Source of the DNA: Geothrix terrae
Lineage (GTDB): Bacteria; Acidobacteriota; Holophagae; Holophagales; Holophagaceae
Direction: 5' to 3'
NCBI RefSeq assembly: GCF_022808775.1
Contig: NZ_JAKZLA010000005.1
Span: forward strand, 1-64,000
Length of the DNA stretch: 64,000 bases
Made by a program: the position numbers and the translations under genes. Positions 1-64,000 of this stretch are shown here, piece by piece. How positions within the stretch are numbered: the stretch's first letter is position 1; every line of letters starts with the position of its first letter. Under the pieces are notes generated by a model. That model was not told the origin of the DNA, did no database searches, and worked only from the letters and a program-made list of their open reading frames with translations.

Positions 1-1290
<1,290 letters not shown>

Positions 1291-1357
1291 AGGTCACCTC
1301 AGGGGCAGGGCGAGTCGGAAGTGGCTCGGGGAAGGATGTATGGTAGGCCAGTTTCCC

Positions 1358-2194
1358 TTATCGGCCAAACCCGGCATCGACTTTATCCATGAAGTCCCTA
1401 ATCCTGATCACGAATCCTTTGGGATCCTCGACAGGGTAGGCATGTCCGATGCCCGTCACGATCTCGAAGCGGCTGCCGGGAATGCGCTGGGCCGTCCCCA
1501 GGCATTTCCAGGGGGGGGTGAGGAGATCCTCGGCACCCGAGAGCACCAGGACCGGATCTTGGATGAGACTCAGACGCTCACAGATATCCCACCCCAGGAT
1601 TCCCCGGATCTGGTGCAGGTTACCGTGCATGGGCTTTCCGACGCCGCCCGTCACCACTTGGTGGTAGGCCCGCAGGACGCCGTGCCGAGCCTCCAGGAAC
1701 GCGTCGCCCCACAGGAATGGCGCCACGGCGTCGAACTGCATGAGGGGCCCGCCCACCTCCAGGCAGCGGGCCCAGTGCTCGGCCTTGAGGGCCATGGCGA
1801 AGTCGATGCGGGGCATGGCGCTTGTGAGCACCGCCCCGGCGAAGGCGCCGGGATGGGTGGTGAGCAGCTCCAGGCTCATGGCGCTCCCGTTGGAGAGGCC
1901 CAGCAGCCAGGGCCGCTCCACGCCCAGGATCTGGAATAGCTCCCAGGCCTCCGCGGCCATCAGGGCGGTGGGATAGGGGCCGTCCTCGGGCGCGTCCGAC
2001 TTCCCCTGCCCCCGGCTGTCGAAGGTGAGGACGCGGTAGCGGCCCGTCAGGCCTGGCAGCACGCCGGCCCACATGGTGGTGTCCGACAACAGGCCGTTCA
2101 GCAGCACGAGCCAGGGACCATGGGGGTTCCCCTGGACGCGGTAGTGGAGCTTCAGGCCCGAACGGAGCGTGGCGAAGGTCGGGGCCGGCCTCAC
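1358..2194 (-). CDS. Alpha/beta-fold hydrolase (intact copy)
   Basis: A 278-residue alpha/beta hydrolase of the 3-oxoadipate enol-lactonase/esterase type; the substrate is unknown. The oxyanion region is LLNGLLSDTTMW (about 31-42), the nucleophile elbow is GLSNGS with Ser near 101, the acid is probably Asp in SGAEDLLTPP, and the His is in GIGHAYPVEDP close to the C-terminus. The start is GTG, preceded by GAGG at 7 bp. That GTG overlaps the TGA of the truncated upstream copy (GTGA), so translation could be coupled. A 100-bp stretch of its 5' end is repeated almost perfectly 230 bp upstream. The hydrolase fold is secure; the reaction is not. Confidence 0.85.
   Translation of the reverse strand: MRPAPTFATLRSGLKLHYRVQGNPHGPWLVLLNGLLSDTTMWAGVLPGLTGRYRVLTFDSRGQGKSDAPEDGPYPTALMAAEAWELFQILGVERPWLLGLSNGSAMSLELLTTHPGAFAGAVLTSAMPRIDFAMALKAEHWARCLEVGGPLMQFDAVAPFLWGDAFLEARHGVLRAYHQVVTGGVGKPMHGNLHQIRGILGWDICERLSLIQDPVLVLSGAEDLLTPPWKCLGTAQRIPGSRFEIVTGIGHAYPVEDPKGFVIRIRDFMDKVDAGFGR
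2068..2167. repeat. Direct repeat, copy A (intact hydrolase 5' end)
   Basis: One hundred bases matching 2298-2397 with a single mismatch (position 2078 G against 2308 C). The offset is 230 bp. It covers roughly codons 10-42 of the hydrolase. Similarity drops sharply on both sides. Confidence 0.95.
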
Positions 2195-2234
2195 TTTTGC
2201 GCCTCGCTGTGTGGGCCCTGACTACCCCCCGATC

Positions 2235-2257
2235 GCGCAGGACATCTCGTCCTGCGC
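2235..2257. repeat. Hairpin in the duplication spacer (REP-like)
   Basis: GCGCAGGAC and GTCCTGCGC form a perfect 9-bp stem around a 5-base loop. CGATCGCG occurs on both flanks (near 2230 and 2278). The sequence between the two hydrolase copies resembles neither neighbour and may be a small palindromic repeat left at a recombination junction. Confidence 0.6.
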
Positions 2258-2297
2258 TCCCGCTCCTCGCTCCGCTCGATCGCGGAGGGGGCCCCGT

Positions 2298-2397
2298 CCC
2301 ACATGGTCGTGTCCGACAACAGGCCGTTCAGCAGCACGAGCCAGGGACCATGGGGGTTCCCCTGGACGCGGTAGTGGAGCTTCAGGCCCGAACGGAG
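2298..2397. repeat. Direct repeat, copy B (truncated hydrolase)
   Basis: The partner of 2068-2167, 99 of 100 bases identical. It lies directly downstream of sixA on the minus strand and is followed by a spacer of about 95 bp that carries a perfect 9-bp hairpin. Confidence 0.95.
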
Positions 2398-2423
2398 GGG
2401 GACGAAGGTGGGCTGGGGTCGCA

Positions 2424-2897
2424 TCAGCCCCTCAGTTCCGATGGCTGGTACTGCGTCTCGAAGCGCCAGGCGCCGTCCTCCCAGCGGATGACGGTGCAGC
2501 CGGCCTTCTTCACTTCGAGGCTGCGGCCCGTGAGGTGGAAGATCAGCTCGCCGAGAAAGGGTTGGTGGCTGACGAGGGCCAGCACGCCGCCCGGCATCTC
2601 CGCCGCCAGCCCGCGCAGCCAGAGGTCGGCCTGCGGAGGGCGGCTCTCGGGCAGGACCAGCAAGGAGGTCTCCATCGGGAAGACCCCGGCGGCTTCCTGG
2701 AGGCAGGCCATGGTCTCCATGGCGCGCCGGTAGGGGCTGCTGAACCCCCTGGTGGGACGGTGGCCGCGGGCCACAAGCCCCTTCATGGCCGCGCGGGTCC
2801 TGGTCCAGCCTTCCCGGGTCAGGGGCCGGTCCGCATCGCGCTGGCCGGGCCGGCCATCCTCTGCGATGCCGTGGCGGATGAGCAGGATCGAAGTCAT
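2424..2897 (-). CDS. sixA: Phosphohistidine phosphatase SixA-like
   Basis: A 157-residue single-domain histidine phosphatase of the SixA type. The N-terminal LIRHGIAED carries the catalytic RHG (about residues 7-9). Arg in SSPYRRAMET and the second His in LVSHQPFLGEL complete the usual set. Length fits SixA (about 160). SixA removes phosphate from phosphohistidine, in E. coli on phosphotransfer proteins; the local target is unknown. The gene starts 9 bp after the thioesterase stop and its TGA overlaps the ATG of the truncated hydrolase, so thioesterase-sixA-hydrolase looks like one operon. Confidence 0.85.
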   Translation of the reverse strand: MTSILLIRHGIAEDGRPGQRDADRPLTREGWTRTRAAMKGLVARGHRPTRGFSSPYRRAMETMACLQEAAGVFPMETSLLVLPESRPPQADLWLRGLAAEMPGGVLALVSHQPFLGELIFHLTGRSLEVKKAGCTVIRWEDGAWRFETQYQPSELRG

Positions 2898-2906
2898 GCC
2901 GTGATC

Positions 2907-3962
2907 TTACCGCCCCCGCGACGCCTTCCATGCCAGCCGCGCTTCGCGGCGCCGGTGGGCGGCCAGGTAGCGGGCATCTTCCGCATAGGTGGTGGGATAG
3001 ATGGGCGGCACCGGCCGCGGGCGCAGCTCGTCATCCACGTTCGTGAAGGTGAACACGCAGCTGTTCGAGAGGTTCGTCTGGGTCCGGTCGCGGCTCACGC
3101 GGATGATGTCCGTCTCCACGCAGACGCTGGTGCTGCCCGAATAGACGGCCCGGCTGAGGAACTGCAGCTTGTCGCCCATGCGCACGGGCTGGACGAAGTT
3201 GATCCGGTTCACGGCCACGATGACGGGCCGGTGCGGTGCCACCTGCTCTGCGCAGATGGCCGACTGCTCGAAGGCCTGGCGGATGAGGTGCCCGCCGAAG
3301 ATCTTGGTGGGGACATTCTCGTGTTCCGGATAGGTGCGCTCCCAGCCGCTGGTGACGCACTCCGCCGCCATCAGGCCCTGGAAGCCGGATTCGTCCTGGG
3401 CCGCATGGAGGGATGCCAGCAGGGCGTATTCCTCACGGCTGGGAGGTTCCTGGGCCTGGTGCAGCTGCTGGCGGTAGGCCTCCCGCCGCTCGATGGCCCG
3501 CTCCCAGCGCCGTATCGCCAGGGCGTCGCCGGGTTCAAAACCGGGCAGCACGAGGCTCTCCGCTCCGGCGCCCGCGGTGCTGCGGGCCACCATGGTGAAG
3601 TAGCAGGAGGCGATGTGCGCGGCGGGCAGGCCCGCTCCCGCGGGGTGCTCCACGCGGATGCCCACCTCCAGGCTGGTGCGCCCCACGAAATTGACCCGGG
3701 CCCGGAACACCATGTCGCGGTGCACGTCGGCGGCGCTGCGCACGAAGATGTTGTCGATGGCCGCCGTCACCACCCGGGCTTGGGGATGGGTGCGACGCAC
3801 GTAGTCCAGCGCGCACTCTTCCGCGACCTTGTCGAGCACCTCGAGGATCAGGCCGAAGCGCACGTTGGCCGGGAGATCCTGGTCGAGCACCATGTAACGC
3901 CGTCGCAAGGAGGGGTCGGAGCCCAGGGGGACGGTGAGGATGCGGTCTTCGGGATCAGCCAT
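2907..3962 (-). CDS. Acyl-CoA thioesterase, double hotdog
   Basis: A 351-residue protein with two hotdog domains, as in the ACOT/BACH acyl-CoA hydrolases. The first half (about 20-150) carries NIFVRSAADVHRDM and a HIASCYFTMVA strand. The second half (about 210-330) carries HENVPTKIFGGHLIRQAFE and VNRINFVQPVRMGD, typical of the second active-site helix and strand. Expected activity is hydrolysis of acyl-CoA to free acid and CoA; chain-length preference cannot be read. The chosen start MADPEDR removes an N-terminal extension with no similarity. The 140 bp to the divergent helicase gene is AT-rich near 3985-4020 and probably holds promoters for both. Confidence 0.85.
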   Translation of the reverse strand: MADPEDRILTVPLGSDPSLRRRYMVLDQDLPANVRFGLILEVLDKVAEECALDYVRRTHPQARVVTAAIDNIFVRSAADVHRDMVFRARVNFVGRTSLEVGIRVEHPAGAGLPAAHIASCYFTMVARSTAGAGAESLVLPGFEPGDALAIRRWERAIERREAYRQQLHQAQEPPSREEYALLASLHAAQDESGFQGLMAAECVTSGWERTYPEHENVPTKIFGGHLIRQAFEQSAICAEQVAPHRPVIVAVNRINFVQPVRMGDKLQFLSRAVYSGSTSVCVETDIIRVSRDRTQTNLSNSCVFTFTNVDDELRPRPVPPIYPTTYAEDARYLAAHRRREARLAWKASRGR

Positions 3963-4103
3963 AGACCAGTATGGCGGAAGATTGTTGATACAGAATTGGA
4001 ATATCCCTTGGAAATGATTGGGTTTCATGAGAGGCTTCCTGTTTGGGCCCCTCCCGGCTGGCGCTGTCTGCCATCTTCTGCGGGAACAGCCCCGGGAGAC
4101 ATC

Positions 4104-5714
4104 GTGAACGACCTGACCTTCGCAGCCCTCGGCTGCAGCGAAGCTCTGTTGGCCGCCCTGGCCAAGCGCGGCTTCGAGACCCCCATGCCCGTGCAGGCCC
4201 AGACCTTCAAGCCCGGCCTTGAAGGGCGCGACCTGCTGGTGCAGAGCCGCACCGGCTCCGGCAAGACGCTGGCCTTCGGCCTGCCTCTGCTGCACCGGCT
4301 CTCTGACGAGCGCCACACCCAGGCCCTCATCCTCGCACCCACGCGGGAGCTGGCCCAGCAGGTGGGCGCCGAGCTGCACAGCCTCGCGCCCAAGCTGCCC
4401 ATCGCCTCCCTCGTGGGCGGAGTGGCCTACCCCCCCCAGCTCCGGGCCCTGCAGATGGGCTCTCCCGTCGTCGTGGGCACCCCGGGTCGGGTGAAGGATC
4501 ATCTGGAGCGCGGCACCCTCGATTTGAGCCGCGTGAGCATGATCGTCCTCGACGAGTGCGACGAGATGCTGAACATGGGCTTCCTCGAGGACGTGGAGAC
4601 CATCCTCGCCAAGGTTCCCGCCGGGCCGCAGACCTACCTGTTCTCAGCCACCCTGCCCGCCCCCATCGCCAAGCTGGCGAAGCGATTCCTCAAGGATCCG
4701 GTCCAGATCCAGCTCGCGGAGGCCGGCGAGCACGCCGTGCATGCTGACATCGCCCACACGCCCGTGCTGGTGCCGGACCACCAGCATGTGCGTGCCCTCG
4801 TGAACCTGCTGCTCCGCGATCAGCCGAGCTCCGCCCTGATCTTCACGAAGACCAAGGCCCAGACCGAGGAGGTCGCGGAAGAGCTGACGCTCTCCGGCCT
4901 GCCCGCGGCCTTCCTGCACGGCGACCTGGCCCAGGCCACCCGTACCCGCATCCTGGGCCAGTTCAAGGACGGCAAGCTGCGCTACCTGGTGGCCACGGAC
5001 GTGGCCGCCCGCGGCCTCGACATCGAGGGCCTCCCCCTGGTGGTCCACGTGGGCATCCCCACCCAGCTCGAGAACTACATCCACCGCAGCGGCCGCACGG
5101 GCCGCGCCGGAGCCAAGGGCACCAGCCTGGCCCTGGTGGGCTGGAAGGAGAGTCGCATCCTGCTGGCCTGGGGCCGTCGTGGCGGGCTCAAGCTGGACTG
5201 GCGCGCCGTGCCCACGCCCGCGGAGATCCGAGAGGCCCAGGCCGCCAAGCTGCTGGACGGCATCCAGGGCGCCGCCAGCGTCGCCCTGCTCGCCCAGGCC
5301 ACCCAGATGCTGAAGGACGCCGACCCAGTGCGCCTCGTCGCCGGCCTCCTGGGGCTGGTCCAGGCCGAGAAGTCCGCGGGGTTCGATCTTCCGAACGAGC
5401 CAGAGAAGAAGGCCAAGCCCCGCTTTGACACCCCCCGGGAGCGCAAGGAGGGCGGTCCCCGCCCCCAGCGCTCCTACGCGGAACGCAGCGCCGCCCGGGG
5501 CGATTCGCCCCGGCCCGATTCCGCCTTCTCCAAGACCCGCCCCGACGGCAGCTTCAAGGCCCGCCGCGAGTTCGACGAGAAGCCGCGCCCCTACCAGAAG
5601 CCCAAGCCGGAGGCCGACACTCGCCCGCGCCGCACCTGGGAGGAGCGCCCCGCTCCCAAGGACGTCTCCCGCCCCTGGAAGGCCGCGCCTGCCAAAGCCT
5701 GGAAGAAGAAGTAG
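4104..5714 (+). CDS. DEAD-box ATP-dependent RNA helicase with DECD motif
   Basis: A 536-residue superfamily 2 RNA helicase that unwinds or remodels RNA duplexes. A Q motif (MPVQAQTF, about 28-35), P-loop SRTGSGKT (48-55), PTRELAQQ, TPGR, motif III SAT (181-183), VATDVAARGLDIEG and HRSGRTGRAG are all present. Motif II reads DECD (150-153) instead of DEAD. The last ~100 residues are Pro/Arg/Lys-rich and probably bind RNA, as in RhlE/CsdA-type tails. The start is GTG with GGGAG 5 bp upstream; longer in-frame sequence upstream does not resemble the family. A strong palindromic terminator follows. Confidence 0.93.
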   Translation: MNDLTFAALGCSEALLAALAKRGFETPMPVQAQTFKPGLEGRDLLVQSRTGSGKTLAFGLPLLHRLSDERHTQALILAPTRELAQQVGAELHSLAPKLPIASLVGGVAYPPQLRALQMGSPVVVGTPGRVKDHLERGTLDLSRVSMIVLDECDEMLNMGFLEDVETILAKVPAGPQTYLFSATLPAPIAKLAKRFLKDPVQIQLAEAGEHAVHADIAHTPVLVPDHQHVRALVNLLLRDQPSSALIFTKTKAQTEEVAEELTLSGLPAAFLHGDLAQATRTRILGQFKDGKLRYLVATDVAARGLDIEGLPLVVHVGIPTQLENYIHRSGRTGRAGAKGTSLALVGWKESRILLAWGRRGGLKLDWRAVPTPAEIREAQAAKLLDGIQGAASVALLAQATQMLKDADPVRLVAGLLGLVQAEKSAGFDLPNEPEKKAKPRFDTPRERKEGGPRPQRSYAERSAARGDSPRPDSAFSKTRPDGSFKARREFDEKPRPYQKPKPEADTRPRRTWEERPAPKDVSRPWKAAPAKAWKKK

Positions 5715-5735
5715 CCCTTCGACGCACCAGCTCAA

Positions 5736-5775
5736 GGCATAAAACGAGGGCGCCATGGCGCCCTCGTTTTATGCC
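5736..5775. terminator. Bidirectional terminator, perfect 40-bp palindrome
   Basis: A perfect 40-bp palindrome between the convergent helicase and PBP1A genes. The left half is GGCATAAAACGAGGGCGCCA; the right half is its exact complement. The GC-rich core with TTTTAT on either side would act as a rho-independent terminator in both directions. Confidence 0.9.
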
Positions 5776-5804
5776 GATGCGGCAAAGCTGATCAGGAATA
5801 CAGC

Positions 5805-8288
5805 CTAGGAATTCGGATCCGTCGCGTTCAGGTCCAAGGGCTTGGCGGGTTCCTCCACCACCTTGGGCTGGCCCCAGACGCGGTTCTCCATGGGCTGGGC
5901 CGCGGCCTTGTCGCGGGCCTCCTTCACTTTCTGGATGGCCTCGGCATCGCTGCCGGACTTGGGCACGGTGCCGGGCTTGAAGGCCAGATGGAGCACCTTG
6001 TCGGCGGTGGCGGAGGTGGCCAGCAGGCCCGTGTAGCGGTCGATGTCCGCCCACTCCATGCCCTCGGGGGCCTGGAAGTCCTCCCTGGGCGTGGTGGGCA
6101 GGGCCGCCTTCATGAAATCGACCCAGATGGGCAACGCCACCTTGGCGCCATCCGCCCCCCGGAAGATGGTCTTCTTCTCGTCCAGGCCCACCCACACGCC
6201 GCACACCACGCGCGTGGAGAAGCCCAGGAACCAGGCGTCCGTGTGATCGTCCGTGGTGCCGGTCTTGCCGGCCACGGGCCAGTTCAGCTCGTTGCTCTTG
6301 GCGCCGGTGCCGCTGGTGGCCACGCCCTGGAGGCACTGGATGAGCTGGTAGGTGCTCTGCGCGTCCAGCACCTGCTCCGTGGCCGCCCCGCCGTGGGTCT
6401 CCAGGACCCGGCCGTTCCGGTCCACCACCTTCTTGATGAAGAAGGGCGGAGGCGCCTGGAGGCCGTCGTTGGCGATGGTGGCGTAGCCCCGCACCATCTC
6501 CTTCAGGGTCAGGTCGGCGGAACCGAGGGCCATGCTGGGATAGGGGGGGATGCTGCTGGTGAGGCCGCACTTGCGGGCGTAGTCGATGACGTTGAGGACG
6601 CCCGTCTCCTCCAGGGTGCGGACGGCGGGAACGTTCCGGGAATCGCGCAGGGCCTCCCAGATGGGGATGGGGCCCCAGAAGTCCCGCTCGTAGTTCTTGG
6701 GTTCGTAGGGCTTCACGCCGCCGCGCAAGGGCTTGTATTCCGAGGTGCCATCCGGGAGGGTGACGGTCATGTAGTCCACGGTGTTGACGAAGCGCGTGGG
6801 CACATCCAGAACCATGCTGGCCGGCGTCTTGCCCGCGGTGAACGCCGCGCCGTAGACGAAGGCCTTCATGGTGGATCCCACCTGGCGCTGCGCCTGCATG
6901 GCGCGGTTGAACTTGGAGCGGTTGAAGTCGTAGCCGCCCACCATGGCGCGGATCTCGCCAGTCTTCGGATCCAGCGCCATCAGGGCGCCCTCCACTTGGG
7001 GCTCCTGGTCCAGTTCCAGGGTCTTCGGCGTGCCGTCATCCGCGGCCTTCACCAGGAAGAGCGGCGCGGCTCCCCGGGGCAGCAGCTTCTGGGGGTCCTT
7101 GCCGATCCAGGCGAAGGCACTGTCGGGGACCTCGAGGGTGGTCTTGCCGATGCGCACCTGGGCCTTGCCGCCCTTCCAGGCGAGGATCACCCCCCGGACG
7201 TTGTCGCCGGCCTCGAAGTAGCGCTTCCAGCCGTTGAGCTGCGTCGTGTCGGGATCCGTCACGAACTGCACGGCGTCCTTCCGGAAGCCGCGGCGGCGGT
7301 CCACCGCCTTGAGGCCATTGCGCACGGCCTCGTTGGCGGCTTCCTGCCAGAAGCTGTCCACGGTGGTGGTGACTTCCAGACCGCCGTTCAGGACCTGCTC
7401 GCGGCCGTACTTCTCGTAGAGGTACTTGCGGACCTCCTCCACGACATAGGGGGCCACGGCCTCCTCATGGGCGTTCTCGCGGGCCAGGCGGATGGGCTTG
7501 TCCATCAGCAGGCTGGCTTCCTGGGCCTTGAGGTAGTCCTCTTTCACCATCCGGACGAGGACGTGGTTGCGCCGTGCCTTGGCGGCGGCGCGGGCCTTGG
7601 GATCGGGGTTGTAGGGGTTGTACCAGTTCGGGTTCTGGACCAGCCCCGCCAGCAGGGCGCACTCCTCCACATTGAGCTGGGGGGCGCTCTTCCCGAAGTA
7701 GAACTCCGCGGCGGCCTCGATGCCATAGCGCCCGCCGCCGAAGTACACCTCGTTGGCGTACATCTCCATGATCTGCTTCTTGGAGTAGGCCTTCTCCAGC
7801 TTGCGGGCGAGGATGATCTCCTTCAGCTTCCGGTCAAGGCGCTTCTGGCGCTTGGCGGTGACCGTGCGGATGAGCTGCATGGTGAGGGTGGAAGCGCCCT
7901 CCCGCCGCCGGCCGAAGCTGGTGATGAAGTTCACGCCCGAGCGCATGATGCCCCGGGCGGAGACGCCGCTATGGCTCCAGAAATCCGAGTCCTCTGTCGC
8001 GACCAATGCGTTCACGAAGGCCTTGGGGATGTCGCCGTAGGGGATCACCACCCGGTGCTCCTCGGCGAAGATGCCGATGACGTTGCCGTCGTGATCCAGC
8101 ACCTTGGTGATGGTCTTGGGCACGCGCAGGGCGAACAGCGTGAGGAAGCTGTCCGCGTCCCGCGAAAGCACGGACCAGGACACCGCCAGGGTGGCCGCGC
8201 CGGCCACCGCCAGGGCCAGGAAAGTCCACAGGGCGCGCCCGATCCAGCGCCGGGCGGGGGATGAGTGGGATGCCTGGTTCGAAGCCAT
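5805..8288 (-). CDS. mrcA: Penicillin-binding protein 1A, transglycosylase/transpeptidase
   Basis: An 827-residue class A PBP that polymerises lipid II and cross-links peptidoglycan at the inner membrane. A short cytoplasmic tail and one membrane helix (about 17-40) precede a GT51 domain with EDSDFWSHSG (catalytic Glu near 99), GASTLTMQLIR and a long basic helix leading to YFGGGRYGIEAAAEFYFGK. An OB-like insert (about 340-420) separates it from the transpeptidase with STMK (Ser near 472), SRN (550-552) and KTGT (675-678). Length and order match PBP1A. The start MASNQ is chosen because upstream in-frame sequence overlaps the divergent NAD kinase. Identification is secure; the symbol is by analogy. 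Confidence 0.93.
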   Translation of the reverse strand: MASNQASHSSPARRWIGRALWTFLALAVAGAATLAVSWSVLSRDADSFLTLFALRVPKTITKVLDHDGNVIGIFAEEHRVVIPYGDIPKAFVNALVATEDSDFWSHSGVSARGIMRSGVNFITSFGRRREGASTLTMQLIRTVTAKRQKRLDRKLKEIILARKLEKAYSKKQIMEMYANEVYFGGGRYGIEAAAEFYFGKSAPQLNVEECALLAGLVQNPNWYNPYNPDPKARAAAKARRNHVLVRMVKEDYLKAQEASLLMDKPIRLARENAHEEAVAPYVVEEVRKYLYEKYGREQVLNGGLEVTTTVDSFWQEAANEAVRNGLKAVDRRRGFRKDAVQFVTDPDTTQLNGWKRYFEAGDNVRGVILAWKGGKAQVRIGKTTLEVPDSAFAWIGKDPQKLLPRGAAPLFLVKAADDGTPKTLELDQEPQVEGALMALDPKTGEIRAMVGGYDFNRSKFNRAMQAQRQVGSTMKAFVYGAAFTAGKTPASMVLDVPTRFVNTVDYMTVTLPDGTSEYKPLRGGVKPYEPKNYERDFWGPIPIWEALRDSRNVPAVRTLEETGVLNVIDYARKCGLTSSIPPYPSMALGSADLTLKEMVRGYATIANDGLQAPPPFFIKKVVDRNGRVLETHGGAATEQVLDAQSTYQLIQCLQGVATSGTGAKSNELNWPVAGKTGTTDDHTDAWFLGFSTRVVCGVWVGLDEKKTIFRGADGAKVALPIWVDFMKAALPTTPREDFQAPEGMEWADIDRYTGLLATSATADKVLHLAFKPGTVPKSGSDAEAIQKVKEARDKAAAQPMENRVWGQPKVVEEPAKPLDLNATDPNS

Positions 8289-8316
8289 GGGACAAGGATA
8301 GCGGTAGAGTGTTGCC

Positions 8317-9195
8317 ATGCCCCAGCGATTGATCCTCGTGGCCAAGGCCAAGTCTCCGCACCTGGTGTCCACCTTGCGCGAGGCGGTCCCACCGTTCCTG
8401 GATCGGGACTGGGCCGTCAAGGGCGAACCGGACCTGGCCGAGGCCTGGGCCCAGGCCGGCCTGCCACCCGCGAAGCTGGCCCTGGATCCGGATCTAGGCA
8501 CGGCGGATCCTGTCGCGGACCTCTGCCTGGTGCTCGGCGGCGATGGCACGCTGCTCCATGCGGCCCGCCGTGTGGGCATGCGGGGCACCCCCATCCTGGG
8601 CATCAACCTCGGCTCCCTGGGCTTCCTCACAGCCCATCCCGTATCTGAAGCCGGCGCCGCCGTGCAGGCCTTTCTGGCAGGGACTCTGGCGGCAGACCGG
8701 CGGCCGACGCTGGAGGTGGAGCTCTGGCGGGAGGACCGTCAGATGGTCCGGCAGACAGTGCTGAACGATGCGGTGGTGGCCAAGGGCGCCCTGGCCCGCA
8801 TCATGGACATGCACCTGCGGGTGGGCAACGAGGATGCCGGCCCCATCAAGGCCGACGGCCTCATCGTGGCGACGCCCACGGGATCCACCGCCTATGCGCT
8901 GTCCGCAGGGGGACCCATCCTGCATCCCAGCCTGGAGGCCTTCGTCGTCGCCCCCATCTGCCCGCATACCCTGACACTCCGCCCGTCCGTGGTGCCGGCT
9001 TCGCGCCCCATCAGCATCACCTTGGAAGAAGCCGAGGACGCCCACCTCACCCTGGACGGCCAGGTGGGACACCGGCTGTTCCCCGGTGATGAGGTGCGCC
9101 TCCGCCAGGCTCAGACCCGCATCACCCTCCTCCAGCGCCCGGGCCTGGACTTCTTCGCCCTGCTCCAGCAGAAGCTGCACTGGGGGGATCGGTAG
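8317..9195 (+). CDS. nadK: NAD kinase
   Basis: NAD kinase makes NADP from NAD and ATP or polyphosphate. The 292-residue protein has the diagnostic GGDGT (about 69-73), LGINLGSLGFLT, NDAVVAKGALARI and the glycine-rich ATPTGSTAYALSAGGPI motif. It is divergent from PBP1A, with only 28 bp between the start codons, so promoters overlap. Upstream spacing shows no strong ribosome site. A hairpin follows the stop. Confidence 0.96.
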   Translation: MPQRLILVAKAKSPHLVSTLREAVPPFLDRDWAVKGEPDLAEAWAQAGLPPAKLALDPDLGTADPVADLCLVLGGDGTLLHAARRVGMRGTPILGINLGSLGFLTAHPVSEAGAAVQAFLAGTLAADRRPTLEVELWREDRQMVRQTVLNDAVVAKGALARIMDMHLRVGNEDAGPIKADGLIVATPTGSTAYALSAGGPILHPSLEAFVVAPICPHTLTLRPSVVPASRPISITLEEAEDAHLTLDGQVGHRLFPGDEVRLRQAQTRITLLQRPGLDFFALLQQKLHWGDR

Positions 9196-9202
9196 AAGAC
9201 AG

Positions 9203-9225
9203 GTGGTCTGTCCCCCACAGACCGC
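9203..9225 (+). terminator. Hairpin after nadK
   Basis: GGTCTGT and ACAGACC form a perfect 7-bp stem with a CCCCC loop, extendable by a wobble and one further pair. There is no U-tract, so it may be a weak terminator or RNA-stabilising structure between nadK and the oxidoreductase operon. Confidence 0.4.
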
Positions 9226-9355
9226 CCGCGCCGGGGCCCATTCCTGACCTTTCGGTCGGTGGCGGTCTGCGCCGGAGCCCGCTTGTGACCACGCGCACAC
9301 GGGGTGGGCATGACACTTCCCCGTGGTAGGACCTGCGTCCCTGCATGGAGTTCCC

Positions 9356-10756
9356 ATGGCCCTCAAAGAACGACCGAAACCCTATCTGCTGCCGGAGTAC
9401 TGCAAGGGCTGCGGCCGGTGTCTCGACGCCTGCGCGAAGGACTGCATCCACCTCAGCGACCAGATCAACCCCCTGACGGGCCTGGTTCCCGTGGAGCTGG
9501 ACCTGACGAACTGCAACGCCTGCGGTCTCTGCATGGACGCCTGCCCCGAGCCCTACGGCCTGCGGCCCGCCCATGAGGGCGAGATCCAGGACTTCGAGCT
9601 GGAGGACCCGGCCAAGCTCTTCGGCGTGAAGCCCAGCGATGCTCCCGAGCCGGTGGACATGCCCTCGGAAGTGCTGCCCCTGCCCCGCACGGAGCCCCTG
9701 GTCATCAAGGGCACGTACGCTTCGGCCCTGGGTGCCCTGCTCGCAGGCTGCCGCCACGTCTACGGCTATCCCATCACCCCCTCCACCGAGGGCGCCGAGC
9801 TGATGGCCAAGTTCCTGCCCAAGCTCGACGGCACCTTCATCCAGGCCGTCAGCGAAGTGGCCACGGTGAACATGATGTACGGCACCGCCGGCGCGGGCCT
9901 GCCCACCATGACCTTCACCTCCTCGCCGGGCTTCAGCCTGATGCTCGAGGGCGTGTCCTACATGATCGGCGCGGAGCTGCCGGGCGTCTTCGTGAACGTC
10001 ATGCGCGGCGGGCCGGGCCTCGGCAACATCGCCCCCGAGCAGGCCGACATCAAGCTCGCCTGCCACGGCCTGGGCCACGGCAACACCCGGGCCCTGGTGC
10101 TGGCGCCCGCCACGCCCCAGGAGATGCTCGACCTGACCATGCTGGCCTTCGAGCTGAGCTTCAAGTACCGCAACCCCGTGATCCTCCTCGGGGACGGCTA
10201 CCTGGGCCAGATGACGGGCAAGGTCCAGCTGCCCGACACCATGATCAAGCCCGGCATTCCCAAGTGGGCGGTCTACGGCGATGCCATGCACCGCAAGAAC
10301 GTCATCACGTCGATCTTCCTCACCGAGTCCGACCTCGAGGCCCACAACGTCCACCTGAACGCCAAGTACGAGGCCATGCAGGTGGAGGCCCGCGCCGAAT
10401 CCTTCCTGTGCGAGGACGCGGAGGTGGTGCTCATCGCCTGCAACACCCCGGCCCGCACCGCCAAGGGCGCGGTCCAGGAGCTGCGGCACCAGGGCGTCAA
10501 GGCCGGCCTCTTCCGGCCCATCACCCTCTGGCCCTTCCCTGTGGAGGAGCTGAAGGCCGCCATCCACGGCGCCCAGCGCCTCGTGGTGGTGGAGGCCAGC
10601 GCCGGGCAGCTGGAGGACGAGATCCGCCTCGCCCTCAGCAAGGCCGGCGTCCACCAGTTCCCCGAGATCGAATCCGTGCGCCGCATGGGCGGCGTCCTGC
10701 CCCAGCAGAGCGAAATCATGACCCGGGTCCTGGGTCGGAAGGAGGTGCTCGCATGA
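9356..10756 (+). CDS. 2-oxoacid:ferredoxin oxidoreductase, ferredoxin-alpha fusion
   Basis: A 466-residue fusion of the delta (ferredoxin) and alpha subunits of a 2-oxoacid:ferredoxin oxidoreductase, which decarboxylates a 2-oxoacid to acyl-CoA and reduces ferredoxin. The N-terminus carries two [4Fe-4S] motifs, CKGCGRCLDAC (about 17-27) and CNACGLCMDACP (about 54-65). The alpha part starts near 120 with YGYPITPSTEGAEL, has EVATVNMMYGTAGAG and a domain II GDGYLGQM. The start ATG has GGAG 5 bp upstream and removes 11 residues of unlikely extension. The stop overlaps the next ATG (ATGA). Substrate (branched-chain, 2-oxoglutarate or other) cannot be settled from sequence; VorB/KorA are closest in type. 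Confidence 0.88.
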   Translation: MALKERPKPYLLPEYCKGCGRCLDACAKDCIHLSDQINPLTGLVPVELDLTNCNACGLCMDACPEPYGLRPAHEGEIQDFELEDPAKLFGVKPSDAPEPVDMPSEVLPLPRTEPLVIKGTYASALGALLAGCRHVYGYPITPSTEGAELMAKFLPKLDGTFIQAVSEVATVNMMYGTAGAGLPTMTFTSSPGFSLMLEGVSYMIGAELPGVFVNVMRGGPGLGNIAPEQADIKLACHGLGHGNTRALVLAPATPQEMLDLTMLAFELSFKYRNPVILLGDGYLGQMTGKVQLPDTMIKPGIPKWAVYGDAMHRKNVITSIFLTESDLEAHNVHLNAKYEAMQVEARAESFLCEDAEVVLIACNTPARTAKGAVQELRHQGVKAGLFRPITLWPFPVEELKAAIHGAQRLVVVEASAGQLEDEIRLALSKAGVHQFPEIESVRRMGGVLPQQSEIMTRVLGRKEVLA

Positions 10757-12183
10757 GCAAGGCCAGCGTCTTCTACGACAAGTTCGAGCGCCATTCCCAC
10801 GGTGAGGGCCTGAAGGGCCACGCCACCCACTACTGCCCCGGCTGCGGCCACGGCCTGGCCCACAAGTACCTGGCCGAGGCCATCGACGAGCTGGGCATCC
10901 AGGACCGCACGGTGGCCGTAAGCCCCGTGGGCTGCTCCGTGTTCCTCTACTACTACTTCGATGTGGGCAACACCCAGGCCGCCCACGGCCGTGCGCCCGT
11001 GGTCGCCCTCGGCCACAAGTTCGCCAACCCCGAGAGCATCGTGGTGAGCTATCAGGGCGACGGCGACCTGGCCTCCATCGGCCTCGCCGAGACCGTGGCC
11101 ACGGCCCAGCTGGGCGCCCCCATCACCGTCATCTTCATCAACAACGCCATCTACGGCATGACTGGCGGCCAGATGGCCCCGACCACGCTGATGGGCCAGA
11201 CCAGCTCCACCAGCCCCGCGGGCCGGAACGAGTACAACGGCCAGCCCCTGAAGATGGCCGAGCTCATCGCGGGCCTGGACGGCCCCATCTATGTGGAGCG
11301 CGTGGCCCTCTACGACGCCAAGCAGCGCATCAAGGCCAAGAAGGCCATCCACAAGGCCATGAAGCTCCAGGTGGAAGGCCGCGGGTACTCCTTCATCGAG
11401 GTGCTGGCCGAGTGCCCCACCCACCTGAAGATGAACCCCGAGGACACGGAGAAGTGGGTCAAGGAGTGCATGGAGCCCGTCTATCCCCTGGGCGTGAAGA
11501 AGGACCTCACGGTCGATCCCTGGTTCAAGCGGAACACCCCCTGCTTCAAGGGCGAGAAGATCCTCAGCCTGGCCGGGGCCACCTCCGAGCACCCCGAGCG
11601 CTTCTGCAAGGGCTTCCCCACGCACCTGGCCCCCAATGACATCTCGCTGAAGCTCGCTGGATCTGGCGGCGACGGCGCCCAGACTGCGGCCATGCTCATC
11701 GCCCGGGCCGCCATCAGCGAGGGCTTCGACGCCACCCACATCCCCAGCTACGGCCCCGAGAGCCGCGGCGGCACGTCCTACGCCGATGTCCACGTGGCCG
11801 AGGACGAGGTGCTGAACCCCGGATCCCCGGATCCCCAGGTGCTCATCGCCTTCAATGCCCCCAGCCTCGCCAAGTTCGGCCCCACGGTCCGCAAGGGCGG
11901 CTTCGTCATCTACGACAGCTCCGTGGTGACCGAGGCCCCGGCGCTGGATCCCAGCATCAAGATGTTCCCCGTGCCCTTCACGGGCATCGCCACCGACCTC
12001 GGCAAGGCCGTGGTGAAGAACATCGTGGCCCTGGGCGCTCTCCAGGCCGCCACGAACATCTTCCCCAAGGACACCCTGCTCGGCGCGATCCGAACAGCCC
12101 TGAAGGACAAGTGCGCCCTGATCCCCCTCAACGAAGAAGCCTTCGCCTGGGGCATCAAGTCGGTGGAAGCGCTCGACAAATAG
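10753..12183 (+). CDS. 2-oxoacid:ferredoxin oxidoreductase, beta-gamma fusion
   Basis: A 476-residue fusion of the thiamine-diphosphate beta subunit with the gamma subunit. The beta part (about 1-250) has HYCPGCGHGLAHKYL (cluster Cys and substrate region), the ThDP motif around YQGDGDLASIG and NNAIYGMTGGQMAPT. The gamma part begins near 295 with ISLKLAGSGGDGAQTAAMLI and contains IPSYGPESRGGTSYADV. Together with the preceding gene this gives a complete four-subunit enzyme from two polypeptides. The stop-start overlap with the alpha fusion implies coupled, equimolar translation. Confidence 0.88.
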   Translation: MSKASVFYDKFERHSHGEGLKGHATHYCPGCGHGLAHKYLAEAIDELGIQDRTVAVSPVGCSVFLYYYFDVGNTQAAHGRAPVVALGHKFANPESIVVSYQGDGDLASIGLAETVATAQLGAPITVIFINNAIYGMTGGQMAPTTLMGQTSSTSPAGRNEYNGQPLKMAELIAGLDGPIYVERVALYDAKQRIKAKKAIHKAMKLQVEGRGYSFIEVLAECPTHLKMNPEDTEKWVKECMEPVYPLGVKKDLTVDPWFKRNTPCFKGEKILSLAGATSEHPERFCKGFPTHLAPNDISLKLAGSGGDGAQTAAMLIARAAISEGFDATHIPSYGPESRGGTSYADVHVAEDEVLNPGSPDPQVLIAFNAPSLAKFGPTVRKGGFVIYDSSVVTEAPALDPSIKMFPVPFTGIATDLGKAVVKNIVALGALQAATNIFPKDTLLGAIRTALKDKCALIPLNEEAFAWGIKSVEALDK

Positions 12184-12206
12184 GCTCGCAATCCCAGGAG
12201 GCAGCC

Positions 12207-12470
12207 ATGACGGACATCGCCATCCAGACCACCCTCAACGCCGAGGAATGGAAGATCGTCATGGCCCTCCGGGAGATCCCGGACAGCCCGCTCCGCGCCA
12301 AGGTTTCCGGCCTTCTGGCCGAGCTGGCGCGGTTCATCCAGCAGCCCCGCTGCCTGGGCATGCAGAGTGATGGCTTCCCCTGCGGCAGCCCCCACACCAG
12401 CTGCGAGGAATGCCAGCACATGCTGAACGTCCTCGACGACCTGGCCGGGAGGATCCCGGTCCAGGGCTGA
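12207..12470 (+). CDS. Small four-cysteine protein in the oxidoreductase operon
   Basis: An 87-residue protein I do not recognise. It follows the beta-gamma fusion by 23 bp and has an AGGAGG site 5 bp before its ATG, so it is clearly expressed with it. The first half is helical (EEWKIVMALREIP, LLAELARFIQQ). The second half holds four Cys in CLGMQSDGFPCG and SCEECQ, a spacing that could bind zinc or an Fe-S cluster, then a short helix. No signal peptide. Position suggests an accessory or regulatory role for the oxidoreductase; this is inference. Confidence 0.75.
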   Translation: MTDIAIQTTLNAEEWKIVMALREIPDSPLRAKVSGLLAELARFIQQPRCLGMQSDGFPCGSPHTSCEECQHMLNVLDDLAGRIPVQG

Positions 12471-12520
12471 AGGCCTTTCAAGGCGGGTTAAGCTGGAGTT
12501 CCACCCACCTCGAGGACGTC

Positions 12521-13057
12521 ATGACCAAGCTCGCCCGGGCGCTGGCCTGCCTGATCGGAACCGCAGCCGTGATCCAGGCGCAGGGCGCGCCCTCGGACCC
12601 CTGGGGGCCCGTCCGCTTCCTGGTGGGGGAATGGCAGGGCGCCATCACGGGGGATCAGGGGACGGGCACGGCCACGCGCCCCTACCGCTTCATCCTGAGC
12701 GGCCAGTTCCTCCAGGAGCGAAGCATGGCCAGCTTCCCGCCCCAGCCCCTCCACCCCGACGGCACCGTGGCCAGCCACGCCAGCTTCCTGGCCTACGACA
12801 CCGCCCGGAAGGCCCTGGTGTTCCGCCTCCTCCGCCAGGAAGCATTCAGCGGTACCTTCATCCTCTCCCCGGCCCAGAGCCAGTCCACCAAGCTGGTCTT
12901 CGAAAGCGTGCAGCTGGACGGCGCCGCCACGTCGAAGGCCCGGGAAACCCTCGAACAGATCTCCCCCGAGGCATACGTGGAGACCTTCGAGGTCGCCGAG
13001 GCGGGGAAGCCGTTCTCGGTCAGGAGCCGCATCCAGTTCAAGCGGCGCCAGCCCTAG
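12521..13057 (+). CDS. Exported beta-rich protein, DUF1579-like
   Basis: A 178-residue exported protein. A Sec signal peptide covers about residues 1-20 (MTKLARALACLIGTAAVIQA) with a likely cut after AQG/AQA. The mature part begins with PVRFLVGEWQGAITG and alternates short beta strands with YRFILSGQFLQERS and FLAYDTARKALVFR, a pattern seen in lipocalin-like/DUF1579-type proteins (a WxG after 'FLVGE'). Function unknown. It is separated from the oxidoreductase operon by 50 bp and may have its own promoter. Confidence 0.7.
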   Translation: MTKLARALACLIGTAAVIQAQGAPSDPWGPVRFLVGEWQGAITGDQGTGTATRPYRFILSGQFLQERSMASFPPQPLHPDGTVASHASFLAYDTARKALVFRLLRQEAFSGTFILSPAQSQSTKLVFESVQLDGAATSKARETLEQISPEAYVETFEVAEAGKPFSVRSRIQFKRRQP

Positions 13058-13454
13058 CAGGGGTATCCAATCAGCTCATGCCACCGGCCCCACCGGGGCG
13101 GCCGGAGAGGGGACCTTGCTATCCCCTATGGACCAGAAGGATGGGCCCCAACGCTCCTTCAGCACTCGTCCCATATCGTTATTTATCCATCAGTGGGATG
13201 ACAAACAACGGCATTTGGCGGTGAGTCCCTGAAAACGACTTGCAGGGTGTCATCGGGTCCACATACTTCCTCCTGCGTCACGACCTCTGCTCCTCCGCCG
13301 ATAAGGCCCGACCCCTAACGGACGCCAGGCCCCTTCCCCGGGGTGGCGCATCTGAAACTCCCTCAGGGCCCCCGGGCCGCTTCGCCGCGACATGACGGCA
13401 GGAGCGGCTCTGTCCCCGCTCATCTTCCACTCCCTTTCTCCTGGAGGCATTGCC
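13058..13454. other. Long intergenic region before the 5'-nucleotidase gene
   Basis: About 400 bp without a convincing gene. It includes an imperfect GC hairpin near 13083-13106 after the preceding stop, an AT-rich patch near 13165-13220 and one sigma70-like promoter candidate. I see no tRNA, riboswitch consensus or mobile-element end in it. Confidence 0.6.
13240..13268 (+). promoter_or_regulatory. Candidate sigma70 promoter for the 5'-nucleotidase gene
   Basis: TTGCAG, 17 bp, ATACTT. The -35 matches four of six and the -10 four of six consensus bases at ideal spacing. The leader to the start codon would be about 180 nt. Confidence 0.35.
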
Positions 13455-15530
13455 ATGCGCAAGCTACTGCTGTCCTCCCTGCTGGCCCTGGCCGCCGCGA
13501 TACCTTTCATCACCTGCGGTGGCCGGTTCGGCGTCGACAAGGAAGGCAATCGCACCCTCGTCCTGCTCCACACCACCGACGAGCATTCCCGCCTGCTCGG
13601 CGTGGGCCCCGAGGTCGACGGCTACCCGGCCCTCGGCAAATCCCCACAAGGAAAGCTGGTGGGGGGCATCGCCCGGCGCTCCTCCATCCTCGCTGCCGAG
13701 CGGAAACGCGCGGAGGTCCTGCAGGAGAGCAGCCTGACCTTCTCCTCGGGCGACAACCTCATGGGCACCCTGTTCCAGGCCGCCTCCCTCACGGCCTCGC
13801 CGGATTACCGGGCCCTCAAGGCCCTGGGCTATGACGCCACCACTCTCGGCAACCATGAATTCGACGCGGGTCCCGCCTATCTGGCGGGTGCCCTGTATGC
13901 GGCCCAGGCCCAGGGTGGCCTCGTCCCCGTCATCGCCAGCAACATCCACTTCTCCGGAGAGGCGTCCGCACCCGACGCGGCCTTGGCCAGCCTCTACGAT
14001 TCCACTGGCCAGGACAGCGCCAAGCCCATCCGGCCGTACCTGGTGCTCCGGACCACCAACGGCCTCAAGGTGGGCGTGCTGGGCGTGCTGGGGGCCATCC
14101 CGGCCGCCACCGCTCCCCTCAAAGCCCCGGTCTCCTTCACCGTGCCGGAGGATCCCAACCAGGAGCTCCAGGCCCGGGTGGACGACCTCCGGACCACGGA
14201 GAAGGTGGACCTGGTGGTCCTGCTGGCCCACGCCGGAACGGAACCCGATACCCCCGAGCTGGGCGAGAGCTACCAGATCGCCCGGAACATCGCCGGCATC
14301 GACGTGATCCTGAGCGGCCACACCCATGTGACCACCCCGCCCTTCCTGGTGGCCAACGCAACCACCGGGAAGAACGTGATCGTGGTGGAACCCGGCTGGA
14401 ACGGGGAGGCCGTGGAGCGGCTCGTCCTCAAGGTCAAGCAGGACGGGACCATCCAGATGGATGCGGACCAGACCACCCTGATCCCCGTGGACGACCGCAC
14501 CCCCGCTGATCCCAAGATGAGGTACCTGGTAGATGAAGCCATCCAGGCCCTCGAGACCCCCGAGGAATGGACCGGCGCTGGCCAGTCCATGCTCGAGCGG
14601 ACGCTCAGCGATATCGAAGGCGCCGCCGTCGTGAATGATCCGAAGACGACCGGCGACCTGTTCTTCCGGAAGCTGGGCGCCACCACCTTCGAGCTGAAGA
14701 CCAGGCCCCGCAAGGAGACCGGCATGCTCCGTCTCGCGGCCGATTCGATTCTCGCCGAGGCCGAGGCTTCCGGGGGACCCACCCACGTGAGCCTCACCTC
14801 CTACGGCAACGTCCGGGACGGCATCCACCTGGGCTACAGCGGCACCATCGCGATGTCCGACGCCTTCCGGGTCTACCCCATGGGGCTCGGCCCCGATGCC
14901 CTGGGACACTACACCCCAGGCTACGGATTGGTGCGGGTGGCCATCCCCGCCATCGAGCTGAAGGCCATCCTGGAGGTCACCGCCACCTACCCCTTCGTGT
15001 CCCTGAATGGCGCGGACCAGTACGTGCTGCCCTCCGGCGTCTCCTTCACCTTCGACACGTCCCGGCCGGTCTTCGATCCCCTGGATCCGGGCAATCCCGC
15101 CAAGGGAAGGGTCACCCGGATCGCCTTCGCCACGAACCATGCCGCTCTGGATACCTACGACTTCCCGATCTTCGATTTCACCTATTCACCGGCCGGCTGG
15201 CTGAACGCGGACTATCCCTACATGCCGGTGGTCGTGGCGACGGATGTGTACCTCGCCCTGATGGCCCAGACCCTGGGACTCGCCTACTGGCTGCCGGACG
15301 CCACGCCCGCGGATTTCGCCGGCGGGACCAAGCTGGTGACGAACATCGGCCAGGTGATGCTCTTCCGGTCCACGGACGGTTCCTCGATCAAGGCCTACGA
15401 GGCCTTCGCGAAATACGTGCGCGCCCTCTGCCAGGCCAACGGCGGCGTCCTCCCCTCTCGCTACGACGACTTGTCGACCGAGGGTGCGGCGCCCAGGCGG
15501 GCCATCGGCACCGGCCCCGGCACGGAGTGA
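13455..15530 (+). CDS. Exported 5'-nucleotidase/UshA-family metallophosphoesterase
   Basis: A 691-residue exported phosphoesterase. The N-terminus MRKLLLSSLLALAAAI is a signal peptide; Cys in FITCGG could be a lipid anchor but the lipobox is imperfect. The calcineurin-like domain has LLHTTDEHSR (about 35-44), SSGDNLMG, GNHEFDAG, LAHAGTEPD and SGHTHVTTPP, i.e. all dimetal-binding motifs, with TDEH in place of the common TNDxH. The C-terminal 5'-nucleotidase domain (about 430-650) contains SLNGADQYVLPSG. It probably hydrolyses nucleotides or other phosphomonoesters in the periplasm. The ATG has GGAGG 8 bp upstream. Confidence 0.88.
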   Translation: MRKLLLSSLLALAAAIPFITCGGRFGVDKEGNRTLVLLHTTDEHSRLLGVGPEVDGYPALGKSPQGKLVGGIARRSSILAAERKRAEVLQESSLTFSSGDNLMGTLFQAASLTASPDYRALKALGYDATTLGNHEFDAGPAYLAGALYAAQAQGGLVPVIASNIHFSGEASAPDAALASLYDSTGQDSAKPIRPYLVLRTTNGLKVGVLGVLGAIPAATAPLKAPVSFTVPEDPNQELQARVDDLRTTEKVDLVVLLAHAGTEPDTPELGESYQIARNIAGIDVILSGHTHVTTPPFLVANATTGKNVIVVEPGWNGEAVERLVLKVKQDGTIQMDADQTTLIPVDDRTPADPKMRYLVDEAIQALETPEEWTGAGQSMLERTLSDIEGAAVVNDPKTTGDLFFRKLGATTFELKTRPRKETGMLRLAADSILAEAEASGGPTHVSLTSYGNVRDGIHLGYSGTIAMSDAFRVYPMGLGPDALGHYTPGYGLVRVAIPAIELKAILEVTATYPFVSLNGADQYVLPSGVSFTFDTSRPVFDPLDPGNPAKGRVTRIAFATNHAALDTYDFPIFDFTYSPAGWLNADYPYMPVVVATDVYLALMAQTLGLAYWLPDATPADFAGGTKLVTNIGQVMLFRSTDGSSIKAYEAFAKYVRALCQANGGVLPSRYDDLSTEGAAPRRAIGTGPGTE

Positions 15531-15566
15531 CCCCGCTGTTCGGAGCCATCCGTCAGGGTTGATCAC

Positions 15567-15602
15567 GAAGACCGTAGGAGAAACCCTTCTCCTGCGGTCT
15601 TC
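15567..15602. terminator. Bidirectional terminator between convergent genes
   Basis: A 16-bp stem with one T/G position (GAAGACCGTAGGAGAA against TTCTCCTGCGGTCTTC) and a 4-base loop, between the nucleotidase stop and the truB stop. U-tracts are weak, but stem strength and position support termination from both sides. Confidence 0.75.
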
Positions 15603-15613
15603 GCCGATGAGGT

Positions 15614-16513
15614 CTACAACCCGCCCCGCAGGTTCGCGAAGGTGCGGAGCCCCCCGTCATCGGAAGGCCTCAGGAGGGCCACCAGGCGGTCTGCGTGCAG
15701 GGCCCGCAGGGGCGCGCAGGGATCGGGGAAACCTTCGGGCATGGCCCAGGTCGCCGGCGTCGTCTCTCCGGCAGGAATGACGCGGCCGTGGGCCAGGTGA
15801 TCCGCCTCCACGTCAGACAGCAAGCGCGCTGGGCACCAGGGCAGCAGGTCCGCGCCGGTAAGCAGGCGCTCCCGGCCTTCGCCGGGATCCATCCAGGGGC
15901 CGATGGCCGTGCGGCGGAGGGCGGTCAGGTGGGCGCCGCACCCCAAGGCGCGACCCAGGTCCCGGGCCAGGCTGCGCACGTAGAAGCCGCCCCGGCAGGT
16001 GAGCTCCAGGGTGCTGCACCGGGGCAGCTCATGAGTTATCCAGCGGGCGGACAGCAGGAAGACGCGGCTGGGGCGCATGACCACGTCCTCGCCCCGATGC
16101 GCCTTCTTGTAGGCCGCCTCGCCCTCGATCTTCTTGGCGCTGGTGGCGGGGGGCACCTGATCCTGCCATCCCAGGAAGGGCGCCAGGGCGGCGTCCAGGG
16201 CCGCCGCGGTTAGGTGGGTGGCCGGGGCCTCCGAGATAGGCTTCCCGTGCAGGTCGCAGGTGTCCGTCTCCACACCCCAGACCACTTTGGCGAGGTAGGT
16301 CTTGGGCAGGGGATGCATCAGCTCCATGAGGCGCGTGGCCTGGCCCGCCAGCACCAGCAGCAGGCCGTCCGCGAAGGGATCCAGCGTGCCGCCGTGGCCC
16401 AGGGCCAGCTTCTTCTGCCCGGCCTCGAAGGCCCGGTGCTTGAAGCCGCGGATCACGTCAAAGCTGCTCTGGCCCACGGCCTTGTGGACGAGGTGGATCC
16501 CGGACTCCACCAT
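15614..16513 (-). CDS. truB: tRNA pseudouridine(55) synthase TruB
   Basis: TruB isomerises U55 in the T-loop of tRNAs. The 299-residue protein shows GHGGTLDPFADGLLLVLAG with the catalytic Asp (about residue 45), KTYLAKVVWGVETDTCDLHG and the RGGFYVRSLARDLG motif. The ATG directly follows the rbfA stop (TGA then ATG), the widely conserved rbfA-truB order. A C-terminal extension of about 60 residues matches the PUA-like tail position but is poorly conserved. Confidence 0.95.
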   Translation of the reverse strand: MVESGIHLVHKAVGQSSFDVIRGFKHRAFEAGQKKLALGHGGTLDPFADGLLLVLAGQATRLMELMHPLPKTYLAKVVWGVETDTCDLHGKPISEAPATHLTAAALDAALAPFLGWQDQVPPATSAKKIEGEAAYKKAHRGEDVVMRPSRVFLLSARWITHELPRCSTLELTCRGGFYVRSLARDLGRALGCGAHLTALRRTAIGPWMDPGEGRERLLTGADLLPWCPARLLSDVEADHLAHGRVIPAGETTPATWAMPEGFPDPCAPLRALHADRLVALLRPSDDGGLRTFANLRGGL

Positions 16514-16906
16514 TCAGGCGTCTTCCGCTTCCGGATCGACGGGGCGGGCGGCCCGCTCCTTCTCGATCTCCGCCAGCAGGGTCTCCATGTGGTTGCCTTC
16601 CTCGAGGGTACCATCCGGGAAGAAGCGCAGCTCGGGCACGCGCCGCATCTTGAGGCGGGAGGCCAGCTGGCTGCGGAGGAAGCCCGCGGCGCGGCCCAGG
16701 GCCTTGCGGGTGAGGGCGTCCTGGGCCTCCTGGTCGCCTCCATTGGCGGGCAGCACAGTGAAATACACCTTGGCCACGCTGCGGTCCGGCGAGAGCCGCA
16801 CGGCGGTGAGGGTGAGGAATCCGAGCTCCGGGTCGCGGAGCTCGCGCTGGATGAGGTTCGACAGCAGGAAATGGATCTGGTCTTCGAGGCGTTCAGGGCG
16901 CTGCAT
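16514..16906 (-). CDS. rbfA: Ribosome-binding factor A
   Basis: RbfA binds the 30S subunit during 16S rRNA maturation. The 130-residue KH-type protein begins QRPERLEDQIHFLLSNLIQ and has RDPELGFLTLTAVRLSPD and KMRRVPELRFFPDGTLEEG, all family hallmarks. The first member of a two-gene rbfA-truB unit, divergent from the methyltransferase gene across about 50 bp. Confidence 0.95.
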   Translation of the reverse strand: MQRPERLEDQIHFLLSNLIQRELRDPELGFLTLTAVRLSPDRSVAKVYFTVLPANGGDQEAQDALTRKALGRAAGFLRSQLASRLKMRRVPELRFFPDGTLEEGNHMETLLAEIEKERAARPVDPEAEDA

Positions 16907-16958
16907 GGGCTTCCTTCCATCCCCATTCTACCGGGCCTGGAGGTGTTAGCCTTCCCCG

Positions 16959-17696
16959 ATGGCCGACTGGTTCGAAAGCTGGTTCGACGAGGACTATGCC
17001 CTGCTCTACGCGCACCGGGACGCGGAGGAGGCCCGTCTGGCCGTGGCCATGGCCTTGCGCGAAGCCCCGGAGCTGGCGGCGGGCCCCGTGCTGGACCTGG
17101 GCTGCGGCGCGGGCCGCCACCTGGAGGTCCTGCGGCGGACCAACCCGCAGGCCTTCGGCATGGACCTCTCCGCCCCCCTGCTCCGCCTGGCCCCGGGAGA
17201 CCTGCGCCCCTGGCTCCTCCGCGGCGACATGCGCGCCCTGCCGGTGAGGGACGGAGCACTCTCCGGCGCCTGCCTCTGGTTCACGCCCTTCGGCTACTTC
17301 TCCGATGCCCAGAACCGCGCGCTGATGCTGGATCTCGGGCGTGTCCTCCGCCCTGGCGGCGCGCTCCTCATGGACTACCTCAACGCGGAGCTGGTGGCAC
17401 ACGAGCTGGTGCCCGAAGACACCCTGGAACGCTCGGGCGTGCGGGTCCAGAGCCGCCGCGCCATCGAGGGCGGCCGCATCGTGAAGCGCATGACCCTCAC
17501 GCAAGTGGACACGGGGGAGACCCGCCAGGTCCTGGAGAGCGTGCGGCTCTACGACCCCGCCGAGCTCTCGGCCCTGGCCGCCGACGCGGGGCTGCGCCTG
17601 CGGACCGTGAAGGGCACCTACGCCGGGGGTCCCTTCACCGAGGACAGCCCCCGCTGGATCGGCATCTTCGAGAAGAGCCCGGTCACTGATCGCTGA
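16959..17696 (+). CDS. SAM-dependent methyltransferase, class I
   Basis: A 245-residue methyltransferase. Motif I is VLDLGCGAGRHLEVL (about 44-58); acidic Asp in FGMDLSAPLL binds the SAM ribose; motif IV/post region is CLWFTPFGYFSDAQN and VLRPGGALLMDYLN. Such proteins methylate small molecules, RNA or protein; no substrate can be read. No strong ribosome site upstream. It ends 62 bp before pgk, so the two may be co-transcribed. Confidence 0.8.
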   Translation: MADWFESWFDEDYALLYAHRDAEEARLAVAMALREAPELAAGPVLDLGCGAGRHLEVLRRTNPQAFGMDLSAPLLRLAPGDLRPWLLRGDMRALPVRDGALSGACLWFTPFGYFSDAQNRALMLDLGRVLRPGGALLMDYLNAELVAHELVPEDTLERSGVRVQSRRAIEGGRIVKRMTLTQVDTGETRQVLESVRLYDPAELSALAADAGLRLRTVKGTYAGGPFTEDSPRWIGIFEKSPVTDR

Positions 17697-17758
17697 GGGC
17701 GGATAGCTGACAACCGCATCTTCCGTCAGAATGGACCTTCCAAGAGCAAGGAGCAGCC

Positions 17759-18955
17759 ATGGGCTTCCAGTCGGTGCGGGATCTCAATGTGAAGGGCCAT
17801 CGCGTCTTCCTGAGGGCTGACCTCAATGTGCCGCTCAAGGAGGGCCGTATCACGGACGCCACCCGGATCCGCGAAACGCTCCCCACGCTGAAGTGCCTGC
17901 TGGACGGCGGTGCCTCCGTGGTGCTGGCCTCTCACTTGGGCCGTCCCGAGGGCAAGGGCTTCGAGGCCGCCTTCAGCGCCGCGCCCGTGGCCGCCTGGCT
18001 CAAGGAGCAGGGCTTCGACTGCCGCCTGGCCAGCTACGTGAACGGCGAAGCCGTGGAGGCCGAGGCCGCGGCCCTGAAGCCCGGTCAGGTGCTCCTGTTG
18101 GAGAACCTGCGCTTCGAGAAGGGCGAGACCAAGAACAAAGAGGACTTCGCCGCCAGCCTGGCGAAGCTGGCGGACACCTACGTGAACGACGCCTTCGGTG
18201 CGGCCCACCGGGCCCACGCCTCCGTCAGCGGCATGGTTGGCCATTTCCCCAAGGACCGCGTGGCCGCGGGCTTCCTCATGGAGAAGGAGCTGAAGGCCCT
18301 GGGCAAGGTCACGGAGAACCCGGACAAGCCCCTCGTGGTGATCTTCGGCGGCGCCAAGGTCAGCGACAAGATCGAGCTCATCCAGAACTTTCTCGGCCGG
18401 GCCGATGCCATCCTCATCGGCGGCGCCATGAGCTACACCTTCCTCAAGGCCCAGGGCTTCCAGATCGGCAAGAGCCTCTGCGAGGAGGACAAGCTGGACC
18501 TGGCCCTGGAGCTGCTGAAGCAGGCCGAGGTCAAGGGCACGCGCCTGCTGCTGCCCCTGGACCATGTGGCCGCCACCGAATTCAAGGAGGACGCGGCCTG
18601 CGCCATCACCGTGGACCAGAACATCCCCGCGGACCGCATGGCCCTCGACATCGGCCCCGAGACCGTGGCCACCTACGCCGGAGAGATTCGCGGCGCGAAG
18701 ACCCTGCTCTGGAACGGCCCCATGGGCGTCTTCGAGATGGCCTCGTACGCCGCCGGCACCCTCAGCGTGGCCGAGGAACTGGCCGAAGCCGCCGACAAGG
18801 GCGCCTTCGTGCTGGTGGGCGGGGGTGACAGCGTGGCCGCCGTGAACAAGGCCGGCGTGGTCGCCCGCATGAGCCATGTCTCCACGGGTGGTGGCGCCAG
18901 CCTGGAGTTCCTCAGCGGCCTGGAATTGCCGGGCGTCGCGGCCCTTCAGCGCTGA
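17759..18955 (+). CDS. pgk: Phosphoglycerate kinase
   Basis: Pgk transfers phosphate from 1,3-bisphosphoglycerate to ADP in glycolysis. The 398-residue protein has VFLRADLNVPLKEG (about 15-28), LASHLGRPEG, LLLENLRFEKGE, YVNDAFGAAHRAHAS, VIFGGAKVSDKIELI and the C-terminal GGGDSVAAV...STGGGASLEFL motifs. AGCAAGGAGCAGCC precedes the ATG. The last 10 bp overlap the stop of the convergent DUF3224 gene. In many bacteria pgk is followed directly by tpiA; here two genes lie between. Confidence 0.97.
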   Translation: MGFQSVRDLNVKGHRVFLRADLNVPLKEGRITDATRIRETLPTLKCLLDGGASVVLASHLGRPEGKGFEAAFSAAPVAAWLKEQGFDCRLASYVNGEAVEAEAAALKPGQVLLLENLRFEKGETKNKEDFAASLAKLADTYVNDAFGAAHRAHASVSGMVGHFPKDRVAAGFLMEKELKALGKVTENPDKPLVVIFGGAKVSDKIELIQNFLGRADAILIGGAMSYTFLKAQGFQIGKSLCEEDKLDLALELLKQAEVKGTRLLLPLDHVAATEFKEDAACAITVDQNIPADRMALDIGPETVATYAGEIRGAKTLLWNGPMGVFEMASYAAGTLSVAEELAEAADKGAFVLVGGGDSVAAVNKAGVVARMSHVSTGGGASLEFLSGLELPGVAALQR

Positions 18956-19470
18956 GGGGTGGGCTGAGACGGGGAGGCGGCGTCGCCTGGCAGCGAGTAC
19001 TCCAGCGTGTAGGTGTGCCGGCCTCCCTCGATGAGGATCGTCATCCTCCCCTCCAACCCTTTCAGATCCCCGGTACCGGAGTCCGGCACCACCATCACGA
19101 CCCAGTCGCCGGGCACCCCACGGCTCATCACGGCAAAGTGCTGGAGGAGGAAGGTGCCGCTTCGGCCGCGGAGCGTCCCACGCACCTGCTCGATGGCCGT
19201 GTAGCCCGCGGAACCCTGGACCTCCGTTCCGGCCGCCAGCATCTCTCCCTGGCTGGTCGCCTCCAGATCGCCCTTGAACCGCTTGTCGATGGACATCCTG
19301 CCCGGCGACCAGACGCCTTCCCGGACTCCTTCCGTGAGAGGCACCAGTTTCACGTCGAAGGATCCTGTCGCAAGGGCCGTCATGTGGGCCTCCTTTGGGT
19401 GAATGGCCGGGGCCTGGGGGCCGAGGCAGAAGAGCAGGGCAAGGCTCGTTTGGATGAGGGGCATGGTCAT
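18946..19470 (-). CDS. Exported DUF3224 family protein
   Basis: A 174-residue protein whose core (about residues 32-165) has the DUF3224 pattern: ATGSFDVKLVPL, GRMSIDKRFKGDLEATSQGEML, GSAGYTAIEQVRGTLRGRSGTFLLQH and VPDSGTGDLKGLEGRMTI. The fold is a beta-barrel and its role is unknown. The chosen start MTMPLIQ gives a signal peptide and has GGAG 5 bp upstream; MTALATGS would give the usual cytoplasmic form, so export is not certain. It is divergent from an AraC regulator. Confidence 0.75.
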   Translation of the reverse strand: MTMPLIQTSLALLFCLGPQAPAIHPKEAHMTALATGSFDVKLVPLTEGVREGVWSPGRMSIDKRFKGDLEATSQGEMLAAGTEVQGSAGYTAIEQVRGTLRGRSGTFLLQHFAVMSRGVPGDWVVMVVPDSGTGDLKGLEGRMTILIEGGRHTYTLEYSLPGDAASPSQPTPQR

Positions 19471-19562
19471 GGCGGCTCCGGTCGCTGGGGCTGATCCCAG
19501 CGTCGGCCGGCATGTGATGGCAGTATTGTAGAAACGCGACATGTAGCGGGAGAGGGTTCAGC

Positions 19563-20372
19563 ATGGCGAATCCTGTGGAGTGGCGGCCGAAGGGCGTGGT
19601 GGAAGCCGAGGCGATCCGCCGCGAATCCCCGGCCGGCCGCTTCCTTCCCGAGGGGCCCCTGGCCGGGTTCGTGGAGCACTTCTGGACCGTCTCCTGGGAT
19701 CTGCGCGGGCGGCCTCCCCTGACCCGGGAAACCCTTCCCCACCCTTCGGTGCACCTGGTGATCGAAGCCGGCCGCTCCGGCCTCGCGGGCGTCCATGCGG
19801 GACGCTTCAGCCGCCTCCTGGAGGGCCGGGGCTGGGTGCTCGGGACCAAGTTCCTCCCAGGCTGTTTCCGGCCGTTCTGGGGCCGACCCGTAGGTGAGCT
19901 CACGAACCAGGTGCTCCCCCTGAGAAGGGCCTTCGGCGCCTCTGGCGAAGCCCTCGAAGCCGCCGTGCTTGGCTGTGCCGAGGATGCGAACGCGGCGATC
20001 ACGCTCGTCGAGGCCTTTCTTCTCGAGCGCCTTCCCGAGCCCGATGCCAAGGCCAGATTGGCCCGAACCATCGTGGCCCGGATCCTGGAAGATCGCGAGT
20101 TGACCCAGGCGGAGGCTGTGGCCCGGGAAGCCGGGCTGAGTCTCCGGTCGCTTCAGCGGCTCTTTCAGGACTACGTCGGCGTCAGCCCCAAATGGGTGAT
20201 CCAGCGGTACCGCCTTCATGAAGCCATGGAACAGCTGGAGGCGGGTCAGGCGGTGGATCTCCCGGCCCTCGCGCTGGCGCTTGGCTACTTCGATCAGGCC
20301 CACTTCATCAAGGCCTTCAAGGCCTACCTGGGCAGGACGCCCGCCGTGTATGCGAGGAGCCCGGAAGACTGA
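19563..20372 (+). CDS. AraC-family transcriptional regulator
   Basis: A 269-residue regulator. The N-terminal sensor (about 25-130, GPLAGFVEHFWTVSWDLRG and PHPSVHLVIEAGR) is the type often annotated DUF6597. The C-terminal AraC DNA-binding part has two helix-turn-helix units, AVAREAGLSLRSLQRLFQDY and ALALGYFDQAHFIKAFKAYLG (about 190-260). GGGAGAGGG precedes the ATG. It is divergent from the DUF3224 gene across 92 bp, the classic layout of a regulator controlling its neighbour. Confidence 0.88.
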   Translation: MANPVEWRPKGVVEAEAIRRESPAGRFLPEGPLAGFVEHFWTVSWDLRGRPPLTRETLPHPSVHLVIEAGRSGLAGVHAGRFSRLLEGRGWVLGTKFLPGCFRPFWGRPVGELTNQVLPLRRAFGASGEALEAAVLGCAEDANAAITLVEAFLLERLPEPDAKARLARTIVARILEDRELTQAEAVAREAGLSLRSLQRLFQDYVGVSPKWVIQRYRLHEAMEQLEAGQAVDLPALALALGYFDQAHFIKAFKAYLGRTPAVYARSPED

Positions 20373-20449
20373 TAGCCTCCAGGTTTACCCCATTGGTCGC
20401 GCCGGAACCCCATGGCCGACGACCACCCCTGCATTCCCCGGGAGACCCC

Positions 20450-21184
<735 letters not shown>

Positions 21185-21916
21185 TCAATCCCGGTCGAGG
21201 AAGCGGCCCGCGACCTCCAGGGCCAGCCCCATCAACCCGGCGGCCGTGAGCCATGAAGGTGGGGCGCCGGTCTGCGGCTCGAGATCCAGGCCGGCAGCGG
21301 GCTGTGGCGCCTGGGTCCACCGGGCCTCCTTCAGGTCCTCCAGTTCCCGTGCCCGGGCGCGATCCAGGCCACCACCGGCGATGAAGGCGAGCAGGCGACG
21401 CAGCTCGTCGCGGTCGAACCAGAGGCCGTGGGCCTTGCAGACATCCAGCACCACGCCGGACCGCCGGGCGTAGTTCACCCGGTTCATGCGCTGTCCGCAG
21501 GCGGGACAGGGGCGGTACTGCACCGGCTCCAGCGTCGTGGCGGACGAGGGTGGCGCCGTCGGAAGGGCGCCCAGCACGGCCCCCTGACGCTCCCGGCTGG
21601 CGCCCAGCTGCTCGAACACGGCCCGGTCCAGCCACAGGCCACCGCAGGCCAGGCAGGCCTGGGTGTCGAGGCCCCCGACCTGGCCGGAGGCGAGAGGTTT
21701 CGCGCAGGCGGGACAGGGGGCCCCGTCGGCCACGGCCGGGGTTCTGGGGGCCATCGCGGCGCCGCAGGAAGGGCAGTGGTCCGCCGAGAGCGGCACCAGG
21801 GCGAAGCAGGCGGGGCAGGCCACCGTGGCGAGTTGGGCCTGGCAGTAGGGACACTGGGTCGCATCCGGGGGGACCGGTGCACCGCAGCCGGGACAGCGGA
21901 GGGCCTTGGCTTCCAT
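21185..21916 (-). CDS. Multi-zinc-ribbon protein with zf-TFIIB-type domain
   Basis: A 243-residue protein with many CxxC knuckles: CPGCGAP (8-11), CPYC, CPAC, CPSCGAA, then CPAC...CLACGGLWLDRAVFEQL and CPACGQRMNRVNYARRSGVVLDVCKAHGLWFDRDEL. The last two are zf-TFIIB-like units found in bacterial proteins of unknown role. A hydrophobic segment AGLMGLALEVAG near the C-terminus may touch the membrane. Its ATG overlaps the TGA of the lipoprotein gene upstream (ATGA), so they form a two-gene operon. Function unknown. Confidence 0.7.
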   Translation of the reverse strand: MEAKALRCPGCGAPVPPDATQCPYCQAQLATVACPACFALVPLSADHCPSCGAAMAPRTPAVADGAPCPACAKPLASGQVGGLDTQACLACGGLWLDRAVFEQLGASRERQGAVLGALPTAPPSSATTLEPVQYRPCPACGQRMNRVNYARRSGVVLDVCKAHGLWFDRDELRRLLAFIAGGGLDRARARELEDLKEARWTQAPQPAAGLDLEPQTGAPPSWLTAAGLMGLALEVAGRFLDRD

Positions 21917-22680
21917 CAGTCCTGCTTCGGTTCGGGCTTGGAAGGCGCGGACTCATCCTTCTTGGCAGCGGGCTCCTGCTTGGCAGCCGGCTCCTGGTAG
22001 AAGCGCTGCTCCGCCAGCCGCATCCAGTGGAACTCGGAGGACAGCTTCTGCACCACGACGCGGGCGAAGCCTTTGGCCTCCTCTTCGCGGATGCGGCCGT
22101 CATCATCCCGCGATCCGGGCGGCAGCGGATCCATGGCCTCGACCACCTCGGAGGGCTCGATGGCCTCGGTCCAGAGCGGTTCAGGGTTTCCGGGCTGCAC
22201 CAGCCGGACCTGGGCCCGGACCACCTGGGGACGATAGCCCAGACGGTCCCGGGTGTTCTGCTGCGCCATGGCCGCCTGGCTGCCGGCCCACAGCCCCCAG
22301 AAGAGCCCGTCCACCACGCCCCAGCCCCGGTTGCCCGAGGCGGCGCTCAGGGCGCCCACGGAGGCCCCCACCGCCACGCCCACCGCCGTGGGACTGGGCT
22401 GGCCCGGGGCCGGAGAGACGTCCCGGATGTCCACCTGGAGTTCCGCCGACCCCACAGGCGGCTTCACGCCCTCGGGCACCACCACCACGCGGGTGGCCAG
22501 GTGGGCCCGCAGCGCGGAGGCGTACTCCTTCTGGAAGGACTCCCGGTCCGCCAGGCCCGACGGCAGGCTCACGGAGACGCTCACGGGACCGGGCTGTCGC
22601 CGGAAGGCCTCCACCTCGGGGCGGGTGCAACCCAGGACCAGCATCAGAGGGGCGAAGAGCAGGATGGGGGCGCGCCGCAT
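21916..22680 (-). CDS. Predicted lipoprotein of unknown function
   Basis: A 254-residue lipoprotein: MRRAPILLFAPLMLVLGC ends in a clear lipobox (LVLGC, Cys 18). The mature part has a beta-rich start (PVSVSVSLPSGLADRESFQ), a glycine/alanine-rich stretch (VGVAVGASVGALSAASGN, about 100-117) that may cross or insert in a membrane, and a Lys/Pro/Ala-rich tail. I do not recognise the family. It is translated ahead of and overlaps the zinc-ribbon gene. Confidence 0.65.
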   Translation of the reverse strand: MRRAPILLFAPLMLVLGCTRPEVEAFRRQPGPVSVSVSLPSGLADRESFQKEYASALRAHLATRVVVVPEGVKPPVGSAELQVDIRDVSPAPGQPSPTAVGVAVGASVGALSAASGNRGWGVVDGLFWGLWAGSQAAMAQQNTRDRLGYRPQVVRAQVRLVQPGNPEPLWTEAIEPSEVVEAMDPLPPGSRDDDGRIREEEAKGFARVVVQKLSSEFHWMRLAEQRFYQEPAAKQEPAAKKDESAPSKPEPKQD

Positions 22681-22762
22681 GGGACCTCCGCGCCCAAGTC
22701 TGGGGGCGGCTGCGCCCCGTGTCCAGGCGCTCGTCCCATCCGGGCGCTAGAATCGAGGTTCC

Positions 22763-22861
22763 ATGCGAGGCCGCATGCTCATCCTCTTCGCCCTGTCGGG
22801 CTCAGACCTCGGGAACAGAAAACCGTTCTCCCACCTTCGTCCGGTGCTCCCTCTCCGCTAA
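22763..22861 (+). CDS. Possible 32-residue leader peptide before aroF
   Basis: A short frame (MRGRMLILFALSGSDL...) ending 9 bp before the aroF ATG and in the same frame. Its MLIL stretch repeats the start of AroF, and the DNA around it (22767-22786) is a 20-of-21 match to the aroF start region (22862-22882). A TAGAAT -10-like box is at 22748-22753. It has no run of Phe, Tyr or Trp codons, so classical aromatic attenuation is not indicated. It may equally be a decayed duplicate of the aroF 5' end. Confidence 0.3.
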   Translation: MRGRMLILFALSGSDLGNRKPFSHLRPVLPLR

Positions 22862-22870
22862 GAGGTCCGC

Positions 22871-23902
22871 ATGCTCATCCTCATGGAATCCACCGCCACC
22901 CGGGAACAGGTCGGCGAAGTCCTGGCCCTGCTGGAATCCGCCGGCATCCGCAGCCAGGTGAACGAGACTCCGGAGGCCCTCAGCATCGTGGCGCCGAACG
23001 CCTCCAAGGCGCTGAAGCCCGACCGCATCGAACCCATGGCGGGTGTGCGCCGGGTCGTGCCCATCACCAGCCCCTACAAGCTGGCCAGCGCGGACGCAGC
23101 CACCGAACGCACGGTGGTGGACGTCCGCGGCGTGAGGATCGGCGGGCCCGACCTGGTGCTGGTGGGGGGCCCCTGCGGCGTCGAGAGCCGGGAACAGCTC
23201 TTCACCGTGGCCCGCTATGTGGCCGAGGCCGGCGTGAAGCTGCTGCGGGCCGGCGCCTTCAAGCCCCGCACCAGCCCCTACGCCTTCCAGGGCCTTGGCC
23301 TGGAGGGCCTGCGCCTGCTGGAGGAGGTCCGGGCCGAATTCGACCTCGGCATCGTGACCGAGGCCACGGAAGTCGAAACCTTCGACGATGTGGAGCGCAG
23401 CGCCGACATGGTGCAGATCGGTGCCCGCAACATGCAGAACTTCGCCCTGCTACGCAGGGCCGGACGCAGCGAGAAGCCCGTGCTCCTCAAGCGGGGCCCC
23501 GCCGCCACCCTGGAGGAATGGCTCTACGCCGCGGAGTACGTGCTGGGCGAGGGCAACCGCAACCTGGTGCTCTGCGAGCGCGGCATCCGCACCTGGTCCG
23601 ATCACGCCCGCAACACGCTGGACGTGAGCGTGGTCCCGGCCGCGAAGGCCCTCACGCACCTGCCGGTCATGGTGGATCCGAGCCACGCCACGGGACGGCG
23701 CGACCTGGTGATCCCCTGCGGCCTGGCGGGCGTGGCGGCGGGCGCGGACGGCCTGCTGGTAGAGACCCACTGCAACCCCGAGAAGGCCCTGAGCGACGGG
23801 CCCCAGGCCCTGCTGCCCTCGGATTTCATCCGCCTGGTGGAGCGGGCCAGGGCCGTGCACCAGGCCCTGCGGGCCCCCAGCCTCACAGGGCTCTGGATGT
23901 AG
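22871..23902 (+). CDS. aroF: 3-deoxy-7-phosphoheptulonate synthase
   Basis: DAHP synthase condenses phosphoenolpyruvate and erythrose 4-phosphate, the first step to aromatic amino acids. The 343-residue protein has an N-terminal ferredoxin-like regulatory domain (about 1-70) and the type I beta barrel with VLVGGPCGVESREQL, LLRAGAFKPRTSPYAFQGLG, ARNMQNFALL, KRGPAATLEEWLYAAEY and PVMVDPSHATGRRD. This is the AroF/AroG Ibeta form, normally feedback-inhibited through the N-terminal domain. AGAGG precedes the ATG. Confidence 0.95.
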   Translation: MLILMESTATREQVGEVLALLESAGIRSQVNETPEALSIVAPNASKALKPDRIEPMAGVRRVVPITSPYKLASADAATERTVVDVRGVRIGGPDLVLVGGPCGVESREQLFTVARYVAEAGVKLLRAGAFKPRTSPYAFQGLGLEGLRLLEEVRAEFDLGIVTEATEVETFDDVERSADMVQIGARNMQNFALLRRAGRSEKPVLLKRGPAATLEEWLYAAEYVLGEGNRNLVLCERGIRTWSDHARNTLDVSVVPAAKALTHLPVMVDPSHATGRRDLVIPCGLAGVAAGADGLLVETHCNPEKALSDGPQALLPSDFIRLVERARAVHQALRAPSLTGLWM

Positions 23903-23940
23903 GTTCCGCCCTGTGCGAGACTAGGAGGTTCGGAGTTTCC

Positions 23941-24285
23941 ATGAATGGCCTCGCCCTCGCACTTCTGATCCTCTTCGGTGTCCTGCTCATCGGGACGATC
24001 CTGCTGCAGCCCGGCACCAAGGGCGGCCTAGGCGCCTCCTTCGGCGGCGGCGGTGCGAACTCCGCCTTCGGCGCCCAGGGCGCCACGCCCTTCCTCTCCA
24101 AGGCCACGTACTGGCTGGCTGCGGGCTTCCTGGGGACCACGCTGCTCATCGAAGTGATGATCATCCGCGGCAGCCGCTCCGTGCTGGAAAAGATCTCCGA
24201 CAAGCCCGCGGCCACGGCTCCCGCGCCCGTTCCCGCCGTTCCTCTTCCCGCGCCTGCGCCCTCGCACGCGACCGAGAAGAAGTAG
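23941..24285 (+). CDS. secG: Preprotein translocase subunit SecG
   Basis: SecG is the small auxiliary subunit of the SecYEG channel. The 114-residue protein has two membrane helices (about 3-21 and 54-74) with the conserved loop QPGTKGGLGASFGGGGANSA between them. The C-terminal tail is Ala/Pro/Lys-rich. AGGAGG lies about 10 bp upstream of the ATG. It is followed by tRNA-Leu(GAG), as in E. coli where leuU follows secG. Confidence 0.93.
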   Translation: MNGLALALLILFGVLLIGTILLQPGTKGGLGASFGGGGANSAFGAQGATPFLSKATYWLAAGFLGTTLLIEVMIIRGSRSVLEKISDKPAATAPAPVPAVPLPAPAPSHATEKK

Positions 24286-24317
24286 GTCCACCCGACGGTG
24301 GGGCGCGAAACCAGGCA

Positions 24318-24346
24318 TTGACCGCGTCCGCGCTTTGGGTGAAGAT
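24318..24346 (+). promoter_or_regulatory. Candidate tRNA-Leu promoter
   Basis: TTGACC, 17 bp, GAAGAT, ending 13 bp before the mature tRNA 5' end. The -35 is near-consensus and the -10 weak; spacing fits initiation just ahead of the tRNA. Confidence 0.4.
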
Positions 24347-24359
24347 GGTTGTTCCACGT

Positions 24360-24445
24360 GCCCGCGTGGTGAAATTGGTAGACACGCCATCTTGAGGGGG
24401 TGGTGGCCACAAGCCGTAGCAGTTCGAGTCTGCTCGCGGGCACCA
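24360..24445 (+). tRNA. tRNA-Leu (anticodon GAG)
   Basis: An 86-nt class II tRNA. The acceptor stem GCCCGCG pairs with CGCGGGC, followed by discriminator A and an encoded CCA. The D-arm has AAATTGGTAGAC; the anticodon loop TTGAGGG (stem CCATC/GGTGG) gives GAG, reading CUC/CUU. A long variable arm precedes the T-arm GCAGTTCGAGTCTGC. Overall it closely resembles E. coli leuU. Confidence 0.95.
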
Positions 24446-24448
24446 AAC

Positions 24449-24477
24449 AAAACGAGCGCCTTCCGGCGCTCGTTTTT
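24449..24477 (+). terminator. Rho-independent terminator after tRNA-Leu
   Basis: AAAACGAGCGCC pairs with GGCGCTCGTTTT around a TTCC loop, ending in five T. It ends 3 nt after the tRNA begins to be trailed and probably serves the secG-tRNA transcript and, in reverse, the convergent Kelch gene. Confidence 0.9.
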
Positions 24478-24500
24478 CATTCTGGGAATCGGCTTCCGCG

Positions 24501-25910
24501 CTACCGGAAGATCTCCACCAGCTTGATGCCGCCGCCGCCCTCGGTGCCGCCGGCCAGGAGCACGTCCCCCGACAGCAGCCGCGTCGCCGTGTGGCGGTAG
24601 CGGGTGGTCAGGTCGGAGGTCAGCAGGGTGCTCTTGGCCAGGAGGGGATCGAACACTTCCAGCGTGGCCGACGCGATAGAGCCCTCGCCCTGGGTCCGCC
24701 CGTGGGCCAGGAGGATCCGCCCATCCGTGAGGAGGGTGGCCGTATGGTGGCTCCGGGGCCGGAGCATGGTCCCTGCGGCAGCGAAGGTCCCCGTGGCGGG
24801 ATCGTAGATCTCCAGGGAGGAGGACACATCCGTGTTCGGCAGGTCCGGCGTGGTGCCTCCGGCGATCAGGATGCGGCCATCCGGAAGCGGGGTTGCCGTG
24901 TGTCCGTACCTGGCTTGGGTCATCCTCCCGGTCGGCGTGAACGTGCCGGTGGCAGGGTCGTAGAGCTCGGCAGAGGCCCAGATCAGCTCCGGGCATCCGT
25001 ACCAGCAGGTGCTGTTCCGCCCGCCGGCGATGAGGACCTTCCCGTCCGGGAGGCAGGTCGCCGTGTGGCCGGTCCGGGGCGAGGCCATGGATCCCGACGT
25101 CGTGAACGCGCCCGTGGCAGGGTCGAAGATCTCCGAGGTCGACGTGGCATAGACATCCGAGCCCGTGGCGGGCAGCCCGCCTGCCAGCAGGACGCGCCCG
25201 TCCGCCAGCTCCGCCGCCGCATGGAGCATCCGGGTGGCCGTCAGGGTCCCCACTGTGCGCGGGCCGGTTCCGGCCTCGTAGACCTGGGCGGTGGACAGGG
25301 CGCTCGTGCCGTAAACACCCCCCGTCAGCAGCACGCCGCCGCCGGGGAGGACCGAAGCCTGATGGGCCCAGCGCTTGGTTCCGAGGTCGCCTGCCGGCAC
25401 GAAGGTGCCCGACGCGGGCAGGTACCGCTCGAGCTGGCTGGACTCCATCCCGCCCGCCAGCAGCACGCTGCCGTCCGGCAGCAGGGTGGCGCTGTGGTCC
25501 GAGCGGGTGAACTGGGCCGAGGCGGCCGGTGTGAGGGTGACCAGGTAGGCGGAGACCTTCACGGGCACCTCGGCGACGGCCCCGGGGACCTGGCTGCTCG
25601 TGGCCCGGAGGTGGTAGGTCCCGGCCGTGAACGGCGCCTGGTAGCGGCCGCTGGCGTCCACCGTGCCCCCCTGGGGCTCCACCACCGAGAAGGCCGCCGG
25701 GACCGCATGGCCCTGGGCGTCCTCCGCCCACACCTGCAGGGCGCCACCCACCTTGATGTCGCCGGTGGCGGGAAGGAGCTTCAGCTTAGAGGGGGCCGGG
25801 GTTTCGACGCTGCCGGAGCTGGAGCCCCCTCCGCCGCAGGCCCAGAAGGGTGCCAGCCCCAGGCCGAGGAGCACCAGTGCCGAACGGGACGTGCTGATCA
25901 TGGTTTTCAT
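24501..25910 (-). CDS. Kelch-repeat lipoprotein with Ig-like domain
   Basis: A 469-residue surface lipoprotein candidate. The signal ends in FWAC (Cys near 25), followed by a Gly/Ser linker. Residues about 40-120 form an Ig-like domain (GDIKVGGALQVWAEDAQGHAV). The rest is about six Kelch-type blades, each with HxATLLPDGxVLLAGG (for example HSATLLPDGSVLLAGG) followed by 'EIYDPATGTF', as in the galactose oxidase central propeller. Adjacent blades are very similar at protein level, showing internal duplication. Such propellers usually bind carbohydrate or protein; no catalytic set is visible. Confidence 0.82.
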   Translation of the reverse strand: MKTMISTSRSALVLLGLGLAPFWACGGGGSSSGSVETPAPSKLKLLPATGDIKVGGALQVWAEDAQGHAVPAAFSVVEPQGGTVDASGRYQAPFTAGTYHLRATSSQVPGAVAEVPVKVSAYLVTLTPAASAQFTRSDHSATLLPDGSVLLAGGMESSQLERYLPASGTFVPAGDLGTKRWAHQASVLPGGGVLLTGGVYGTSALSTAQVYEAGTGPRTVGTLTATRMLHAAAELADGRVLLAGGLPATGSDVYATSTSEIFDPATGAFTTSGSMASPRTGHTATCLPDGKVLIAGGRNSTCWYGCPELIWASAELYDPATGTFTPTGRMTQARYGHTATPLPDGRILIAGGTTPDLPNTDVSSSLEIYDPATGTFAAAGTMLRPRSHHTATLLTDGRILLAHGRTQGEGSIASATLEVFDPLLAKSTLLTSDLTTRYRHTATRLLSGDVLLAGGTEGGGGIKLVEIFR

Positions 25911-25933
25911 CGGTCATCCGTGAAAAAAGAATG

Positions 25934-25962
25934 ATTCTAAAACGGAGTCGGTCTTCCGAAAA
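25934..25962 (-). promoter_or_regulatory. Candidate promoter of the Kelch lipoprotein gene
   Basis: On the minus strand TTTTCG, 17 bp, TAGAAT, in an AT-rich patch 24 bp before the start codon. The -10 is good and the -35 poor. Confidence 0.35.
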
Positions 25963-26044
25963 CCCCCAAATTCGCACCTGGAAAGATCCCGCCCCGCCGG
26001 TGGGCCGCCCGAATGGCCAGGCCCCGGAATGGTAGGGTCTGGGT

Positions 26045-27139
26045 ATGTCCTGGCCCCCCGCCCCCACCCTTCTCGCCCCCCTGGCTCCCTGGTTCGAGGC
26101 CGCGCGGCGGGACCTGCCCTGGCGGGCCGGAGACCTTGACGGCCCCCATCCGGATCCCTATGCGGTGCTGGTGTCCGAGCTGATGCTCCAGCAGACCCAG
26201 GTGGCCACGGTGATCCCCTACTTCACGCGTTGGATGGAGCGGTTCCCCACGGCCGCCTCCCTGGAGGAGGCCGACGAGGATGCGGTCCACAAGGCCTGGG
26301 AGGGGCTCGGCTACTACCGCCGGGCGCGCTTCCTCAAGGCCGCCGCGGGCCGCATCGCCGCCGAGGGCTGGCCCGGCAACCTGGAGGGTCTGGCGGGCCT
26401 CCCGGGCCTGGGGCCCTACACCGCCGCCGCCGTGGGATCCATCGCCTTCCAGTGGCCCGTCCCGGCCCTGGATGGCAATGCCTTCCGGGTCCTGGCCCGG
26501 CTGCTGCTGATCGAAGGCGATCCCAAGACCCGGGCCGGGGACCTGCGCGCCTGGCTTGCCCCTGCCCTCGCGGCCCATGGCCCCTCGCGCCTGACCCAGG
26601 CCCTCATGGAGCTGGGAGCCACGGTCTGCGCGCCCGCCCCCGCCTGCGGATCCTGCCCCCTGGCGGAGGCCTGCGGCGCCCGCCTGGCCGGCCGCACTGC
26701 GGAGATCCCGCACGTGGCGAAGCGGCCGGCACCGAAAGCCTCGGCCCTCTGGCTGGTGGCCATGGAAGCCGAGGGCCACATGCTGCTCCATGCCCCTGCC
26801 GCCAGTGGCCTCCTGGCCGGCCTATGGCGCTGGCCAACGCTCGATGCGGAGGCGACCCCAGCGGGCAGCGCCGCTTCGGCGGCATCGGCGCTCATCGCAT
26901 GGCCCGGCTGGACCCAGGTCTATACCCATCGCCGCGAGGCCGTGAGCCCACTGTACCTGCGCCTTGAAGCACGCTTCGAGGCGGCGGAGGGTCTGCGCTG
27001 GGTCCCCGTGGGCGACCTCTCCCGCCTTCCCCTCGGGAAGCGGGATCAGCGCCTGCGGGACCTGCTGGCCATCCCCGGCCAGGCGCCCCTGGAGGCGCCG
27101 GATCCCACCCTGCTGATCGAGAACCTGTCCAAGGCCTAG
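26045..27139 (+). CDS. mutY: A/G-specific adenine glycosylase MutY
   Basis: MutY removes adenine mispaired with 8-oxoguanine. The 364-residue protein has WFEAARRDLPWR, SELMLQQTQVATVIPYFTRW (catalytic Glu), the helix-hairpin-helix LPGLGPYTAAAVGSIAF and catalytic Asp in VPALDGNAFRVLARL. The Fe-S motif is CAPAPACGSCPLAEAC, i.e. C-x5-C-x2-C-x5-C, one residue shorter in the first gap than the usual C-x6-C-x2-C-x5-C. A C-terminal NUDIX-like recognition domain (about 235-350) follows. It ends 11 bp before the aldo/keto reductase gene. Confidence 0.93.
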   Translation: MSWPPAPTLLAPLAPWFEAARRDLPWRAGDLDGPHPDPYAVLVSELMLQQTQVATVIPYFTRWMERFPTAASLEEADEDAVHKAWEGLGYYRRARFLKAAAGRIAAEGWPGNLEGLAGLPGLGPYTAAAVGSIAFQWPVPALDGNAFRVLARLLLIEGDPKTRAGDLRAWLAPALAAHGPSRLTQALMELGATVCAPAPACGSCPLAEACGARLAGRTAEIPHVAKRPAPKASALWLVAMEAEGHMLLHAPAASGLLAGLWRWPTLDAEATPAGSAASAASALIAWPGWTQVYTHRREAVSPLYLRLEARFEAAEGLRWVPVGDLSRLPLGKRDQRLRDLLAIPGQAPLEAPDPTLLIENLSKA

Positions 27140-27150
27140 GAGGAAACCCC

Positions 27151-28035
27151 ATGCCGATCCTGCGCCCCTATGGCTCCACCGGCATGGCTGTGAGTCTCCT
27201 GGGCTTCGGCGCCGGCCACATCGGCGATCCGGCCTTCAGCGAAGGGGCCTGCGGCGCCTTCCTCCACGGCCTGCTGGATGCGGGCGTCACCCTGGTGGAC
27301 ACCGCCCGGGGCTACGGGCTTTCGGAAGAACGCATCGGGCGGCACCTGGCCGCACGGCGTGGCAAATTCATCCTCTCCACCAAGGTGGGGTACGGCGTCG
27401 AAGGGCTGGAGGACTGGACCCATGCCTGCGTGGCCGCGGGCGTGGACCGGGCCCTGAAGGTCCTGCGCACGGACCATCTCGACATCGTGCACCTGCACTC
27501 CTGCCCCCGGGAGATCCTCGCCCAGGGCGGCGTCATCGAGGCCCTCGAGCAGGCCAAGGCCGCCGGGAAGATCCGGGCCACGGCCTATTCAGGCGAGAAC
27601 GAGGCCCTGGCCTTCGCCCTGGCCTCCGGCCGCTTCGATGGGGTGCAGTGCTCGCTCAACCTCTGCGACCAGAGGGCACTGGGCGACACCCTTCCCGTCA
27701 CCCGGGCGCAGGGCCTGGGCCTCATCGCGAAACGCCCACTGGCCAATGCCCCATGGCTCTGGGCCGAACGTCCGGCGGGGGAATACTGCGAAGTCTACTG
27801 GACACGCCTGAAGGCCATGGGCCTTGATCCCGGGGACCTGGACTGGCCGGAGCTGGCCCTGCGCTTTGCCGCCTTCCACGAAGGCGTGTCCAGCTGCATC
27901 GTCGGCACCACCAAGCTGGAGCACCTGAAGGCCAACCTCCGTGTTCTCGAGAACGGGCCCCTTCCGGCGGATCAGGTGGCCGCCATCCGGGCCGCCTTCA
28001 CCGCCTGCGACGAGGGATGGGACGGCCAGATCTGA
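27151..28035 (+). CDS. Aldo/keto reductase
   Basis: A 294-residue NAD(P)H-dependent reductase barrel. The tetrad appears as Asp in VDTARGYG, Tyr in RGYGLSEERIG, Lys in LSTKVGYG and His in VHLHSCPRE. Glycine/serine-rich ends (GTTKLEHLKANL) fit the cofactor site. No Fe-S ferredoxin-like C-terminus is present. AGGAGG precedes the ATG. Probably co-transcribed with mutY. A 7-bp inverted repeat at 28042-28066 (GGCCTCC/GGAGGCC) may end transcription. Substrate unknown. Confidence 0.85.
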   Translation: MPILRPYGSTGMAVSLLGFGAGHIGDPAFSEGACGAFLHGLLDAGVTLVDTARGYGLSEERIGRHLAARRGKFILSTKVGYGVEGLEDWTHACVAAGVDRALKVLRTDHLDIVHLHSCPREILAQGGVIEALEQAKAAGKIRATAYSGENEALAFALASGRFDGVQCSLNLCDQRALGDTLPVTRAQGLGLIAKRPLANAPWLWAERPAGEYCEVYWTRLKAMGLDPGDLDWPELALRFAAFHEGVSSCIVGTTKLEHLKANLRVLENGPLPADQVAAIRAAFTACDEGWDGQI

Positions 28036-28056
28036 AGTCCGGGCCTCCGATCCAGG

Positions 28057-29046
28057 TCAGGAGGCCTGAACCCGGTGCAGCCCCTGCGGCGTGATCCGCA
28101 GGTCCAGGGGGGGCAGGCCCATGTCTCTCAGGGCGGCTTCCGCGGTTTCCCGCATGCCATCCTTCACCACCAGCAGGCAGCATCCGCCCCCGCCGGCGCC
28201 GCAGGGCTTCATGCCCGCGTACCAGCCTTCGCGGCGGCCCCGGTCGCGCACGGCCTGCATGGCGTCCGTCTCCACGGCCGGGGAGAGCCTCACCCGGGCC
28301 TGCCCCTCGCGCTCCAGCAGGGCGGCCACCGCGGAGGGATCCGAGGGCAGCGCCGCAGCCATGTCGCAGGCGATGGCCCGGATCTCGGACAGGGCCTGGC
28401 GAGTCTGCCGGTCGCCCTCGATGAAGCGCTTGTAGGCTTCCCAGTTCGTGAGGCCCGAGTGGTGGGGCCTGCCGGTGTAGAACACCACCAGGTCCGCCAG
28501 CAGGCCGGGATGGGGCTCCAGGCGCTCCCAGCGCGGTTCCGGGCCCTCCCAGTGCAGGGCCAGCGCCCCGCCCAGGGCCGCCGGGTAGTAGTCCTGCCAG
28601 CCCGCCGGGGTCTGAAGCTCTCGACTCTCCAGGTCCCTTAAAATCGGCACTTTGCGGGCCAGACTTTCACCGGCTTCCTCGCCGATGGCGCAGCCCAGCA
28701 GGCCCACGCCGAGGCAGGAGGACACCCCCAGGCCCGAACCCTGCGGCACGGGGCTGTGGATGGACAGGGCCGTGGGTGGGGCGCCTGAGGCGTCCAGCAC
28801 CCGCCACACCCAGGACAGGCCCTCCGGCGGTTCCGTCGGCCAGGCGCCAAAGGCAAGATTGATCCCCAGGTCCCGGCTGGTGATCCGGTGGCCGGCCCCG
28901 CCCCGCCTCACCTCCAGCTCGACCCACAGGTCCACGGCGGCGTTCACGGTGAGACAGCCGCCCATCATGGCGTAGATGGGCCAGAGGTCCAGGGTGCCGC
29001 CCGCGAAATCAATGCGGACGGGAACCCGCCAGCTTTCGACGCTCAT
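28057..29046 (-). CDS. GHMP-family sugar kinase
   Basis: A 329-residue GHMP kinase. The start RVPVRIDFAGGTLDLWPIY is the N-terminal sugar-binding strand, PVPQGSGLGVSSCLGVGLL (about 99-117) the phosphate loop, and KPCGAGGGGCCLLVV (about 280) motif 3. Similar enzymes phosphorylate heptose 7-phosphate, fucose or galactose; by the 'FAGGTLDLWP' start it lies near HddA/fucokinase-like proteins. It starts 4 bp after cpoB, so it is expressed with the tol-pal genes and may serve envelope glycan synthesis. Confidence 0.8.
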   Translation of the reverse strand: MSVESWRVPVRIDFAGGTLDLWPIYAMMGGCLTVNAAVDLWVELEVRRGGAGHRITSRDLGINLAFGAWPTEPPEGLSWVWRVLDASGAPPTALSIHSPVPQGSGLGVSSCLGVGLLGCAIGEEAGESLARKVPILRDLESRELQTPAGWQDYYPAALGGALALHWEGPEPRWERLEPHPGLLADLVVFYTGRPHHSGLTNWEAYKRFIEGDRQTRQALSEIRAIACDMAAALPSDPSAVAALLEREGQARVRLSPAVETDAMQAVRDRGRREGWYAGMKPCGAGGGGCCLLVVKDGMRETAEAALRDMGLPPLDLRITPQGLHRVQAS

Positions 29047-29050
29047 GCGC

Positions 29051-29767
29051 TCAGAGCCCCAGGTCGCTCAGCTCCTGCTGGGCCGTGCGGGCTTCGGCGC
29101 TGCCGGAGAACCCGTCCACCAGCTCGCGGAAGGCCTTCACGGCCGCCGGCTTCAGGCCCTGCTTGAGGAGGCACTGGGCCCGCTTGAGCTTGGCGGGCAG
29201 GAATTGGGCGGAGGCCGCATGATCCTTGATGATCCGTTCAAACGCCTGCTGAGCCTTGTCGTAGGCCCTCAGGTTGTAGTGGGAGAGGCCGAGGAAGAAC
29301 AGGGCATCGGGACGCTTCACGCTCTGGGGGTGGTTCTTCAGGAAGAGGTTGAAGCCTTCGGCGGCCAGGGGATAGTTGCCACGGTTGTAGTCCAGCACCG
29401 CCGCATTGAAGGCCCGCTCCTCATCGGATACCTGCGCAGGCTGGGCCTCCGGGGACGCGGGGCGCGCCGCCGTTCCGCGGGGCATGCTGTTCAGGCGGTT
29501 GTTCAGCACCCGCGTGGTGTCCTGAACCTGGCGCAAGCTCTCCTGCAGATCGGCCTGGAAACGGCGGTCCTGGCCGCGGGCTTCCTGGGCGGCCTTCTGC
29601 TCGGCCTCGGCGCGCTTGTTGCCGTCTTCGACCTGCTGGCGCAGCTTGAAGACCTCGAGCTTGAGGTCGCCGACCTCCTGCTCCACGCGGCGGAGCTGGT
29701 CTTCGGAACTGCAGCCAACGGCGAGGATCGCGGCCAGGACGGGGAACAGCATCGCGCGGGCGCTCAT
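29051..29767 (-). CDS. cpoB: Tol-Pal associated lipoprotein/TPR protein CpoB (YbgF)
   Basis: CpoB links peptidoglycan synthesis by PBP1 enzymes to Tol-Pal constriction. The 238-residue protein has a lipobox (ILAVGC, Cys 19), a trimerising coiled coil (about 22-75, DQLRRVEQEVGDLKLEVFKLRQ) and a C-terminal TPR module (about 115-235) with AFNAAVLDYNRGNYPLAAEGF and DALFFLGLSHYNLRAYDKA. E. coli CpoB is periplasmic and not lipidated; the lipobox here differs from that. It lies downstream of pal beyond a terminator-like hairpin. Confidence 0.88.
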   Translation of the reverse strand: MSARAMLFPVLAAILAVGCSSEDQLRRVEQEVGDLKLEVFKLRQQVEDGNKRAEAEQKAAQEARGQDRRFQADLQESLRQVQDTTRVLNNRLNSMPRGTAARPASPEAQPAQVSDEERAFNAAVLDYNRGNYPLAAEGFNLFLKNHPQSVKRPDALFFLGLSHYNLRAYDKAQQAFERIIKDHAASAQFLPAKLKRAQCLLKQGLKPAAVKAFRELVDGFSGSAEARTAQQELSDLGL

Positions 29768-29793
29768 GGGGACTCCGGGACTTTCTTCATCCT

Positions 29794-29823
29794 AAACGAA
29801 AAGCGGGGGCCGAGGCCCCCGCT
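29794..29823 (-). terminator. Terminator or attenuator between pal and cpoB
   Basis: On the minus strand AGCGGGGGCC, a 2-base loop, GGCCCCCGCT, then TTTTCGTTT. A strong 10-bp stem with U-rich tail directly after pal. It would make pal much more abundant than cpoB and the kinase downstream. Confidence 0.85.
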
Positions 29824-29841
29824 TCACGTCCTTCGGAACGA

Positions 29842-30564
29842 CTACTTGAGCTTGAACTCGCCGCGGCGGTTCTGGCTCCAGCAGGCTTCCTTGGCCTCGG
29901 TGCAGAGGGGCTTCTCCTTGCCATAGCTGATGGTGGTGAAGCGGGCCTCGTCCACGCCCAGGGTCTTCAGGTAGGCCAGGGCGGCGGCGGCGCGGCGGTT
30001 GCCGAGGGCCAGGTTGTACTCGTTGGTGCCACGCTCGTCGCAGTGGCCTTCGATCTCGACCTTGGCGGCGGGGTAGGCCTTCATGAAGTCGGCGATGCCC
30101 TGGAGCAGCGCGCGATCGTTCTCCTTGATGTCCGACTTGTCGAAGTCGAAGTGGATGGTCTTGAGCGCGGCTTCGGCAGCCTTCTGGAAGGCGGCGGCCT
30201 TCTCGGCCTCGGCGGCCTTGCGGGCGGCTTCCTCGGCGGCGGCCTTCTCGGCGGCGGCCTTGCGGGCGGCTTCGTCGGCGGCGGCCTTCTCGGCGGCGGC
30301 CTTGTCAGCGGCGTCCTTGTCGGCCTTGGCCTTGTCCCAACCCTCGTACCAGCCCGTCACCTTGTGCTGGTTCTCCTTGGCGTCCTTCGCGTTCACATAG
30401 GGGTTGGTGTCGCGGGCCTTGCCATCCTTGAACGCCTGGTACCCCTCGTTGAATGCCGCCTGGGTCTCGGCCTTGATCTCCTCCGCGGTCTTGGGAGGCT
30501 TGCAGGCGAGGCTGCCGAGCGTGAGCACGATGGCAGCAGGGACGAGGTAGGTTCCGTATCTCAT
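29842..30564 (-). CDS. pal: Peptidoglycan-associated lipoprotein Pal
   Basis: Pal anchors the outer membrane to peptidoglycan. The 240-residue protein has a lipobox (SLAC, Cys 21), an unusually long alanine/lysine/glutamate helix (about 80-132, repeated AAAEKAAA-type units) and the OmpA-like domain (about 134-240) with IHFDFDKSDIKENDRALL, VEIEGHCDERGTNEYNLALGNRRA and a C-terminal RRGEF. The helical linker is longer than in typical Pal (about 170 residues) and may form a spacer across the periplasm. AGGAGG precedes the ATG. Confidence 0.93.
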   Translation of the reverse strand: MRYGTYLVPAAIVLTLGSLACKPPKTAEEIKAETQAAFNEGYQAFKDGKARDTNPYVNAKDAKENQHKVTGWYEGWDKAKADKDAADKAAAEKAAADEAARKAAAEKAAAEEAARKAAEAEKAAAFQKAAEAALKTIHFDFDKSDIKENDRALLQGIADFMKAYPAAKVEIEGHCDERGTNEYNLALGNRRAAAALAYLKTLGVDEARFTTISYGKEKPLCTEAKEACWSQNRRGEFKLK

Positions 30565-30586
30565 GGGGTTGTTCCTCCTGGATGAG

Positions 30587-30613
30587 CCTGAGTATAGATG
30601 GACAGTACTCAGG
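30587..30613. promoter_or_regulatory. Inverted repeat in the tolB-pal gap
   Basis: CCTGAGTA and TACTCAGG are perfect 8-bp arms around an 11-bp spacer. On the minus strand the inner edge contains TATACT, a good -10 box for a pal promoter, although no good -35 is visible 17 bp upstream. It could be an operator overlapping a pal promoter. Confidence 0.45.
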
Positions 30614-30630
30614 TAAATGCGATTTATTTT

Positions 30631-31920
30631 TTAACGCGCCCTAGTCCACTTGGGACTCTGGCAACCTGCAAGTTCCGTCATCCGCACCACCTGGCGGCCG
30701 GACAGATCCGTTGTGAAGATCTGCATGGAGCCGAAGCGATTGCTGGTGAACACAAGCCGGCGCTCATCGGGGGACCAGGCCGGCGATTCGGAAGTGCTCA
30801 CGCCGGTGGTGATCTGATAGGCCTTTCCTTCCCCCAATTTATAGATAAAAAGATCGAACTTGCCCTCGAATCGCGAGACATACGCGATCATGGCGCCGTT
30901 GGGGCTCCAGGCCGGGCTGGCGTTGTACAGTCCTTCACCGGTCAGGCGGCGGAGGTTGGAGCCATCGTCCTGCATGAGGAACACCTGCGGGCCGCCCTCG
31001 CGGTCAGAGGTGAACGCGATCTGTGTGCCGTTGGGATTCCAGCTTGGTTCAGTATTGATGCCATTACCATCGGTCAGACGCCGTGCGCGTCCGGTGTCCA
31101 GATCCAGCACCATGATGTCGCTGTTGCCGCGCCGATCGCCCTGGACGAAGGCCAGGCGGCGGCCATCCGGGGACCAGGCCGGCGAGGAGACCATGGCGCC
31201 GGAGCCGGTCGCCGGATAGAGCTTCTCATGGGCGCCATCGCGGCGGCGCTGCCCCCAGATCTCGGGAGCCCCGCCCTTGTAGGTCACATAGGCCAGCCGG
31301 CCATCGGCCGCCACCGTGGGCGACAGCGTGAGGCTGCCGTGGCGCGTGAGCTGCACCAGGTTCGCGCCGTCACGATCGATCTGGAACAGCTCCTTCACCC
31401 CCGGCGCCGTCTGGCGGACGAACACCACCCGGCTGGAGGCCACGCCGCGCTCGCCCGTCAAGCGGGCCACAAGGTCATCGGCCAGCGCATGGGCCATGCG
31501 CCGCAAGGGAACCATGCGATCCGCTTTGTAGGGCTTGGTGAACACGGCCTTCTCCGCGCCAGTGTCGAGCGCGGAGGCTTCGAGCTGCAGGTCCCCCGCC
31601 GCCCCCTTCGTGAGACGGACATTCAGCAGCCACTGGGCGCCCGCCTCCTTCCAGGCCTTCACCGGGGCGCCATCGGCGGGCAGCCGCTCCTGCAGCACCG
31701 CGAACACCCCGGTCTCATCGAGATCGCGCTTGAGCACGGCCGTGAATTCCGTGGCGACCAGGCTGTCCTCGATGCCGGAGGCCTTCGGCGGGGTCATCCC
31801 CAGCACCAGCTTCGCGCTGCTTGATGCGCTCAACACCACTTCGGTCTGCTGGGCCTGAAGCGCCAGCGCGGTCAGCGCGACCAGGGCGCACAGGAAGGTC
31901 CGAATGAAGAATCGAGGCAT
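30631..31920 (-). CDS. tolB: Tol-Pal system protein TolB
   Basis: TolB is the periplasmic beta-propeller that binds Pal. The 429-residue protein has a signal peptide (about 1-21, ending LALQAQ), an N-terminal domain (about 22-155) and six WD40-like PD40 blades with repeated SPAWSPDGRRLAFVQ, EPSWNPNGTQIAFTSDREG and SPAWSPNGAMIAYVS. The start MPRFFIR has GGAG 6 bp upstream. The gene precedes pal as in proteobacteria; tolQRA are not in the window. Confidence 0.94.
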   Translation of the reverse strand: MPRFFIRTFLCALVALTALALQAQQTEVVLSASSSAKLVLGMTPPKASGIEDSLVATEFTAVLKRDLDETGVFAVLQERLPADGAPVKAWKEAGAQWLLNVRLTKGAAGDLQLEASALDTGAEKAVFTKPYKADRMVPLRRMAHALADDLVARLTGERGVASSRVVFVRQTAPGVKELFQIDRDGANLVQLTRHGSLTLSPTVAADGRLAYVTYKGGAPEIWGQRRRDGAHEKLYPATGSGAMVSSPAWSPDGRRLAFVQGDRRGNSDIMVLDLDTGRARRLTDGNGINTEPSWNPNGTQIAFTSDREGGPQVFLMQDDGSNLRRLTGEGLYNASPAWSPNGAMIAYVSRFEGKFDLFIYKLGEGKAYQITTGVSTSESPAWSPDERRLVFTSNRFGSMQIFTTDLSGRQVVRMTELAGCQSPKWTRAR

Positions 31921-31957
31921 GGCAGCTCCGGGCCTGGGGAGAGTCCAGCCTATCAGA

Positions 31958-32338
31958 TCAATCCGCGGCATCCGGAGATGGGACGCCCTTGAGGCGGCGG
32001 ATGAGCTCGCCGTTGGCCGGCGGGATGGGTAGGCGCGCCATCTCCTCCAGGGTGAACCACCCCCAGGCCAGCTCGGTCCGGGGAGCTCCCACCCCATGGA
32101 TCACGAACGGATGGAGACGCACGGGCCCCTCCAGCGTCGGCAGTGCGGTGGCTGCATCGAGCTTCATGCCGACCTCTTCCATGAGCTCCCGGCGAAGCGC
32201 ATCGAGGGGACTCTCAGAGGCCTCCACCTTCCCCCCCGGGAATTCCCACAGCCCCGGCATCACGGGATTCGAGAGCCCCCGGCGCTGGAGGAACCAGCGC
32301 CCACCGGACTGGATCGCGGCCAGGGCCACCTCGGTCAT
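31958..32338 (-). CDS. NUDIX hydrolase, MutT-like
   Basis: A 126-residue NUDIX protein, probably removing oxidised or unwanted nucleotides. The NUDIX box runs GLWEFPGGKVEAS then LRRELMEEVG (about 31-60). Length and position match (d)CTP/8-oxo-dGTP pyrophosphohydrolases, but substrate cannot be assigned. Its ATG overlaps the rnhB stop (ATGA). Confidence 0.85.
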   Translation of the reverse strand: MTEVALAAIQSGGRWFLQRRGLSNPVMPGLWEFPGGKVEASESPLDALRRELMEEVGMKLDAATALPTLEGPVRLHPFVIHGVGAPRTELAWGWFTLEEMARLPIPPANGELIRRLKGVPSPDAAD

Positions 32339-33144
32339 TCGAGGCCTTCTTCGCTGGCGAACCGGGCCAGCCGATCCGCGTACCGGCGGCGGAGTGTTTC
32401 CACCCACACGAGCTTCAGCCGGCCATAGGCGGGCCGAAGGTCCATCTGCACCCAGGCCTGCAACTCCGCCACCGAGGCGCAGGCATCCAGGCTGTGGCGC
32501 AGGGCCTCGCGGACGCCTTCATCCACCTGCTGCAAGGCGGCGACCGGCGCATAGCTGATGCGGTGGATCGGAGAGACGCCCAACTCGGCGATCCGGGCCC
32601 GGTGAAGGGCCGTCCCGTAGCCCTTGTGCTGGCCGAATCCGTACCCGGGGTGCAGCTCCTCCATGGCGATCATGAGCGCGTCCCGGTGGGCCTTGGCCAG
32701 GATGCTCGCGGCCCCGACGGCGCAGCTGATGGCATCCCCATCCACCACCAGGCGCTCCAGCAGGCCTGTTCCGGGGGCGCGGTTGCCGTCCACGAACAGG
32801 ATGCGGGGACGGGGGGAGAGGTCCTTCGCCGCCTGCCGCATGGCCATCATGGTGGCCTCGAGGATGTTCTCCCGATCGATCGCCATCGAGTCCATCTCGG
32901 CGATGCCATAGGCGGGGAGGACGGACTTCAGCTCCGTCGCCATGGCCTCGCGCTTCTCGGGGCTCAGCTGCTTGCTGTCCCGCACGCCCCTCAGCACATG
33001 CCCCCAGCGTCGCACCGTGTCCGCGTCCAGCACCGCGCAGGCGGCCACCACCGGGCCGGCCCAGGCCCCCCGGCCCGCCTCGTCCACGCCGCCCCACGGC
33101 ACCCCCGGCGGCACGTTGCCCAGGTCCCAGTCCAGGGGGTTCAT
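32335..33144 (-). CDS. rnhB: Ribonuclease HII
   Basis: RNase HII cuts RNA in RNA-DNA hybrids and single ribonucleotides in DNA. The 269-residue protein has GGVDEAGRGAWAGPVVAACAVL (catalytic DE near 21-22), RDSKQLSPEKRE, LFVDGNRAPG and ASILAKAHRDALM with the remaining acidic ligands. The C-terminus is about 50 residues longer than E. coli RnhB. First gene of the run rnhB-nudix-tolB. Confidence 0.94.
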   Translation of the reverse strand: MNPLDWDLGNVPPGVPWGGVDEAGRGAWAGPVVAACAVLDADTVRRWGHVLRGVRDSKQLSPEKREAMATELKSVLPAYGIAEMDSMAIDRENILEATMMAMRQAAKDLSPRPRILFVDGNRAPGTGLLERLVVDGDAISCAVGAASILAKAHRDALMIAMEELHPGYGFGQHKGYGTALHRARIAELGVSPIHRISYAPVAALQQVDEGVREALRHSLDACASVAELQAWVQMDLRPAYGRLKLVWVETLRRRYADRLARFASEEGLE

Positions 33145-33313
33145 GGGGCCCAGCCCCGCGCCTGCGGATCAAAAGATTCCATCGCCATGCGACCAAGGTA
33201 CCCCCGAAGGGAATGGACCCCAAGTCCACGGGACGCGCTCCTTTTTTCGAATACACTCGAGCCATCCCCCCCTCACGGATGGACCCAGGTCCCAGCCAGA
33301 CGAAGGAAGATCC

Positions 33314-35356
33314 ATGCGACTGCTGACCCCTCTGCTGCTCCCATGCCTGCTGGCCGCCTCCGCCCTCCTGGGCCAGGAGACCGCTCTGGCCCCGGCCGTG
33401 AAGGCCCGCGTCACCGAGGCCAGCTTCGAGGTGGTGGTCGCCCGCCCCGACCCCGCCAAGGATCCCGTGTCCTATGAGAAGGACCTCCCCTGGGACCTGG
33501 TCCCTTTCAACCTCCGCAACGATCCCTACATCTCCATCGGAACCGCCTTCGCCGTCTCGAAGAACGAGCTGGTGACGGCCCACCACGTGTTCCGGTCCAT
33601 CCACGCCTCCAAGGGCTACACCACCTGCTATATCCGCGACGCCAAGCAGAAGGTCTGGGAAGTGGACCGCATCCTGGCCCTGGACGAGCAGCGGGACGTG
33701 ATCCGCTTCTCGGTCAAGGGGCGCACCTTCGACCGGTGGCTGGAACTGCGCCCCGGTTTCCGCGAGAACGAGCCGGTCTTCACCGTGGGGAACGCCTACG
33801 GAGAGGGCCTCGTGATCCGCCCCGGCGAGGTGATCGGGACCCTTCCCGAACCCATGAGCGGCGCCTGGAACCTGCTGAAGAGCAGCGCCGGCGTGAATCC
33901 GGGCAACTCCGGCGGTCCGCTGGTGGACCCCCAGGGGCGGGTGGTGGGCGTGGTCCTCGGGAAGAAAGACAACATCTGCTATTCCCTGCCCACCGCAGAG
34001 CTGAAGGCCATGAAACCCGACATGGCCGCCTTCTTCAACAAGGTGACCTTCAGCTTCTCTCTCTTCCCCGAGAAATCGAAGGCGCTCGAACGGGTGTTCA
34101 ATCTCCCGCTGCCGCGCCCGTACCCTGAGCTCAAGCAGGAGATCGCCGTCCAGGAGAAGACCTTCTACATCCAGTCCATGGATGCCCTGTTCGCGAGCCT
34201 CCGGGGAGAGCTGTTCCCCGAGGGCGAGGCCAGCGAAGCGGCCATCGGGGACATTCCCACCAGCGGCAAGCCCGAGGTGATCTTCCGCGACACGACCACC
34301 AAGATGTGGACGATCTCGGGCCTGGAATACAAGAAGAACGATCTCCCGAAGAATGGCCGTCTCCTCTATGCCCAGGCCAACAATGTCTACCTCTTCTTGC
34401 TCCGGCATCCGGACGACGTGGCCGTCGGCGACCTCCTGGCCAAGCCCAGGACCGCCATGGACCTGCTGCTGAAGGGCGCCCGGGTGACCCGCACCGTGGG
34501 CGGACAGGACATCCGAGTCACGTCCTTCGGAGATCCCTACCAGGTTCAGCCCCATGTGGACCGCCTCGGGCGTCCCTGGCAGCAGGCCATCTGGTTCACG
34601 CCCTACGATGATGGTTCCGTCCTGACCTACACCACCCTGATTCCCGGCGGCGTGGTCATGGCCGTCAAGTTCGTGGACTCGTCCAGCCTCATGCCGTGGC
34701 TCTACGACCTTCCCAAGTTCCTCGACTACACCTACATCCCCTACGCCGGCGAGCTGCGGGACTGGGTGGAGTACCTGAAGCACCGGGACCGCCTGCCTTC
34801 GGCCCTGAAGGACATGACCTTCGACTTCAAGGAGGGCAAGCACCTCCGCCTGCAGGCGCTCTGGACAAGGCTCGACCTTGATTCCAGCCAGGTCGATCTC
34901 TCCCCGAAGGCCTTCCTCATCCTGAACATGGGCTTCTCCCGGAAGGGCGGGGACGTGGTCTGGGACCTCCGCCGCGTGAGTATCTCCGAAGACGAAGAAG
35001 ACAACTACTTCGTCCTGCTGAAGCATCTCCACCCCACGCCGAACATGCCGGATGGCGAGCAGAAGAGCTGGAAGGAGATCGCCAAGCAGCGACATCCCTA
35101 CACCCGGCGCACCTTCGAAGAGGAGGGCGCCAGCCGCATCGCCGCGGTGCATCCCGCCTTCCTGAAGGCCGGCACGACGAACGCGGACAGCCCCGATCTG
35201 TTCACCCTCTACCTGGCCCGGGTGGGCAAGGTGGACGACAAGGAGATGCAGGCCCGCCTCCAGGCCCTGCTTCGCGCCATCACCCCCGTGACCGGCACCT
35301 CCGAGGCCCAGGTGGTTCAGGCGCACGCCCCAGCGGCACACAACGCCGCCAAGTGA
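33314..35356 (+). CDS. Exported trypsin-like serine protease with large unknown C-terminal part
   Basis: A 680-residue exported protein. A signal peptide (about 1-21, ending LLGQE) is followed by a chymotrypsin-fold domain with VTAHHVF (His near 96), DEQRDVIRF (Asp near 133) and NPGNSGGPLVDPQGRVVGVV (Ser near 201), the DegP/S1C-type triad. No PDZ domain follows; the next ~450 residues have no motif I recognise, apart from beta-rich segments such as QAIWFTPYDDGSVLTYTTLIPGG. GAAGGAAGA precedes the ATG. It stands alone with a terminator hairpin after it. Target unknown. Confidence 0.8.
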   Translation: MRLLTPLLLPCLLAASALLGQETALAPAVKARVTEASFEVVVARPDPAKDPVSYEKDLPWDLVPFNLRNDPYISIGTAFAVSKNELVTAHHVFRSIHASKGYTTCYIRDAKQKVWEVDRILALDEQRDVIRFSVKGRTFDRWLELRPGFRENEPVFTVGNAYGEGLVIRPGEVIGTLPEPMSGAWNLLKSSAGVNPGNSGGPLVDPQGRVVGVVLGKKDNICYSLPTAELKAMKPDMAAFFNKVTFSFSLFPEKSKALERVFNLPLPRPYPELKQEIAVQEKTFYIQSMDALFASLRGELFPEGEASEAAIGDIPTSGKPEVIFRDTTTKMWTISGLEYKKNDLPKNGRLLYAQANNVYLFLLRHPDDVAVGDLLAKPRTAMDLLLKGARVTRTVGGQDIRVTSFGDPYQVQPHVDRLGRPWQQAIWFTPYDDGSVLTYTTLIPGGVVMAVKFVDSSSLMPWLYDLPKFLDYTYIPYAGELRDWVEYLKHRDRLPSALKDMTFDFKEGKHLRLQALWTRLDLDSSQVDLSPKAFLILNMGFSRKGGDVVWDLRRVSISEDEEDNYFVLLKHLHPTPNMPDGEQKSWKEIAKQRHPYTRRTFEEEGASRIAAVHPAFLKAGTTNADSPDLFTLYLARVGKVDDKEMQARLQALLRAITPVTGTSEAQVVQAHAPAAHNAAK

Positions 35357-35363
35357 TCTGCCT

Positions 35364-35389
35364 GGCGCCGGCCCGAGAGGGTCGGCGCC
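35364..35389. terminator. Hairpin between convergent genes
   Basis: GGCGCCGGCCC and GGGTCGGCGCC, an 11-bp stem with one wobble and a GAGA loop, between the protease and glycosyltransferase stops. No U-tract. Confidence 0.6.
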
Positions 35390-35392
35390 CGT

Positions 35393-36064
35393 TCAGCACT
35401 TCAGGGATTCCCAGGCAATTAACCAAGTATCCATCACCCCTCTGAAGTGGCTCCTCACCGGCCCCGGCTGGTAGATGGCCCGGATGGGCACGTGGGCCCA
35501 TCGCAGCTTCCAGTCGGCCGCCTTCATCGCGATCTCCATCTCGATGGCGAAGCCGCGGGACTTCAGCTCCAGGCGGTCCAGCACCTTCTTGCGGATCATG
35601 CGGAAGCCGCTCTGGCTGTCCTCCCAGGTGACGCCGGCGATGCGGCCCAGCGTCCAGGTGCCCAGGGCGTTGGTGCGCCAGCGCTTGACCGGGATCATCG
35701 CCCGGTCCAGGAGCCGCGAGCCGATGAGGAAGTCGGCGTCCGGGTGGGCAGCGAGGTGCTCCAGGAATCGCTGGAGGTCGGCCGGGTCGTGCTGGCCGTC
35801 CGCGTCCAGAAACAGGTAGAAGTCAAAGGTGTCGGGGCGCAGGCGGGCGATCCCGGCCCGCAGGGCCTGTCCCTTGCCCCCGCCCTGCCCCGGCTCCAGG
35901 CGCAGCACCTCGGCGCCATGGGCGGCGGCCACGGACCCGGTGCAGTCTGAAGAGCCGTCATCCACCACCAGCACGCGATGGAGGCCGAACGGCTTCAGGC
36001 CCTCCAGCACCGCTCCGATGTGATCCGCCTCGTCGTGGGCGGCGAGGATCGCGGCGAGCCTCAC
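35393..36064 (-). CDS. Glycosyltransferase family 2
   Basis: A 223-residue GT-A glycosyltransferase. LAAILAAHDEADHIGAVLEGL (about 3-23), VLVVDDGSSDCTG and YLFLDADGQHDPADLQRFL (DxD near 85) give the nucleotide-sugar site; SQSGFRMIRKKVLDRL fits the acceptor loop. No membrane helices, so it differs from DPM1-type proteins with anchors. The GTG start overlaps the TGA of the M61 peptidase (GTGA), so the pair is co-translated. Sugar and acceptor unknown. Confidence 0.85.
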   Translation of the reverse strand: MRLAAILAAHDEADHIGAVLEGLKPFGLHRVLVVDDGSSDCTGSVAAAHGAEVLRLEPGQGGGKGQALRAGIARLRPDTFDFYLFLDADGQHDPADLQRFLEHLAAHPDADFLIGSRLLDRAMIPVKRWRTNALGTWTLGRIAGVTWEDSQSGFRMIRKKVLDRLELKSRGFAIEMEIAMKAADWKLRWAHVPIRAIYQPGPVRSHFRGVMDTWLIAWESLKC

Positions 36065-37860
36065 CGGCGCCCGCTCCGCTTCACCGGCGCGGAGGGGAAG
36101 GCCTGGCCATAGGACAGGGAGAACGCGGTCCGCTGCGCGGTGCCGGCCCGGGGGTCCGCTGTCAGCCGGTGGGAGCGGTCCGGGCTCTCGATCACCGGCA
36201 CATCCACCGCCAGCACCCGGCCCCGGTCCGCCACCAGGACCGCGACCCTTCCGCCGGGCCCCGAGTCCGCGAGATACCGCTGCGCCTCGGCGGCGGTCGT
36301 GGTGCGCCAGCCGTCCACCGCCAGGATCTCCATGCCGTAGCTGAGGCCTGCCCTGGCGGCTGGGCTGCCGGGAATCACGTTCTGGATGGTGGGCCCGTTG
36401 GAGGCCAGCACCAGGCCTGTCCAGGATCGGGCCCGTCGCTGGGCAGCCGGATCCCTGGCCTCTTCGGGGCCGAGGGATTCCCAGGGCGCCCTGGCTTCCA
36501 TCGCCAGGCCGAAGGCGCGGCGAAGGGGCGCGGGATCCAGCTCCGCACGGCCAGAGATGTAGGCGTCCCAGAAGGGCCCCGGGTCCTTTCCGGAGAGTTT
36601 CTGGAAGGCCTGGCGCACATCCGCGTCCGTGAGGCCGGTCTCGCCATGGCGCGTCCAAAGCAGGGCGAAGAGGTCCGTCAGGCCCGCCTTCCCATGGCTG
36701 CCTTCCCGGAGGGCGGCGTCCATGAGCCAGGCCACCATCTCGCCCTTGTCGTAGTAGCTGACCGAGCTGTTGGGGCTGAACTCATGCTGCTTGTAGAAGC
36801 GGATCCAGGCATCCCAGCTGGACTCCTCCAGACTCTGCTCCAGGCGGCCCGGGCGCTGCACCTGCTCGCTCCAGCACTTGGCCAGCTCCTTCGAGGTGTG
36901 GCCCCAGGGCACCACGCCGGCCCGCGACACGATCACATGCTCCATGTACGAGGTGAGCCCCTCGTGGAACCAGAGCATCTTCGTGGGGTTCTCCCGGCTG
37001 TAGTCGAAAGGTCCCAGGGCTGGATCGTGGAGCCGCTTCACGTTCCAGGCGTGGAAGAACTCGTGGGCCACGAGCTGGTAGAGGGCGAAATAGCCCTCGG
37101 GCTTATCGAAGGCGTGGCTGTCGGCGATGAGGCTGGTGCAGTCCCTGTGCTCGAGGCCGCCGCGCAGCTTGGGCGTGAAGGCGAAGAAGAAGACATACCG
37201 CTTGAAGGGGAAGCCACCGAAGATGGCGCCCGCGGCCTCCACGATCTTCCGCGTGGCCTCGGCCATGCGGCCTTCATCGCCATTGTGCGACCCGGTGAAC
37301 ACCAGCTCGAAGGCCGTGCCGCCTGTCTTGAAGCTGCGAGTCCGGAAAGCGCCCAGCTCGAAGGGCGAATCCACGAGGGTGTCGAAATCCTTCGCCAGGC
37401 AGGCGCCCTGCTTCTGCGGCAGAGCGGAAGCCACCTTCCAGTCGCCGGGGAAGCCCTCGAAGCGGACCTCCACGGGCCGGTCCAGCTGATCCTCCAGGTA
37501 GAGGAAGGTGGCGGCGGGGATGATCTGCGCGTGGGCGGCGTCCACATGATTGGTCCGCACCGTGAGGTCGTTGCCGTACACACGGTAGCGGAGGACGAGA
37601 TCCCGCTTGGACGCCGGCAACCGCCAGCGCTGTTTGTCGAGCTTCTCCAGGGACCGTTCCCGGCGGCCCTCCAGAATCCGCACGCGGTCCACGAACCGGG
37701 CGTAATCCCGCACCAGGTAAGAACCGGGCGTCCAGGCCGGCAGCGCGGCCACCGCGCCTGAGGCCAGGGCTTCGGCGGGAACCACCAGCTCTACCTCGAA
37801 GAGATGCTGGGGCAGGTCCAGCGGACGGAGGGTGGCCCTGATGGGGGCGAGCTTGGCCAT
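36061..37860 (-). CDS. M61-family glycyl aminopeptidase-like metalloprotease with PDZ
   Basis: A 599-residue M61 peptidase. The N-terminal beta domain (about 1-170) has PAWTPGSYLVRDYARFV, a family signature. The zinc site is VAHEFFHAWNVKRL (HEFFH near 273-277) with the third ligand in LWFHEGLTSYMEH. A C-terminal PDZ domain (about 485-575) has NVIPGSPAARAGLSYGMEILAVDG. No signal peptide, so it is probably cytoplasmic. The family cleaves N-terminal glycine or alanine residues. It shares a GTGA overlap with the glycosyltransferase. Confidence 0.9.
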   Translation of the reverse strand: MAKLAPIRATLRPLDLPQHLFEVELVVPAEALASGAVAALPAWTPGSYLVRDYARFVDRVRILEGRRERSLEKLDKQRWRLPASKRDLVLRYRVYGNDLTVRTNHVDAAHAQIIPAATFLYLEDQLDRPVEVRFEGFPGDWKVASALPQKQGACLAKDFDTLVDSPFELGAFRTRSFKTGGTAFELVFTGSHNGDEGRMAEATRKIVEAAGAIFGGFPFKRYVFFFAFTPKLRGGLEHRDCTSLIADSHAFDKPEGYFALYQLVAHEFFHAWNVKRLHDPALGPFDYSRENPTKMLWFHEGLTSYMEHVIVSRAGVVPWGHTSKELAKCWSEQVQRPGRLEQSLEESSWDAWIRFYKQHEFSPNSSVSYYDKGEMVAWLMDAALREGSHGKAGLTDLFALLWTRHGETGLTDADVRQAFQKLSGKDPGPFWDAYISGRAELDPAPLRRAFGLAMEARAPWESLGPEEARDPAAQRRARSWTGLVLASNGPTIQNVIPGSPAARAGLSYGMEILAVDGWRTTTAAEAQRYLADSGPGGRVAVLVADRGRVLAVDVPVIESPDRSHRLTADPRAGTAQRTAFSLSYGQAFPSAPVKRSGRR

Positions 37861-37879
37861 GGTGCCCTTCCCTCGAATG

Positions 37880-38581
37880 TCAGCCCTGGACGCCGTGCAG
37901 CCAGCGCCTGGCCACCCACCTCACTTCATCTCCGGTGATCTGGTACTGCGGATCGCGGAGCTTCTCTTCGATGAGGGCGCCCACCAGGGACGTGAACAGC
38001 AGCACTTCTTTGCGCGCCTGCTCCAGGCTCGTGCCGAACACATGGTTCATGAAGAGGCCCAGCGGGGCCAGCCCCTTCTCCACCAGGGGCATGAGGTCCC
38101 GGAACCCGGAATCCGGCGAGGGCACGGCGATGGAGCGAAGGATGAACCCGGTGAACTCCTGGCTCTCCAGCAGCAGATCCAGATAGGCCTGGGCGAGCTT
38201 CACGGCGGCCTCGTCGATGGCTTTGGCCCCCCGGATGGGCGACGCCAGGAACGGCTCGACCAGCCTCTGGATGCGCACAGCCATGGCCGAGAGGGACACG
38301 AGGCAGAGCTGCCGGAAGAGGCCCTCCTTGCTGCCGAAGTGGTAGTAGAGGGTGGGCTTGGAGACACCCGCCTCCTCAGCTACCTCTTTCACCTGCACGC
38401 CGTCGTAGCCCTTGGCGGCGAAATGGGAAAGCGCCGAGAGCAGCAGACGGGCCTTGAGGTCGCCGCCCTCACTGAGCCGCGCCAGCGCGTGGTGGAAGCT
38501 CACGCCGGCCTGGGCCCCGAGGGCGTCGGGCCCGAAGACCGGCACCATCTCTTTGAGACCGTGGTCGGGAACTGTGGACAT
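37880..38581 (-). CDS. TetR-family transcriptional regulator
   Basis: A 233-residue regulator. A helix-turn-helix (about 43-90) reads LLLSALSHFAAKGYDGVQVKEVAEEAGVSKPTLYYHFGSKEGLF. The remaining helices form a ligand domain with the CerR/TetR C-terminal style VWLxPVG-like pattern absent. An unusual ~35-residue extension precedes the DNA-binding domain. Ligand and targets are unknown; it lies 19 bp upstream of the M61 peptidase gene on the same strand and may be co-transcribed with it. Confidence 0.85.
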   Translation of the reverse strand: MSTVPDHGLKEMVPVFGPDALGAQAGVSFHHALARLSEGGDLKARLLLSALSHFAAKGYDGVQVKEVAEEAGVSKPTLYYHFGSKEGLFRQLCLVSLSAMAVRIQRLVEPFLASPIRGAKAIDEAAVKLAQAYLDLLLESQEFTGFILRSIAVPSPDSGFRDLMPLVEKGLAPLGLFMNHVFGTSLEQARKEVLLFTSLVGALIEEKLRDPQYQITGDEVRWVARRWLHGVQG

Positions 38582-38641
38582 AGGCTGCCTCGGAGGTAGT
38601 CCAGTCTGCCACGGTTGAGCCTACTTCTGGTTAAGAGACCT

Positions 38642-38834
38642 TAGGGCCTGTTTTCAAAGTGGGACGCCGCCGCGACGCTGCCCAGCCGCGCTCATGGCAA
38701 GGCGGCGGCCGAAGGGCGATGCGGGACATCGTTCGAGGCCGGCAACGCAGCCAGGGGTGCGGCTGGGCAGCGTCCCGAAGGGCAAGGGGCGGCGCCCCTT
38801 GCGCGGCCACGCCCAACTTTGAAAACAGGCCCTA
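38642..38834. mobile_element. MITE-like non-coding element with TA duplication
   Basis: A 189-bp element (38644-38832) bounded by TA on each side (38642-38643, 38833-38834). The termini are inverted repeats: GGGCCTGTTTTCAAAGT on the left and its exact complement on the right. Inside lie a perfect 16-bp inverted repeat, GACGCTGCCCAGCCGC at 38674-38689 against 38759-38774, and a 9-bp hairpin GCAAGGGGC/GCCCCTTGC at 38782-38802. There is no gene for a transposase. TA target duplication and such ends suggest mobilisation in trans by an insertion-sequence transposase; the family cannot be fixed here. Confidence 0.82.
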
Positions 38835-39428
38835 ATGGACGGCAGATCTCCAGGGCTGGGTCCGGATCGCCTCCGCTTCCCGGTCCAGCCACCAGTCCAA
38901 CCGCTGCTGAGTGGCCTCCCGGCCGAACCGCTCCTCCGCCAGGCTCCGGTAGGCCTGGGCGTGGCCGGCCTCGCACCGTTCCAGCTCCAGCAGGAAGGCC
39001 AGCCAGCCCGTGGATCCCAGGGCGAGATGGCCCACCGCTGCGCGCTCCAGCAGCCAGAGTCGCTCGCAACTGCGGGCCTCGATGAGGGCGGCGATGAGCA
39101 GCTGGTCCAGCAGCCCCTTGGAGGCCGACCGATGGAGCGCCTGAGCGTAGGGGTTCCCCCGGTCGGGACGCAGGGTCCAGCCGAAACCCTGAAGCCCCTC
39201 CAGCACGCGCCGGTAGTGATCCAGCTCCTCCTCCGCCAGCCGCTCCAGCAAGGCGGCGGCCCGGGCCATGTCGCCCAGGTGGCGGGCCAGGTTCAGAGCG
39301 GTGAGGGCCGCCTTCTTCTCGCAGTGGGCGTGGTCGGACAGCAGGGCTTCGGGGTCCGCCAGAGCGGCCTCGGCCCATTCGGGGGGAGTCTCGGCCCGGA
39401 GGGCCAGGGGTGGCGTGAAGGCGTTCAT
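38832..39428 (-). CDS. miaE: tRNA-(ms2io6A) hydroxylase MiaE-like
   Basis: MiaE is a ferritin-like diiron enzyme that hydroxylates the isopentenyl group of ms2i6A37 in tRNA with O2. The 198-residue protein has SDHAHCEKKAALTALNLARHL (about 31-51), LAEEELDHYRRVLEGL and IEARSCERLWLLE with the E/H iron ligands, and a final helix with ELERCEAGHAQAYRSLAEE. The TAG stop is formed by the TA duplication plus the first G of the adjoining MITE, so the original C-terminus may have been a little different. Its ATG overlaps the stop of the EamA gene (ATGA). Confidence 0.87.
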   Translation of the reverse strand: MNAFTPPLALRAETPPEWAEAALADPEALLSDHAHCEKKAALTALNLARHLGDMARAAALLERLAEEELDHYRRVLEGLQGFGWTLRPDRGNPYAQALHRSASKGLLDQLLIAALIEARSCERLWLLERAAVGHLALGSTGWLAFLLELERCEAGHAQAYRSLAEERFGREATQQRLDWWLDREAEAIRTQPWRSAVH

Positions 39429-40273
39429 GGCCTTGCTCCAGTGAAGCTGTTCAAGCCCAGGGCGCAGGCGATCACCGCGCCACCGGCAGCCAGTCTCGGC
39501 CAGTCCACGGCTTCACGGAACACCAGGCCCGAGGCCAGGATGGCCAGGGGGATTTTCATGTTGTTGAAGATGGCCAGGGTACCGATGTCCGTCCGCCGGG
39601 CCCCGGCGTTGAAGAGAAAGAAACCCAGGCCCGACGCCACGGCGCCGAGGTAGACCAGCACCGCCCATTGGCGCAGGCCCATGGCGGAGATCCGGGCCCA
39701 GGGGATGGAAGGCGCGGCCATGGCCACGGCCACCACGGAAGCCCCAAGGTAGAGCAGGCCCATGAGGTCGCGGTCCCGCTTGCCCGACGCGGGCGCCAGG
39801 CGCCGGTAGAGCACCTGTCCCAGGGCGAAGCAGAGGTTCGCGGCCTGCATGAGCAGGAAGCCCAGGAGGATCCCGCGCCGCCCCAGTCCCGACCACACGC
39901 AGATGCCAGTCCCCAGCACCGCCAGGGCGGCCGTGAGGAGGAACATCCACGACATGCGGCCGTCCAGCAGGTCGCTCACCAGGGTCACGAAGAGGGGCGT
40001 GAAGATGGTGAAGAGCGCCACCTCGGAGGAGCGCAGCCAGTGGAAGGATGCGATGTAGAGCAGGTACATCAGGCCGAACTGGAGGGCGCCGATGCCGGCG
40101 AAGGCCAGGACCTGCCTTCGCGTGAGGCCCCTGGAATCCAGGAAGGGGAGGAACACCAGGGCCGCCAGGAGGGTCCGCATGGCCGTCACGAAGGGCGCCC
40201 CGAGCCCGCTCACCTGAGCCGTGAGACCGAAGGAGAGGGCCCAGAGCATCGAGACGATCATCAACAGGGACAT
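39425..40273 (-). CDS. EamA/DMT-family transporter
   Basis: A 282-residue membrane protein with ten predicted helices in two EamA repeats (about 5-135 and 145-275). Conserved features include LRSSEVALFTIFTPLFVTLVSDLL at the end of the first repeat and GAVASGLGFFLFNAGARRTDIGTLAIFNNMKIPLA in the second. Such permeases export amino acids or other metabolites. GGAG precedes the ATG, and its stop overlaps the miaE start, giving an EamA-miaE pair. Confidence 0.87.
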   Translation of the reverse strand: MSLLMIVSMLWALSFGLTAQVSGLGAPFVTAMRTLLAALVFLPFLDSRGLTRRQVLAFAGIGALQFGLMYLLYIASFHWLRSSEVALFTIFTPLFVTLVSDLLDGRMSWMFLLTAALAVLGTGICVWSGLGRRGILLGFLLMQAANLCFALGQVLYRRLAPASGKRDRDLMGLLYLGASVVAVAMAAPSIPWARISAMGLRQWAVLVYLGAVASGLGFFLFNAGARRTDIGTLAIFNNMKIPLAILASGLVFREAVDWPRLAAGGAVIACALGLNSFTGARP

Positions 40274-40295
40274 GGAGCTCCGGGGCGGATTCAGT

Positions 40296-40931
40296 TCAGT
40301 CGAGGCTTCGCCCCAGTTTCAGGAAGATCTCCCGCCAGGGCTCCGGCAGGGCTTCGGCATCCCGGCCGATGGTGCCCTCGTCGCCGCGCACGAACGGGCC
40401 CGTGCGCCCCGCGGCCCCGAGGGAGGCCACGTTGCGCAGCGTGGCCTCCGCCAGGGGAAGCAGGCCCCGCCCAGGCAGCGCCACGCCGCGGGCGCGCAGC
40501 AGGGCCTCGGCTCCCAGCCACAGGGAGGCTGCATGGCCCGAGGTGAGCACCGCCGCCGCGTGGTAGAGGGGCTTCAGCTCCGCGGGCAGGTCGAAGGCCG
40601 CGAACCCCAGATCCCCGAAAGCCCTCCGAAGGCCGTCCGGCACCGCGCCCGTGATGGCCAGGGGCGTGCCCTTCCAGTCCCGGGCCTGCCCGTCGAAGCT
40701 GGTGAGCGGATGAGCACAGGGCACGTCAGGCAGATGCAGGCTTCCCGCCAGGTGCACGCAACGCCCGGGGAAGGCCTGGGCCAACTCAGCCACCGCCCGG
40801 TCCGGCACCGCCAGGAGCACCAGGCCCCCCGGCCGGGCGCCGTGATCCAGCAGCCCCGCCCGCGGCCCCCAGGCCGCTGCCAGCGCGCGGCCGGCACGGC
40901 CCCGGCCCAGGATGGTGAACTCGGGAGTCAT
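40296..40931 (-). CDS. Rossmann/DUF2520 family protein
   Basis: A 211-residue protein. The N-terminal Rossmann fold has FTILGRGRAGRALAAAW (GxGxxG near 7-13) and LVLLAVPDRAVAELA. The C-terminal helical DUF2520 domain has LKPLYHAAAVLTSGHAASLWLGAEALL. It resembles 6-phosphogluconate-dehydrogenase-like NAD(P) oxidoreductases of unknown substrate. The start MTPEFT is preferred; MRHTISM six codons upstream is an alternative. Upstream lies a short tandem-repeat region shared with the divergent gene. Confidence 0.75.
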   Translation of the reverse strand: MTPEFTILGRGRAGRALAAAWGPRAGLLDHGARPGGLVLLAVPDRAVAELAQAFPGRCVHLAGSLHLPDVPCAHPLTSFDGQARDWKGTPLAITGAVPDGLRRAFGDLGFAAFDLPAELKPLYHAAAVLTSGHAASLWLGAEALLRARGVALPGRGLLPLAEATLRNVASLGAAGRTGPFVRGDEGTIGRDAEALPEPWREIFLKLGRSLD

Positions 40932-40953
40932 GGAGATAGTGTGGCGCAAATCG

Positions 40954-41009
40954 GTCTCCAGTCCTCTGTCTTCAGTCCTCGGTCTTCAGTCTTCAGTCTC
41001 TCTAGACTG
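40954..41009. repeat. 14-bp tandem repeats ending in a hairpin
   Basis: Four consecutive 14-mers based on GTCTTCAGTCCTCG: GTCTCCAGTCCTCT, GTCTTCAGTCCTCG, GTCTTCAGTCTTCA and a diverged fourth. The end forms CAGTCT-CTCT-AGACTG, a perfect 6-bp hairpin at 40994-41009. It fills most of the gap between the divergent DUF2520 and hypothetical genes, 5 bp before the latter's ATG. Confidence 0.8.
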
Positions 41010-41014
41010 TTTCC

Positions 41015-41719
41015 ATGCCGCGCCCCTCACCCGCCCCCTGGGCCCTGCCGCCCGAGCTGCCCTGGCCGCGGTTCCTGCGGATGCTTCGGCATCCGGAGCC
41101 GCCCCGGGGATGGCTGGAGGCGGCGGCGGACCTTCCTGAGCTGAAGAAGCGTCCCCTGCTCCTCCGGTGGATCGCCCAACACCCGAAGGCGACGGCCCAC
41201 CTGCGCGCCTCGCTCATGGTGCGCCTGCCCTGGAGGGCCCTGGCGGCGGTGGCGGTGGATGCGGCGGCCCACCCCCAGGCGCGCCAACAGGCCATCGAAA
41301 AGCTCCAGCAGCAGTGGGCGGCCATGACCACCGGCGAGCGCCGCAGCCTGGCCCTGCACGCCCCGCGGCCCTTGTGGGCCCTGGTGTGGCGGGCCCCCGA
41401 CGGAGGCGTACTCGCCGCTTTCCTGCAGAACCCCAAGCTGGGCCTGGAGGCCCTGGTGGCCCTCATCCAGCCACCCCTGCGCCCCGCCCAGGCCGATGCC
41501 CTGGCCACCTCGCGCTGGCGCGAGGCCGGCCCCGTGGCGGACCAGGTATTGCGTGCTTTGGACCGCAGCCTGGGTCTGCCGGAATCCGGCCTAGCCCTCG
41601 GACACGCCGCCCCCTGGATCAGGGCCCTGGACGAGGAGGCCCGCATCCTCGCCGCCAGCCGGATCCTGACGCCCGCCCTGCGCCGGATGGTGCACCCGAG
41701 GAGGGAACCGGAGGGCTGA
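41015..41719 (+). CDS. Hypothetical helical protein
   Basis: A 234-residue protein I do not recognise. It is Leu/Ala/Arg-rich and predicted largely helical, with repeated patterns such as KATAHLRASLMVRLPWRALAAVAVDAAAH and NPKLGLEALVALIQPPL that recall HEAT-like helical repeats. Trp is frequent in the first 60 residues. No signal peptide or metal motif. The ATG directly follows the tandem-repeat/hairpin region and lacks a clear ribosome site. It is convergent with the acyl-CoA dehydrogenase gene. Confidence 0.6.
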   Translation: MPRPSPAPWALPPELPWPRFLRMLRHPEPPRGWLEAAADLPELKKRPLLLRWIAQHPKATAHLRASLMVRLPWRALAAVAVDAAAHPQARQQAIEKLQQQWAAMTTGERRSLALHAPRPLWALVWRAPDGGVLAAFLQNPKLGLEALVALIQPPLRPAQADALATSRWREAGPVADQVLRALDRSLGLPESGLALGHAAPWIRALDEEARILAASRILTPALRRMVHPRREPEG

Positions 41720-41749
41720 AGGCGCAAGAAGGGCCTCCGGAGAGGTTGA

Positions 41750-43006
41750 TCACTCGAAGACCTTCTCCTCGGGGGCGTCGGCGTTCTCCGCGTCGGCCTC
41801 CAGGTCGCGGCCGGGCCGGGGCGCTTTGAGGAACTCGCGGCAGAACTCGTGCTGGATGACGAGGTCCATGATCTCGTTGGTTCCTGTCCAGATGAGGATG
41901 AGGCGGATGTCGCGGAGGAGGCGCTCCAGCGGGTAGACATTGGTGTAGCCGATGCCGCCCATCACCTGCATGGCGTGGTTCACCACGGTCCACGCGGTGT
42001 CCGTGGCGAACTTCTTGGACTCGGACACCATGCGGCGGACGCGCCCCGGGGCGAGGCCGCCGTGGTCGATGGCGCGGCCCGTCTCCCGGCACAGGGCGCG
42101 GGCCGCCTCGAGCTGCGTGAGGGACTCGGCGATCTTGAAGGAGACGCCCTCGAAGCGCCGGATCTCCTGGCCGAAGGCCTTGCGCTTCGCCGCGTAGCGC
42201 GCGGCGATCTCGAGGCCGGCGCGGGCCATGCCCAGGGCGCCGCCCGCGCTGGTCATGCGCTCGGGGATCATCATCTGGTCGAAGACCGCGGCCCCCTGGC
42301 CGATGCCCGCTTCGCCTCCGAGGACCTGGGACACGGGCACCCGGCAGTTCCGGAACCGGAGGCGGCCGGTGCCGCCGCCCCGGGTGCCCATCAGGCCATA
42401 GACGTGCTCCACGGTCACGCCCTCGCCCCGGTCGACGAGGAAGGCCGTGATGGACCGCCGGGGGTCGCCGTCCTCCGAGGTGCGGGCGTAGACCAGGAAA
42501 ACGTCCGCCCCCTCGGCGCCCACCACGAACCGCTTCTGGCCCTCGAGGAGGAAGGCGTCCCCATCCCGGACGGCGCAGGTGGCGGCTCCGAAGAAGTCCG
42601 ACCCGCCCCGGGGCTCCGTCAGGGCCTCCGCGGGCGCCAGCCGCCCCGCGATCATGGGCGCCAGGTAGCGGCGCCGCTGTTCCTCCGTTCCGAAGTGGAC
42701 CAGCGCCTCCCCCACGATGGACACCAGCGAGTAGAGACACCCGAGGGAGGTGCCCAGGACCCCGACCTCCTCCAGGGCGGCCAGCTCGGCGGTCCAGGGC
42801 AGCGCGCGGCCCCCGTAGGCCTCGGGGAAGCGCAGCCCCAGAAGCCGCCGTCGTCCGGCATCCACGAGGAAATCCATGGGATACCGCACCCGCTCCGCGT
42901 CCATGTCCAGCAGGAGATCCCGGGGTACGGCCTTGACGAAGGCCCGGACCTCCTCCCGGAGCCCTCGGGCCCGCTCGTCCAGCAGTTCGTCCAGGAAGGT
43001 GGTCAT
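41750..43006 (-). CDS. Acyl-CoA dehydrogenase
   Basis: A 418-residue FAD enzyme that oxidises acyl-CoA to enoyl-CoA. It has the N-terminal helical domain, a FAD-contact [13 protein letters not shown] (about 127-139), [51 protein letters not shown] and the C-terminal [33 protein letters not shown]. The catalytic Glu is probably that in the final TNEI-region or ERLLRD segment, as in medium/short-chain types. GGAGGCGCC precedes the ATG. Substrate chain length unknown; the tail past 395 is acidic. Confidence 0.93.
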
Positions 43007-43022
43007 GGCGCCTCCGGCCCTT

Positions 43023-43700
43023 TCAGCAGCGCTTCAGCACCTCGGCCACGCAGCGCTCGATGCCGACCCAGACATCCGACAGCCGGGCGTCATCGAACAT
43101 GTAGGCCGGTGTGGTGACGAGCTTGCAGGCCTCGTCGATGACGATCTCCCGCGAATCGGGCGTGTCCTTGTGGTGCTGGCCCAGCTTGTTCACGGCCGCG
43201 GCGCAGCCCTCGTCATTGCCCAGAGTTAGGTCGGCGGAAGCCCGGCCGGAGAGCGCCAGGGCCACCAGGGCCGGGGCGATGCAGATGGCGCCCACGGGTT
43301 TCTTCGCGTCGAAGAAGGCCCGCACGAAGGCGGCCACATCGGGCCGCACGTCGGCTTCGGCGCCCTTGAAGGCAAAGCTGCAGTGGTTCTTGGCGACACC
43401 GTACCCGCCAGGCATCACCAGGGCGTCGTAGTCGGTGGCCTTGGCCTGAGCCAAGTCCAGGCACTGGCCCACCCGGGCGATGCGGCTGGACTCCTCCAGG
43501 ATGTTGCGGGTGGCGCCGGGCACGGGCTGGCCCGTGACGTGGTTGATGACGTGGTGCTGGTCCGCGTTGGGCGCGATGCACTGGAAGGCCGCCCCGTGCT
43601 GATCCAGGGCCAGCAGCGTGAGCACCGCCTCGCGCACCTCCGCGCCGTCCAAATGGCCGCAACCGGCCAGCAGCACCGCGACCTTGGGGGTCTTCGCCAT
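43023..43700 (-). CDS. elbB: ElbB/ES1-family glyoxalase-like protein
   Basis: A 225-residue DJ-1/class I glutamine amidotransferase-like protein of the ElbB (ES1) family. It has [20 protein letters not shown] (about 7-26), [23 protein letters not shown] and [17 protein letters not shown], with the nucleophile Cys in AICIAP. E. coli ElbB has weak glyoxalase activity and a genetic link to isoprenoid synthesis. AGGAGGCTCCC precedes the ATG. It lies 16 bp upstream of the acyl-CoA dehydrogenase gene on the same strand. Confidence 0.9.
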
Positions 43701-43745
43701 GGGAGCCTCCTGATGGGTGGGTCGATTATCCCGCGAAAGACAAAC

Positions 43746-43822
43746 CGCCAACCGCAGAGAACGTGGAGAGCGCAGAGGAAAAACATTCCTTCCTCCGCGT
43801 TCTCAGCGTTCTCCGCGGTGAG
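43746..43822. repeat. Palindromic copy of a dispersed repeat
   Basis: Two 30-bp arms, 43751-43780 and 43790-43819, are inverted copies (25 of 30 matching) separated by 9 bp. The unit is ACCGCAGAGAACG followed by GGAGA/CGCAGAGGAA-type sequence. A related unit is encoded in the 3' end of glyQ (63269-63304, minus). It fills the gap between the divergent elbB and aminotransferase genes and would form a long hairpin in RNA. Confidence 0.8.
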
Positions 43823-43847
43823 CCAGCGGTTCGATTAACCTAGCCCC

Positions 43848-45005
43848 ATGCACCTTTCCTCGCGCCTCCCGCATGGTTTCGAGCCCAACGCCCTGTCGGC
43901 GATGCTGGTCCGCCTGCGGCGGGAGGGCCGGGAGGTCCTGGATCTCACGGTGTCGAACCCCACCCGCTGCGGGTTCACCTATCCCGAGGCGGAGATCCGC
44001 TCGGCGCTGTCCACGCCCGCGGTGCTGGCCTACGATCCCGATCCGATGGGTTCCCGGGCCGCCCGGGAGGCCGTGGCGACCCACCACGATCACGGCCTGC
44101 GGGCGGAGGACCTGCTGCTCACAGCCTCCACCAGCGAGGGCTACAGCCTGCTCTTCAAGCTGCTGGGCGATCCCGGCGACGAGATCCTGGTGCCCAGCCC
44201 CAGCTACCCGCTCTTCGAGTGGCTGGCGCGCCTGGAAGGCCTGCACGCCCGGCCCGTGCCCTCCTACTTCCATGACCGCTGGCACCTCGACCTGGGCGCC
44301 ATGGAGGGCGCGGCGGGCCCCCGCACCCGGGCGGTAGTGGTGGTGAACCCCAACAATCCCACGGGACACTTCCTGTCCAGGGCCGAGTGGGACGGTCTCA
44401 CGGCCCTCTGTGCCCGCCGGGGCCTGGCCCTGCTGGTGGATGAGGTCTTCGCGGACTACGCCCTGGAAGCTCCAGCGGACCGGCTCCCCACGGCCCTGGA
44501 GGATGCGGCGCCGCCCTGCCCGGTCTTCATGCTGTCAGGCCTCAGCAAGGTGGCGGCCCTCCCGCAGCTCAAGCTGGGCTGGATCGCCGTGCGCGGCGCT
44601 GGTGCCGAGGCGCACCTGGAGGCTCTGGCCTTCCTGGCGGACCAATACCTGTCCGTCTCCGCCCCGGTCCAAGCCGCGGCCCCCGCCCTCCTGGCCCTGG
44701 CACCCGCGGTCCGCTCCCAGGTGCGCGCGCGGCTCTCTGTCAACCTCGCAACCCTGGATGCCGCGCTCGCCGGGTACCCCCACCTCACCCGGCTGCCCGT
44801 GGAGGGCGGCTGGTCCGTCCTGCTGCGCCGCCCTGCCGTGGACGCGGATGAGGCCTGTGCCCTGCGCCTGCTCGAGCAGGCAGAGGTGCTCACGCACCCG
44901 GGTTCCTTCTTCGACCTGCCGGGGGACGGCCACCTGGTGCTGAGCCTGCTCACTCCGGAAACGAACTTCCGGGAAGGCCTCAACCGGATTCTTCCGATCC
45001 TCTGA
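43848..45005 (+). CDS. PLP-dependent aminotransferase, class I/II
   Basis: A 385-residue fold-type I aminotransferase. It has LDLTVSNPTRCGFTYP (about 28-43), LTASTSEGYSLLFKLLGDPGDEILVPSPSYPLFEW, VVVNPNNPTGHFLS, LLVDEVFADYAL and FMLSGLSKVAALPQLKLGWIAV with the Schiff-base Lys in SGLSK. The motif set fits aspartate/alanine/aromatic aminotransferases; substrate cannot be chosen. It ends 17 bp before the DUF4178 gene, so it could belong to the same transcript. Confidence 0.92.
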   Translation: MHLSSRLPHGFEPNALSAMLVRLRREGREVLDLTVSNPTRCGFTYPEAEIRSALSTPAVLAYDPDPMGSRAAREAVATHHDHGLRAEDLLLTASTSEGYSLLFKLLGDPGDEILVPSPSYPLFEWLARLEGLHARPVPSYFHDRWHLDLGAMEGAAGPRTRAVVVVNPNNPTGHFLSRAEWDGLTALCARRGLALLVDEVFADYALEAPADRLPTALEDAAPPCPVFMLSGLSKVAALPQLKLGWIAVRGAGAEAHLEALAFLADQYLSVSAPVQAAAPALLALAPAVRSQVRARLSVNLATLDAALAGYPHLTRLPVEGGWSVLLRRPAVDADEACALRLLEQAEVLTHPGSFFDLPGDGHLVLSLLTPETNFREGLNRILPIL

Positions 45006-45022
45006 CATAATCGGCCATCCCC

Positions 45023-47056
45023 ATGAGCCCCCTCGCCTCCTGCCCCAGCTGCGGTGCCCCCCTGAGCTTCCGGCCCGGGACCATGGTGGCCGTCTGTTCC
45101 TACTGCAAGGCCCTGGCGGCCCGGCGCGATCGCAACCCTGAGCTGATCGGCAAGGTGGCCGACCTGGTGGACACGGGTTCGCCCCTGGGCCTGGGCGCCA
45201 CCGGGCGCCATGCGGGGCGCTCGTTCACCCTGGCGGGCCGGGTGCAGCTGAAGCACCCCCTGGGCGGCGTGTGGGACGAGTGGTACCTGGCTCTCGATGA
45301 TGGCCGCTGGGGCTGGCTGGCGGAGGCCCAGGGCCGCTTCTACCTCACCTTCACCCAGACGCCCCACGGAACCCTGCCCGCTCCGGCCGACCTGCAACCG
45401 GGCGGCCTGGCGGATCTGGGGCCCGATGGGCTCTGGACCGTGGACGAAGTGAGCGAGGCCGCCTTCCACAGCGCCGAAGGCGAGATTCCCTGGGCCGTGG
45501 AGCCGGGCGCCACCTACCGCTACGCCGACCTCTCGGGTCGCAACGGCGCTTTCGCCACCCTGGACTACGGCGAAGAGCCGCCCCTCTTCTTCCTGGGCCG
45601 CGAGGTGTCGCTGGCGGAGCTGGGCATCCAGGGCGGCACGCGGAAGCCGCCCAAGGCGGGCACGCAGGCCCTCAACTGCCCCAAGTGCGGCGGCGCCCTG
45701 GCCCTGCGGGCTCCGGACCAGACCCAGCGGGTGGGCTGCCCCAGCTGTGGCAGCCTGCTATCGGCTGAAAACGGAAAGCTCGCCTTCCTCAAGAGCCTGC
45801 AGCAGCCCCGCCAAGATGTGGTCATCCCACTGGGTGCCGAGGGCAACCTGCGCGGCGAGCCGGTCACCTGCATCGGCCAGCTGCGCCGGAGCTGCACCAT
45901 CGAGGGCACGGCCTATCCCTGGAACGAGTACCTGCTGCTGGACAGCCGCCACGGCTTCCAGTGGCTGGTGCAGAGCGAGGGCCACTGGAGCCTGGCCGTG
46001 GCGGTGGCGCCCGGCGAGATCCCCCAGGCCCGCGATGGCCAGAAGAACCTCTCGGCCCAGGGACGCAACTGGCGGCGCTTCCAGGATGTCGAAGCGATCG
46101 TCGAAGGCGTGTGGGGCGAGTTCTACTGGCAGGTGGAGCAGGGCGAGCGGGTGGAGGTGACCGAGTTCGTGGCCCCGCCCCAGAGCCTCACCCGCGAACG
46201 CCAGGCCCACAAGGGCGGAGGCGGCGAGGTGAACTGGAGCCTCTCCACCTACCTCGCGCCGACGGAGGTCTGGTCCGCCTTCAAGCTGCCGGGCGCCCCG
46301 CCGGAACCCATCGGCATCGCGTCCTTCCAGCCCAACCCCCACAAGGTCGCCCTCACGAAATCAGCCCTCTGGCTGGTGGGTGCCCTGGGCCTGCTGCTGC
46401 TGCTCGTGATGGCGGAATCCATCACGCACCGCAACACGGAGCTGTTCCACCGGCAACTGGACCTGTACGACCTGGCCCGCATCCAGACCGAGGCCCCCGG
46501 CGCAGCCCGCCCGGGCATCCCCGTGCGCAGGCCGCCGACCCCGGCGGTTCCAGCGGCTCCCGTGGCCCCGGCGGAACCCCAGGAGCCGGTGTTCTTCTCG
46601 GATCCCATCGAGATCAAGGACGGCCACCAGAACCTGGCGGTCACCCTCAACGCCCCAGTGAGCAACAGCTGGGTGGGCGTGGAGGGGGCCCTGGTGAGCG
46701 AGACCACGGGCGTGGCGGAGCTCTTCCTGGTGGAATCGAGCTGGTACCACGGTGTGGATGGCGGCGAGTCCTGGTCCGAAGGCGGCCGCACCGACACGGT
46801 GTTCCTCAGCGCCGTGCCGCCGGGAAGCTACGTACTGCGTCTCGCGCCCCAGTGGGACGGGAAGGTACCGCCCGTCCGGCTGATCGATGTGAGACTGCGC
46901 CAGGGGGTCATGCGCTGGCTCTACCCGGGCCTGGCCCTGCTGGCCATCCTGCTCGTGCCCCTGTTCATGGTGTTCCGCCTGGTCGCCTTCGAGAGCCGGC
47001 GCTGGCAGGAGAGCATGTACGCGCCGAACGCGGGCGCTTCCGGGAGTGACGACTGA
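45023..47056 (+). CDS. Double DUF4178 zinc-ribbon membrane protein
   Basis: A 677-residue protein. A zinc ribbon (C7-x2-C10, C25-x2-C28) leads into a first DUF4178 domain (about 40-205) and a second ribbon (CPKC...CPSC, about 216-245) into a second DUF4178 (about 255-410); both domains share W-x-EWYLALDDGRWGW and WNEYLLLDSRHGFQWLV. A first membrane helix (about 452-470) is followed by a periplasmic beta domain with a proline-rich linker, then a second helix (about 630-655). The stop overlaps the ATG of the next gene by one base. Role unknown; DUF4178 often neighbours DUF350 and spermidine-synthase-like genes (recalled). Confidence 0.82.
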   Translation: MSPLASCPSCGAPLSFRPGTMVAVCSYCKALAARRDRNPELIGKVADLVDTGSPLGLGATGRHAGRSFTLAGRVQLKHPLGGVWDEWYLALDDGRWGWLAEAQGRFYLTFTQTPHGTLPAPADLQPGGLADLGPDGLWTVDEVSEAAFHSAEGEIPWAVEPGATYRYADLSGRNGAFATLDYGEEPPLFFLGREVSLAELGIQGGTRKPPKAGTQALNCPKCGGALALRAPDQTQRVGCPSCGSLLSAENGKLAFLKSLQQPRQDVVIPLGAEGNLRGEPVTCIGQLRRSCTIEGTAYPWNEYLLLDSRHGFQWLVQSEGHWSLAVAVAPGEIPQARDGQKNLSAQGRNWRRFQDVEAIVEGVWGEFYWQVEQGERVEVTEFVAPPQSLTRERQAHKGGGGEVNWSLSTYLAPTEVWSAFKLPGAPPEPIGIASFQPNPHKVALTKSALWLVGALGLLLLLVMAESITHRNTELFHRQLDLYDLARIQTEAPGAARPGIPVRRPPTPAVPAAPVAPAEPQEPVFFSDPIEIKDGHQNLAVTLNAPVSNSWVGVEGALVSETTGVAELFLVESSWYHGVDGGESWSEGGRTDTVFLSAVPPGSYVLRLAPQWDGKVPPVRLIDVRLRQGVMRWLYPGLALLAILLVPLFMVFRLVAFESRRWQESMYAPNAGASGSDD

Positions 47057-47235
47057 TGCGGATCCTCTACCTGCTCTTCCTCGGCGGCGGGTTCAGCCTC
47101 ATGGTGGCCAACGGCTTCTTCGGCCGCGAATTCTTCGGGAACCGCCGCCGCGCCGACCTGCCGCCCAGCGTGCGCCAGACGCCCGGCGCCTATCGCACCT
47201 TCCTGCACAACAACGGATTCCACGGGGGTAAGTGA
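47056..47235 (+). CDS. 59-residue single-membrane-helix protein
   Basis: A short gene easily missed: MRILYLLFLGGGFSLMVANG gives one membrane helix or uncleaved signal, then a basic/aromatic tail (FFGREFFGNRRRADLPPSV...AYRTFLHNNGFHGGK). Its ATG overlaps the preceding TGA and its own TGA overlaps the DUF350 ATG (TGATG), so it is locked between two genes. The precise packing argues that it is real. No known family recognised. Confidence 0.75.
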   Translation: MRILYLLFLGGGFSLMVANGFFGREFFGNRRRADLPPSVRQTPGAYRTFLHNNGFHGGK

Positions 47236-47453
47236 TGATCACGGACCAACTGCTCCACCAGCTCCTCGTCGCCGCCATCTTCTCCGTCCTCGGCCTCGTC
47301 ATCCTCGGCGTGGTCTGGCTCATCCTCGTGAAGGTCCTGCCCTTCTCCCTCCGCAAGGAGATGGAGGACGACCAGAACGTGGCCCTGGGCATCGTCCTCG
47401 GCAGCCTCATCCTGGGCATCAGCCTCATCATCGCCGCCGCGATCCATGGGTGA
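47235..47453 (+). CDS. DUF350 family membrane protein
   Basis: A 72-residue protein with two membrane helices (about 9-32 and 47-68) around the conserved loop KVLPFSLRKEMEDDQNVALGIVLGS, the DUF350 signature (E..DQN.A.gi). Most DUF350 proteins have two such units; this is a half-length form. E. coli YjfL belongs to this family in an operon with a PspA homologue and a glutathionylspermidine-synthase-like ATP-grasp protein (recalled). The stop overlaps the next gene's start by 8 bp. Confidence 0.8.
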   Translation: MITDQLLHQLLVAAIFSVLGLVILGVVWLILVKVLPFSLRKEMEDDQNVALGIVLGSLILGISLIIAAAIHG

Positions 47454-48981
47454 ATCTGGACCAGAGGCACCCGCACCGACGCTCAAGGCGCCGCTGCTGT
47501 TCATCAGCGTGCTTCTCATCGCCAGCTGCGGGCTGATCTACGAGCTGGTGGCCGGCACCCTGTCGAGCTACCTGCTGGGCGACTCGGTCATGCAGTTCTC
47601 CACGGTGATCGGGGTGTACCTCAGCGCCATGGGGCTGGGGTCCTATCTCTCGAAGTTCATCCAGCGGGGGCTGGCGCGGCGCTTCGTGGACCTGGAGCTG
47701 GGCGTGGCCCTGGTGGGCGGCTTCTCCGCGCCCATCCTCTTCCAGGCCTTCGCCCACACCCACGCCTTCCGGGTGGTGCTCTACGGCGTGGTGATGGTCG
47801 TAGGCACACTGGTGGGCTTGGAGATCCCCATCCTCATGCGCATCCTCAAGAACCAGGTGCGCTTCAAGGATCTCATCGCGGGCGTGCTCACCCTCGACTA
47901 CATGGGCGCGCTGTTCGCCTCGATCCTCTTCCCCCTGCTCTTCATGCCCAAGCTTGGTCTGGTGCGCACCAGCCTGTTCTTTGGCCTGCTGAACGCCACC
48001 GTGGGCCTCTGGTGCACCTACCTGCTGGCCACGCAGCTGGGGCCCACGCGGCTGATCCGCCTGCGCTGCCTGGCGGTCATGGCCCTGCTGGCGGTGGGCC
48101 TGGCGTTCGCCGGAAAATTCACGCTGGTGCTGGAGGAGGAGGTCTTCGCCGACGAGATCGTCTACGCCCGGGACAGCCCCTACCAGCGCATCGTGCTCAC
48201 CCGGGGCCGGGGCAGCTTCCAGCTCTTCCTCAACGGAAACCTGCAGTTCTCCAGCGCCGACGAGTACCGCTACCACGAGGCCCTGGTGCATCCCGCCTTC
48301 GGCGTGAAGCCGGATGCGAAGCGGGTGCTCATCTGCGGTGGCGGCGACGGCCTGGCCGTGCGCGAGGTGCTGAAGCACCCCTCCGTCCAGGAGATCGTGC
48401 TGGTGGACCTGGACCCCGCCATGACCGACATGGCCCGGTTCCAGCCCATGGTGCGCCAGCTCAACGGGGCCTCCCTGGAGGACCCCCGCGTGAAGGTGAT
48501 CAACGCCGACGCCATGGTCTGGCTCCAGGAGACCTCGGGACCACCCTTCGACCTGGCCCTGGTGGACTTCCCCGACCCCAACACCTACGCCCTGGGGAAG
48601 CTCTACACCTCCCGGTTCTACCGCCTGCTCCAGCGTCGCCTCACCGATGACGCCATGATCGCCGTGCAGAGCACCTCGCCCCTCATGGCGCGGGAATCCT
48701 TCTGGTGCATCGCCGCCACCATGGAGGCCGCGGGCCTGAAGGTGCATCCCTACCACCTGGCCGTGCCCTCCTTCGGCGTCTGGGGCTTCGCCCTGGCCTC
48801 CAGGCGCGATTTCGCCATCCCCACGCACGTGCTGCCGGGCCTGCGCCACCTGTCCGACGAGACCACGGCGGCCATGTTCGCCTTCCCCAGGGACATGGAC
48901 CGCGTGCCGACCGAGGTGAACCGCCTCGACAACCAGGTGCTGGTCCACCTCTACGCCCGGGAGTGGCGGCGGTGGTCGTGA
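47446..48981 (+). CDS. Membrane-anchored spermidine-synthase-like aminopropyltransferase
   Basis: A 511-residue protein. About 220 N-terminal residues form six or seven membrane helices (LLFISVLLIASCGLIYELVAGTLSSYLLG). The C-terminal half is a spermidine-synthase fold: SPYQRIVLTRG, LFLNGNLQFSSADEYRYHEALVHP, VLICGGGDGLAVREVLKHP (SAM-type site near 300), EIVLVDLDPAMT and LALVDFPDPNTYALGKLYTSRFY. The expected reaction is aminopropyl transfer from decarboxylated SAM. The acceptor is unknown, and no SAM decarboxylase gene is present in the window. ATG overlaps the DUF350 stop by 8 bp. Confidence 0.87.
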   Translation: MGESGPEAPAPTLKAPLLFISVLLIASCGLIYELVAGTLSSYLLGDSVMQFSTVIGVYLSAMGLGSYLSKFIQRGLARRFVDLELGVALVGGFSAPILFQAFAHTHAFRVVLYGVVMVVGTLVGLEIPILMRILKNQVRFKDLIAGVLTLDYMGALFASILFPLLFMPKLGLVRTSLFFGLLNATVGLWCTYLLATQLGPTRLIRLRCLAVMALLAVGLAFAGKFTLVLEEEVFADEIVYARDSPYQRIVLTRGRGSFQLFLNGNLQFSSADEYRYHEALVHPAFGVKPDAKRVLICGGGDGLAVREVLKHPSVQEIVLVDLDPAMTDMARFQPMVRQLNGASLEDPRVKVINADAMVWLQETSGPPFDLALVDFPDPNTYALGKLYTSRFYRLLQRRLTDDAMIAVQSTSPLMARESFWCIAATMEAAGLKVHPYHLAVPSFGVWGFALASRRDFAIPTHVLPGLRHLSDETTAAMFAFPRDMDRVPTEVNRLDNQVLVHLYAREWRRWS

Positions 48982-48991
48982 GGCCCCAGCC

Positions 48992-50599
48992 GTGAAGCGC
49001 CGCGACTTCCTCGCCACAAGTGCGCTGTCTGCGGCAGCCCTGGCCTGCCGGCGGAAACCCGAGTTCCCGTTCCAGGGCGAGCTGGTGGGGCCGGATCTGG
49101 CCCTGGGCCACTGGCTTCGCGGCGGGGCATTCCCGGATCCGGAGCGCTTCGAGCCGGTTTCCGTGGTGGTGGTGGGCGGCGGCGTGGCCGGCCTCAGCGC
49201 CGCCTGGCGCCTGGCGGGCGCCGGCATGGACGACTTCCACCTGCTGGAACTGGAGCGGGAACCGGGCGGGACCTCCCGCTCGGGGCGCAACCACGTGAGC
49301 GCCTTCCCCTGGGCCGCCCACTACCTGCCTGTGCCGGATCGCGGGAACCACGCGGTGTTGCGCCTGCTGGACGAGTGCGGCGTCCTGGAGGGCTTCGACG
49401 CCAAAGGCGACCCGCGCTTCGCGGAGGAGGCCACGGTGCGGTCTCCCGAGGAGCGGATCTTCGCCTACGGCCAGTGGTGGGAAGGGCTCTACCTGCGAGC
49501 CGGAGCCAGCGCCGAGGATGAGCGCCAGTACCACGCCTTCTTCCACGAGGTCGATCGCTGGGCGGCGTTCCGCGACGCGAAGGGGCGTCCGGCCTTCAGC
49601 ATCCCGCGTTCCCGCTGCTCGGACGCGCCGGAGGCGATGGCCCTGGACGGCCTCTCCTTCGCCGCCTGGCTCGACGCCCGCGGTTTCTCCTCACCGCGCC
49701 TGCGCTGGTTGCTGGACTACGCCTGCCGCGACGACTATGGCTCCCGGCTGGACACCACCAGCGCCTGGGCGGGCCTCTTCTACTTCGCGGCCCGGAAGCA
49801 GGGACCCGGCGAGGACTCCCGGCCCCTGCTCACCTGGCCCGAAGGCAACGGCTTCCTCGTGGACCACCTGCGCCGGCCCCTCGGCGACCGGCTCCGTTGC
49901 GGCGTGATGGCCGTGGCCATCCGCGGGGAGAAGGACGGCGTCCTGGTCGCCGCCTGGGATCACCTGAACCAGCGGCGGGTGGGCTGGAAGGCGAAGCGCG
50001 TGATCTTCGCGGGACCGCAGCATGTGGCCCGCCATGTGGTCGCGGGCCTGGCAGAGGCGCGCCCGGCCGCGGCCCGCATCCGGAACGCGCCGTGGATGGT
50101 GGCCAACCTCACCCTGCGTGCGCGCCCCAAGGAACCCACCTTCCCCCTGGCTTGGGACAACGTGCTCCGCGACAGCGAGGCCCTGGGCTACGTGGCCGCC
50201 ACGCATCAGAGCCTGAAGGACTACGGGCCCACGGTGCTCACCTGGTACAGGCCCTTCGCGGGCGCCGACTGCGATGCGGAACGGGCGAGGCTCCGCGCCC
50301 TGGACTGGCCCGCCTGCGCCCGCATGGTGATGGAGGACCTCCGTCCGGCCCACCCGGACCTCGAGGGCCTGGTGGCGCGGCTGGACGTGATGCGCTGGGG
50401 CCACGCCATGGTACGGCCCGAACCCGGCCTCCTGTGGGACCCCGCCTTCCGGGCGCTCGCCCGGCCCTTCGGAGCGGTCCACTTCGCCCACACGGAGCTC
50501 AGCGGCCTGGCCCTCTTCGAGGAGGCCCAGGACCATGGTGTGCGGGCCGCCGAAGAGGTGCTGGCCGCCTCAGGACGCCGCGGCGAGAGCTGGCGCTAG
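48992..50599 (+). CDS. Exported FAD-dependent amine-oxidase-like protein
   Basis: A 535-residue flavoprotein. KRRDFLATSALSAAALAC is a twin-arginine-like signal ending in a lipobox-like Cys (about 19), so the protein may be a Tat-exported lipoprotein. The FAD site VVVVGGGVAGLSAAWRLAGAG (about 58-78) and LLELEREPGGTSRSG are typical of amine oxidase/phytoene desaturase families. A C-terminal GxxFA-like piece FAHTELSGLALFEEAQDHG closes the FAD domain. GTG start with GAGG upstream, 10 bp after the aminopropyltransferase stop. A polyamine or amine product of the preceding enzyme is a natural substrate guess. Confidence 0.82.
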   Translation: MKRRDFLATSALSAAALACRRKPEFPFQGELVGPDLALGHWLRGGAFPDPERFEPVSVVVVGGGVAGLSAAWRLAGAGMDDFHLLELEREPGGTSRSGRNHVSAFPWAAHYLPVPDRGNHAVLRLLDECGVLEGFDAKGDPRFAEEATVRSPEERIFAYGQWWEGLYLRAGASAEDERQYHAFFHEVDRWAAFRDAKGRPAFSIPRSRCSDAPEAMALDGLSFAAWLDARGFSSPRLRWLLDYACRDDYGSRLDTTSAWAGLFYFAARKQGPGEDSRPLLTWPEGNGFLVDHLRRPLGDRLRCGVMAVAIRGEKDGVLVAAWDHLNQRRVGWKAKRVIFAGPQHVARHVVAGLAEARPAAARIRNAPWMVANLTLRARPKEPTFPLAWDNVLRDSEALGYVAATHQSLKDYGPTVLTWYRPFAGADCDAERARLRALDWPACARMVMEDLRPAHPDLEGLVARLDVMRWGHAMVRPEPGLLWDPAFRALARPFGAVHFAHTELSGLALFEEAQDHGVRAAEEVLAASGRRGESWR

Positions 50600-51100
50600 C
50601 TCCTGCATCTTCTCCACCAGCCGGGCCTCGCCCCCGGCGGAGACGGTGACGATCCAGATCCAGTCGTAGGTTCCCAGCGGCCAGTAGGGCACGGGCCCCT
50701 TCACACCCAGGGAGCGGACGAGTTTCTTCATGAGGTCGTGGTGCCAGCAGACGATCACCGTCTGGCCCCGATGGTCGCGGAGGATCTCCGCCGCCAGGGC
50801 TCCGCTGCCGTCCTTCGGCCGAACGAGGGGCGCCAGGCCCAGCCGGGCCGCGGTGGGGGCGAGGGTCTGCTGCGTGCGCCTCAGCTCCGACGTGTAGAGC
50901 GCCGCCGGGTGGAAACCCGCCAGCACGGGCGCCAGTGCCTGGGCCCGGCGCAGGCCGGCCTCGGCCAGGGGAGAGTCTCCATCCCAGAGAGACTGGCGTT
51001 CCGCGTGCCGCACCAGGACCACCGTGGTGTCCTGGGCTGCGAGACCGACCGCGGCGACGGTCAGCCAGAGCAAGAGGAAAGCGGATCGGACCGCGGTCAT
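50570..51100 (-). CDS. Exported histidine phosphatase family protein
   Basis: A 176-residue exported phosphatase-superfamily protein. A signal peptide (about 1-21, ending GLAAQ) is followed by VVLVRHAERQSLWDGDSPL (catalytic RHA), YTSELRRTQQT and VIVCWHHDLMKKL (second His). Members act on phosphate esters or are catalytically altered. GGAGGTTTC precedes the ATG. Its end overlaps the FAD-protein gene by 30 bp on the other strand. No neighbour explains its substrate. Confidence 0.83.
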   Translation of the reverse strand: MTAVRSAFLLLWLTVAAVGLAAQDTTVVLVRHAERQSLWDGDSPLAEAGLRRAQALAPVLAGFHPAALYTSELRRTQQTLAPTAARLGLAPLVRPKDGSGALAAEILRDHRGQTVIVCWHHDLMKKLVRSLGVKGPVPYWPLGTYDWIWIVTVSAGGEARLVEKMQELAPALAAAS

Positions 51101-51388
51101 GAAACCTCCACTTCCGAGGTTAACGGAGGTGCGCCTCCCCTGTGATGGCGGACACATGATCTCCCAGTGGCATGGAAAGTCCCGACACTTGCGGCGATCT
51201 GTTTTTTCTCAGCATCTCCGGCATTGGAGCCGCCAGGCCGATTCGCGCATGTGATAACACGATTCATTGTTTTCTTTATGAACCGCTTGGAATGGATTCC
51301 CAAGGCTTGACGTCCCCTGACTCGGGGTGAGGATGGGTCCAACTCATCCAACCAAAGATCTCGGTCCCACCTCCCCGGAGGAAGGTCC
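51101..51388. other. Intergenic region before the DUF2339 gene
   Basis: Nearly 290 bp between divergent genes. The middle (51200-51290) is AT-rich for this genome, with TGATAACACGATTCATTG, and near 51328-51346 an 8-bp imperfect hairpin GGATGGGT/ACTCATCC precedes the GGAGGAAGG ribosome site. Promoters for both neighbours must lie here; I cannot fix them. No riboswitch consensus seen. Confidence 0.5.
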
Positions 51389-53185
51389 ATGTCCACTGCC
51401 CAGGTTCCACCCCTGAAGGCCCCGCCGGGCGAAGCCCCGCCGGCCGGAATGGAATCCCGCCTTGCGGCGCTGGCGGACGTGGTCCGAGGTCTGGAGGCCC
51501 GGGTGGGGGCCCTGGAGGCGGCGGTTCGGACCACGTCGACACCCACGGCGGTGTCCACGGCGCCATCTCCCGGAACCGCCCCCGCCGTGGATGCGCTCCT
51601 TCCGGAACCCGCCCTCCCAAGTCCCACCCGTGTCCTCGGCCTCATCGGACGGGTCTGCCTCATCCTCGGCGGGGCCTACCTCATCCGGACCCTGGTGGAC
51701 GCCGGCACCCTGCCCCACGGCGTGGGCGTGGCCCTGGGACTCGCCTACGCCGCCACCTGGGCCGTGCTGGGGCGCCGGGCCCGGCGTCCTCTGGACGCCG
51801 CCTTCCGCACCCTGGCCTCCATCCTCATCGCCTACCCGCTGATCGTGGAATCCTCGACCCACTTCGGCATCCTGACCCCGGGACTGGCGGCCCTCATCCT
51901 GGTCGCCGTCGCGGCGCTGCACGCCGCCGTGGCCTGGCACAGGGACCTCCACGCCATCCTCTGGACGGCCACGCTGGCCGCCCTGGGCTCCGGCTTCATC
52001 GTGATGATGGCCCGCCGGTCCATCGAACCCTTCACCGCGGTCTTCCTCGCCCTGGGCGCCGGGGCCCTGTGGCTCACCTACGGGCGGCGATGGCATGGCC
52101 TGCGTTGGCCCACGGCCCTGGCGGCCGATGCCGGCGTACTGATCCTCACGCTCCTCGCCACCTGGCCCGGTGGCGCGCAGGGCATCTATCAGGGGCTGTC
52201 CCTGGGCCGGGCCCTGTTCCTGGCTCTGGCCCTGGTGGCCATCTACATCGGCAGCTTCGCGGTGCGGATGCTCCAGCGCCGCCGGGTGGTGAACGCCTTC
52301 GAGTTCATCCAGACGGCACTGGTCCTCCTCGTGGGCTTCGGGGGCGCCGTCCGCGTCTCCCAGGCCTCGGGCTCGGGCACGGCGCTGCTGGGCGCGGGCG
52401 TCTCCCTGGCCGGGGTGGGCTGCTACGCCGCCGCCCTCCCCTTCGTGGACGACCGGGAGGAGACCCGGGCGAACTTCAACTTCTTCACCTTCCTGGCCCT
52501 GATCTTCCTCCTGCTGGGCGGGCCCTTCGTCCTGCCCTTGCCCCTGTTCGCCACCCTCGCAGGGATTCTCGGCCTGGTGGCCATGCTGGCCGCGTTGCGC
52601 CTGCGCCGGAAGGTGCTGGTGTACCAGAGCGGCATCTACCTCACGGCCGCCGCCCTGGCCTCCGGGCTCGGCTCCTGGGCCCTGCACGTGTTCATGGATC
52701 CCGCCAGCCCCACCGCCGCCCCTTCCTTTGCGGGGTTGGCCAGCCTGGCCGCGCTGTTCGCCTCCCTGGCGGTCTTCCTGGCGCGCCGGCCGCCGGATCC
52801 CGTCACCGTCCTGATGCGCCCCGCCATCCTGGTCATGGGTGCCCTGGCCGCGGCGGGCCTTGGCGCCGTGGCGATCTGGATCTGCTGCGGCGGCAGGACC
52901 CCGGATCCCGGAGGTCTGGCCCTGGCCCGGACCCTGGTGCTGTCGGCCCTCGCCATCGCCCTGGCCTGGCTGGGGCGGCGCGTGCCCGTGCTGGAGCTGC
53001 GGTGGATGGTCTACCCGTTCCTCGCCGTCACCACGCTCAAGTTCCTGTTCGAGGACATGGCCGTGGGACGGCCCCTCACCCTCTTCCTGGCCTTCATGGG
53101 CTTCGGGGCGACGCTCATCCTCGCCCCACGCCTGTTGAAGAACCCGGCGGTCCGGGACGCGGACGAAGAGGAGGACGCCCCATGA
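51389..53185 (+). CDS. DUF2339-like polytopic membrane protein
   Basis: A 598-residue protein. A short coiled coil (about 20-48, ESRLAALADVVRGLEARVGALEAAV) and a Pro/Ala linker precede about 14-16 membrane helices starting with VLGLIGRVCLILGGAYLIRTLVDAG. The layout of an N-terminal coiled coil plus many helices, with LRWMVYPFLAVTTLKFLFEDM near the end, matches DUF2339 proteins of unknown function. The tail is acidic. GGAGGAAGG precedes the ATG. The stop lies 78 bp before the cytochrome ATG, so it may open the respiratory operon. Confidence 0.75.
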   Translation: MSTAQVPPLKAPPGEAPPAGMESRLAALADVVRGLEARVGALEAAVRTTSTPTAVSTAPSPGTAPAVDALLPEPALPSPTRVLGLIGRVCLILGGAYLIRTLVDAGTLPHGVGVALGLAYAATWAVLGRRARRPLDAAFRTLASILIAYPLIVESSTHFGILTPGLAALILVAVAALHAAVAWHRDLHAILWTATLAALGSGFIVMMARRSIEPFTAVFLALGAGALWLTYGRRWHGLRWPTALAADAGVLILTLLATWPGGAQGIYQGLSLGRALFLALALVAIYIGSFAVRMLQRRRVVNAFEFIQTALVLLVGFGGAVRVSQASGSGTALLGAGVSLAGVGCYAAALPFVDDREETRANFNFFTFLALIFLLLGGPFVLPLPLFATLAGILGLVAMLAALRLRRKVLVYQSGIYLTAAALASGLGSWALHVFMDPASPTAAPSFAGLASLAALFASLAVFLARRPPDPVTVLMRPAILVMGALAAAGLGAVAIWICCGGRTPDPGGLALARTLVLSALAIALAWLGRRVPVLELRWMVYPFLAVTTLKFLFEDMAVGRPLTLFLAFMGFGATLILAPRLLKNPAVRDADEEEDAP

Positions 53186-53262
53186 AGCGCCCCGCCCGAT
53201 CCGCCGGTCCCACCCCCATCCATCCGCCGTCCTGCGGCGCCGTTCCACGAAAGGACATCCCT

Positions 53263-53835
53263 ATGCGCTTTCCGACCCTGTCCATGCTGGTGGCGGGTCT
53301 GCTGATGCTCCTGGGCTCAGCGGCCTTCGCGGAGCCGCCCACCGCCAAGCCGCCCGCCGGAACCCGGGTGGAGAACCCGGGAGCGCCGGAGGGCATCGAG
53401 GTGCCCAAGCCCCCCTTCAGCGAGGGCATCTTCCCCTGCACCTCCTGCCACGACGGCAAGAGCATGAAGCCGAACCTCAAGCGCCGCGAGCTGACCGACA
53501 TGCACACGGACATCGTCCTGAACCACGGGCCGGCGAGCCGCTGGTGCCTGGACTGCCACGACGCCAACAGCCGCGACAACCTCCACCTGGCCAGCGGCGA
53601 GAAGGTGCCCTTCACCGCCTCCTACCTGCTCTGCGGCCAGTGCCACGGGGACAAGCTGCGGGATTGGCGAGTGGGCGTCCACGGGAAGCGCACCGGCCAC
53701 TGGAACGGCGAGAAGCAGTACCTCCTCTGCGTCCACTGCCACAACCCGCATTCCCCCCGGTTCAAGCCGCTGAAGCCCCTGGCGCCGCCCGCCCATCCCG
53801 AAGAGATCCAGGCCCGGAAAGGGGGTGCCCGATGA
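53263..53835 (+). CDS. Periplasmic tetraheme c-type cytochrome
   Basis: A 190-residue exported cytochrome. A signal peptide (about 1-24, ending SAAFA) is followed by four CxxCH sites: CTSCH (about 59), CLDCH, CGQCH and CVHCH. Further His residues (DMHTDIVLNHG, GVHGKRTGHW) can be distal ligands. AAAGGA 7 bp upstream supports this start; an ATG at 53182 would add 27 residues without a better signal. The stop overlaps the next ATG (ATGA). It probably passes electrons between the quinone module behind it and periplasmic partners. Confidence 0.9.
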   Translation: MRFPTLSMLVAGLLMLLGSAAFAEPPTAKPPAGTRVENPGAPEGIEVPKPPFSEGIFPCTSCHDGKSMKPNLKRRELTDMHTDIVLNHGPASRWCLDCHDANSRDNLHLASGEKVPFTASYLLCGQCHGDKLRDWRVGVHGKRTGHWNGEKQYLLCVHCHNPHSPRFKPLKPLAPPAHPEEIQARKGGAR

Positions 53836-54758
53836 CGGACCCGAAGCCCGTCACCCCTCCCGAGAGCTGCGGCGATTCCGGCTGCGGCACCCGGCGTGAG
53901 TTCCTCGGCGCGGCCACGGCCGCCATGGCCGCCGCTCTCACAGGCTGCGGCACGCTGAGCAAGGAGGAGTTCCTCCAGCACAACTTCCGTGAGCTCTCCA
54001 AGCAGGAGGTGCTGGATGTCATCGCCCGGCTGGAGAAGGAATACAAGGCCAAGTACGGGAAGGACGTGAAGGTCGCCAACACCCCGGCCATCCCCGGCGT
54101 GATCTTCGGCTATGCCCTGGACCTCAGCCGCTGCATCGGCTGCCGGCGCTGCGTCCACGCCTGCGTGAAGGAGAACAACCAGTCCCGGGATCCCGAAGTG
54201 CAGTGGATCCGCGTCCTCCAGATGGACAAGGAGGAGGGCGTCAACCTCCAGCACGCGGACCAGTACTACAACCCGGAGGAGGTGCCCCAGGAGGGCCACT
54301 TCTACATGCCGGTCCAGTGCCAGCAGTGCAAGAAGCCGCCCTGCACCAAGGTCTGCCCCGTGGGCGCCACCTGGCGCGAGAAGGACGGCATCGTGGTGGT
54401 GGACTACAACTGGTGCATCGGCTGCCGCTACTGCATGGCCGCCTGCCCCTACGGCGCCCGCCACTTCAACTGGGGCGAGCCCAACCTGCCCGCGGACCAG
54501 GTGAACCCCAACACCCACTACCTCGGCAATCGGCCCCGGCCCAAGGGCGTGGTGGAGAAGTGCACCTTCTGCGTCCAGCGCACCCGCAACGGCCAGTATC
54601 CGGCCTGCGTGGAGATCTGCCCCACGGGCTCCCGCAAGTTCGGCAATCTCCTCGACAAGGACAGCGAGATCCGCTACGTCCTCGAGAACAAGCGCGTCTT
54701 CAAGTTCAAGGAAGACCTGAACACCCAACCCAACTTCTTCTACTTCTACGGGGTGTAG
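53832..54758 (+). CDS. Tat-exported 4x[4Fe-4S] electron-transfer protein
   Basis: A 308-residue DsrO/NrfC/HybA-like protein. TRREFLGAATAAMAAALTGC is a twin-arginine signal with a possible lipid Cys. Four ferredoxin motifs follow: CIGCRRCVHAC, CQQCKKPPCTKVCP, CIGCRYCMAACP and CTFC...CVEICP, i.e. sixteen cluster Cys. It would carry electrons between the NrfD subunit and the tetraheme cytochrome at the periplasmic face. ATGA overlap with the cytochrome gene; the NrfD start is 4 bp downstream. Confidence 0.92.
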   Translation: MTDPKPVTPPESCGDSGCGTRREFLGAATAAMAAALTGCGTLSKEEFLQHNFRELSKQEVLDVIARLEKEYKAKYGKDVKVANTPAIPGVIFGYALDLSRCIGCRRCVHACVKENNQSRDPEVQWIRVLQMDKEEGVNLQHADQYYNPEEVPQEGHFYMPVQCQQCKKPPCTKVCPVGATWREKDGIVVVDYNWCIGCRYCMAACPYGARHFNWGEPNLPADQVNPNTHYLGNRPRPKGVVEKCTFCVQRTRNGQYPACVEICPTGSRKFGNLLDKDSEIRYVLENKRVFKFKEDLNTQPNFFYFYGV

Positions 54759-54762
54759 GGCC

Positions 54763-56016
54763 ATGATCACGCTGAAGAACTTCCGGCAGTTCATCACCGA
54801 CACCCTGCGGATCATCCTGAAGGGCGACCGCCTCTACTACGCCTGGGTGGGGTTCCTCGTGCTCCTCATCGCCATCGGCGCGGCGGCCTACCTGGGCCAG
54901 CTCAACAGCGGCCTCATCGTCACCAAGATGCGGGACCAGGTCTCCTGGGGCTTCTACATCGGCAACTTCACCTTCCTGGTGGGCGTGGCGGCGGCGGCCA
55001 TCATGCTGGTCATCCCGGCCTACATCTACGACTGGGAGCCCATCAAGGAGATCACCATCCTGGGCGAGATGCTGGCCATCAGCGCCCTCATCATGTGCCT
55101 GGGCTTCGTGATGGTGGACATCGGCCGGCCCGATCGCTTCTGGCACATCATCCCGCTGGTGGGCCGCCTGAACTGGCCCCAGTCCATGCTGGCCTGGGAC
55201 GTGATCGTGCTGAACCTCTACCTGCTGCTGAACTGGTTCGTGGTCACCTACCTGCTCTTCTGCGCCTACACCGAGCGCCACTACGTGAAGAAGCTGGTGC
55301 TGCCGCTGGTGCTGCTGTCCATCCCCATGGCCGTGAGCATCCACACGGTCACGGCCTACCTCTATAACGGCCTGGCCGCCCGCCCCTTCTGGAACTCCGC
55401 CATTCTGGCGCCGCGCTTCCTGGCCTCGGCCTTCTGCTCGGGCCCGGCGATCCTGCTCATCCTCCTGCAGATCCTCAGGAAGACCACCAAGCTCAGCATC
55501 AAGGACGAGGCCATCTTCAAGGTGGCCGAGCTGATGGCCTACACCATGGGCTTCAACCTCTTCCTCACCGCGGCCGAGGCCTTCAAGGAGCTCTACTCCG
55601 GCACCGAGCACATGGTGTACTTCCAGTACCTGCTGTTCGGCCTCAAGGGCCACACCACGCTGGTGCCCTACGCCTGGGCCTCGATCCTCTGCGGCCTGGC
55701 GGCCTTCATCCTCTTCCTGGTGCCCCGCACCCGTACCAACTGGGTGACGCTCAACATCGGCTGCGTTTTGATCTACGCCAGCGTCTACATCGAGAAGGGC
55801 ATGGGCCTCATCATCCCGGGCCTCACGCCGGACGTGCTGGGGGACATCTACGTCTACCGCCCCTCCTTCACGGAGATCGCCGTGGCCGCGGGCATCTTCG
55901 CCACCGGCTTCCTGGTCTTCACCCTCATGCTGAAGGCCGCCGTGCCCATGATGCTGGGCGAGTTCACGATCTCCAAGGGACAGCCCCCGCAGGGGGCCCC
56001 GCCACAGAAAGCCTAG
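54763..56016 (+). CDS. NrfD/PsrC-family quinone-linked membrane subunit
   Basis: A 417-residue protein with about ten membrane helices. Family features include VSWGFYIGNFTFLVGVAAAAIMLVIPAYIYDW, VDIGRPDRFWHIIPL and LPLVLLSIPMAVSIHTVTAYLYN. NrfD subunits oxidise or reduce menaquinol and partner with Fe-S proteins of the DsrO type. No molybdopterin or other catalytic subunit follows, so the module resembles Qrc/Nhc/Dsr-type or Geobacter Cbc-type electron-transfer complexes (comparison from memory). Confidence 0.92.
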   Translation: MITLKNFRQFITDTLRIILKGDRLYYAWVGFLVLLIAIGAAAYLGQLNSGLIVTKMRDQVSWGFYIGNFTFLVGVAAAAIMLVIPAYIYDWEPIKEITILGEMLAISALIMCLGFVMVDIGRPDRFWHIIPLVGRLNWPQSMLAWDVIVLNLYLLLNWFVVTYLLFCAYTERHYVKKLVLPLVLLSIPMAVSIHTVTAYLYNGLAARPFWNSAILAPRFLASAFCSGPAILLILLQILRKTTKLSIKDEAIFKVAELMAYTMGFNLFLTAAEAFKELYSGTEHMVYFQYLLFGLKGHTTLVPYAWASILCGLAAFILFLVPRTRTNWVTLNIGCVLIYASVYIEKGMGLIIPGLTPDVLGDIYVYRPSFTEIAVAAGIFATGFLVFTLMLKAAVPMMLGEFTISKGQPPQGAPPQKA

Positions 56017-56019
56017 AGC

Positions 56020-57102
56020 TCAGATCCCCGGATCCTCGTCGCGCTCCTCATCGGGGTTCGCGGCGAGGATCGCGGCGAACCGGTCGACGTGGGCCAGGAA
56101 GAGATCCACCAGATGGGGGTCGAAATGGACGCCCCGTCCTCTCTGGAGCAGGGCCACCACCTGGTCTTCGGGCCAGGCATCCTTGTAGTGGCGCCGGCTG
56201 CTGGCCGCATCGAAGACATCGACCAGGGTGGTGATGCGGGCCTCGATGGGGATGGCCTCCCCCTTCAGGCCCCTCGGATAGCCAGTGCCGTCCCACTTTT
56301 CGTGATGGCCGAAGGCGATGCGGGCCCCCATCTGGATGAAGGGCACCTTCGAACCCTTCAGGATGGTGGCTCCCATGGAGGTATGCCGCTTCATGGTCAC
56401 CCATTCCTCCACCGTGAGGGCTCCCGGCTTCTGGAGGATGGCGTCCGGCACCCCCACTTTCCCGATGTCGTGCATGGGCGCGGCGGCCCGGATGGTCTCG
56501 ATGGCCTCCTCGTCCCAGCCCAGCAGCCGGCCCATCTCCGCGGCATAGAGGCCGATCCGCCGGACGTGGGTGCCGGTCTCGTGGTCCCGGTGCTCGCTGG
56601 CGGAGATGAGACGGAGCGCCACTTCCTCCCGGGAAGCCCGGATCTGCTCGGTCTGCTCGCGGACCTTCTGGGCGAGCTGGGCCTCCCGGTCCCGGAAGGC
56701 GATCTCCAGCATCCGCCGCCTCAGCGCGGCATTCACCTGGACCAGGATCTCCCTGGGCTGGAAGGGCTTCAGCACATAACCGAAGGCGCCCTCCTGGAGG
56801 CATTCGATGGCCGTCTCGGCCGCCTCGGTGGAGCTCACCATCACCACGGAGATGTCCGGGATGCGGGGCTGGAGCGCCTTCACCAGATCAAGCCCCGAGG
56901 CCCCAGGCATCTGGATGTCGCTGAGCACCAGGTCGGAGGGTTCCTCCTCCAGGGCCTTGAGGGCGGCGGGCACATCGCCGGCCGTCCGGCACCGGTACCC
57001 CGCCTTCGCCAGGATCCGCTCGAGCGACAGGCGAATGATGGGCAGGTCATCCACGATCAGGATGCTGACCTGCTGGGGCACCACTTGGATGTCTTCGCCC
57101 AT
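56020..57102 (-). CDS. Response regulator with HD-GYP c-di-GMP phosphodiesterase domain
   Basis: A 360-residue protein. A receiver domain (about 13-128) has VDDLPIIRLSLE and phospho-acceptor Asp in LVLSDIQMPG. A coiled segment (about 130-160) leads to an HD-GYP domain (about 165-340) with PMHDIGKVGVPDAILQKPG and GHHEKWDGTGYPRGLKG, so metal and GYP motifs are intact. It should hydrolyse c-di-GMP under control of an unseen histidine kinase. GGAAGG precedes the ATG. It is convergent with the NrfD gene. Confidence 0.93.
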   Translation of the reverse strand: MGEDIQVVPQQVSILIVDDLPIIRLSLERILAKAGYRCRTAGDVPAALKALEEEPSDLVLSDIQMPGASGLDLVKALQPRIPDISVVMVSSTEAAETAIECLQEGAFGYVLKPFQPREILVQVNAALRRRMLEIAFRDREAQLAQKVREQTEQIRASREEVALRLISASEHRDHETGTHVRRIGLYAAEMGRLLGWDEEAIETIRAAAPMHDIGKVGVPDAILQKPGALTVEEWVTMKRHTSMGATILKGSKVPFIQMGARIAFGHHEKWDGTGYPRGLKGEAIPIEARITTLVDVFDAASSRRHYKDAWPEDQVVALLQRGRGVHFDPHLVDLFLAHVDRFAAILAANPDEERDEDPGI

Positions 57103-57242
57103 GGACCTTCCCGGGACTGGGGTTTAACGGCAAGCCTGTCGGATGGCTATCGGGATCGATGATGGCACAGGAGGAAAAAACCATGAAGCCTCGGTGCGGG
57201 GCAGGTGCAGGGCGGGTCCGAGGCCGCGCCTTTGCCCCTCCG

Positions 57243-57689
57243 CTACCGGGCCCACTCCAGGGAGTCCCGCTTGGCCCGGAAGTGGGCGCCCAGATCCAAG
57301 CCGATGGCCCGCTCGCAAAGGGCCAGGGCTCCGTGGAAGTCCCCAAGCTCGCTGTGGGCCTGGATGCCCCGCTCGAAGCAGGTGAGGCTCTCCAGCATCC
57401 GCCGGTACTCATGCGGGAAGGCCACTTCCAGATCCGGCAGGTGGCCGATCACCGCAGTCACGGATCCGGCGCAGGCCTCCCACTGGCCCAACTGCGCCAG
57501 GGCCTCGGCGGTCAGGTCGTGGGCCACGCATTTCACGGCGTTCGGCAGGCTGGCCTGCCCCTCCAGGGTACGACGCAGGTACTTGAGCGCGGATTCCGGC
57601 CCACTGAAGGCCGCCTCGCGGTGCCCCGCCAGCAGGTCCTCCAGGATCTCCTTCACCGACTTGCGGATGGGTTCCTGTCGCTTCGCCAC
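57243..57689 (-). CDS. Small TPR-like protein downstream of guaA
   Basis: A 148-residue helical protein. Residues about 65-140 look like one or two tetratricopeptide-type helix pairs (YRRMLESLTCFERGIQAHSELGDFHGALALCERAIGLD). The GTG start shares its G with the guaA TAG stop (TAGTG), so translation is probably coupled. No enzyme motif. Function unknown; the tight link suggests a housekeeping accessory. Confidence 0.65.
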   Translation of the reverse strand: MAKRQEPIRKSVKEILEDLLAGHREAAFSGPESALKYLRRTLEGQASLPNAVKCVAHDLTAEALAQLGQWEACAGSVTAVIGHLPDLEVAFPHEYRRMLESLTCFERGIQAHSELGDFHGALALCERAIGLDLGAHFRAKRDSLEWAR

Positions 57690-59218
57690 TATTCGTACTC
57701 GATCGTGGCGGGGGGTTTGGAGGTGATGTCGAAGACCACGCGGTTGATGCCCTTGACCTCGCGGACGATGCGCTGGGCGATGCGGTCCAGCAGCTCGTGG
57801 GGGAGCCTCGCCCAGTCGGCGGTCATGAAGTCCTCGCTGGTGACGGCGCGCAGCGCGCACATCCACTCGAAGGTGCGCTCATCGCCCATGATGCCCACGG
57901 TCTGCACGGGCAGCAGCACGGCAAAGGCCTGGCTGGTGCGGCCGTACCAGCCGCTCTCGCGCAGTTCCTGGAGGAAGATGGCGTCGGCGTTCTGGAGGAT
58001 GGTGGCGCGCTCCCGGGTGATGGCGCCCGGCAGGCGGACAGCCAGCCCCGGTCCGGGGAAGGGATGCCGCTGGTTCATCTCCTCGGGCAGGCCCAGGGCC
58101 AGGCCCGTGGCGCGCACCTCGTCCTTGAACAGCTCGCGGAGGGGCTCCACCAGCTTGAGCTTCATGCGCTCCGGCAGGCCTCCCACGTTGTGATGGGACT
58201 TCACGAGGATGGCGCCGCCGATGCCGCTCGACTCGATGACATCCGGGTAGGTGGTGCCCTGACCCAGGAAGTCGGCCTTCACCTTGCCCGCCTCGCGCTC
58301 GAAGACCTCGATGAACTTGCCGCCGATGATCTTCCGCTTCTGCTCAGGGTCGGTCACGCCCGCCAGGGCTCCCAGGAACTCGTCCGAGGCGTCCACCCAG
58401 ATCACGTTGAGCTCGAAGGGGGCGAAGTAGGCCTGTACCTGCTTCATCTCGTCCTTGCGCATGAGGCCGTGGTCCACGAAGACGCAGGTGAGCTGCTTCC
58501 CGATGGCCTTGTGCAGCAGCAGGGCCGCCACGCTGGAGTCCACGCCGCCGCTGAGGCCCAGCACCACCGTGCCCTGCCCCACCTGCTCGCGGATGACCTT
58601 GACCTTCTCCTCGATGAAGTTGCCGGCGTTCCAATCCAGGGCCATGCCGCAGCGCTTGAGGAAGTTCAGCAGCAGGGGCGTGCCCTGGGTGCTGTGGGTG
58701 ACCTCCGGGTGGAACTGGAGGCAGTAGATCCCGCGCTTCGGATCTTCCATGGCCGCCACGGGCACACTGGGCGTCTTCGCCGTGACCGTGAAGCCCGCCG
58801 GGGCGACTTCCACATGGTCGCCGTGGCTCATCCACACCTGCTGGGCGTGCGGCAGCCCTTCGAACAGCATCGAGCCCTCAGGCGCGGCCTGGATCTCCGC
58901 CTTGCCGTACTCCCTGCTCGCGGAGCGGTGCAGCTGCCCGCCCAAGTTCCGGGCCAGGAGCTGCTGGCCGTAACAGATGCCGAGGATGGGCACGCCGAGG
59001 TCCAGGATGGCCGGGTCCAGGTCCGGCGCCCCCGGCTCCAGCACGGAATTCGGCCCGCCCGACAGGATCACGCCCTTCAGGTCCGTCCCCGCGATCTCCT
59101 GGGCCGTCGCGCCGGAGTTGTACACCAGGCCGAAGGCCCCCAGCTCGCGCAGCCGCCGCGTGATGAGCCTCGTGTACTGGCTGCCGTAGTCGATGATCGC
59201 AATGCGCTCGTGGTGCAT
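57689..59218 (-). CDS. guaA: GMP synthase (glutamine-hydrolysing)
   Basis: GuaA converts XMP to GMP. The 509-residue protein has the glutaminase domain with GICYGQQLLARNLGG (Cys near 79) and the His/Glu pair in LQFHPEVTHS, the ATP-pyrophosphatase P-loop VVLGLSGGVDSSVAALLLHKA (about 213-233) and the C-terminal dimer domain ending VFDITSKPPATIEYE, which matches known GuaA C-termini. The start is MHHERIAIIDYGSQYTRLI. The region upstream to 59338 is about 120 bp with no riboswitch I recognise. Confidence 0.97.
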   Translation of the reverse strand: MHHERIAIIDYGSQYTRLITRRLRELGAFGLVYNSGATAQEIAGTDLKGVILSGGPNSVLEPGAPDLDPAILDLGVPILGICYGQQLLARNLGGQLHRSASREYGKAEIQAAPEGSMLFEGLPHAQQVWMSHGDHVEVAPAGFTVTAKTPSVPVAAMEDPKRGIYCLQFHPEVTHSTQGTPLLLNFLKRCGMALDWNAGNFIEEKVKVIREQVGQGTVVLGLSGGVDSSVAALLLHKAIGKQLTCVFVDHGLMRKDEMKQVQAYFAPFELNVIWVDASDEFLGALAGVTDPEQKRKIIGGKFIEVFEREAGKVKADFLGQGTTYPDVIESSGIGGAILVKSHHNVGGLPERMKLKLVEPLRELFKDEVRATGLALGLPEEMNQRHPFPGPGLAVRLPGAITRERATILQNADAIFLQELRESGWYGRTSQAFAVLLPVQTVGIMGDERTFEWMCALRAVTSEDFMTADWARLPHELLDRIAQRIVREVKGINRVVFDITSKPPATIEYE

Positions 59219-59338
59219 GGGGCCCCTGCGGAAGGATCCAGGATGGCCGCCAGCCAGTCCGGATGCTTCCTCCAGTGTGCCCCATTCCCCTCGTCAGCGG
59301 GATCCGGCTCCCCTGCCTACAGGTCTTCGGGGGAAGGG

Positions 59339-61123
59339 TCAGTATCCGGCTTTCCTGGCCTTGAGATGGTCCAGCAGGGCCTTGAGGGAAGGTTTTTCGT
59401 AGGGTCCCTTGGCCTTGGGGAGGGCGGTCTTGACCATCTGGATCGCCTCGTCCAGGCGGCCCTGCATCACCGCGAGCTGCACCTCCCGGTGCAGATCGGC
59501 CAGGGAGTCCGGCAGCCAGAACTTCAGGGGCTTGGCACCTGCCGGGGCCTGTGCGGGGACGCGGCCCGGCTCGGGCACGGGCGGAGGAGGCGGAACGAAC
59601 ACCTTGGCCATGGATTCCCTCTGCTCCACGACACGGGCCAGCTGTGCCTGATACGAGGCTACGGCCTGCTTCTCCCAGGCCTCGCCGGCCATCCGGGCGG
59701 CCTGGTTGCCGATCTCCCTCGCCCCCTCCTCCTGGCCGAGGGACAGAAGCACGCTGCCGAAGTTCAGCCGCATCGCGAGGTCCGAGGGTGCCAGCTTGAT
59801 GGCGGTCTTCCCAGATTCGACGGCCTTCTCGGTCTCCTTGGGATCCCTCGCGTAGAACCGACAGAGGGCCATGTGGATGCTGGGAAAGTCAGGCTCGAGC
59901 TGTCTCGCCTCCTCCAGCCAGCCGAGGATCGCTTCCGGCGAAGCGCCCGGCTGCTGGGTTCCCATCAGGGCGAGCTCCGCCAAGCACAAGGGCACCCGGA
60001 AATCCTTGGATCCGGACTCCCGGGCAGTCTTCAGGGCCTGCTCGGCCCCGGACCAGTCCCCGCGGCGGAAGGCAGCCAGGCCCAGGCCGGCCTGGACCTG
60101 GGGCGATCGGGCATCCAGAGCTTTGGCCTGGTTGAGCAGGTGCCCCGCCTCCGCCTCCTTCCCTGATTGAGCCAGGACCTCCGCCCGGATCACCAGGGCC
60201 TCGGCCTCGCCCACGGGCCGGGCGTGGAAGTCCTTGTCCGACAGGGCGATCTGCAAGGGCAGGTTCATGTAGGAGAGCGCGGGGCGGCCCACATACTGGG
60301 CGATCCGCCCCTCGAAGGCGGCCAGGTCGCCTAAACCTGCCTGGGCCGCCGCCAGAGGATCCGGCTGGCTGGAGAGCGCACGGAGGTAGGCGGCGAGCGT
60401 GCCCGCCTTCCGAGCCTCCTCGTCCATGAAGAGGTAATGCACCATGGCCCAGCTCTGAGCGTAGAACTGGTTCGCCTTGCTCCCCTCCCGGTACTCCGGG
60501 GAATCATGGTTGACCAGCAGGACGGCCTTCAGCGGCATGCGGCCCCGCCGAAGGGTGGCCATGTGGTGAAAGGGAATGCGGCCCAGGTAGACGCGCTTGG
60601 AGCGGATCTCGGTGGATCCGTAGAAATCCGCGATTCCCTCGTCCAGCCAGGTCGGCAGCGCCGTCAGGTTGTTGTGCACGATGGCGTGGGTGTACTCGTG
60701 GAACACCACGGCGAAGGGCTGGTCTTCCTGGTGCCCCTGGTCCAACCGCACGATGGCCAGGTCCCGATCGCGACCCCGCATGTACATGCCACCAGGTCGC
60801 TTGGGATCCTTACCTGAGAACGCGTCAGGAAGGAACCGGGCCATGGAGGCCTCGTTCTCGGCCACGACGACGACCACGGGCTTGTGGAGATCTGTCTGCA
60901 GCCCGGGAAGGATCGCCGTGAATACGCTCCGGATGCCCTCGAACCCCTCAAGGGTGCGCCGCGCCTCGGCTTCGCCGGCATCGCTGTAGGCCACGAAGTG
61001 CGGTGAGCGGACCTCAATCCACGACCCGGGCCGGGGTGCCCCCGCGAACGACGGCCCCTCGGACCAGGTCAGTAACAGCAGGAGCGCGAGGACTCGCCAG
61101 GGCCTATTCCAGCGTGTGGGCAT
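59339..61123 (-). CDS. Exported metallopeptidase-like protein with TPR
   Basis: A 594-residue exported protein. A signal peptide (ALLLLLTWSEGPSFAG) is followed by a DUF1570-like gluzincin domain with VVFHEYTHAIVHNNL (HEYTH near 165-169) and PTWLDEGIADFYGS (third ligand Glu). From about 320 to 500 there are TPR-type helices (ALVIRAEVLAQSGKEAEAGHLLNQAKAL). A proline-rich linker precedes a helical end. The start MPTRWNR has GGGAG 5 bp upstream; MGDGM four codons earlier is possible. Probably processes or binds envelope proteins. Confidence 0.8.
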   Translation of the reverse strand: MPTRWNRPWRVLALLLLLTWSEGPSFAGAPRPGSWIEVRSPHFVAYSDAGEAEARRTLEGFEGIRSVFTAILPGLQTDLHKPVVVVVAENEASMARFLPDAFSGKDPKRPGGMYMRGRDRDLAIVRLDQGHQEDQPFAVVFHEYTHAIVHNNLTALPTWLDEGIADFYGSTEIRSKRVYLGRIPFHHMATLRRGRMPLKAVLLVNHDSPEYREGSKANQFYAQSWAMVHYLFMDEEARKAGTLAAYLRALSSQPDPLAAAQAGLGDLAAFEGRIAQYVGRPALSYMNLPLQIALSDKDFHARPVGEAEALVIRAEVLAQSGKEAEAGHLLNQAKALDARSPQVQAGLGLAAFRRGDWSGAEQALKTARESGSKDFRVPLCLAELALMGTQQPGASPEAILGWLEEARQLEPDFPSIHMALCRFYARDPKETEKAVESGKTAIKLAPSDLAMRLNFGSVLLSLGQEEGAREIGNQAARMAGEAWEKQAVASYQAQLARVVEQRESMAKVFVPPPPPVPEPGRVPAQAPAGAKPLKFWLPDSLADLHREVQLAVMQGRLDEAIQMVKTALPKAKGPYEKPSLKALLDHLKARKAGY

Positions 61124-61167
61124 CCCGTCTCCCATCCAGGTGAGGTGTGAATTCGACCGATCCGGCC

Positions 61168-63240
61168 CTATTGCCAGAGGCTGAAGTCCGCCACACGTAG
61201 GAAGGCCTGGCGGAGGCGGTGGAGGAGGCTCAGGCGGGTGGCGCGGAGGGCGGGGTCCTCGCACTTCACCATGACGGCGTTGAAGAAGGCTTCGAGGGGA
61301 TCCGCCAACTCAGCGAGGTTGTTCAGCGTGACAATTATGTCGTGCTGGGTTTCCACACGATGCAGGTGTTGAATCAGGTCGATCTCCGCAGGCTCCACAA
61401 GGAGCGCGGCCTTGAAGTCATTCAGGGGAGCCTCGTCCTTCAGGATGTTGCCGATCCGTTTGGCACTCTGCCCAAGAATGGCAAAACGGGGATCCTCGCT
61501 GAAGAGGGACAAATTCTCGCAGCGCAGCTTCAGATCCACCAGATCCATCCATCCGACCGCCATCGTCGACCGACGGACGGAACCCACGTACTTCGCCAGT
61601 TCCAGCTGGTAGGCCACGCGGTCTTTGAAGAAGGTCAGCAGGGCCTCGCGGGTGTCGGCCTCGGGCTTGGTGGCCTTCGGAGCCACGACCTTGAGGGCCG
61701 CCTCCACCAGGTCCGCCAGGGTCAGAGGCCAGCCCTGCTCCCAGAGGATGCGGACGAGGCCCTGGCCAGCGCGGCGCAGGGCGAGAGGATCCTTGGAGCC
61801 GCTGGGAATGAGGCCCACGGCGAAGCAGCCGGCCACCGTGTCCAGCTTGTCGCAGAGGGACAGCAGGCAGCCCATGGGCGTGCCGGGGATGGCGTCCTCG
61901 GCGCCGACGGGCCGGTAGTGCTCCTTGACGGCCTTCCACACCTCCTCGTGGGCGCCCTCATGCTTGAGGTATTCGCCGCCCATGACGCCCTGCAGCTCGG
62001 GGAACTCGCCCACCATCAGCGTGCGGAGGTCGCACTTGGCCATGCGGGCGGCCTCGAGGGCGCGGTCGATGTGCTCGTCATCCGTGGAGAGACGCCTGGC
62101 CAGCGCCTTGGTGAGGGCCACCACGCGGCCTGTCTTGTCGTGGTAGCTGCCCAGCTCGCGCTGGAACGTGAGCGCCTTGAGCTTCTCAAGCCGGTCGGAC
62201 AGAGGATGCTTCCGGTCCTCCGCGAAGAAGAACCGGGCATCGTAGAGGCGCGCCTTCAGCACCCACTCGTTGCCGGCCTTCACGAAGCCCGCCGGATCGT
62301 CCGTGCGGTTGGCGGCGGTGAGGAAGAAGGGCAGCAGGGCCCCGTCCGGACCCTCGATGCAGAAGCTCTTCTGGTGCTCGCGCAGGCTGGTGACCAGCAC
62401 CTCCTTGGGCAGCTCCAGGAAGTCCGCCGGGAACTCGCCGCGCACGATCTTGGGGAACTCCACGATCTCCGCCAGGGTGTCCAGCAGCTCCGCGTCCGCC
62501 ACCACGCGGCCGCCCGCTTCGGCGGCCAGCTGGTCCAGCTGCTGGGCGATGCGCGTCCGGCGGCCTTCGAGCCCAGCCACGACGCCGGCCGCCTCCAGGG
62601 CCGCCTCGTAGACCTCAGGCGATGCGATCTTCACCGGCTCGGGATGCTGGCGGTGGTAGAGCCGATGACCCCAGGTGGTGGACGTGGCCGCCACGCCATC
62701 CACGGTGATGGGCACCACCTGGTCCCCCAGGAGGCAAAGGATGTTGCGGATGGGCCGCACGAACTCGAATTCGGAGTTCCCCCAGCGCATGGCCTTGGGC
62801 ACGTGCAATCCGGCGATGAGCCCCGGCAGCGCCTCTGCCAGCAGGTCCGCCGTGGGTCGTCCCTGCTTCGTGATCGTCACCACCGCGCAGGGCTCTTTCT
62901 TGCCGGCGGGCTGCTCGAAGCGCACGGCACCGAACTCCACGCCCCACTTCTCCGCGAACTTCAGCCCCTGGATCGTGGGCTGGCCGTCCTCCCCCACGCA
63001 CATGCGCTGGGGCGGGCCGACCTGGGTGTCGGTCTGATCGGGCTGGGATGCGGGCAGGCCCGCCCCTCGCCATGCCAGCTTGCGTGGGGAGAAGAAGATC
63101 TCGAGGCCGGAGGTCACGAGGCCCTGCCCCGCGGCCCAGGCCGAGAAAGCCATGGCGAACTCATCGGTCAGCGGCTTCAGGAACCGCGCCGGAATCTCCT
63201 CGCAGTGCAGCTCGAGCAGGAAGGTCTTCGCGCCGCTCAC
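61168..63240 (-). CDS. glyS: Glycyl-tRNA synthetase beta subunit
   Basis: GlyS is the beta subunit of the bacterial alpha2-beta2 glycyl-tRNA synthetase. The 690-residue protein has LLELHCEEIPARFL at the start, PKAMRWGNSEFEFVRPIRNIL (about 165-185), LLDTLAEIVEFPKIVRGEF, EVLVTSLREHQKSFCIEG and the DKLDTVAGCFAVGLIPSGSKDPLALRRAGQGLVRIL signature, then a DALR-like C-terminal domain. The GTG start overlaps the glyQ stop (GTGA). Confidence 0.96.
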   Translation of the reverse strand: MSGAKTFLLELHCEEIPARFLKPLTDEFAMAFSAWAAGQGLVTSGLEIFFSPRKLAWRGAGLPASQPDQTDTQVGPPQRMCVGEDGQPTIQGLKFAEKWGVEFGAVRFEQPAGKKEPCAVVTITKQGRPTADLLAEALPGLIAGLHVPKAMRWGNSEFEFVRPIRNILCLLGDQVVPITVDGVAATSTTWGHRLYHRQHPEPVKIASPEVYEAALEAAGVVAGLEGRRTRIAQQLDQLAAEAGGRVVADAELLDTLAEIVEFPKIVRGEFPADFLELPKEVLVTSLREHQKSFCIEGPDGALLPFFLTAANRTDDPAGFVKAGNEWVLKARLYDARFFFAEDRKHPLSDRLEKLKALTFQRELGSYHDKTGRVVALTKALARRLSTDDEHIDRALEAARMAKCDLRTLMVGEFPELQGVMGGEYLKHEGAHEEVWKAVKEHYRPVGAEDAIPGTPMGCLLSLCDKLDTVAGCFAVGLIPSGSKDPLALRRAGQGLVRILWEQGWPLTLADLVEAALKVVAPKATKPEADTREALLTFFKDRVAYQLELAKYVGSVRRSTMAVGWMDLVDLKLRCENLSLFSEDPRFAILGQSAKRIGNILKDEAPLNDFKAALLVEPAEIDLIQHLHRVETQHDIIVTLNNLAELADPLEAFFNAVMVKCEDPALRATRLSLLHRLRQAFLRVADFSLWQ

Positions 63241-64000
63241 TTGGCACCTCCCTTCCCGGCCACCGTGCTTTTCTCCGCGATCTCCGCGTTCCCTGCGGTT
63301 GGCGTTTTCCCGTTCTCGAACTCGAGGTACGCCCGAGCGCAGGCACACGCCAGGTCGCGCACGCGCTTGATGATGCCCGGCCGCTCGGTGGTGCTCACGG
63401 CGCCGCGGGCGTCCAGCACGTTGAAGGTGTGGCTCATCTTCAAGGCCTGCTCATAGGCGCTGAGGAAGTGGCCGTGGTCCTTGAGCAGCCGCCAGCCTTC
63501 CTTCTCGAACGATTCGAAGAGGGTGCGATGCAGGTCCAGGTCGGCGTGCTCGAAGCTGTAGGCGCTGAGCTCGAATTCCTCCCGCTGGCGCATCTGGCCA
63601 TAGGTGATGGGGAACACGCCGTCGTCGGTGGTCACCTCGCCGTGGATCAGATCGAAGATGTTGTCGTAGCCGCCCAGGAACATGCAGATGCGCTCGATGC
63701 CGTAGGTCAGCTCGGCGCTCACCGGCCGGCAGTCCAGGCCGCCCACCTGCTGGAAGTAGGTGAACTGGCTGATCTCCATGCCGTCCAGCACCACCTGCCA
63801 GCCCACGCCCCAGGCTCCCAGGGACGGCGACTCCCAGTTGTCCTCCTCGAAGCGGAGGTCGTGCTTGGAGAGGTCGATGCCCAGAGCCTCCAGGCTCTCG
63901 ATGTAGAGATCCTGCACCTTGGCGGGGCTGGGTTTGAGGATCACCTGGAACTGCAGGTGCTTGTAGACGCGGAAGGGGTTCTCCCCGTAGCGGCCGTCCG
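63237..64000 (-). CDS. glyQ: Glycyl-tRNA synthetase alpha subunit (5' end outside window)
   Basis: GlyQ carries the catalytic class II core. The N-terminus lies beyond the right edge; the visible part begins [25 protein letters not shown] and continues with [32 protein letters not shown]-type sequence (here [20 protein letters not shown]), [18 protein letters not shown] and a C-terminal helical end. The last ~26 residues (from [17 protein letters not shown]) are not family sequence and are encoded by a copy of the dispersed repeat. glyQ and glyS are translationally coupled. Confidence 0.95.
   Translation of the reverse strand, partial: [253 protein letters not shown]
63269..63304 (-). repeat. 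Dispersed-repeat copy inside the 3' end of glyQ
   Basis: On the minus strand it begins CGCCAACCGCAGGGAACG and matches the left arm of the palindrome at 43746 in about 32 of 37 positions. It encodes part of the glyQ tail (NANREN-like in other frames, here GNAEIAEK) without breaking the frame. Confidence 0.75.

What the first reader, a model, noticed from the sequence alone, without database searches (positions are those of the whole stretch)
2068..2424. Recent partial duplication of a hydrolase gene with preserved stop-start coupling
One hundred bp with one mismatch are repeated 230 bp apart, but the first nine codons differ in many places. The truncated copy holds the sixA overlap (ATGA) and its own stop overlaps the GTG of the intact copy (GTGA). 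This mosaic suggests recombination or gene conversion between diverged copies rather than simple tandem duplication.
Basis: seen in the sequence. Interest (0 to 1): 0.6.

Follow-up and report, generated by a model that had tools for sequence, protein, structure and literature searches.

The report
Guide-carrying mobile element splitting genes
A tiny folded DNA element has jumped into the start of a bacterial gene, pushed the old start aside and supplied a borrowed new one, and it carries beside it a short sequence complementary to the spot it entered, as relatives of it do in many other genes.

Summary
Between the two hydrolase starts lies a 78-nt folded element (window 2220-2297, minus strand). 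It recurs across Geothrix/Holophagaceae: 46 of 47 genus genomes match. Of 119 analysed copies, 108 abut a duplicated gene end flush at their ACGGGG side; the intact gene lies on the GTAGTC side. Targets include miaB, recR, mutL and queE-like genes and tRNAs. At the window site, 5 of 45 genomes with the gene are filled and scattered on the tree. Copy A is the displaced native start. Copy B is foreign at its outer 31/48/63 nt (three genomes) and native inside. Elements there are 95-97% alike while host flanks are 71-92%. The spacer after GTAGTC is antisense to the intact target across the insertion point: 14 families 0/20,000 permutations, 16 independent families 0/20,000, and it tracks target changes (0/5,000). 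Base pairs covary. No RT, Y1 transposase, TnpB, Piwi or IS110 was found in this genome. Best reading: a horizontally spreading, guide-directed homing element that brings a replacement gene end; its machinery is unknown.

The parts
2424..2897 (-). SixA-like histidine phosphatase, upstream gene
   Evidence: Pfam PF00300, 1.7e-12; ORF
2298..2424 (-). Copy A: displaced native 5' end of the hydrolase gene, cut off by the element
   Evidence: matches the uninterrupted sixA-hydrolase junction of relatives, e.g. L123
2220..2297 (-). Element E, 78 nt, ACGGGGCCCC...GGGGGTAGTC, predicted three-way junction
   Evidence: models R1/R2; covariation on 70 and on 18 sequences
2195..2219 (-). Spacer; its start holds the antisense guide (best run at 2210-2217, GGCCCACA)
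   Evidence: complementary to 2066-2073; spacer identical to G007's over 25 nt
2066..2073 (-). Target stretch in the intact gene, spanning insertion point S (between 2068 and 2067)
2164..2194 (-). Outer part of copy B (about 31 nt with the GTG start), foreign, came with the element
   Evidence: differs from copy A at 11 of 30 nt; resembles the same part in G001 and G007 (25 of 30 each)
2068..2163 (-). Inner part of copy B, duplicate of the host's own sequence
   Evidence: 1 mismatch to copy A
2191..2424 (-). Leader frame: native start, through E and spacer, stop overlapping the new start (GTGA)
1358..2194 (-). Intact alpha/beta hydrolase with the replaced 5' end
   Evidence: Pfam PF00561, 4e-23

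Best explanation
The locus holds a member of a family of small (about 70-90 nt), non-coding, structured mobile elements of Holophagaceae. The mobile unit is E + antisense guide/spacer + a replacement end of the target gene. SHOWN: the unit sits at a fixed point S in a given gene, E's ACGGGG end flush against the native gene end, which is displaced as a remnant. The gene stays intact through the end carried by the unit, often with stop-start coupling kept. The unit has spread between species, and the replacement end is foreign outside and host-derived near S. The spacer is complementary to the uninterrupted target across S and follows its changes. INFERRED: E plus guide, as RNA or single strand, pairs with one strand of the conserved site and directs a cut at S; the A end is joined to E's 5' end; the other side is sealed by homology between the carried gene end and the target, copying the host's S-proximal stretch a second time. 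The effector (trans protein, host repair or E itself) is unknown.
For: Flush duplication in 108 of 119 copies, control windows scoring about 9-17 in most rows; 34 of 43 rows in a second set by the same cut. Distance from GTAGTC to S nearly constant per target family, e.g. 69 nt in 14 of 15 miaB sites, the other being a tandem. Empty sites in relatives. Mosaic with genome-specific switch points; mismatch rises with distance from S over 41 sites, 0.013/0.024/0.052 then 0.35. Carriers need at least 4 changes on the gene tree. E identity exceeds host identity. Guide: 0/20,000, peak at S; 0/20,000; the direct strand shows nothing there; 18 of 25 families at or below 0.05 against local windows; tracks own target, 0/5,000. 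Fold: (15 of 19 pairs change on both sides); a U.G pair kept 18 of 18.
Against: No effector found. 7 of 25 families show no significant guide, including family 9 and the representatives chosen for families 1 (0.08), 5 and 15. Many guides carry a bulge or mismatch near S. The intact target persists beside the guide, so cutting must be avoided or rare. Within-family tracking rests mainly on families 0 and 3. In one search the direct-strand control was also slightly raised (162 of 20,000). Outer-B likeness between carriers (25-26 of 30) is only a little above the best empty site (23-25 of 30) for three carriers; for G045 it does not hold (20-22 of 30 to other carriers, 28 of 30 to an empty site). 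Three copies sit in-frame or in a gene without any duplication (L056, L086, L116). Tandem units could come from unequal crossing-over between A and B rather than re-insertion.
Confidence: 0.66

Rival explanations
1. Passive spread by transformation: foreign DNA with E next to a gene end recombines by homology on the gene side and joins illegitimately on the E side (homology-facilitated illegitimate recombination). E's fold merely fixes the breakpoint and the guide acts at most as a splint.
For: Explains one homologous and one non-homologous side, the mosaic and the duplicated host stretch; no dedicated enzyme was found; such recombination is described (listing and abstract start of PMC3240628).
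Against: Does not predict the same point S in many species nor antisense complementarity across S that follows target changes.
Confidence: 0.2
2. The antisense spacer is an imprint: during insertion a polymerase switched strands at S, copied a short reverse complement, then switched back upstream. It is a scar, not a guide.
For: Explains reverse complement plus duplication in one event; small gaps near S would be junction errors.
Against: The miaB spacers of L251, L253 and L265 share a missing base yet differ where their targets differ; spacers are inherited with E across species; fixed place 1-3 nt after GTAGTC in most families.
Confidence: 0.12
3. Ordinary REP/REPIN- or MITE-like repeat with a long target-site duplication.
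For: Short hairpin repeat, many copies, GTAG tetranucleotide present.
Against: No Y1 transposase in this genome and in only 5 of 47; duplication 20 to over 200 nt with a foreign outer part; sites are specific gene points.
Confidence: 0.04
4. Assembly artefact or simple recent tandem duplication of the gene start.
For: Two near-identical stretches 230 bp apart.
Against: The same arrangement in independent genomes with their own sequences and own switch points.
Confidence: 0.01

Closest known systems
Mobile ORF elements that carry foreign gene ends in fungal mitochondria (Glomus atp6/atp9/cox2/nad3; Allomyces atp6), PMC3630166, passages read
   Same: An insert splits a conserved gene near its end, brings a foreign replacement end, and leaves the native end displaced beyond it; horizontal spread.
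   Different: Those inserts encode a homing endonuclease. Here the unit is about 100-300 nt, codes for no protein of its own, and carries an antisense match to its site; it is bacterial and hits both 5' and 3' gene ends and tRNA genes.
REP/REPIN elements with RAYT transposases (PMC3733652, PMC3116915; listing and abstract start only)
   Same: Small hairpin repeats, non-autonomous, many copies.
   Different: No Y1 transposase in this genome; not intergenic-only; flanked by gene-end duplications; site-specific.
RNA-guided mobile elements (TnpB/IscB, IS110 bridge RNA) and intron guide sequences (recalled)
   Same: Structured RNA-like scaffold next to a sequence pairing with the target across the insertion point.
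   Different: No TnpB or IS110 protein found in this genome (IscB undecided); the guide sits beside a 70-90 nt element with no ORF.
Mitochondrial double-hairpin elements (listing only)
   Same: Short mobile hairpin elements.
   Different: No replacement gene end or target guide known to me (recall).

Membership tests
REP/REPIN-RAYT | Y1 (RAYT-type) transposase in the genome | tested here: not met
   PF01797: none in G000, 5 of 47 genomes; control rings in 5 of 14
Retroelement / group II intron / DGR | reverse transcriptase in the genome | tested here: not met
   PF00078: none in G000, 15 of 47 genomes
IS200/IS605 TnpB guide system | TnpB-like nuclease | tested here: not met
   PF07282: none in G000, 6 of 47
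IscB/HEARO | IscB-like nuclease (RRXRR) | tested here: inconclusive
   PF14239: 0 of 47, but no control genome rang
Argonaute-guided system | Piwi domain | tested here: not met
   PF02171: 0 of 47; control rings in 1 of 14
IS110 bridge-RNA system | DEDD recombinase | tested here: not met
   PF01548: none in G000, 6 of 47
Mitochondrial mobile-ORF gene hybrids | foreign gene end inserted, native end displaced | tested here: met
Mitochondrial mobile-ORF gene hybrids | homing endonuclease ORF inside the insert | tested here: not met
   insert of 78 nt plus 25-nt spacer; only the read-through leader frame
Known RNA family (Rfam 15) | covariance-model match | tested here: not met
   window 2100-2500: only two sub-threshold chance-level matches; other copies not searched
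Plasmid- or virus-borne element | presence on plasmids or viral contigs | tested here: not met
   PLSDB distant search none; two exact patterns in IMG/VR none

The most novel reading that the evidence does not exclude
E plus its spacer is a self-contained guide RNA or ribozyme, acting without a dedicated protein or with an unknown one, that homes into conserved DNA sites by base pairing. It protects its host by supplying a replacement gene end with translational coupling: a natural, protein-free, nucleic-acid-guided homing element in bacteria.
Probability: 0.35. Interest if true: 0.96.

Novelty: categorically new. Interest (0 to 1): 0.86.

Why it matters
If right, bacteria carry a kind of selfish DNA that needs almost no sequence of its own: a folded scaffold, a short antisense guide and a spare gene end. 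It would add a class to nucleic-acid-guided mobile DNA, show how a homing element can invade essential genes harmlessly, and explain mosaic gene starts and ends and unexplained leader frames in Acidobacteriota. It is directly testable in cultured Geothrix strains.

Tried and rejected
Simple tandem duplication and artefact (rejected). RAYT, RT, TnpB, Piwi and IS110 as partners (absent from this genome); IscB undecided. Plasmids and viruses as carriers (nothing). Rfam: nothing. Cis-acting mRNA antisense as the guide's role: rejected, because in families 3, 4, 6 and 7 the target gene runs the other way, so the guide has the mRNA's sense there. The second sub-type (GGGGGCCCCGCTCC...GGGGGCAGCC) gave no clear guide at the modelled position and was not pursued. 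One gradient computation (last line) ignored an offset and was replaced. One search failed on a file name and was redone. Literature: five searches aimed at this element or close analogues listed nothing describing it; subscription papers are mostly not held.

Full report
Observation. On the minus strand the order is sixA (2897-2424), a truncated hydrolase start (copy A, 2424-2298), 103 nt, then the intact hydrolase (2194-1358). The 119-nt direct repeat at 95% identity with spacing 230 is confirmed. The copies differ at 11 of the first 30 nt and 1 of the next 97. The junctions are TGATG (sixA/copy A) and GTGA (leader stop/intact start).

The element. The 103 nt consist of a 78-nt element E (2297-2220) and a 25-nt spacer. 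A DNA search found 10 matches in the own genome; a covariance model found 24 at E <= 0.1. 23 of those 24 loci show a direct repeat nearby, L031 not. In the genus 46 of 47 genomes match. In a draw of 396 genomes of the phylum 34 match: 26 of the own genus, five more of the family, three of another family. The pattern scan of named genomes returned 80 stretches, nearly all titled Geothrix, Holophagaceae or Acidobacteria, one Pseudonocardia MAG (the listing may be capped at 80). No Rfam match at the window locus.

The fold. Three helices around a junction: P1 CCCCN/NGGGG, P2 UCCGC/GCGGG, P3 a long hairpin. On 70 model-fitted copies, 15 of 19 pairs change on both sides and the covariation score is 0.477 against 0.147 shuffled. 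On 18 copies chosen to span the target families and aligned independently the score is 0.469 against 0.141, with 0 of 500 shuffles. One U.G pair is kept in 18 of 18, which hints at RNA rather than DNA; this is inference.

The arrangement is general. I cut flanks for 120 copies and analysed 119 (one lacked flank). 108 have a direct repeat ending within 3 nt of E's ACGGGG end with score at least 18; a control flank 250 bp upstream scores about 9-17 in most rows. The 11 exceptions are second units of tandems, copies inside genes without duplication, or unclear cases. 104 of the 108 were grouped into 24 clusters, some of them tandem neighbours or single sites. The distance from GTAGTC to the insertion point S is nearly fixed within a family (69 in miaB; 152 at the window site). 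Targets named by Pfam include RecR, MutL, an M24 peptidase, a thioesterase and a phage-integrase-like protein; miaB and queE are my reading of UPF0004/radical-SAM matches and sequence. tRNA genes lie at or beside several other copies. In a second set of 43 rows 34 pass the same cut.

Which copy is native. The hydrolase was found in 45 of 47 genus genomes; the extra partial copy appears in 5 (G000, G001, G004, G007, G045). In relatives the sixA-hydrolase junction is uninterrupted and looks like copy A (30 loci printed, of which 26 empty ones were used). In G007 copy A equals the nearest empty relative at 30 of 30 outer nt, while copy B's outer part differs from it at 10 of 30 and its inner part at almost none. 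The switch from foreign to native lies at about nt 31, 48 and 63 in G000, G001 and G007. In G045 it is diffuse, and its outer B is closer to an empty site (28 of 30) than to other carriers. On the tree of the downstream gene (31 rows) the five carriers need at least four changes, and G007 sits between two empty relatives. Between carriers E is 95-97% identical, host flanks 71-92%.

The guide. The sequence starting 1-3 nt after GTAGTC is antisense to the intact target across S. Over 14 target families the mean score is 8.18 against 5.18 (sd 0.33) with targets permuted, 0 of 20,000; the score peaks at S and is near background at shifts of 20 nt or more; the same-strand control is slightly raised (162 of 20,000). 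In 16 further families from outside the genus the gapped score is 17.56 against 10.91 (sd 0.84), 0 of 20,000, with no same-strand signal (11,311 of 20,000). Clear cases pair over 17-18 nt with one unpaired base near S (L253, L265, L257). Against local windows of the same loci 18 of 25 families are at or below 0.05 and 16 at or below 0.01; those above 0.05 are families 1 (0.08), 5, 9, 15 and loci L250, L261, L267. Within families guides fit their own target better than their sister's (1700 against 1612, sd 15, 0 of 5,000), carried mainly by families 0 and 3. Sequence relatedness may contribute to that last test.

Coupling. In families hit at the 5' end, the frame from the native start often runs through E and spacer and stops exactly at the restored start: all 15 miaB sites (13 as ATGA, 2 as TGATG), 5 of 5 in family 9, 4 of 4 here, 1 of 6 in family 5. 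In families 2 and 12 it stops at the TAG of GTAGTC shortly before the start; in family 1 at that TAG or inside E, in the other five of family 5 inside E.

Mechanism. Shown: mobility, site specificity, displacement of the native end, foreign outer and native inner parts of the new end, antisense spacer, conserved fold. Inferred: pairing of E+guide with one DNA strand at S (gene orientation does not matter, so mRNA is not the target), a cut at S, joining of the A end to E, sealing by homology on the other side. Searches for RT, Y1 transposase, TnpB, Piwi and IS110 in this genome were negative; IscB is undecided. The effector is unknown.

Known relatives. The closest layout I found in print is in fungal mitochondria, where mobile ORFs carry foreign C-termini and displace the native one (PMC3630166, passages), but those encode an endonuclease. 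Paper searches aimed at such an element in Geothrix/Acidobacteria or at guide-carrying homing elements listed no description of it.

Noticed in passing
L116 (G030:C3:166889-166963): A copy of E sits in-frame inside a NuoL-like reading frame (my reading of the sequence), adding about 25 residues, with no duplicated gene end; one extra base in GTTAGTC fits the frame.
   Followed up: partly
L056 (G015) and L086 (G027): E inserted at the same point of an ORF6N-like gene (name recalled) in two genomes without duplication or guide; by hand it reads through in L056.
   Followed up: partly
G000:C8:465410-465795 and other loci (L019, L020, L022, L023, L025, L026): A second sub-type (GGGGGCCCCGCTCC...GGGGGCAGCC) with the same flush gene-end duplications, sometimes in tandem; its guide, if any, was not located.
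   Followed up: no
L017, L267, L278, L281, L287: tRNA genes (Ala, Thr, Arg) lie at or beside duplicated ends next to elements, so tRNA genes seem to be targets too.
   Followed up: partly
L035, L038, L051, L065, L066, L100: Two units in tandem at one site; may be re-insertion into the restored target or unequal crossing-over between copies A and B.
   Followed up: no
L161 (Pseudonocardia MAG), L254 (G148, another family of the phylum): Elements in distant taxa; contamination of the metagenome bins was not checked.
   Followed up: no

Follow-up and report, generated by a model that had tools for sequence, protein, structure and literature searches.

A low-copy palindrome of Geothrix terrae as a gene-less form of arm-GxxExxY-arm elements: a REPIN/RAYT-like reading

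Several described systems come close to the repeat considered here. In the REPIN/RAYT system (Bertels and Rainey 2011, PMC3116915), RAYT genes are described as present in a single copy and seemingly unable to move by themselves. In Geobacter metallireducens, the class 2 sites consist of three tandem copies of TCTCCGTS[Y] arranged as opposite-strand pairs at variable distance, and they were read as binding sites of a global regulator of the IHF/HU type (Aklujkar et al. 2009, PMC2700814). The intervening sequence of 23S rRNA with its S23p ORF has replaced a small hairpin loop and is thought to be selfish (PMC4990558), while the Rickettsia palindromic elements, about 150 bp in length, insert in frame inside genes and are translated (PMC10969869).

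The window analysed here, a stretch of 64,000 nucleotides from Geothrix terrae, contains an intergenic palindrome and a separate single arm at the end of glyQ (Table 1). In the main reading proposed here, with a probability of about 0.74, the repeat would serve as terminal inverted repeat in a mobile element of small size that carries a GxxExxY gene, the gene-less forms would be derived from it, and the GxxExxY protein would be the mover.

Table 1. Positions of the repeat copies and neighbouring genes in the window
Feature	Position	Strand	Basis or remark
Whole palindrome including outer stem AACCGC...GCGGTT	43742..43831	.	sequence, fold, genus comparison
Left arm of gene-less palindrome	43751..43780	+	sequence, fold; unit in common with own-genome GxxExxY arms
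Right arm of gene-less palindrome, inverted copy	43790..43819	-	sequence, fold; 25/30 complementary to left arm
elbB (isoprenoid biosynthesis glyoxalase ElbB) ORF	43023..43751	-	flanks palindrome on one side
PLP-dependent aminotransferase gene	43848..45005	+	flanks palindrome on other side
Single arm, translated in GlyQ C-terminal tail (..KTPTAGNAEIAEK..)	63270..63309	-	pattern match, blast, genus comparison
glyQ (glycyl-tRNA synthetase alpha subunit), 3' part; 5' end outside window	63237..63944	-	NCBIfam/Pfam

The window palindrome and its copies in the genome

The left arm of the palindrome is made of three 9-bp units, ACCGCAGAG AACGTGGAG AGCGCAGAG, followed by GAA and with ACC at the outer end, and direct comparison with the right arm confirmed the 30-bp inverted pairing at 25 of 30 positions that a sequence-only reading of this DNA had described. 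The palindrome folds as RNA at -53 kcal/mol with a z-score of -8.3 (compared to 200 shuffles) and as DNA with a z-score of -6.4. With an arm pattern allowing up to 3 mismatches, the palindrome and the glyQ copy were the only matches in the window, none being expected from 100 shuffles. The imperfect arms were not picked up by a repeat search at default settings, and no Rfam family matched in the window at gathering scores. The listed TTG start of elbB (43751) abuts the palindrome, its likely start being an ATG near 43701.

In the genome of the same organism (3.43 Mb in 14 contigs, 97.7% complete) the repeat is low-copy, with about five loci recovered by blast: the palindrome, the glyQ arm, a full palindrome 3' of folK (C8:440179-440247), another at C12:44673-44762, and, at C8:441156-441622, two arms about 0.4 kb apart with a GxxExxY gene between them (C8:441213-441563). 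The palindrome and the glyQ arm are thus copies of one dispersed repeat, as previously proposed, and the genome-wide count, a check named beforehand, does not uphold chance similarity. The glyQ copy comprises one arm only, 85% identical to the palindrome over 40 bases by blast and, in agreement with the earlier claim, in frame in the last codons of the gene (...GKTPTAGNAEIAEKSTVAGKGGAK*); it would represent one stranded arm of an element.

The C8 unit measures 0.46 kb and its inter-arm space is filled by a single 127-aa ORF, identified as GxxExxY by TIGR04256 (E = 1.4e-40) and PF13366 (PDDEXK_3; E = 1.4e-39). On C7 the genome has a second GxxExxY gene, whose inverted flanking arms are built of another unit, AGCGGAGGGA. 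As in a MITE, the terminal inverted repeats of the window palindrome are in common with those of a gene-bearing element (the arms of L019). In most cases gene-less arms match, above shuffled controls, those flanking a GxxExxY gene of the genus, and the best match of the window arms is the gene of their own genome. The window palindrome is best explained as a gene-less, MITE-like form of an arm-GxxExxY-arm family. This explanation extends the sequence-only reading in that the repeat is now seen as the terminal part of a family of mobile elements with a gene of their own.

GxxExxY proteins, their arms and the probable movement of the elements

The AF2 model of the GxxExxY protein has a pLDDT of 94.1, and residues D67, E77-x-K79 and Q91-xxx-Y95 are invariant or nearly so, with E27 in the GxxExxY motif also conserved. 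The pattern D...ExK...QxxxY is that of RecB/Cas4-like PD-(D/E)XK nucleases, and both the PF13366 profile and the motif place the protein in this superfamily. The nearest folds, all middling, were SSO0001 (a Cas4 protein, Z 9.0), restriction nucleases and Hjc (Z 6.6), in a list where the absence of a given family carries no evidential weight; Foldseek matches were weak (best E = 0.04) and no solved homologue was found by sequence. The assignment rests on Pfam, motif and middling Z-scores. GxxExxY is a predicted nuclease that may recognise the arms.

Inverted arms within 250 bp flank 131 of the 155 GxxExxY genes examined in bacteria and archaea, compared to 6/393 in a shifted-window null. The arms were present at 28/30 loci of the phylum (best 30 loci), at 66 of 81 loci of a broader set (80 GTDB loci in many phyla including archaea, and one viral contig; shifted-window null 6/349 in a first run and 5/276 in a second), at 21/28 loci of subfamily 2 (GFLEKVYENAL type) and at all 16 further loci of the genus. 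Control flanks of aminotransferase and glyQ genes gave 0/57, and those of queF, which has palindromes in its neighbourhood, 2/30. The 24 of 155 genes lacking arms in the inverted-repeat test may reflect short flanks, decay or true absence. Each arm is a tandem array of 9-11-nt units, two to four in number and for the most part of the form C(A/G)C-NN-AG-NN(N). ACC points outward at 117 loci, with the reverse polarity at 9.

At the level of whole genomes, GxxExxY was present in 48 of the 54 genomes with the arm pattern versus 90 of 342 others (p = 8e-19), and a reversed arm pattern used as control occurred in 0/396; the six genomes with the pattern and no detected GxxExxY include some drafts. 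The gene was found in 138 of the 396 sampled genomes of the phylum, about a third, and occurs in numerous further phyla, whereas a control set of E. coli gave no GxxExxY above the cut-off. The idea of a phage or plasmid gene was rejected, the family being nearly absent from such replicons (7 hits among 72,556 plasmid records, none among 50,697 phage records and one viral contig), as was a defence-system gene, with no PADLOC match. The upstream arm at L019:2696-3120 and at comparable loci, with its GGAG/GAGG units, lies directly before the GxxExxY start codon and could act as its ribosome-binding site.

The arm unit varies with the protein. In the loci that could be classed, GAT-ending units were confined to the GF/Y-type motif (15/15) and AG-ending units to the GLL-type motif (85/85), 16 further loci being unclassed. 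On the protein tree the unit class changes 12 times versus 29 in shuffles, a difference to be read with few independent changes and a poorly resolved tree. Protein pairs at 60-70% similarity can carry different units, and outside the table of classed loci, L304 and L310 combine a GFLE-type protein with CACGAAG arms, a misfit to the two-class rule, while L299, from the same GFLE-type subgroup, has the unit CGCAGATG. The two-class rule is thus not absolute. Within the genus, arm similarity and protein similarity are correlated (r = 0.50, 0/5000 permutations), in part through shared descent at orthologous sites. In the genome G087, the palindrome at elbB and the arm in glyQ find their match in that genome's own two GxxExxY genes, L300 and L299.

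The complete element, arm, GxxExxY gene and arm, spans about 0.41-0.5 kb. Among close relatives, two copies at unrelated sites, L040 and L042, are 85% identical over 497 bp, from arm outer edge to arm outer edge and with no homology beyond, and the same edge-to-edge homology at unrelated sites was observed for L042/L052, L072/L080, L105/L108 and L124/L052. Because homology between unrelated sites ends at the arm edges, which is the strongest evidence, the arm-gene-arm structure as a mobile unit is well supported at the sequence level. No target-site duplication was seen by eye at elbB, at queC-queF or at the borders of the unrelated-site copies, where the sites have diverged. Many copies in the genus occupy orthologous sites, hence movement would be slow or old. 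Whole-element similarity also crosses phyla, L124 from Chloroflexota and L052 from the genus of the window being alike at 69% over about 470 bp, with alignments less complete, as expected, for more distant pairs. This suggests, even though plasmids and phages are nearly devoid of the gene, that the elements have spread horizontally between distant phyla, including archaea.

A mechanism consistent with these observations can be proposed, in which GxxExxY would recognise the arms cognate to it, probably in hairpin or cruciform form, and would cut at them. Repair would then set copies of the palindrome elsewhere, mainly at gene ends and at hairpins between genes. The enzyme role of GxxExxY in this movement is inferred.

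Sites across the genus and translated arms

Comparison of the genus at queC-queF reveals several states of one site. The two genes abut or overlap in G142, G027, G053 and G402, where the site is empty; an element with an intact GxxExxY gene is present in G000, G398, G087, G133 and G252; G212 has an internally deleted GxxExxY gene, an intermediate of the MITE type; and gene-less palindromes, built of another unit (CACAGATT or CGCAGATG), are found in G404, G372, G403, G244, G414 and G405. Where an insert precedes it, queF has acquired a short leader that contains an AGGA-like motif.

At the spot 3' of folK (L145-L174), most genomes of the genus have a palindrome, with differing units, while several species without one have an ordinary GC-rich hairpin there, which suggests either a hot spot or rapid replacement. 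Since this spot has either palindromes of varied unit or an ordinary hairpin, insertion at, or replacement of, pre-existing hairpins is plausible by analogy with the intervening sequences of rRNA. In the elbB gap, the window palindrome is shared with two sister species and missing from most of the genus, and many species have no insert, while some species have a palindrome of another unit, GGTCGCGGAAGAC, where the window has its CGCAGAG palindrome; this unit is similar to the arms of another GxxExxY lineage (L309). The elbB palindrome in a sister species is decaying without compensation in the stem, and the idea of an intergenic hairpin maintained by selection was dropped for this reason.

The sequence-only reading had further proposed that such a repeat at gene ends is a source of new C-terminal tails, and comparison of relatives bears this out for three genes, since the tails of GlyQ, QueC and FolK are arm-coded in some species. 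The GlyQ tail is arm-coded and of the TAENAESAEK type in G000, G398, G027, G212, G053, G228, G142 and G409, is coded by another arm unit (types STDSTDGTDSK and TADGADAADAK) in G372, G182, G087, G405, G399, G244 and G410, and is free of arms in G065, G166, G236, G413, G133, G106 and others of the genus, so that no conserved protein tail exists. QueC ends in KTANRGER* or KTANRGEC* with an arm and in ...LKV* without, and FolK in ..RNAHR*, ..NANRRER* or ..ITADGADGRR* with an arm and in ..VIPRN* without. Acquisition of arm-coded C-termini by GlyQ, QueC and FolK is supported by these comparisons. Since the arm has no stop in the frame concerned, a copy overlapping a stop codon would be translated and would give the host protein a new tail. 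The presence-absence series at glyQ, queC and folK in a single genus lets the fate of new protein tails be traced directly.

Alternative explanations and relation to known systems

The possibility was considered that the repeats are bidirectional terminators or mRNA-stabilising hairpins under selection, alike only through convergence of GC-rich stems. The ordinary GC-rich hairpin 3' of folK in species without a palindrome agrees with it, but no terminator-like site was found at the window palindrome, the unit also occurs in distant phyla, the sister-species palindrome decays as described above and the reversed control pattern has zero matches. This explanation is very improbable, the least credible of all. 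Slightly better placed, and still highly improbable, are binding sites of a global DNA-bending regulator of the IHF/HU kind. The class 2 description from G. metallireducens (PMC2700814) fits the present repeat in unit and inverted pairing, and arms are frequently found at gene ends. Such sites leave unexplained, however, why a gene-bearing unit found at unrelated places ends exactly at the arms, why they are present or absent at orthologous sites, why sister species have different units at one site and why the unit is tied to the GxxExxY subfamily.

It is also conceivable, if unlikely, that the palindromes are older and spread independently, with GxxExxY as a passenger or homing gene entering their loops. 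Homing endonuclease genes are situated in their own cut site, and a nuclease gene between its arms would reproduce this layout; moreover, gene-less palindromes outnumber GxxExxY gene copies in some genomes. The pre-entry state predicts a gene-less palindrome of the AG unit at queC-queF, yet none was found in 30 genomes; the half-deleted copy of G212 indicates the opposite direction, and the homology of unrelated-site copies takes in both arms. The mobile element ending in these arms remains the preferred reading.

A similar layout was found beyond GxxExxY. Genes of TIGR02436, a four-helix-bundle family of 23S rRNA intervening-sequence proteins, here located outside rRNA (L235-L264), have inverted arms of tandem 7-8-nt units at 29 of 30 loci in the phylum (null 0/56), with many arm units that differ from the GxxExxY ones. 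Such a layout suggests that arm-gene-arm elements form a wider class. We tentatively advance, at somewhat under even odds, a class of bacterial and archaeal transposable elements in which the loop of a palindrome carries a small gene, the arms are made of short tandem units and movement involves no known transposase, with GxxExxY and S23/IVS-protein branches, whose gene-less leftovers would explain part of the so far unexplained dispersed repeats of environmental genomes and would recurrently create C-termini.

In the open-access literature, no report linking the repeat to a GxxExxY gene was found (an earlier description elsewhere is possible), the GxxExxY name has passing mentions only, in two papers, its Pfam and TIGRFAM accessions returned nothing relevant, and the repeat sequence used as a query returned unrelated papers only. 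The repeat type has been known since 2009, as a regulator site in Geobacter, and its gene link is apparently unreported. As the gene of a mobile palindrome, GxxExxY would account for a widespread type of dispersed repeat, would provide a second, non-HUH example of a partnership like that of REPIN and RAYT, and together with its arms would offer an enzyme and a substrate that can be tested as a pair and that vary naturally in specificity.

Compared with known systems, the G. metallireducens class 2 sites are of the same repeat type, and their description, in the parts available to us, mentions neither a gene between the pairs nor mobility. The intervening sequence of 23S rRNA (PMC4990558) is likewise a small gene within a complementary-ended element, but unlike GxxExxY, S23p is not a nuclease and is located in rRNA. 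The Rickettsia elements are also palindromic repeats translated in frame, whereas those described here are 70-90 bp palindromes or single 30-40-bp arms, lie at gene ends and have a gene-bearing partner element.

The closest resemblance is to REPIN/RAYT (PMC3116915), with short, spaced inverted repeats that form hairpins, are dispersed and come in several unit types per genome; the window repeat, two inverted repeats with a short spacer, conforms to this. As there, each repeat type is tied to one protein gene adjoining such repeats and specific to one protein lineage, GxxExxY standing in the place of RAYT, and the elements found here are chromosomal rather than plasmid- or phage-borne. A RAYT itself was rejected as mover in the own genome, which has no Y1_Tnp (PF01797) match, nor do 23 of the 26 genus genomes. 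The differences are a PD-(D/E)XK nuclease-family protein instead of an HUH/Y1 transposase, a gene situated inside the element between its arms, and, as the unrelated-site copies indicate, a gene-bearing form that probably moves, unlike RAYT. Taken together, the repeat is best read as part of a REPIN/RAYT-like mobile palindrome system in which a nuclease-family protein replaces the HUH transposase.
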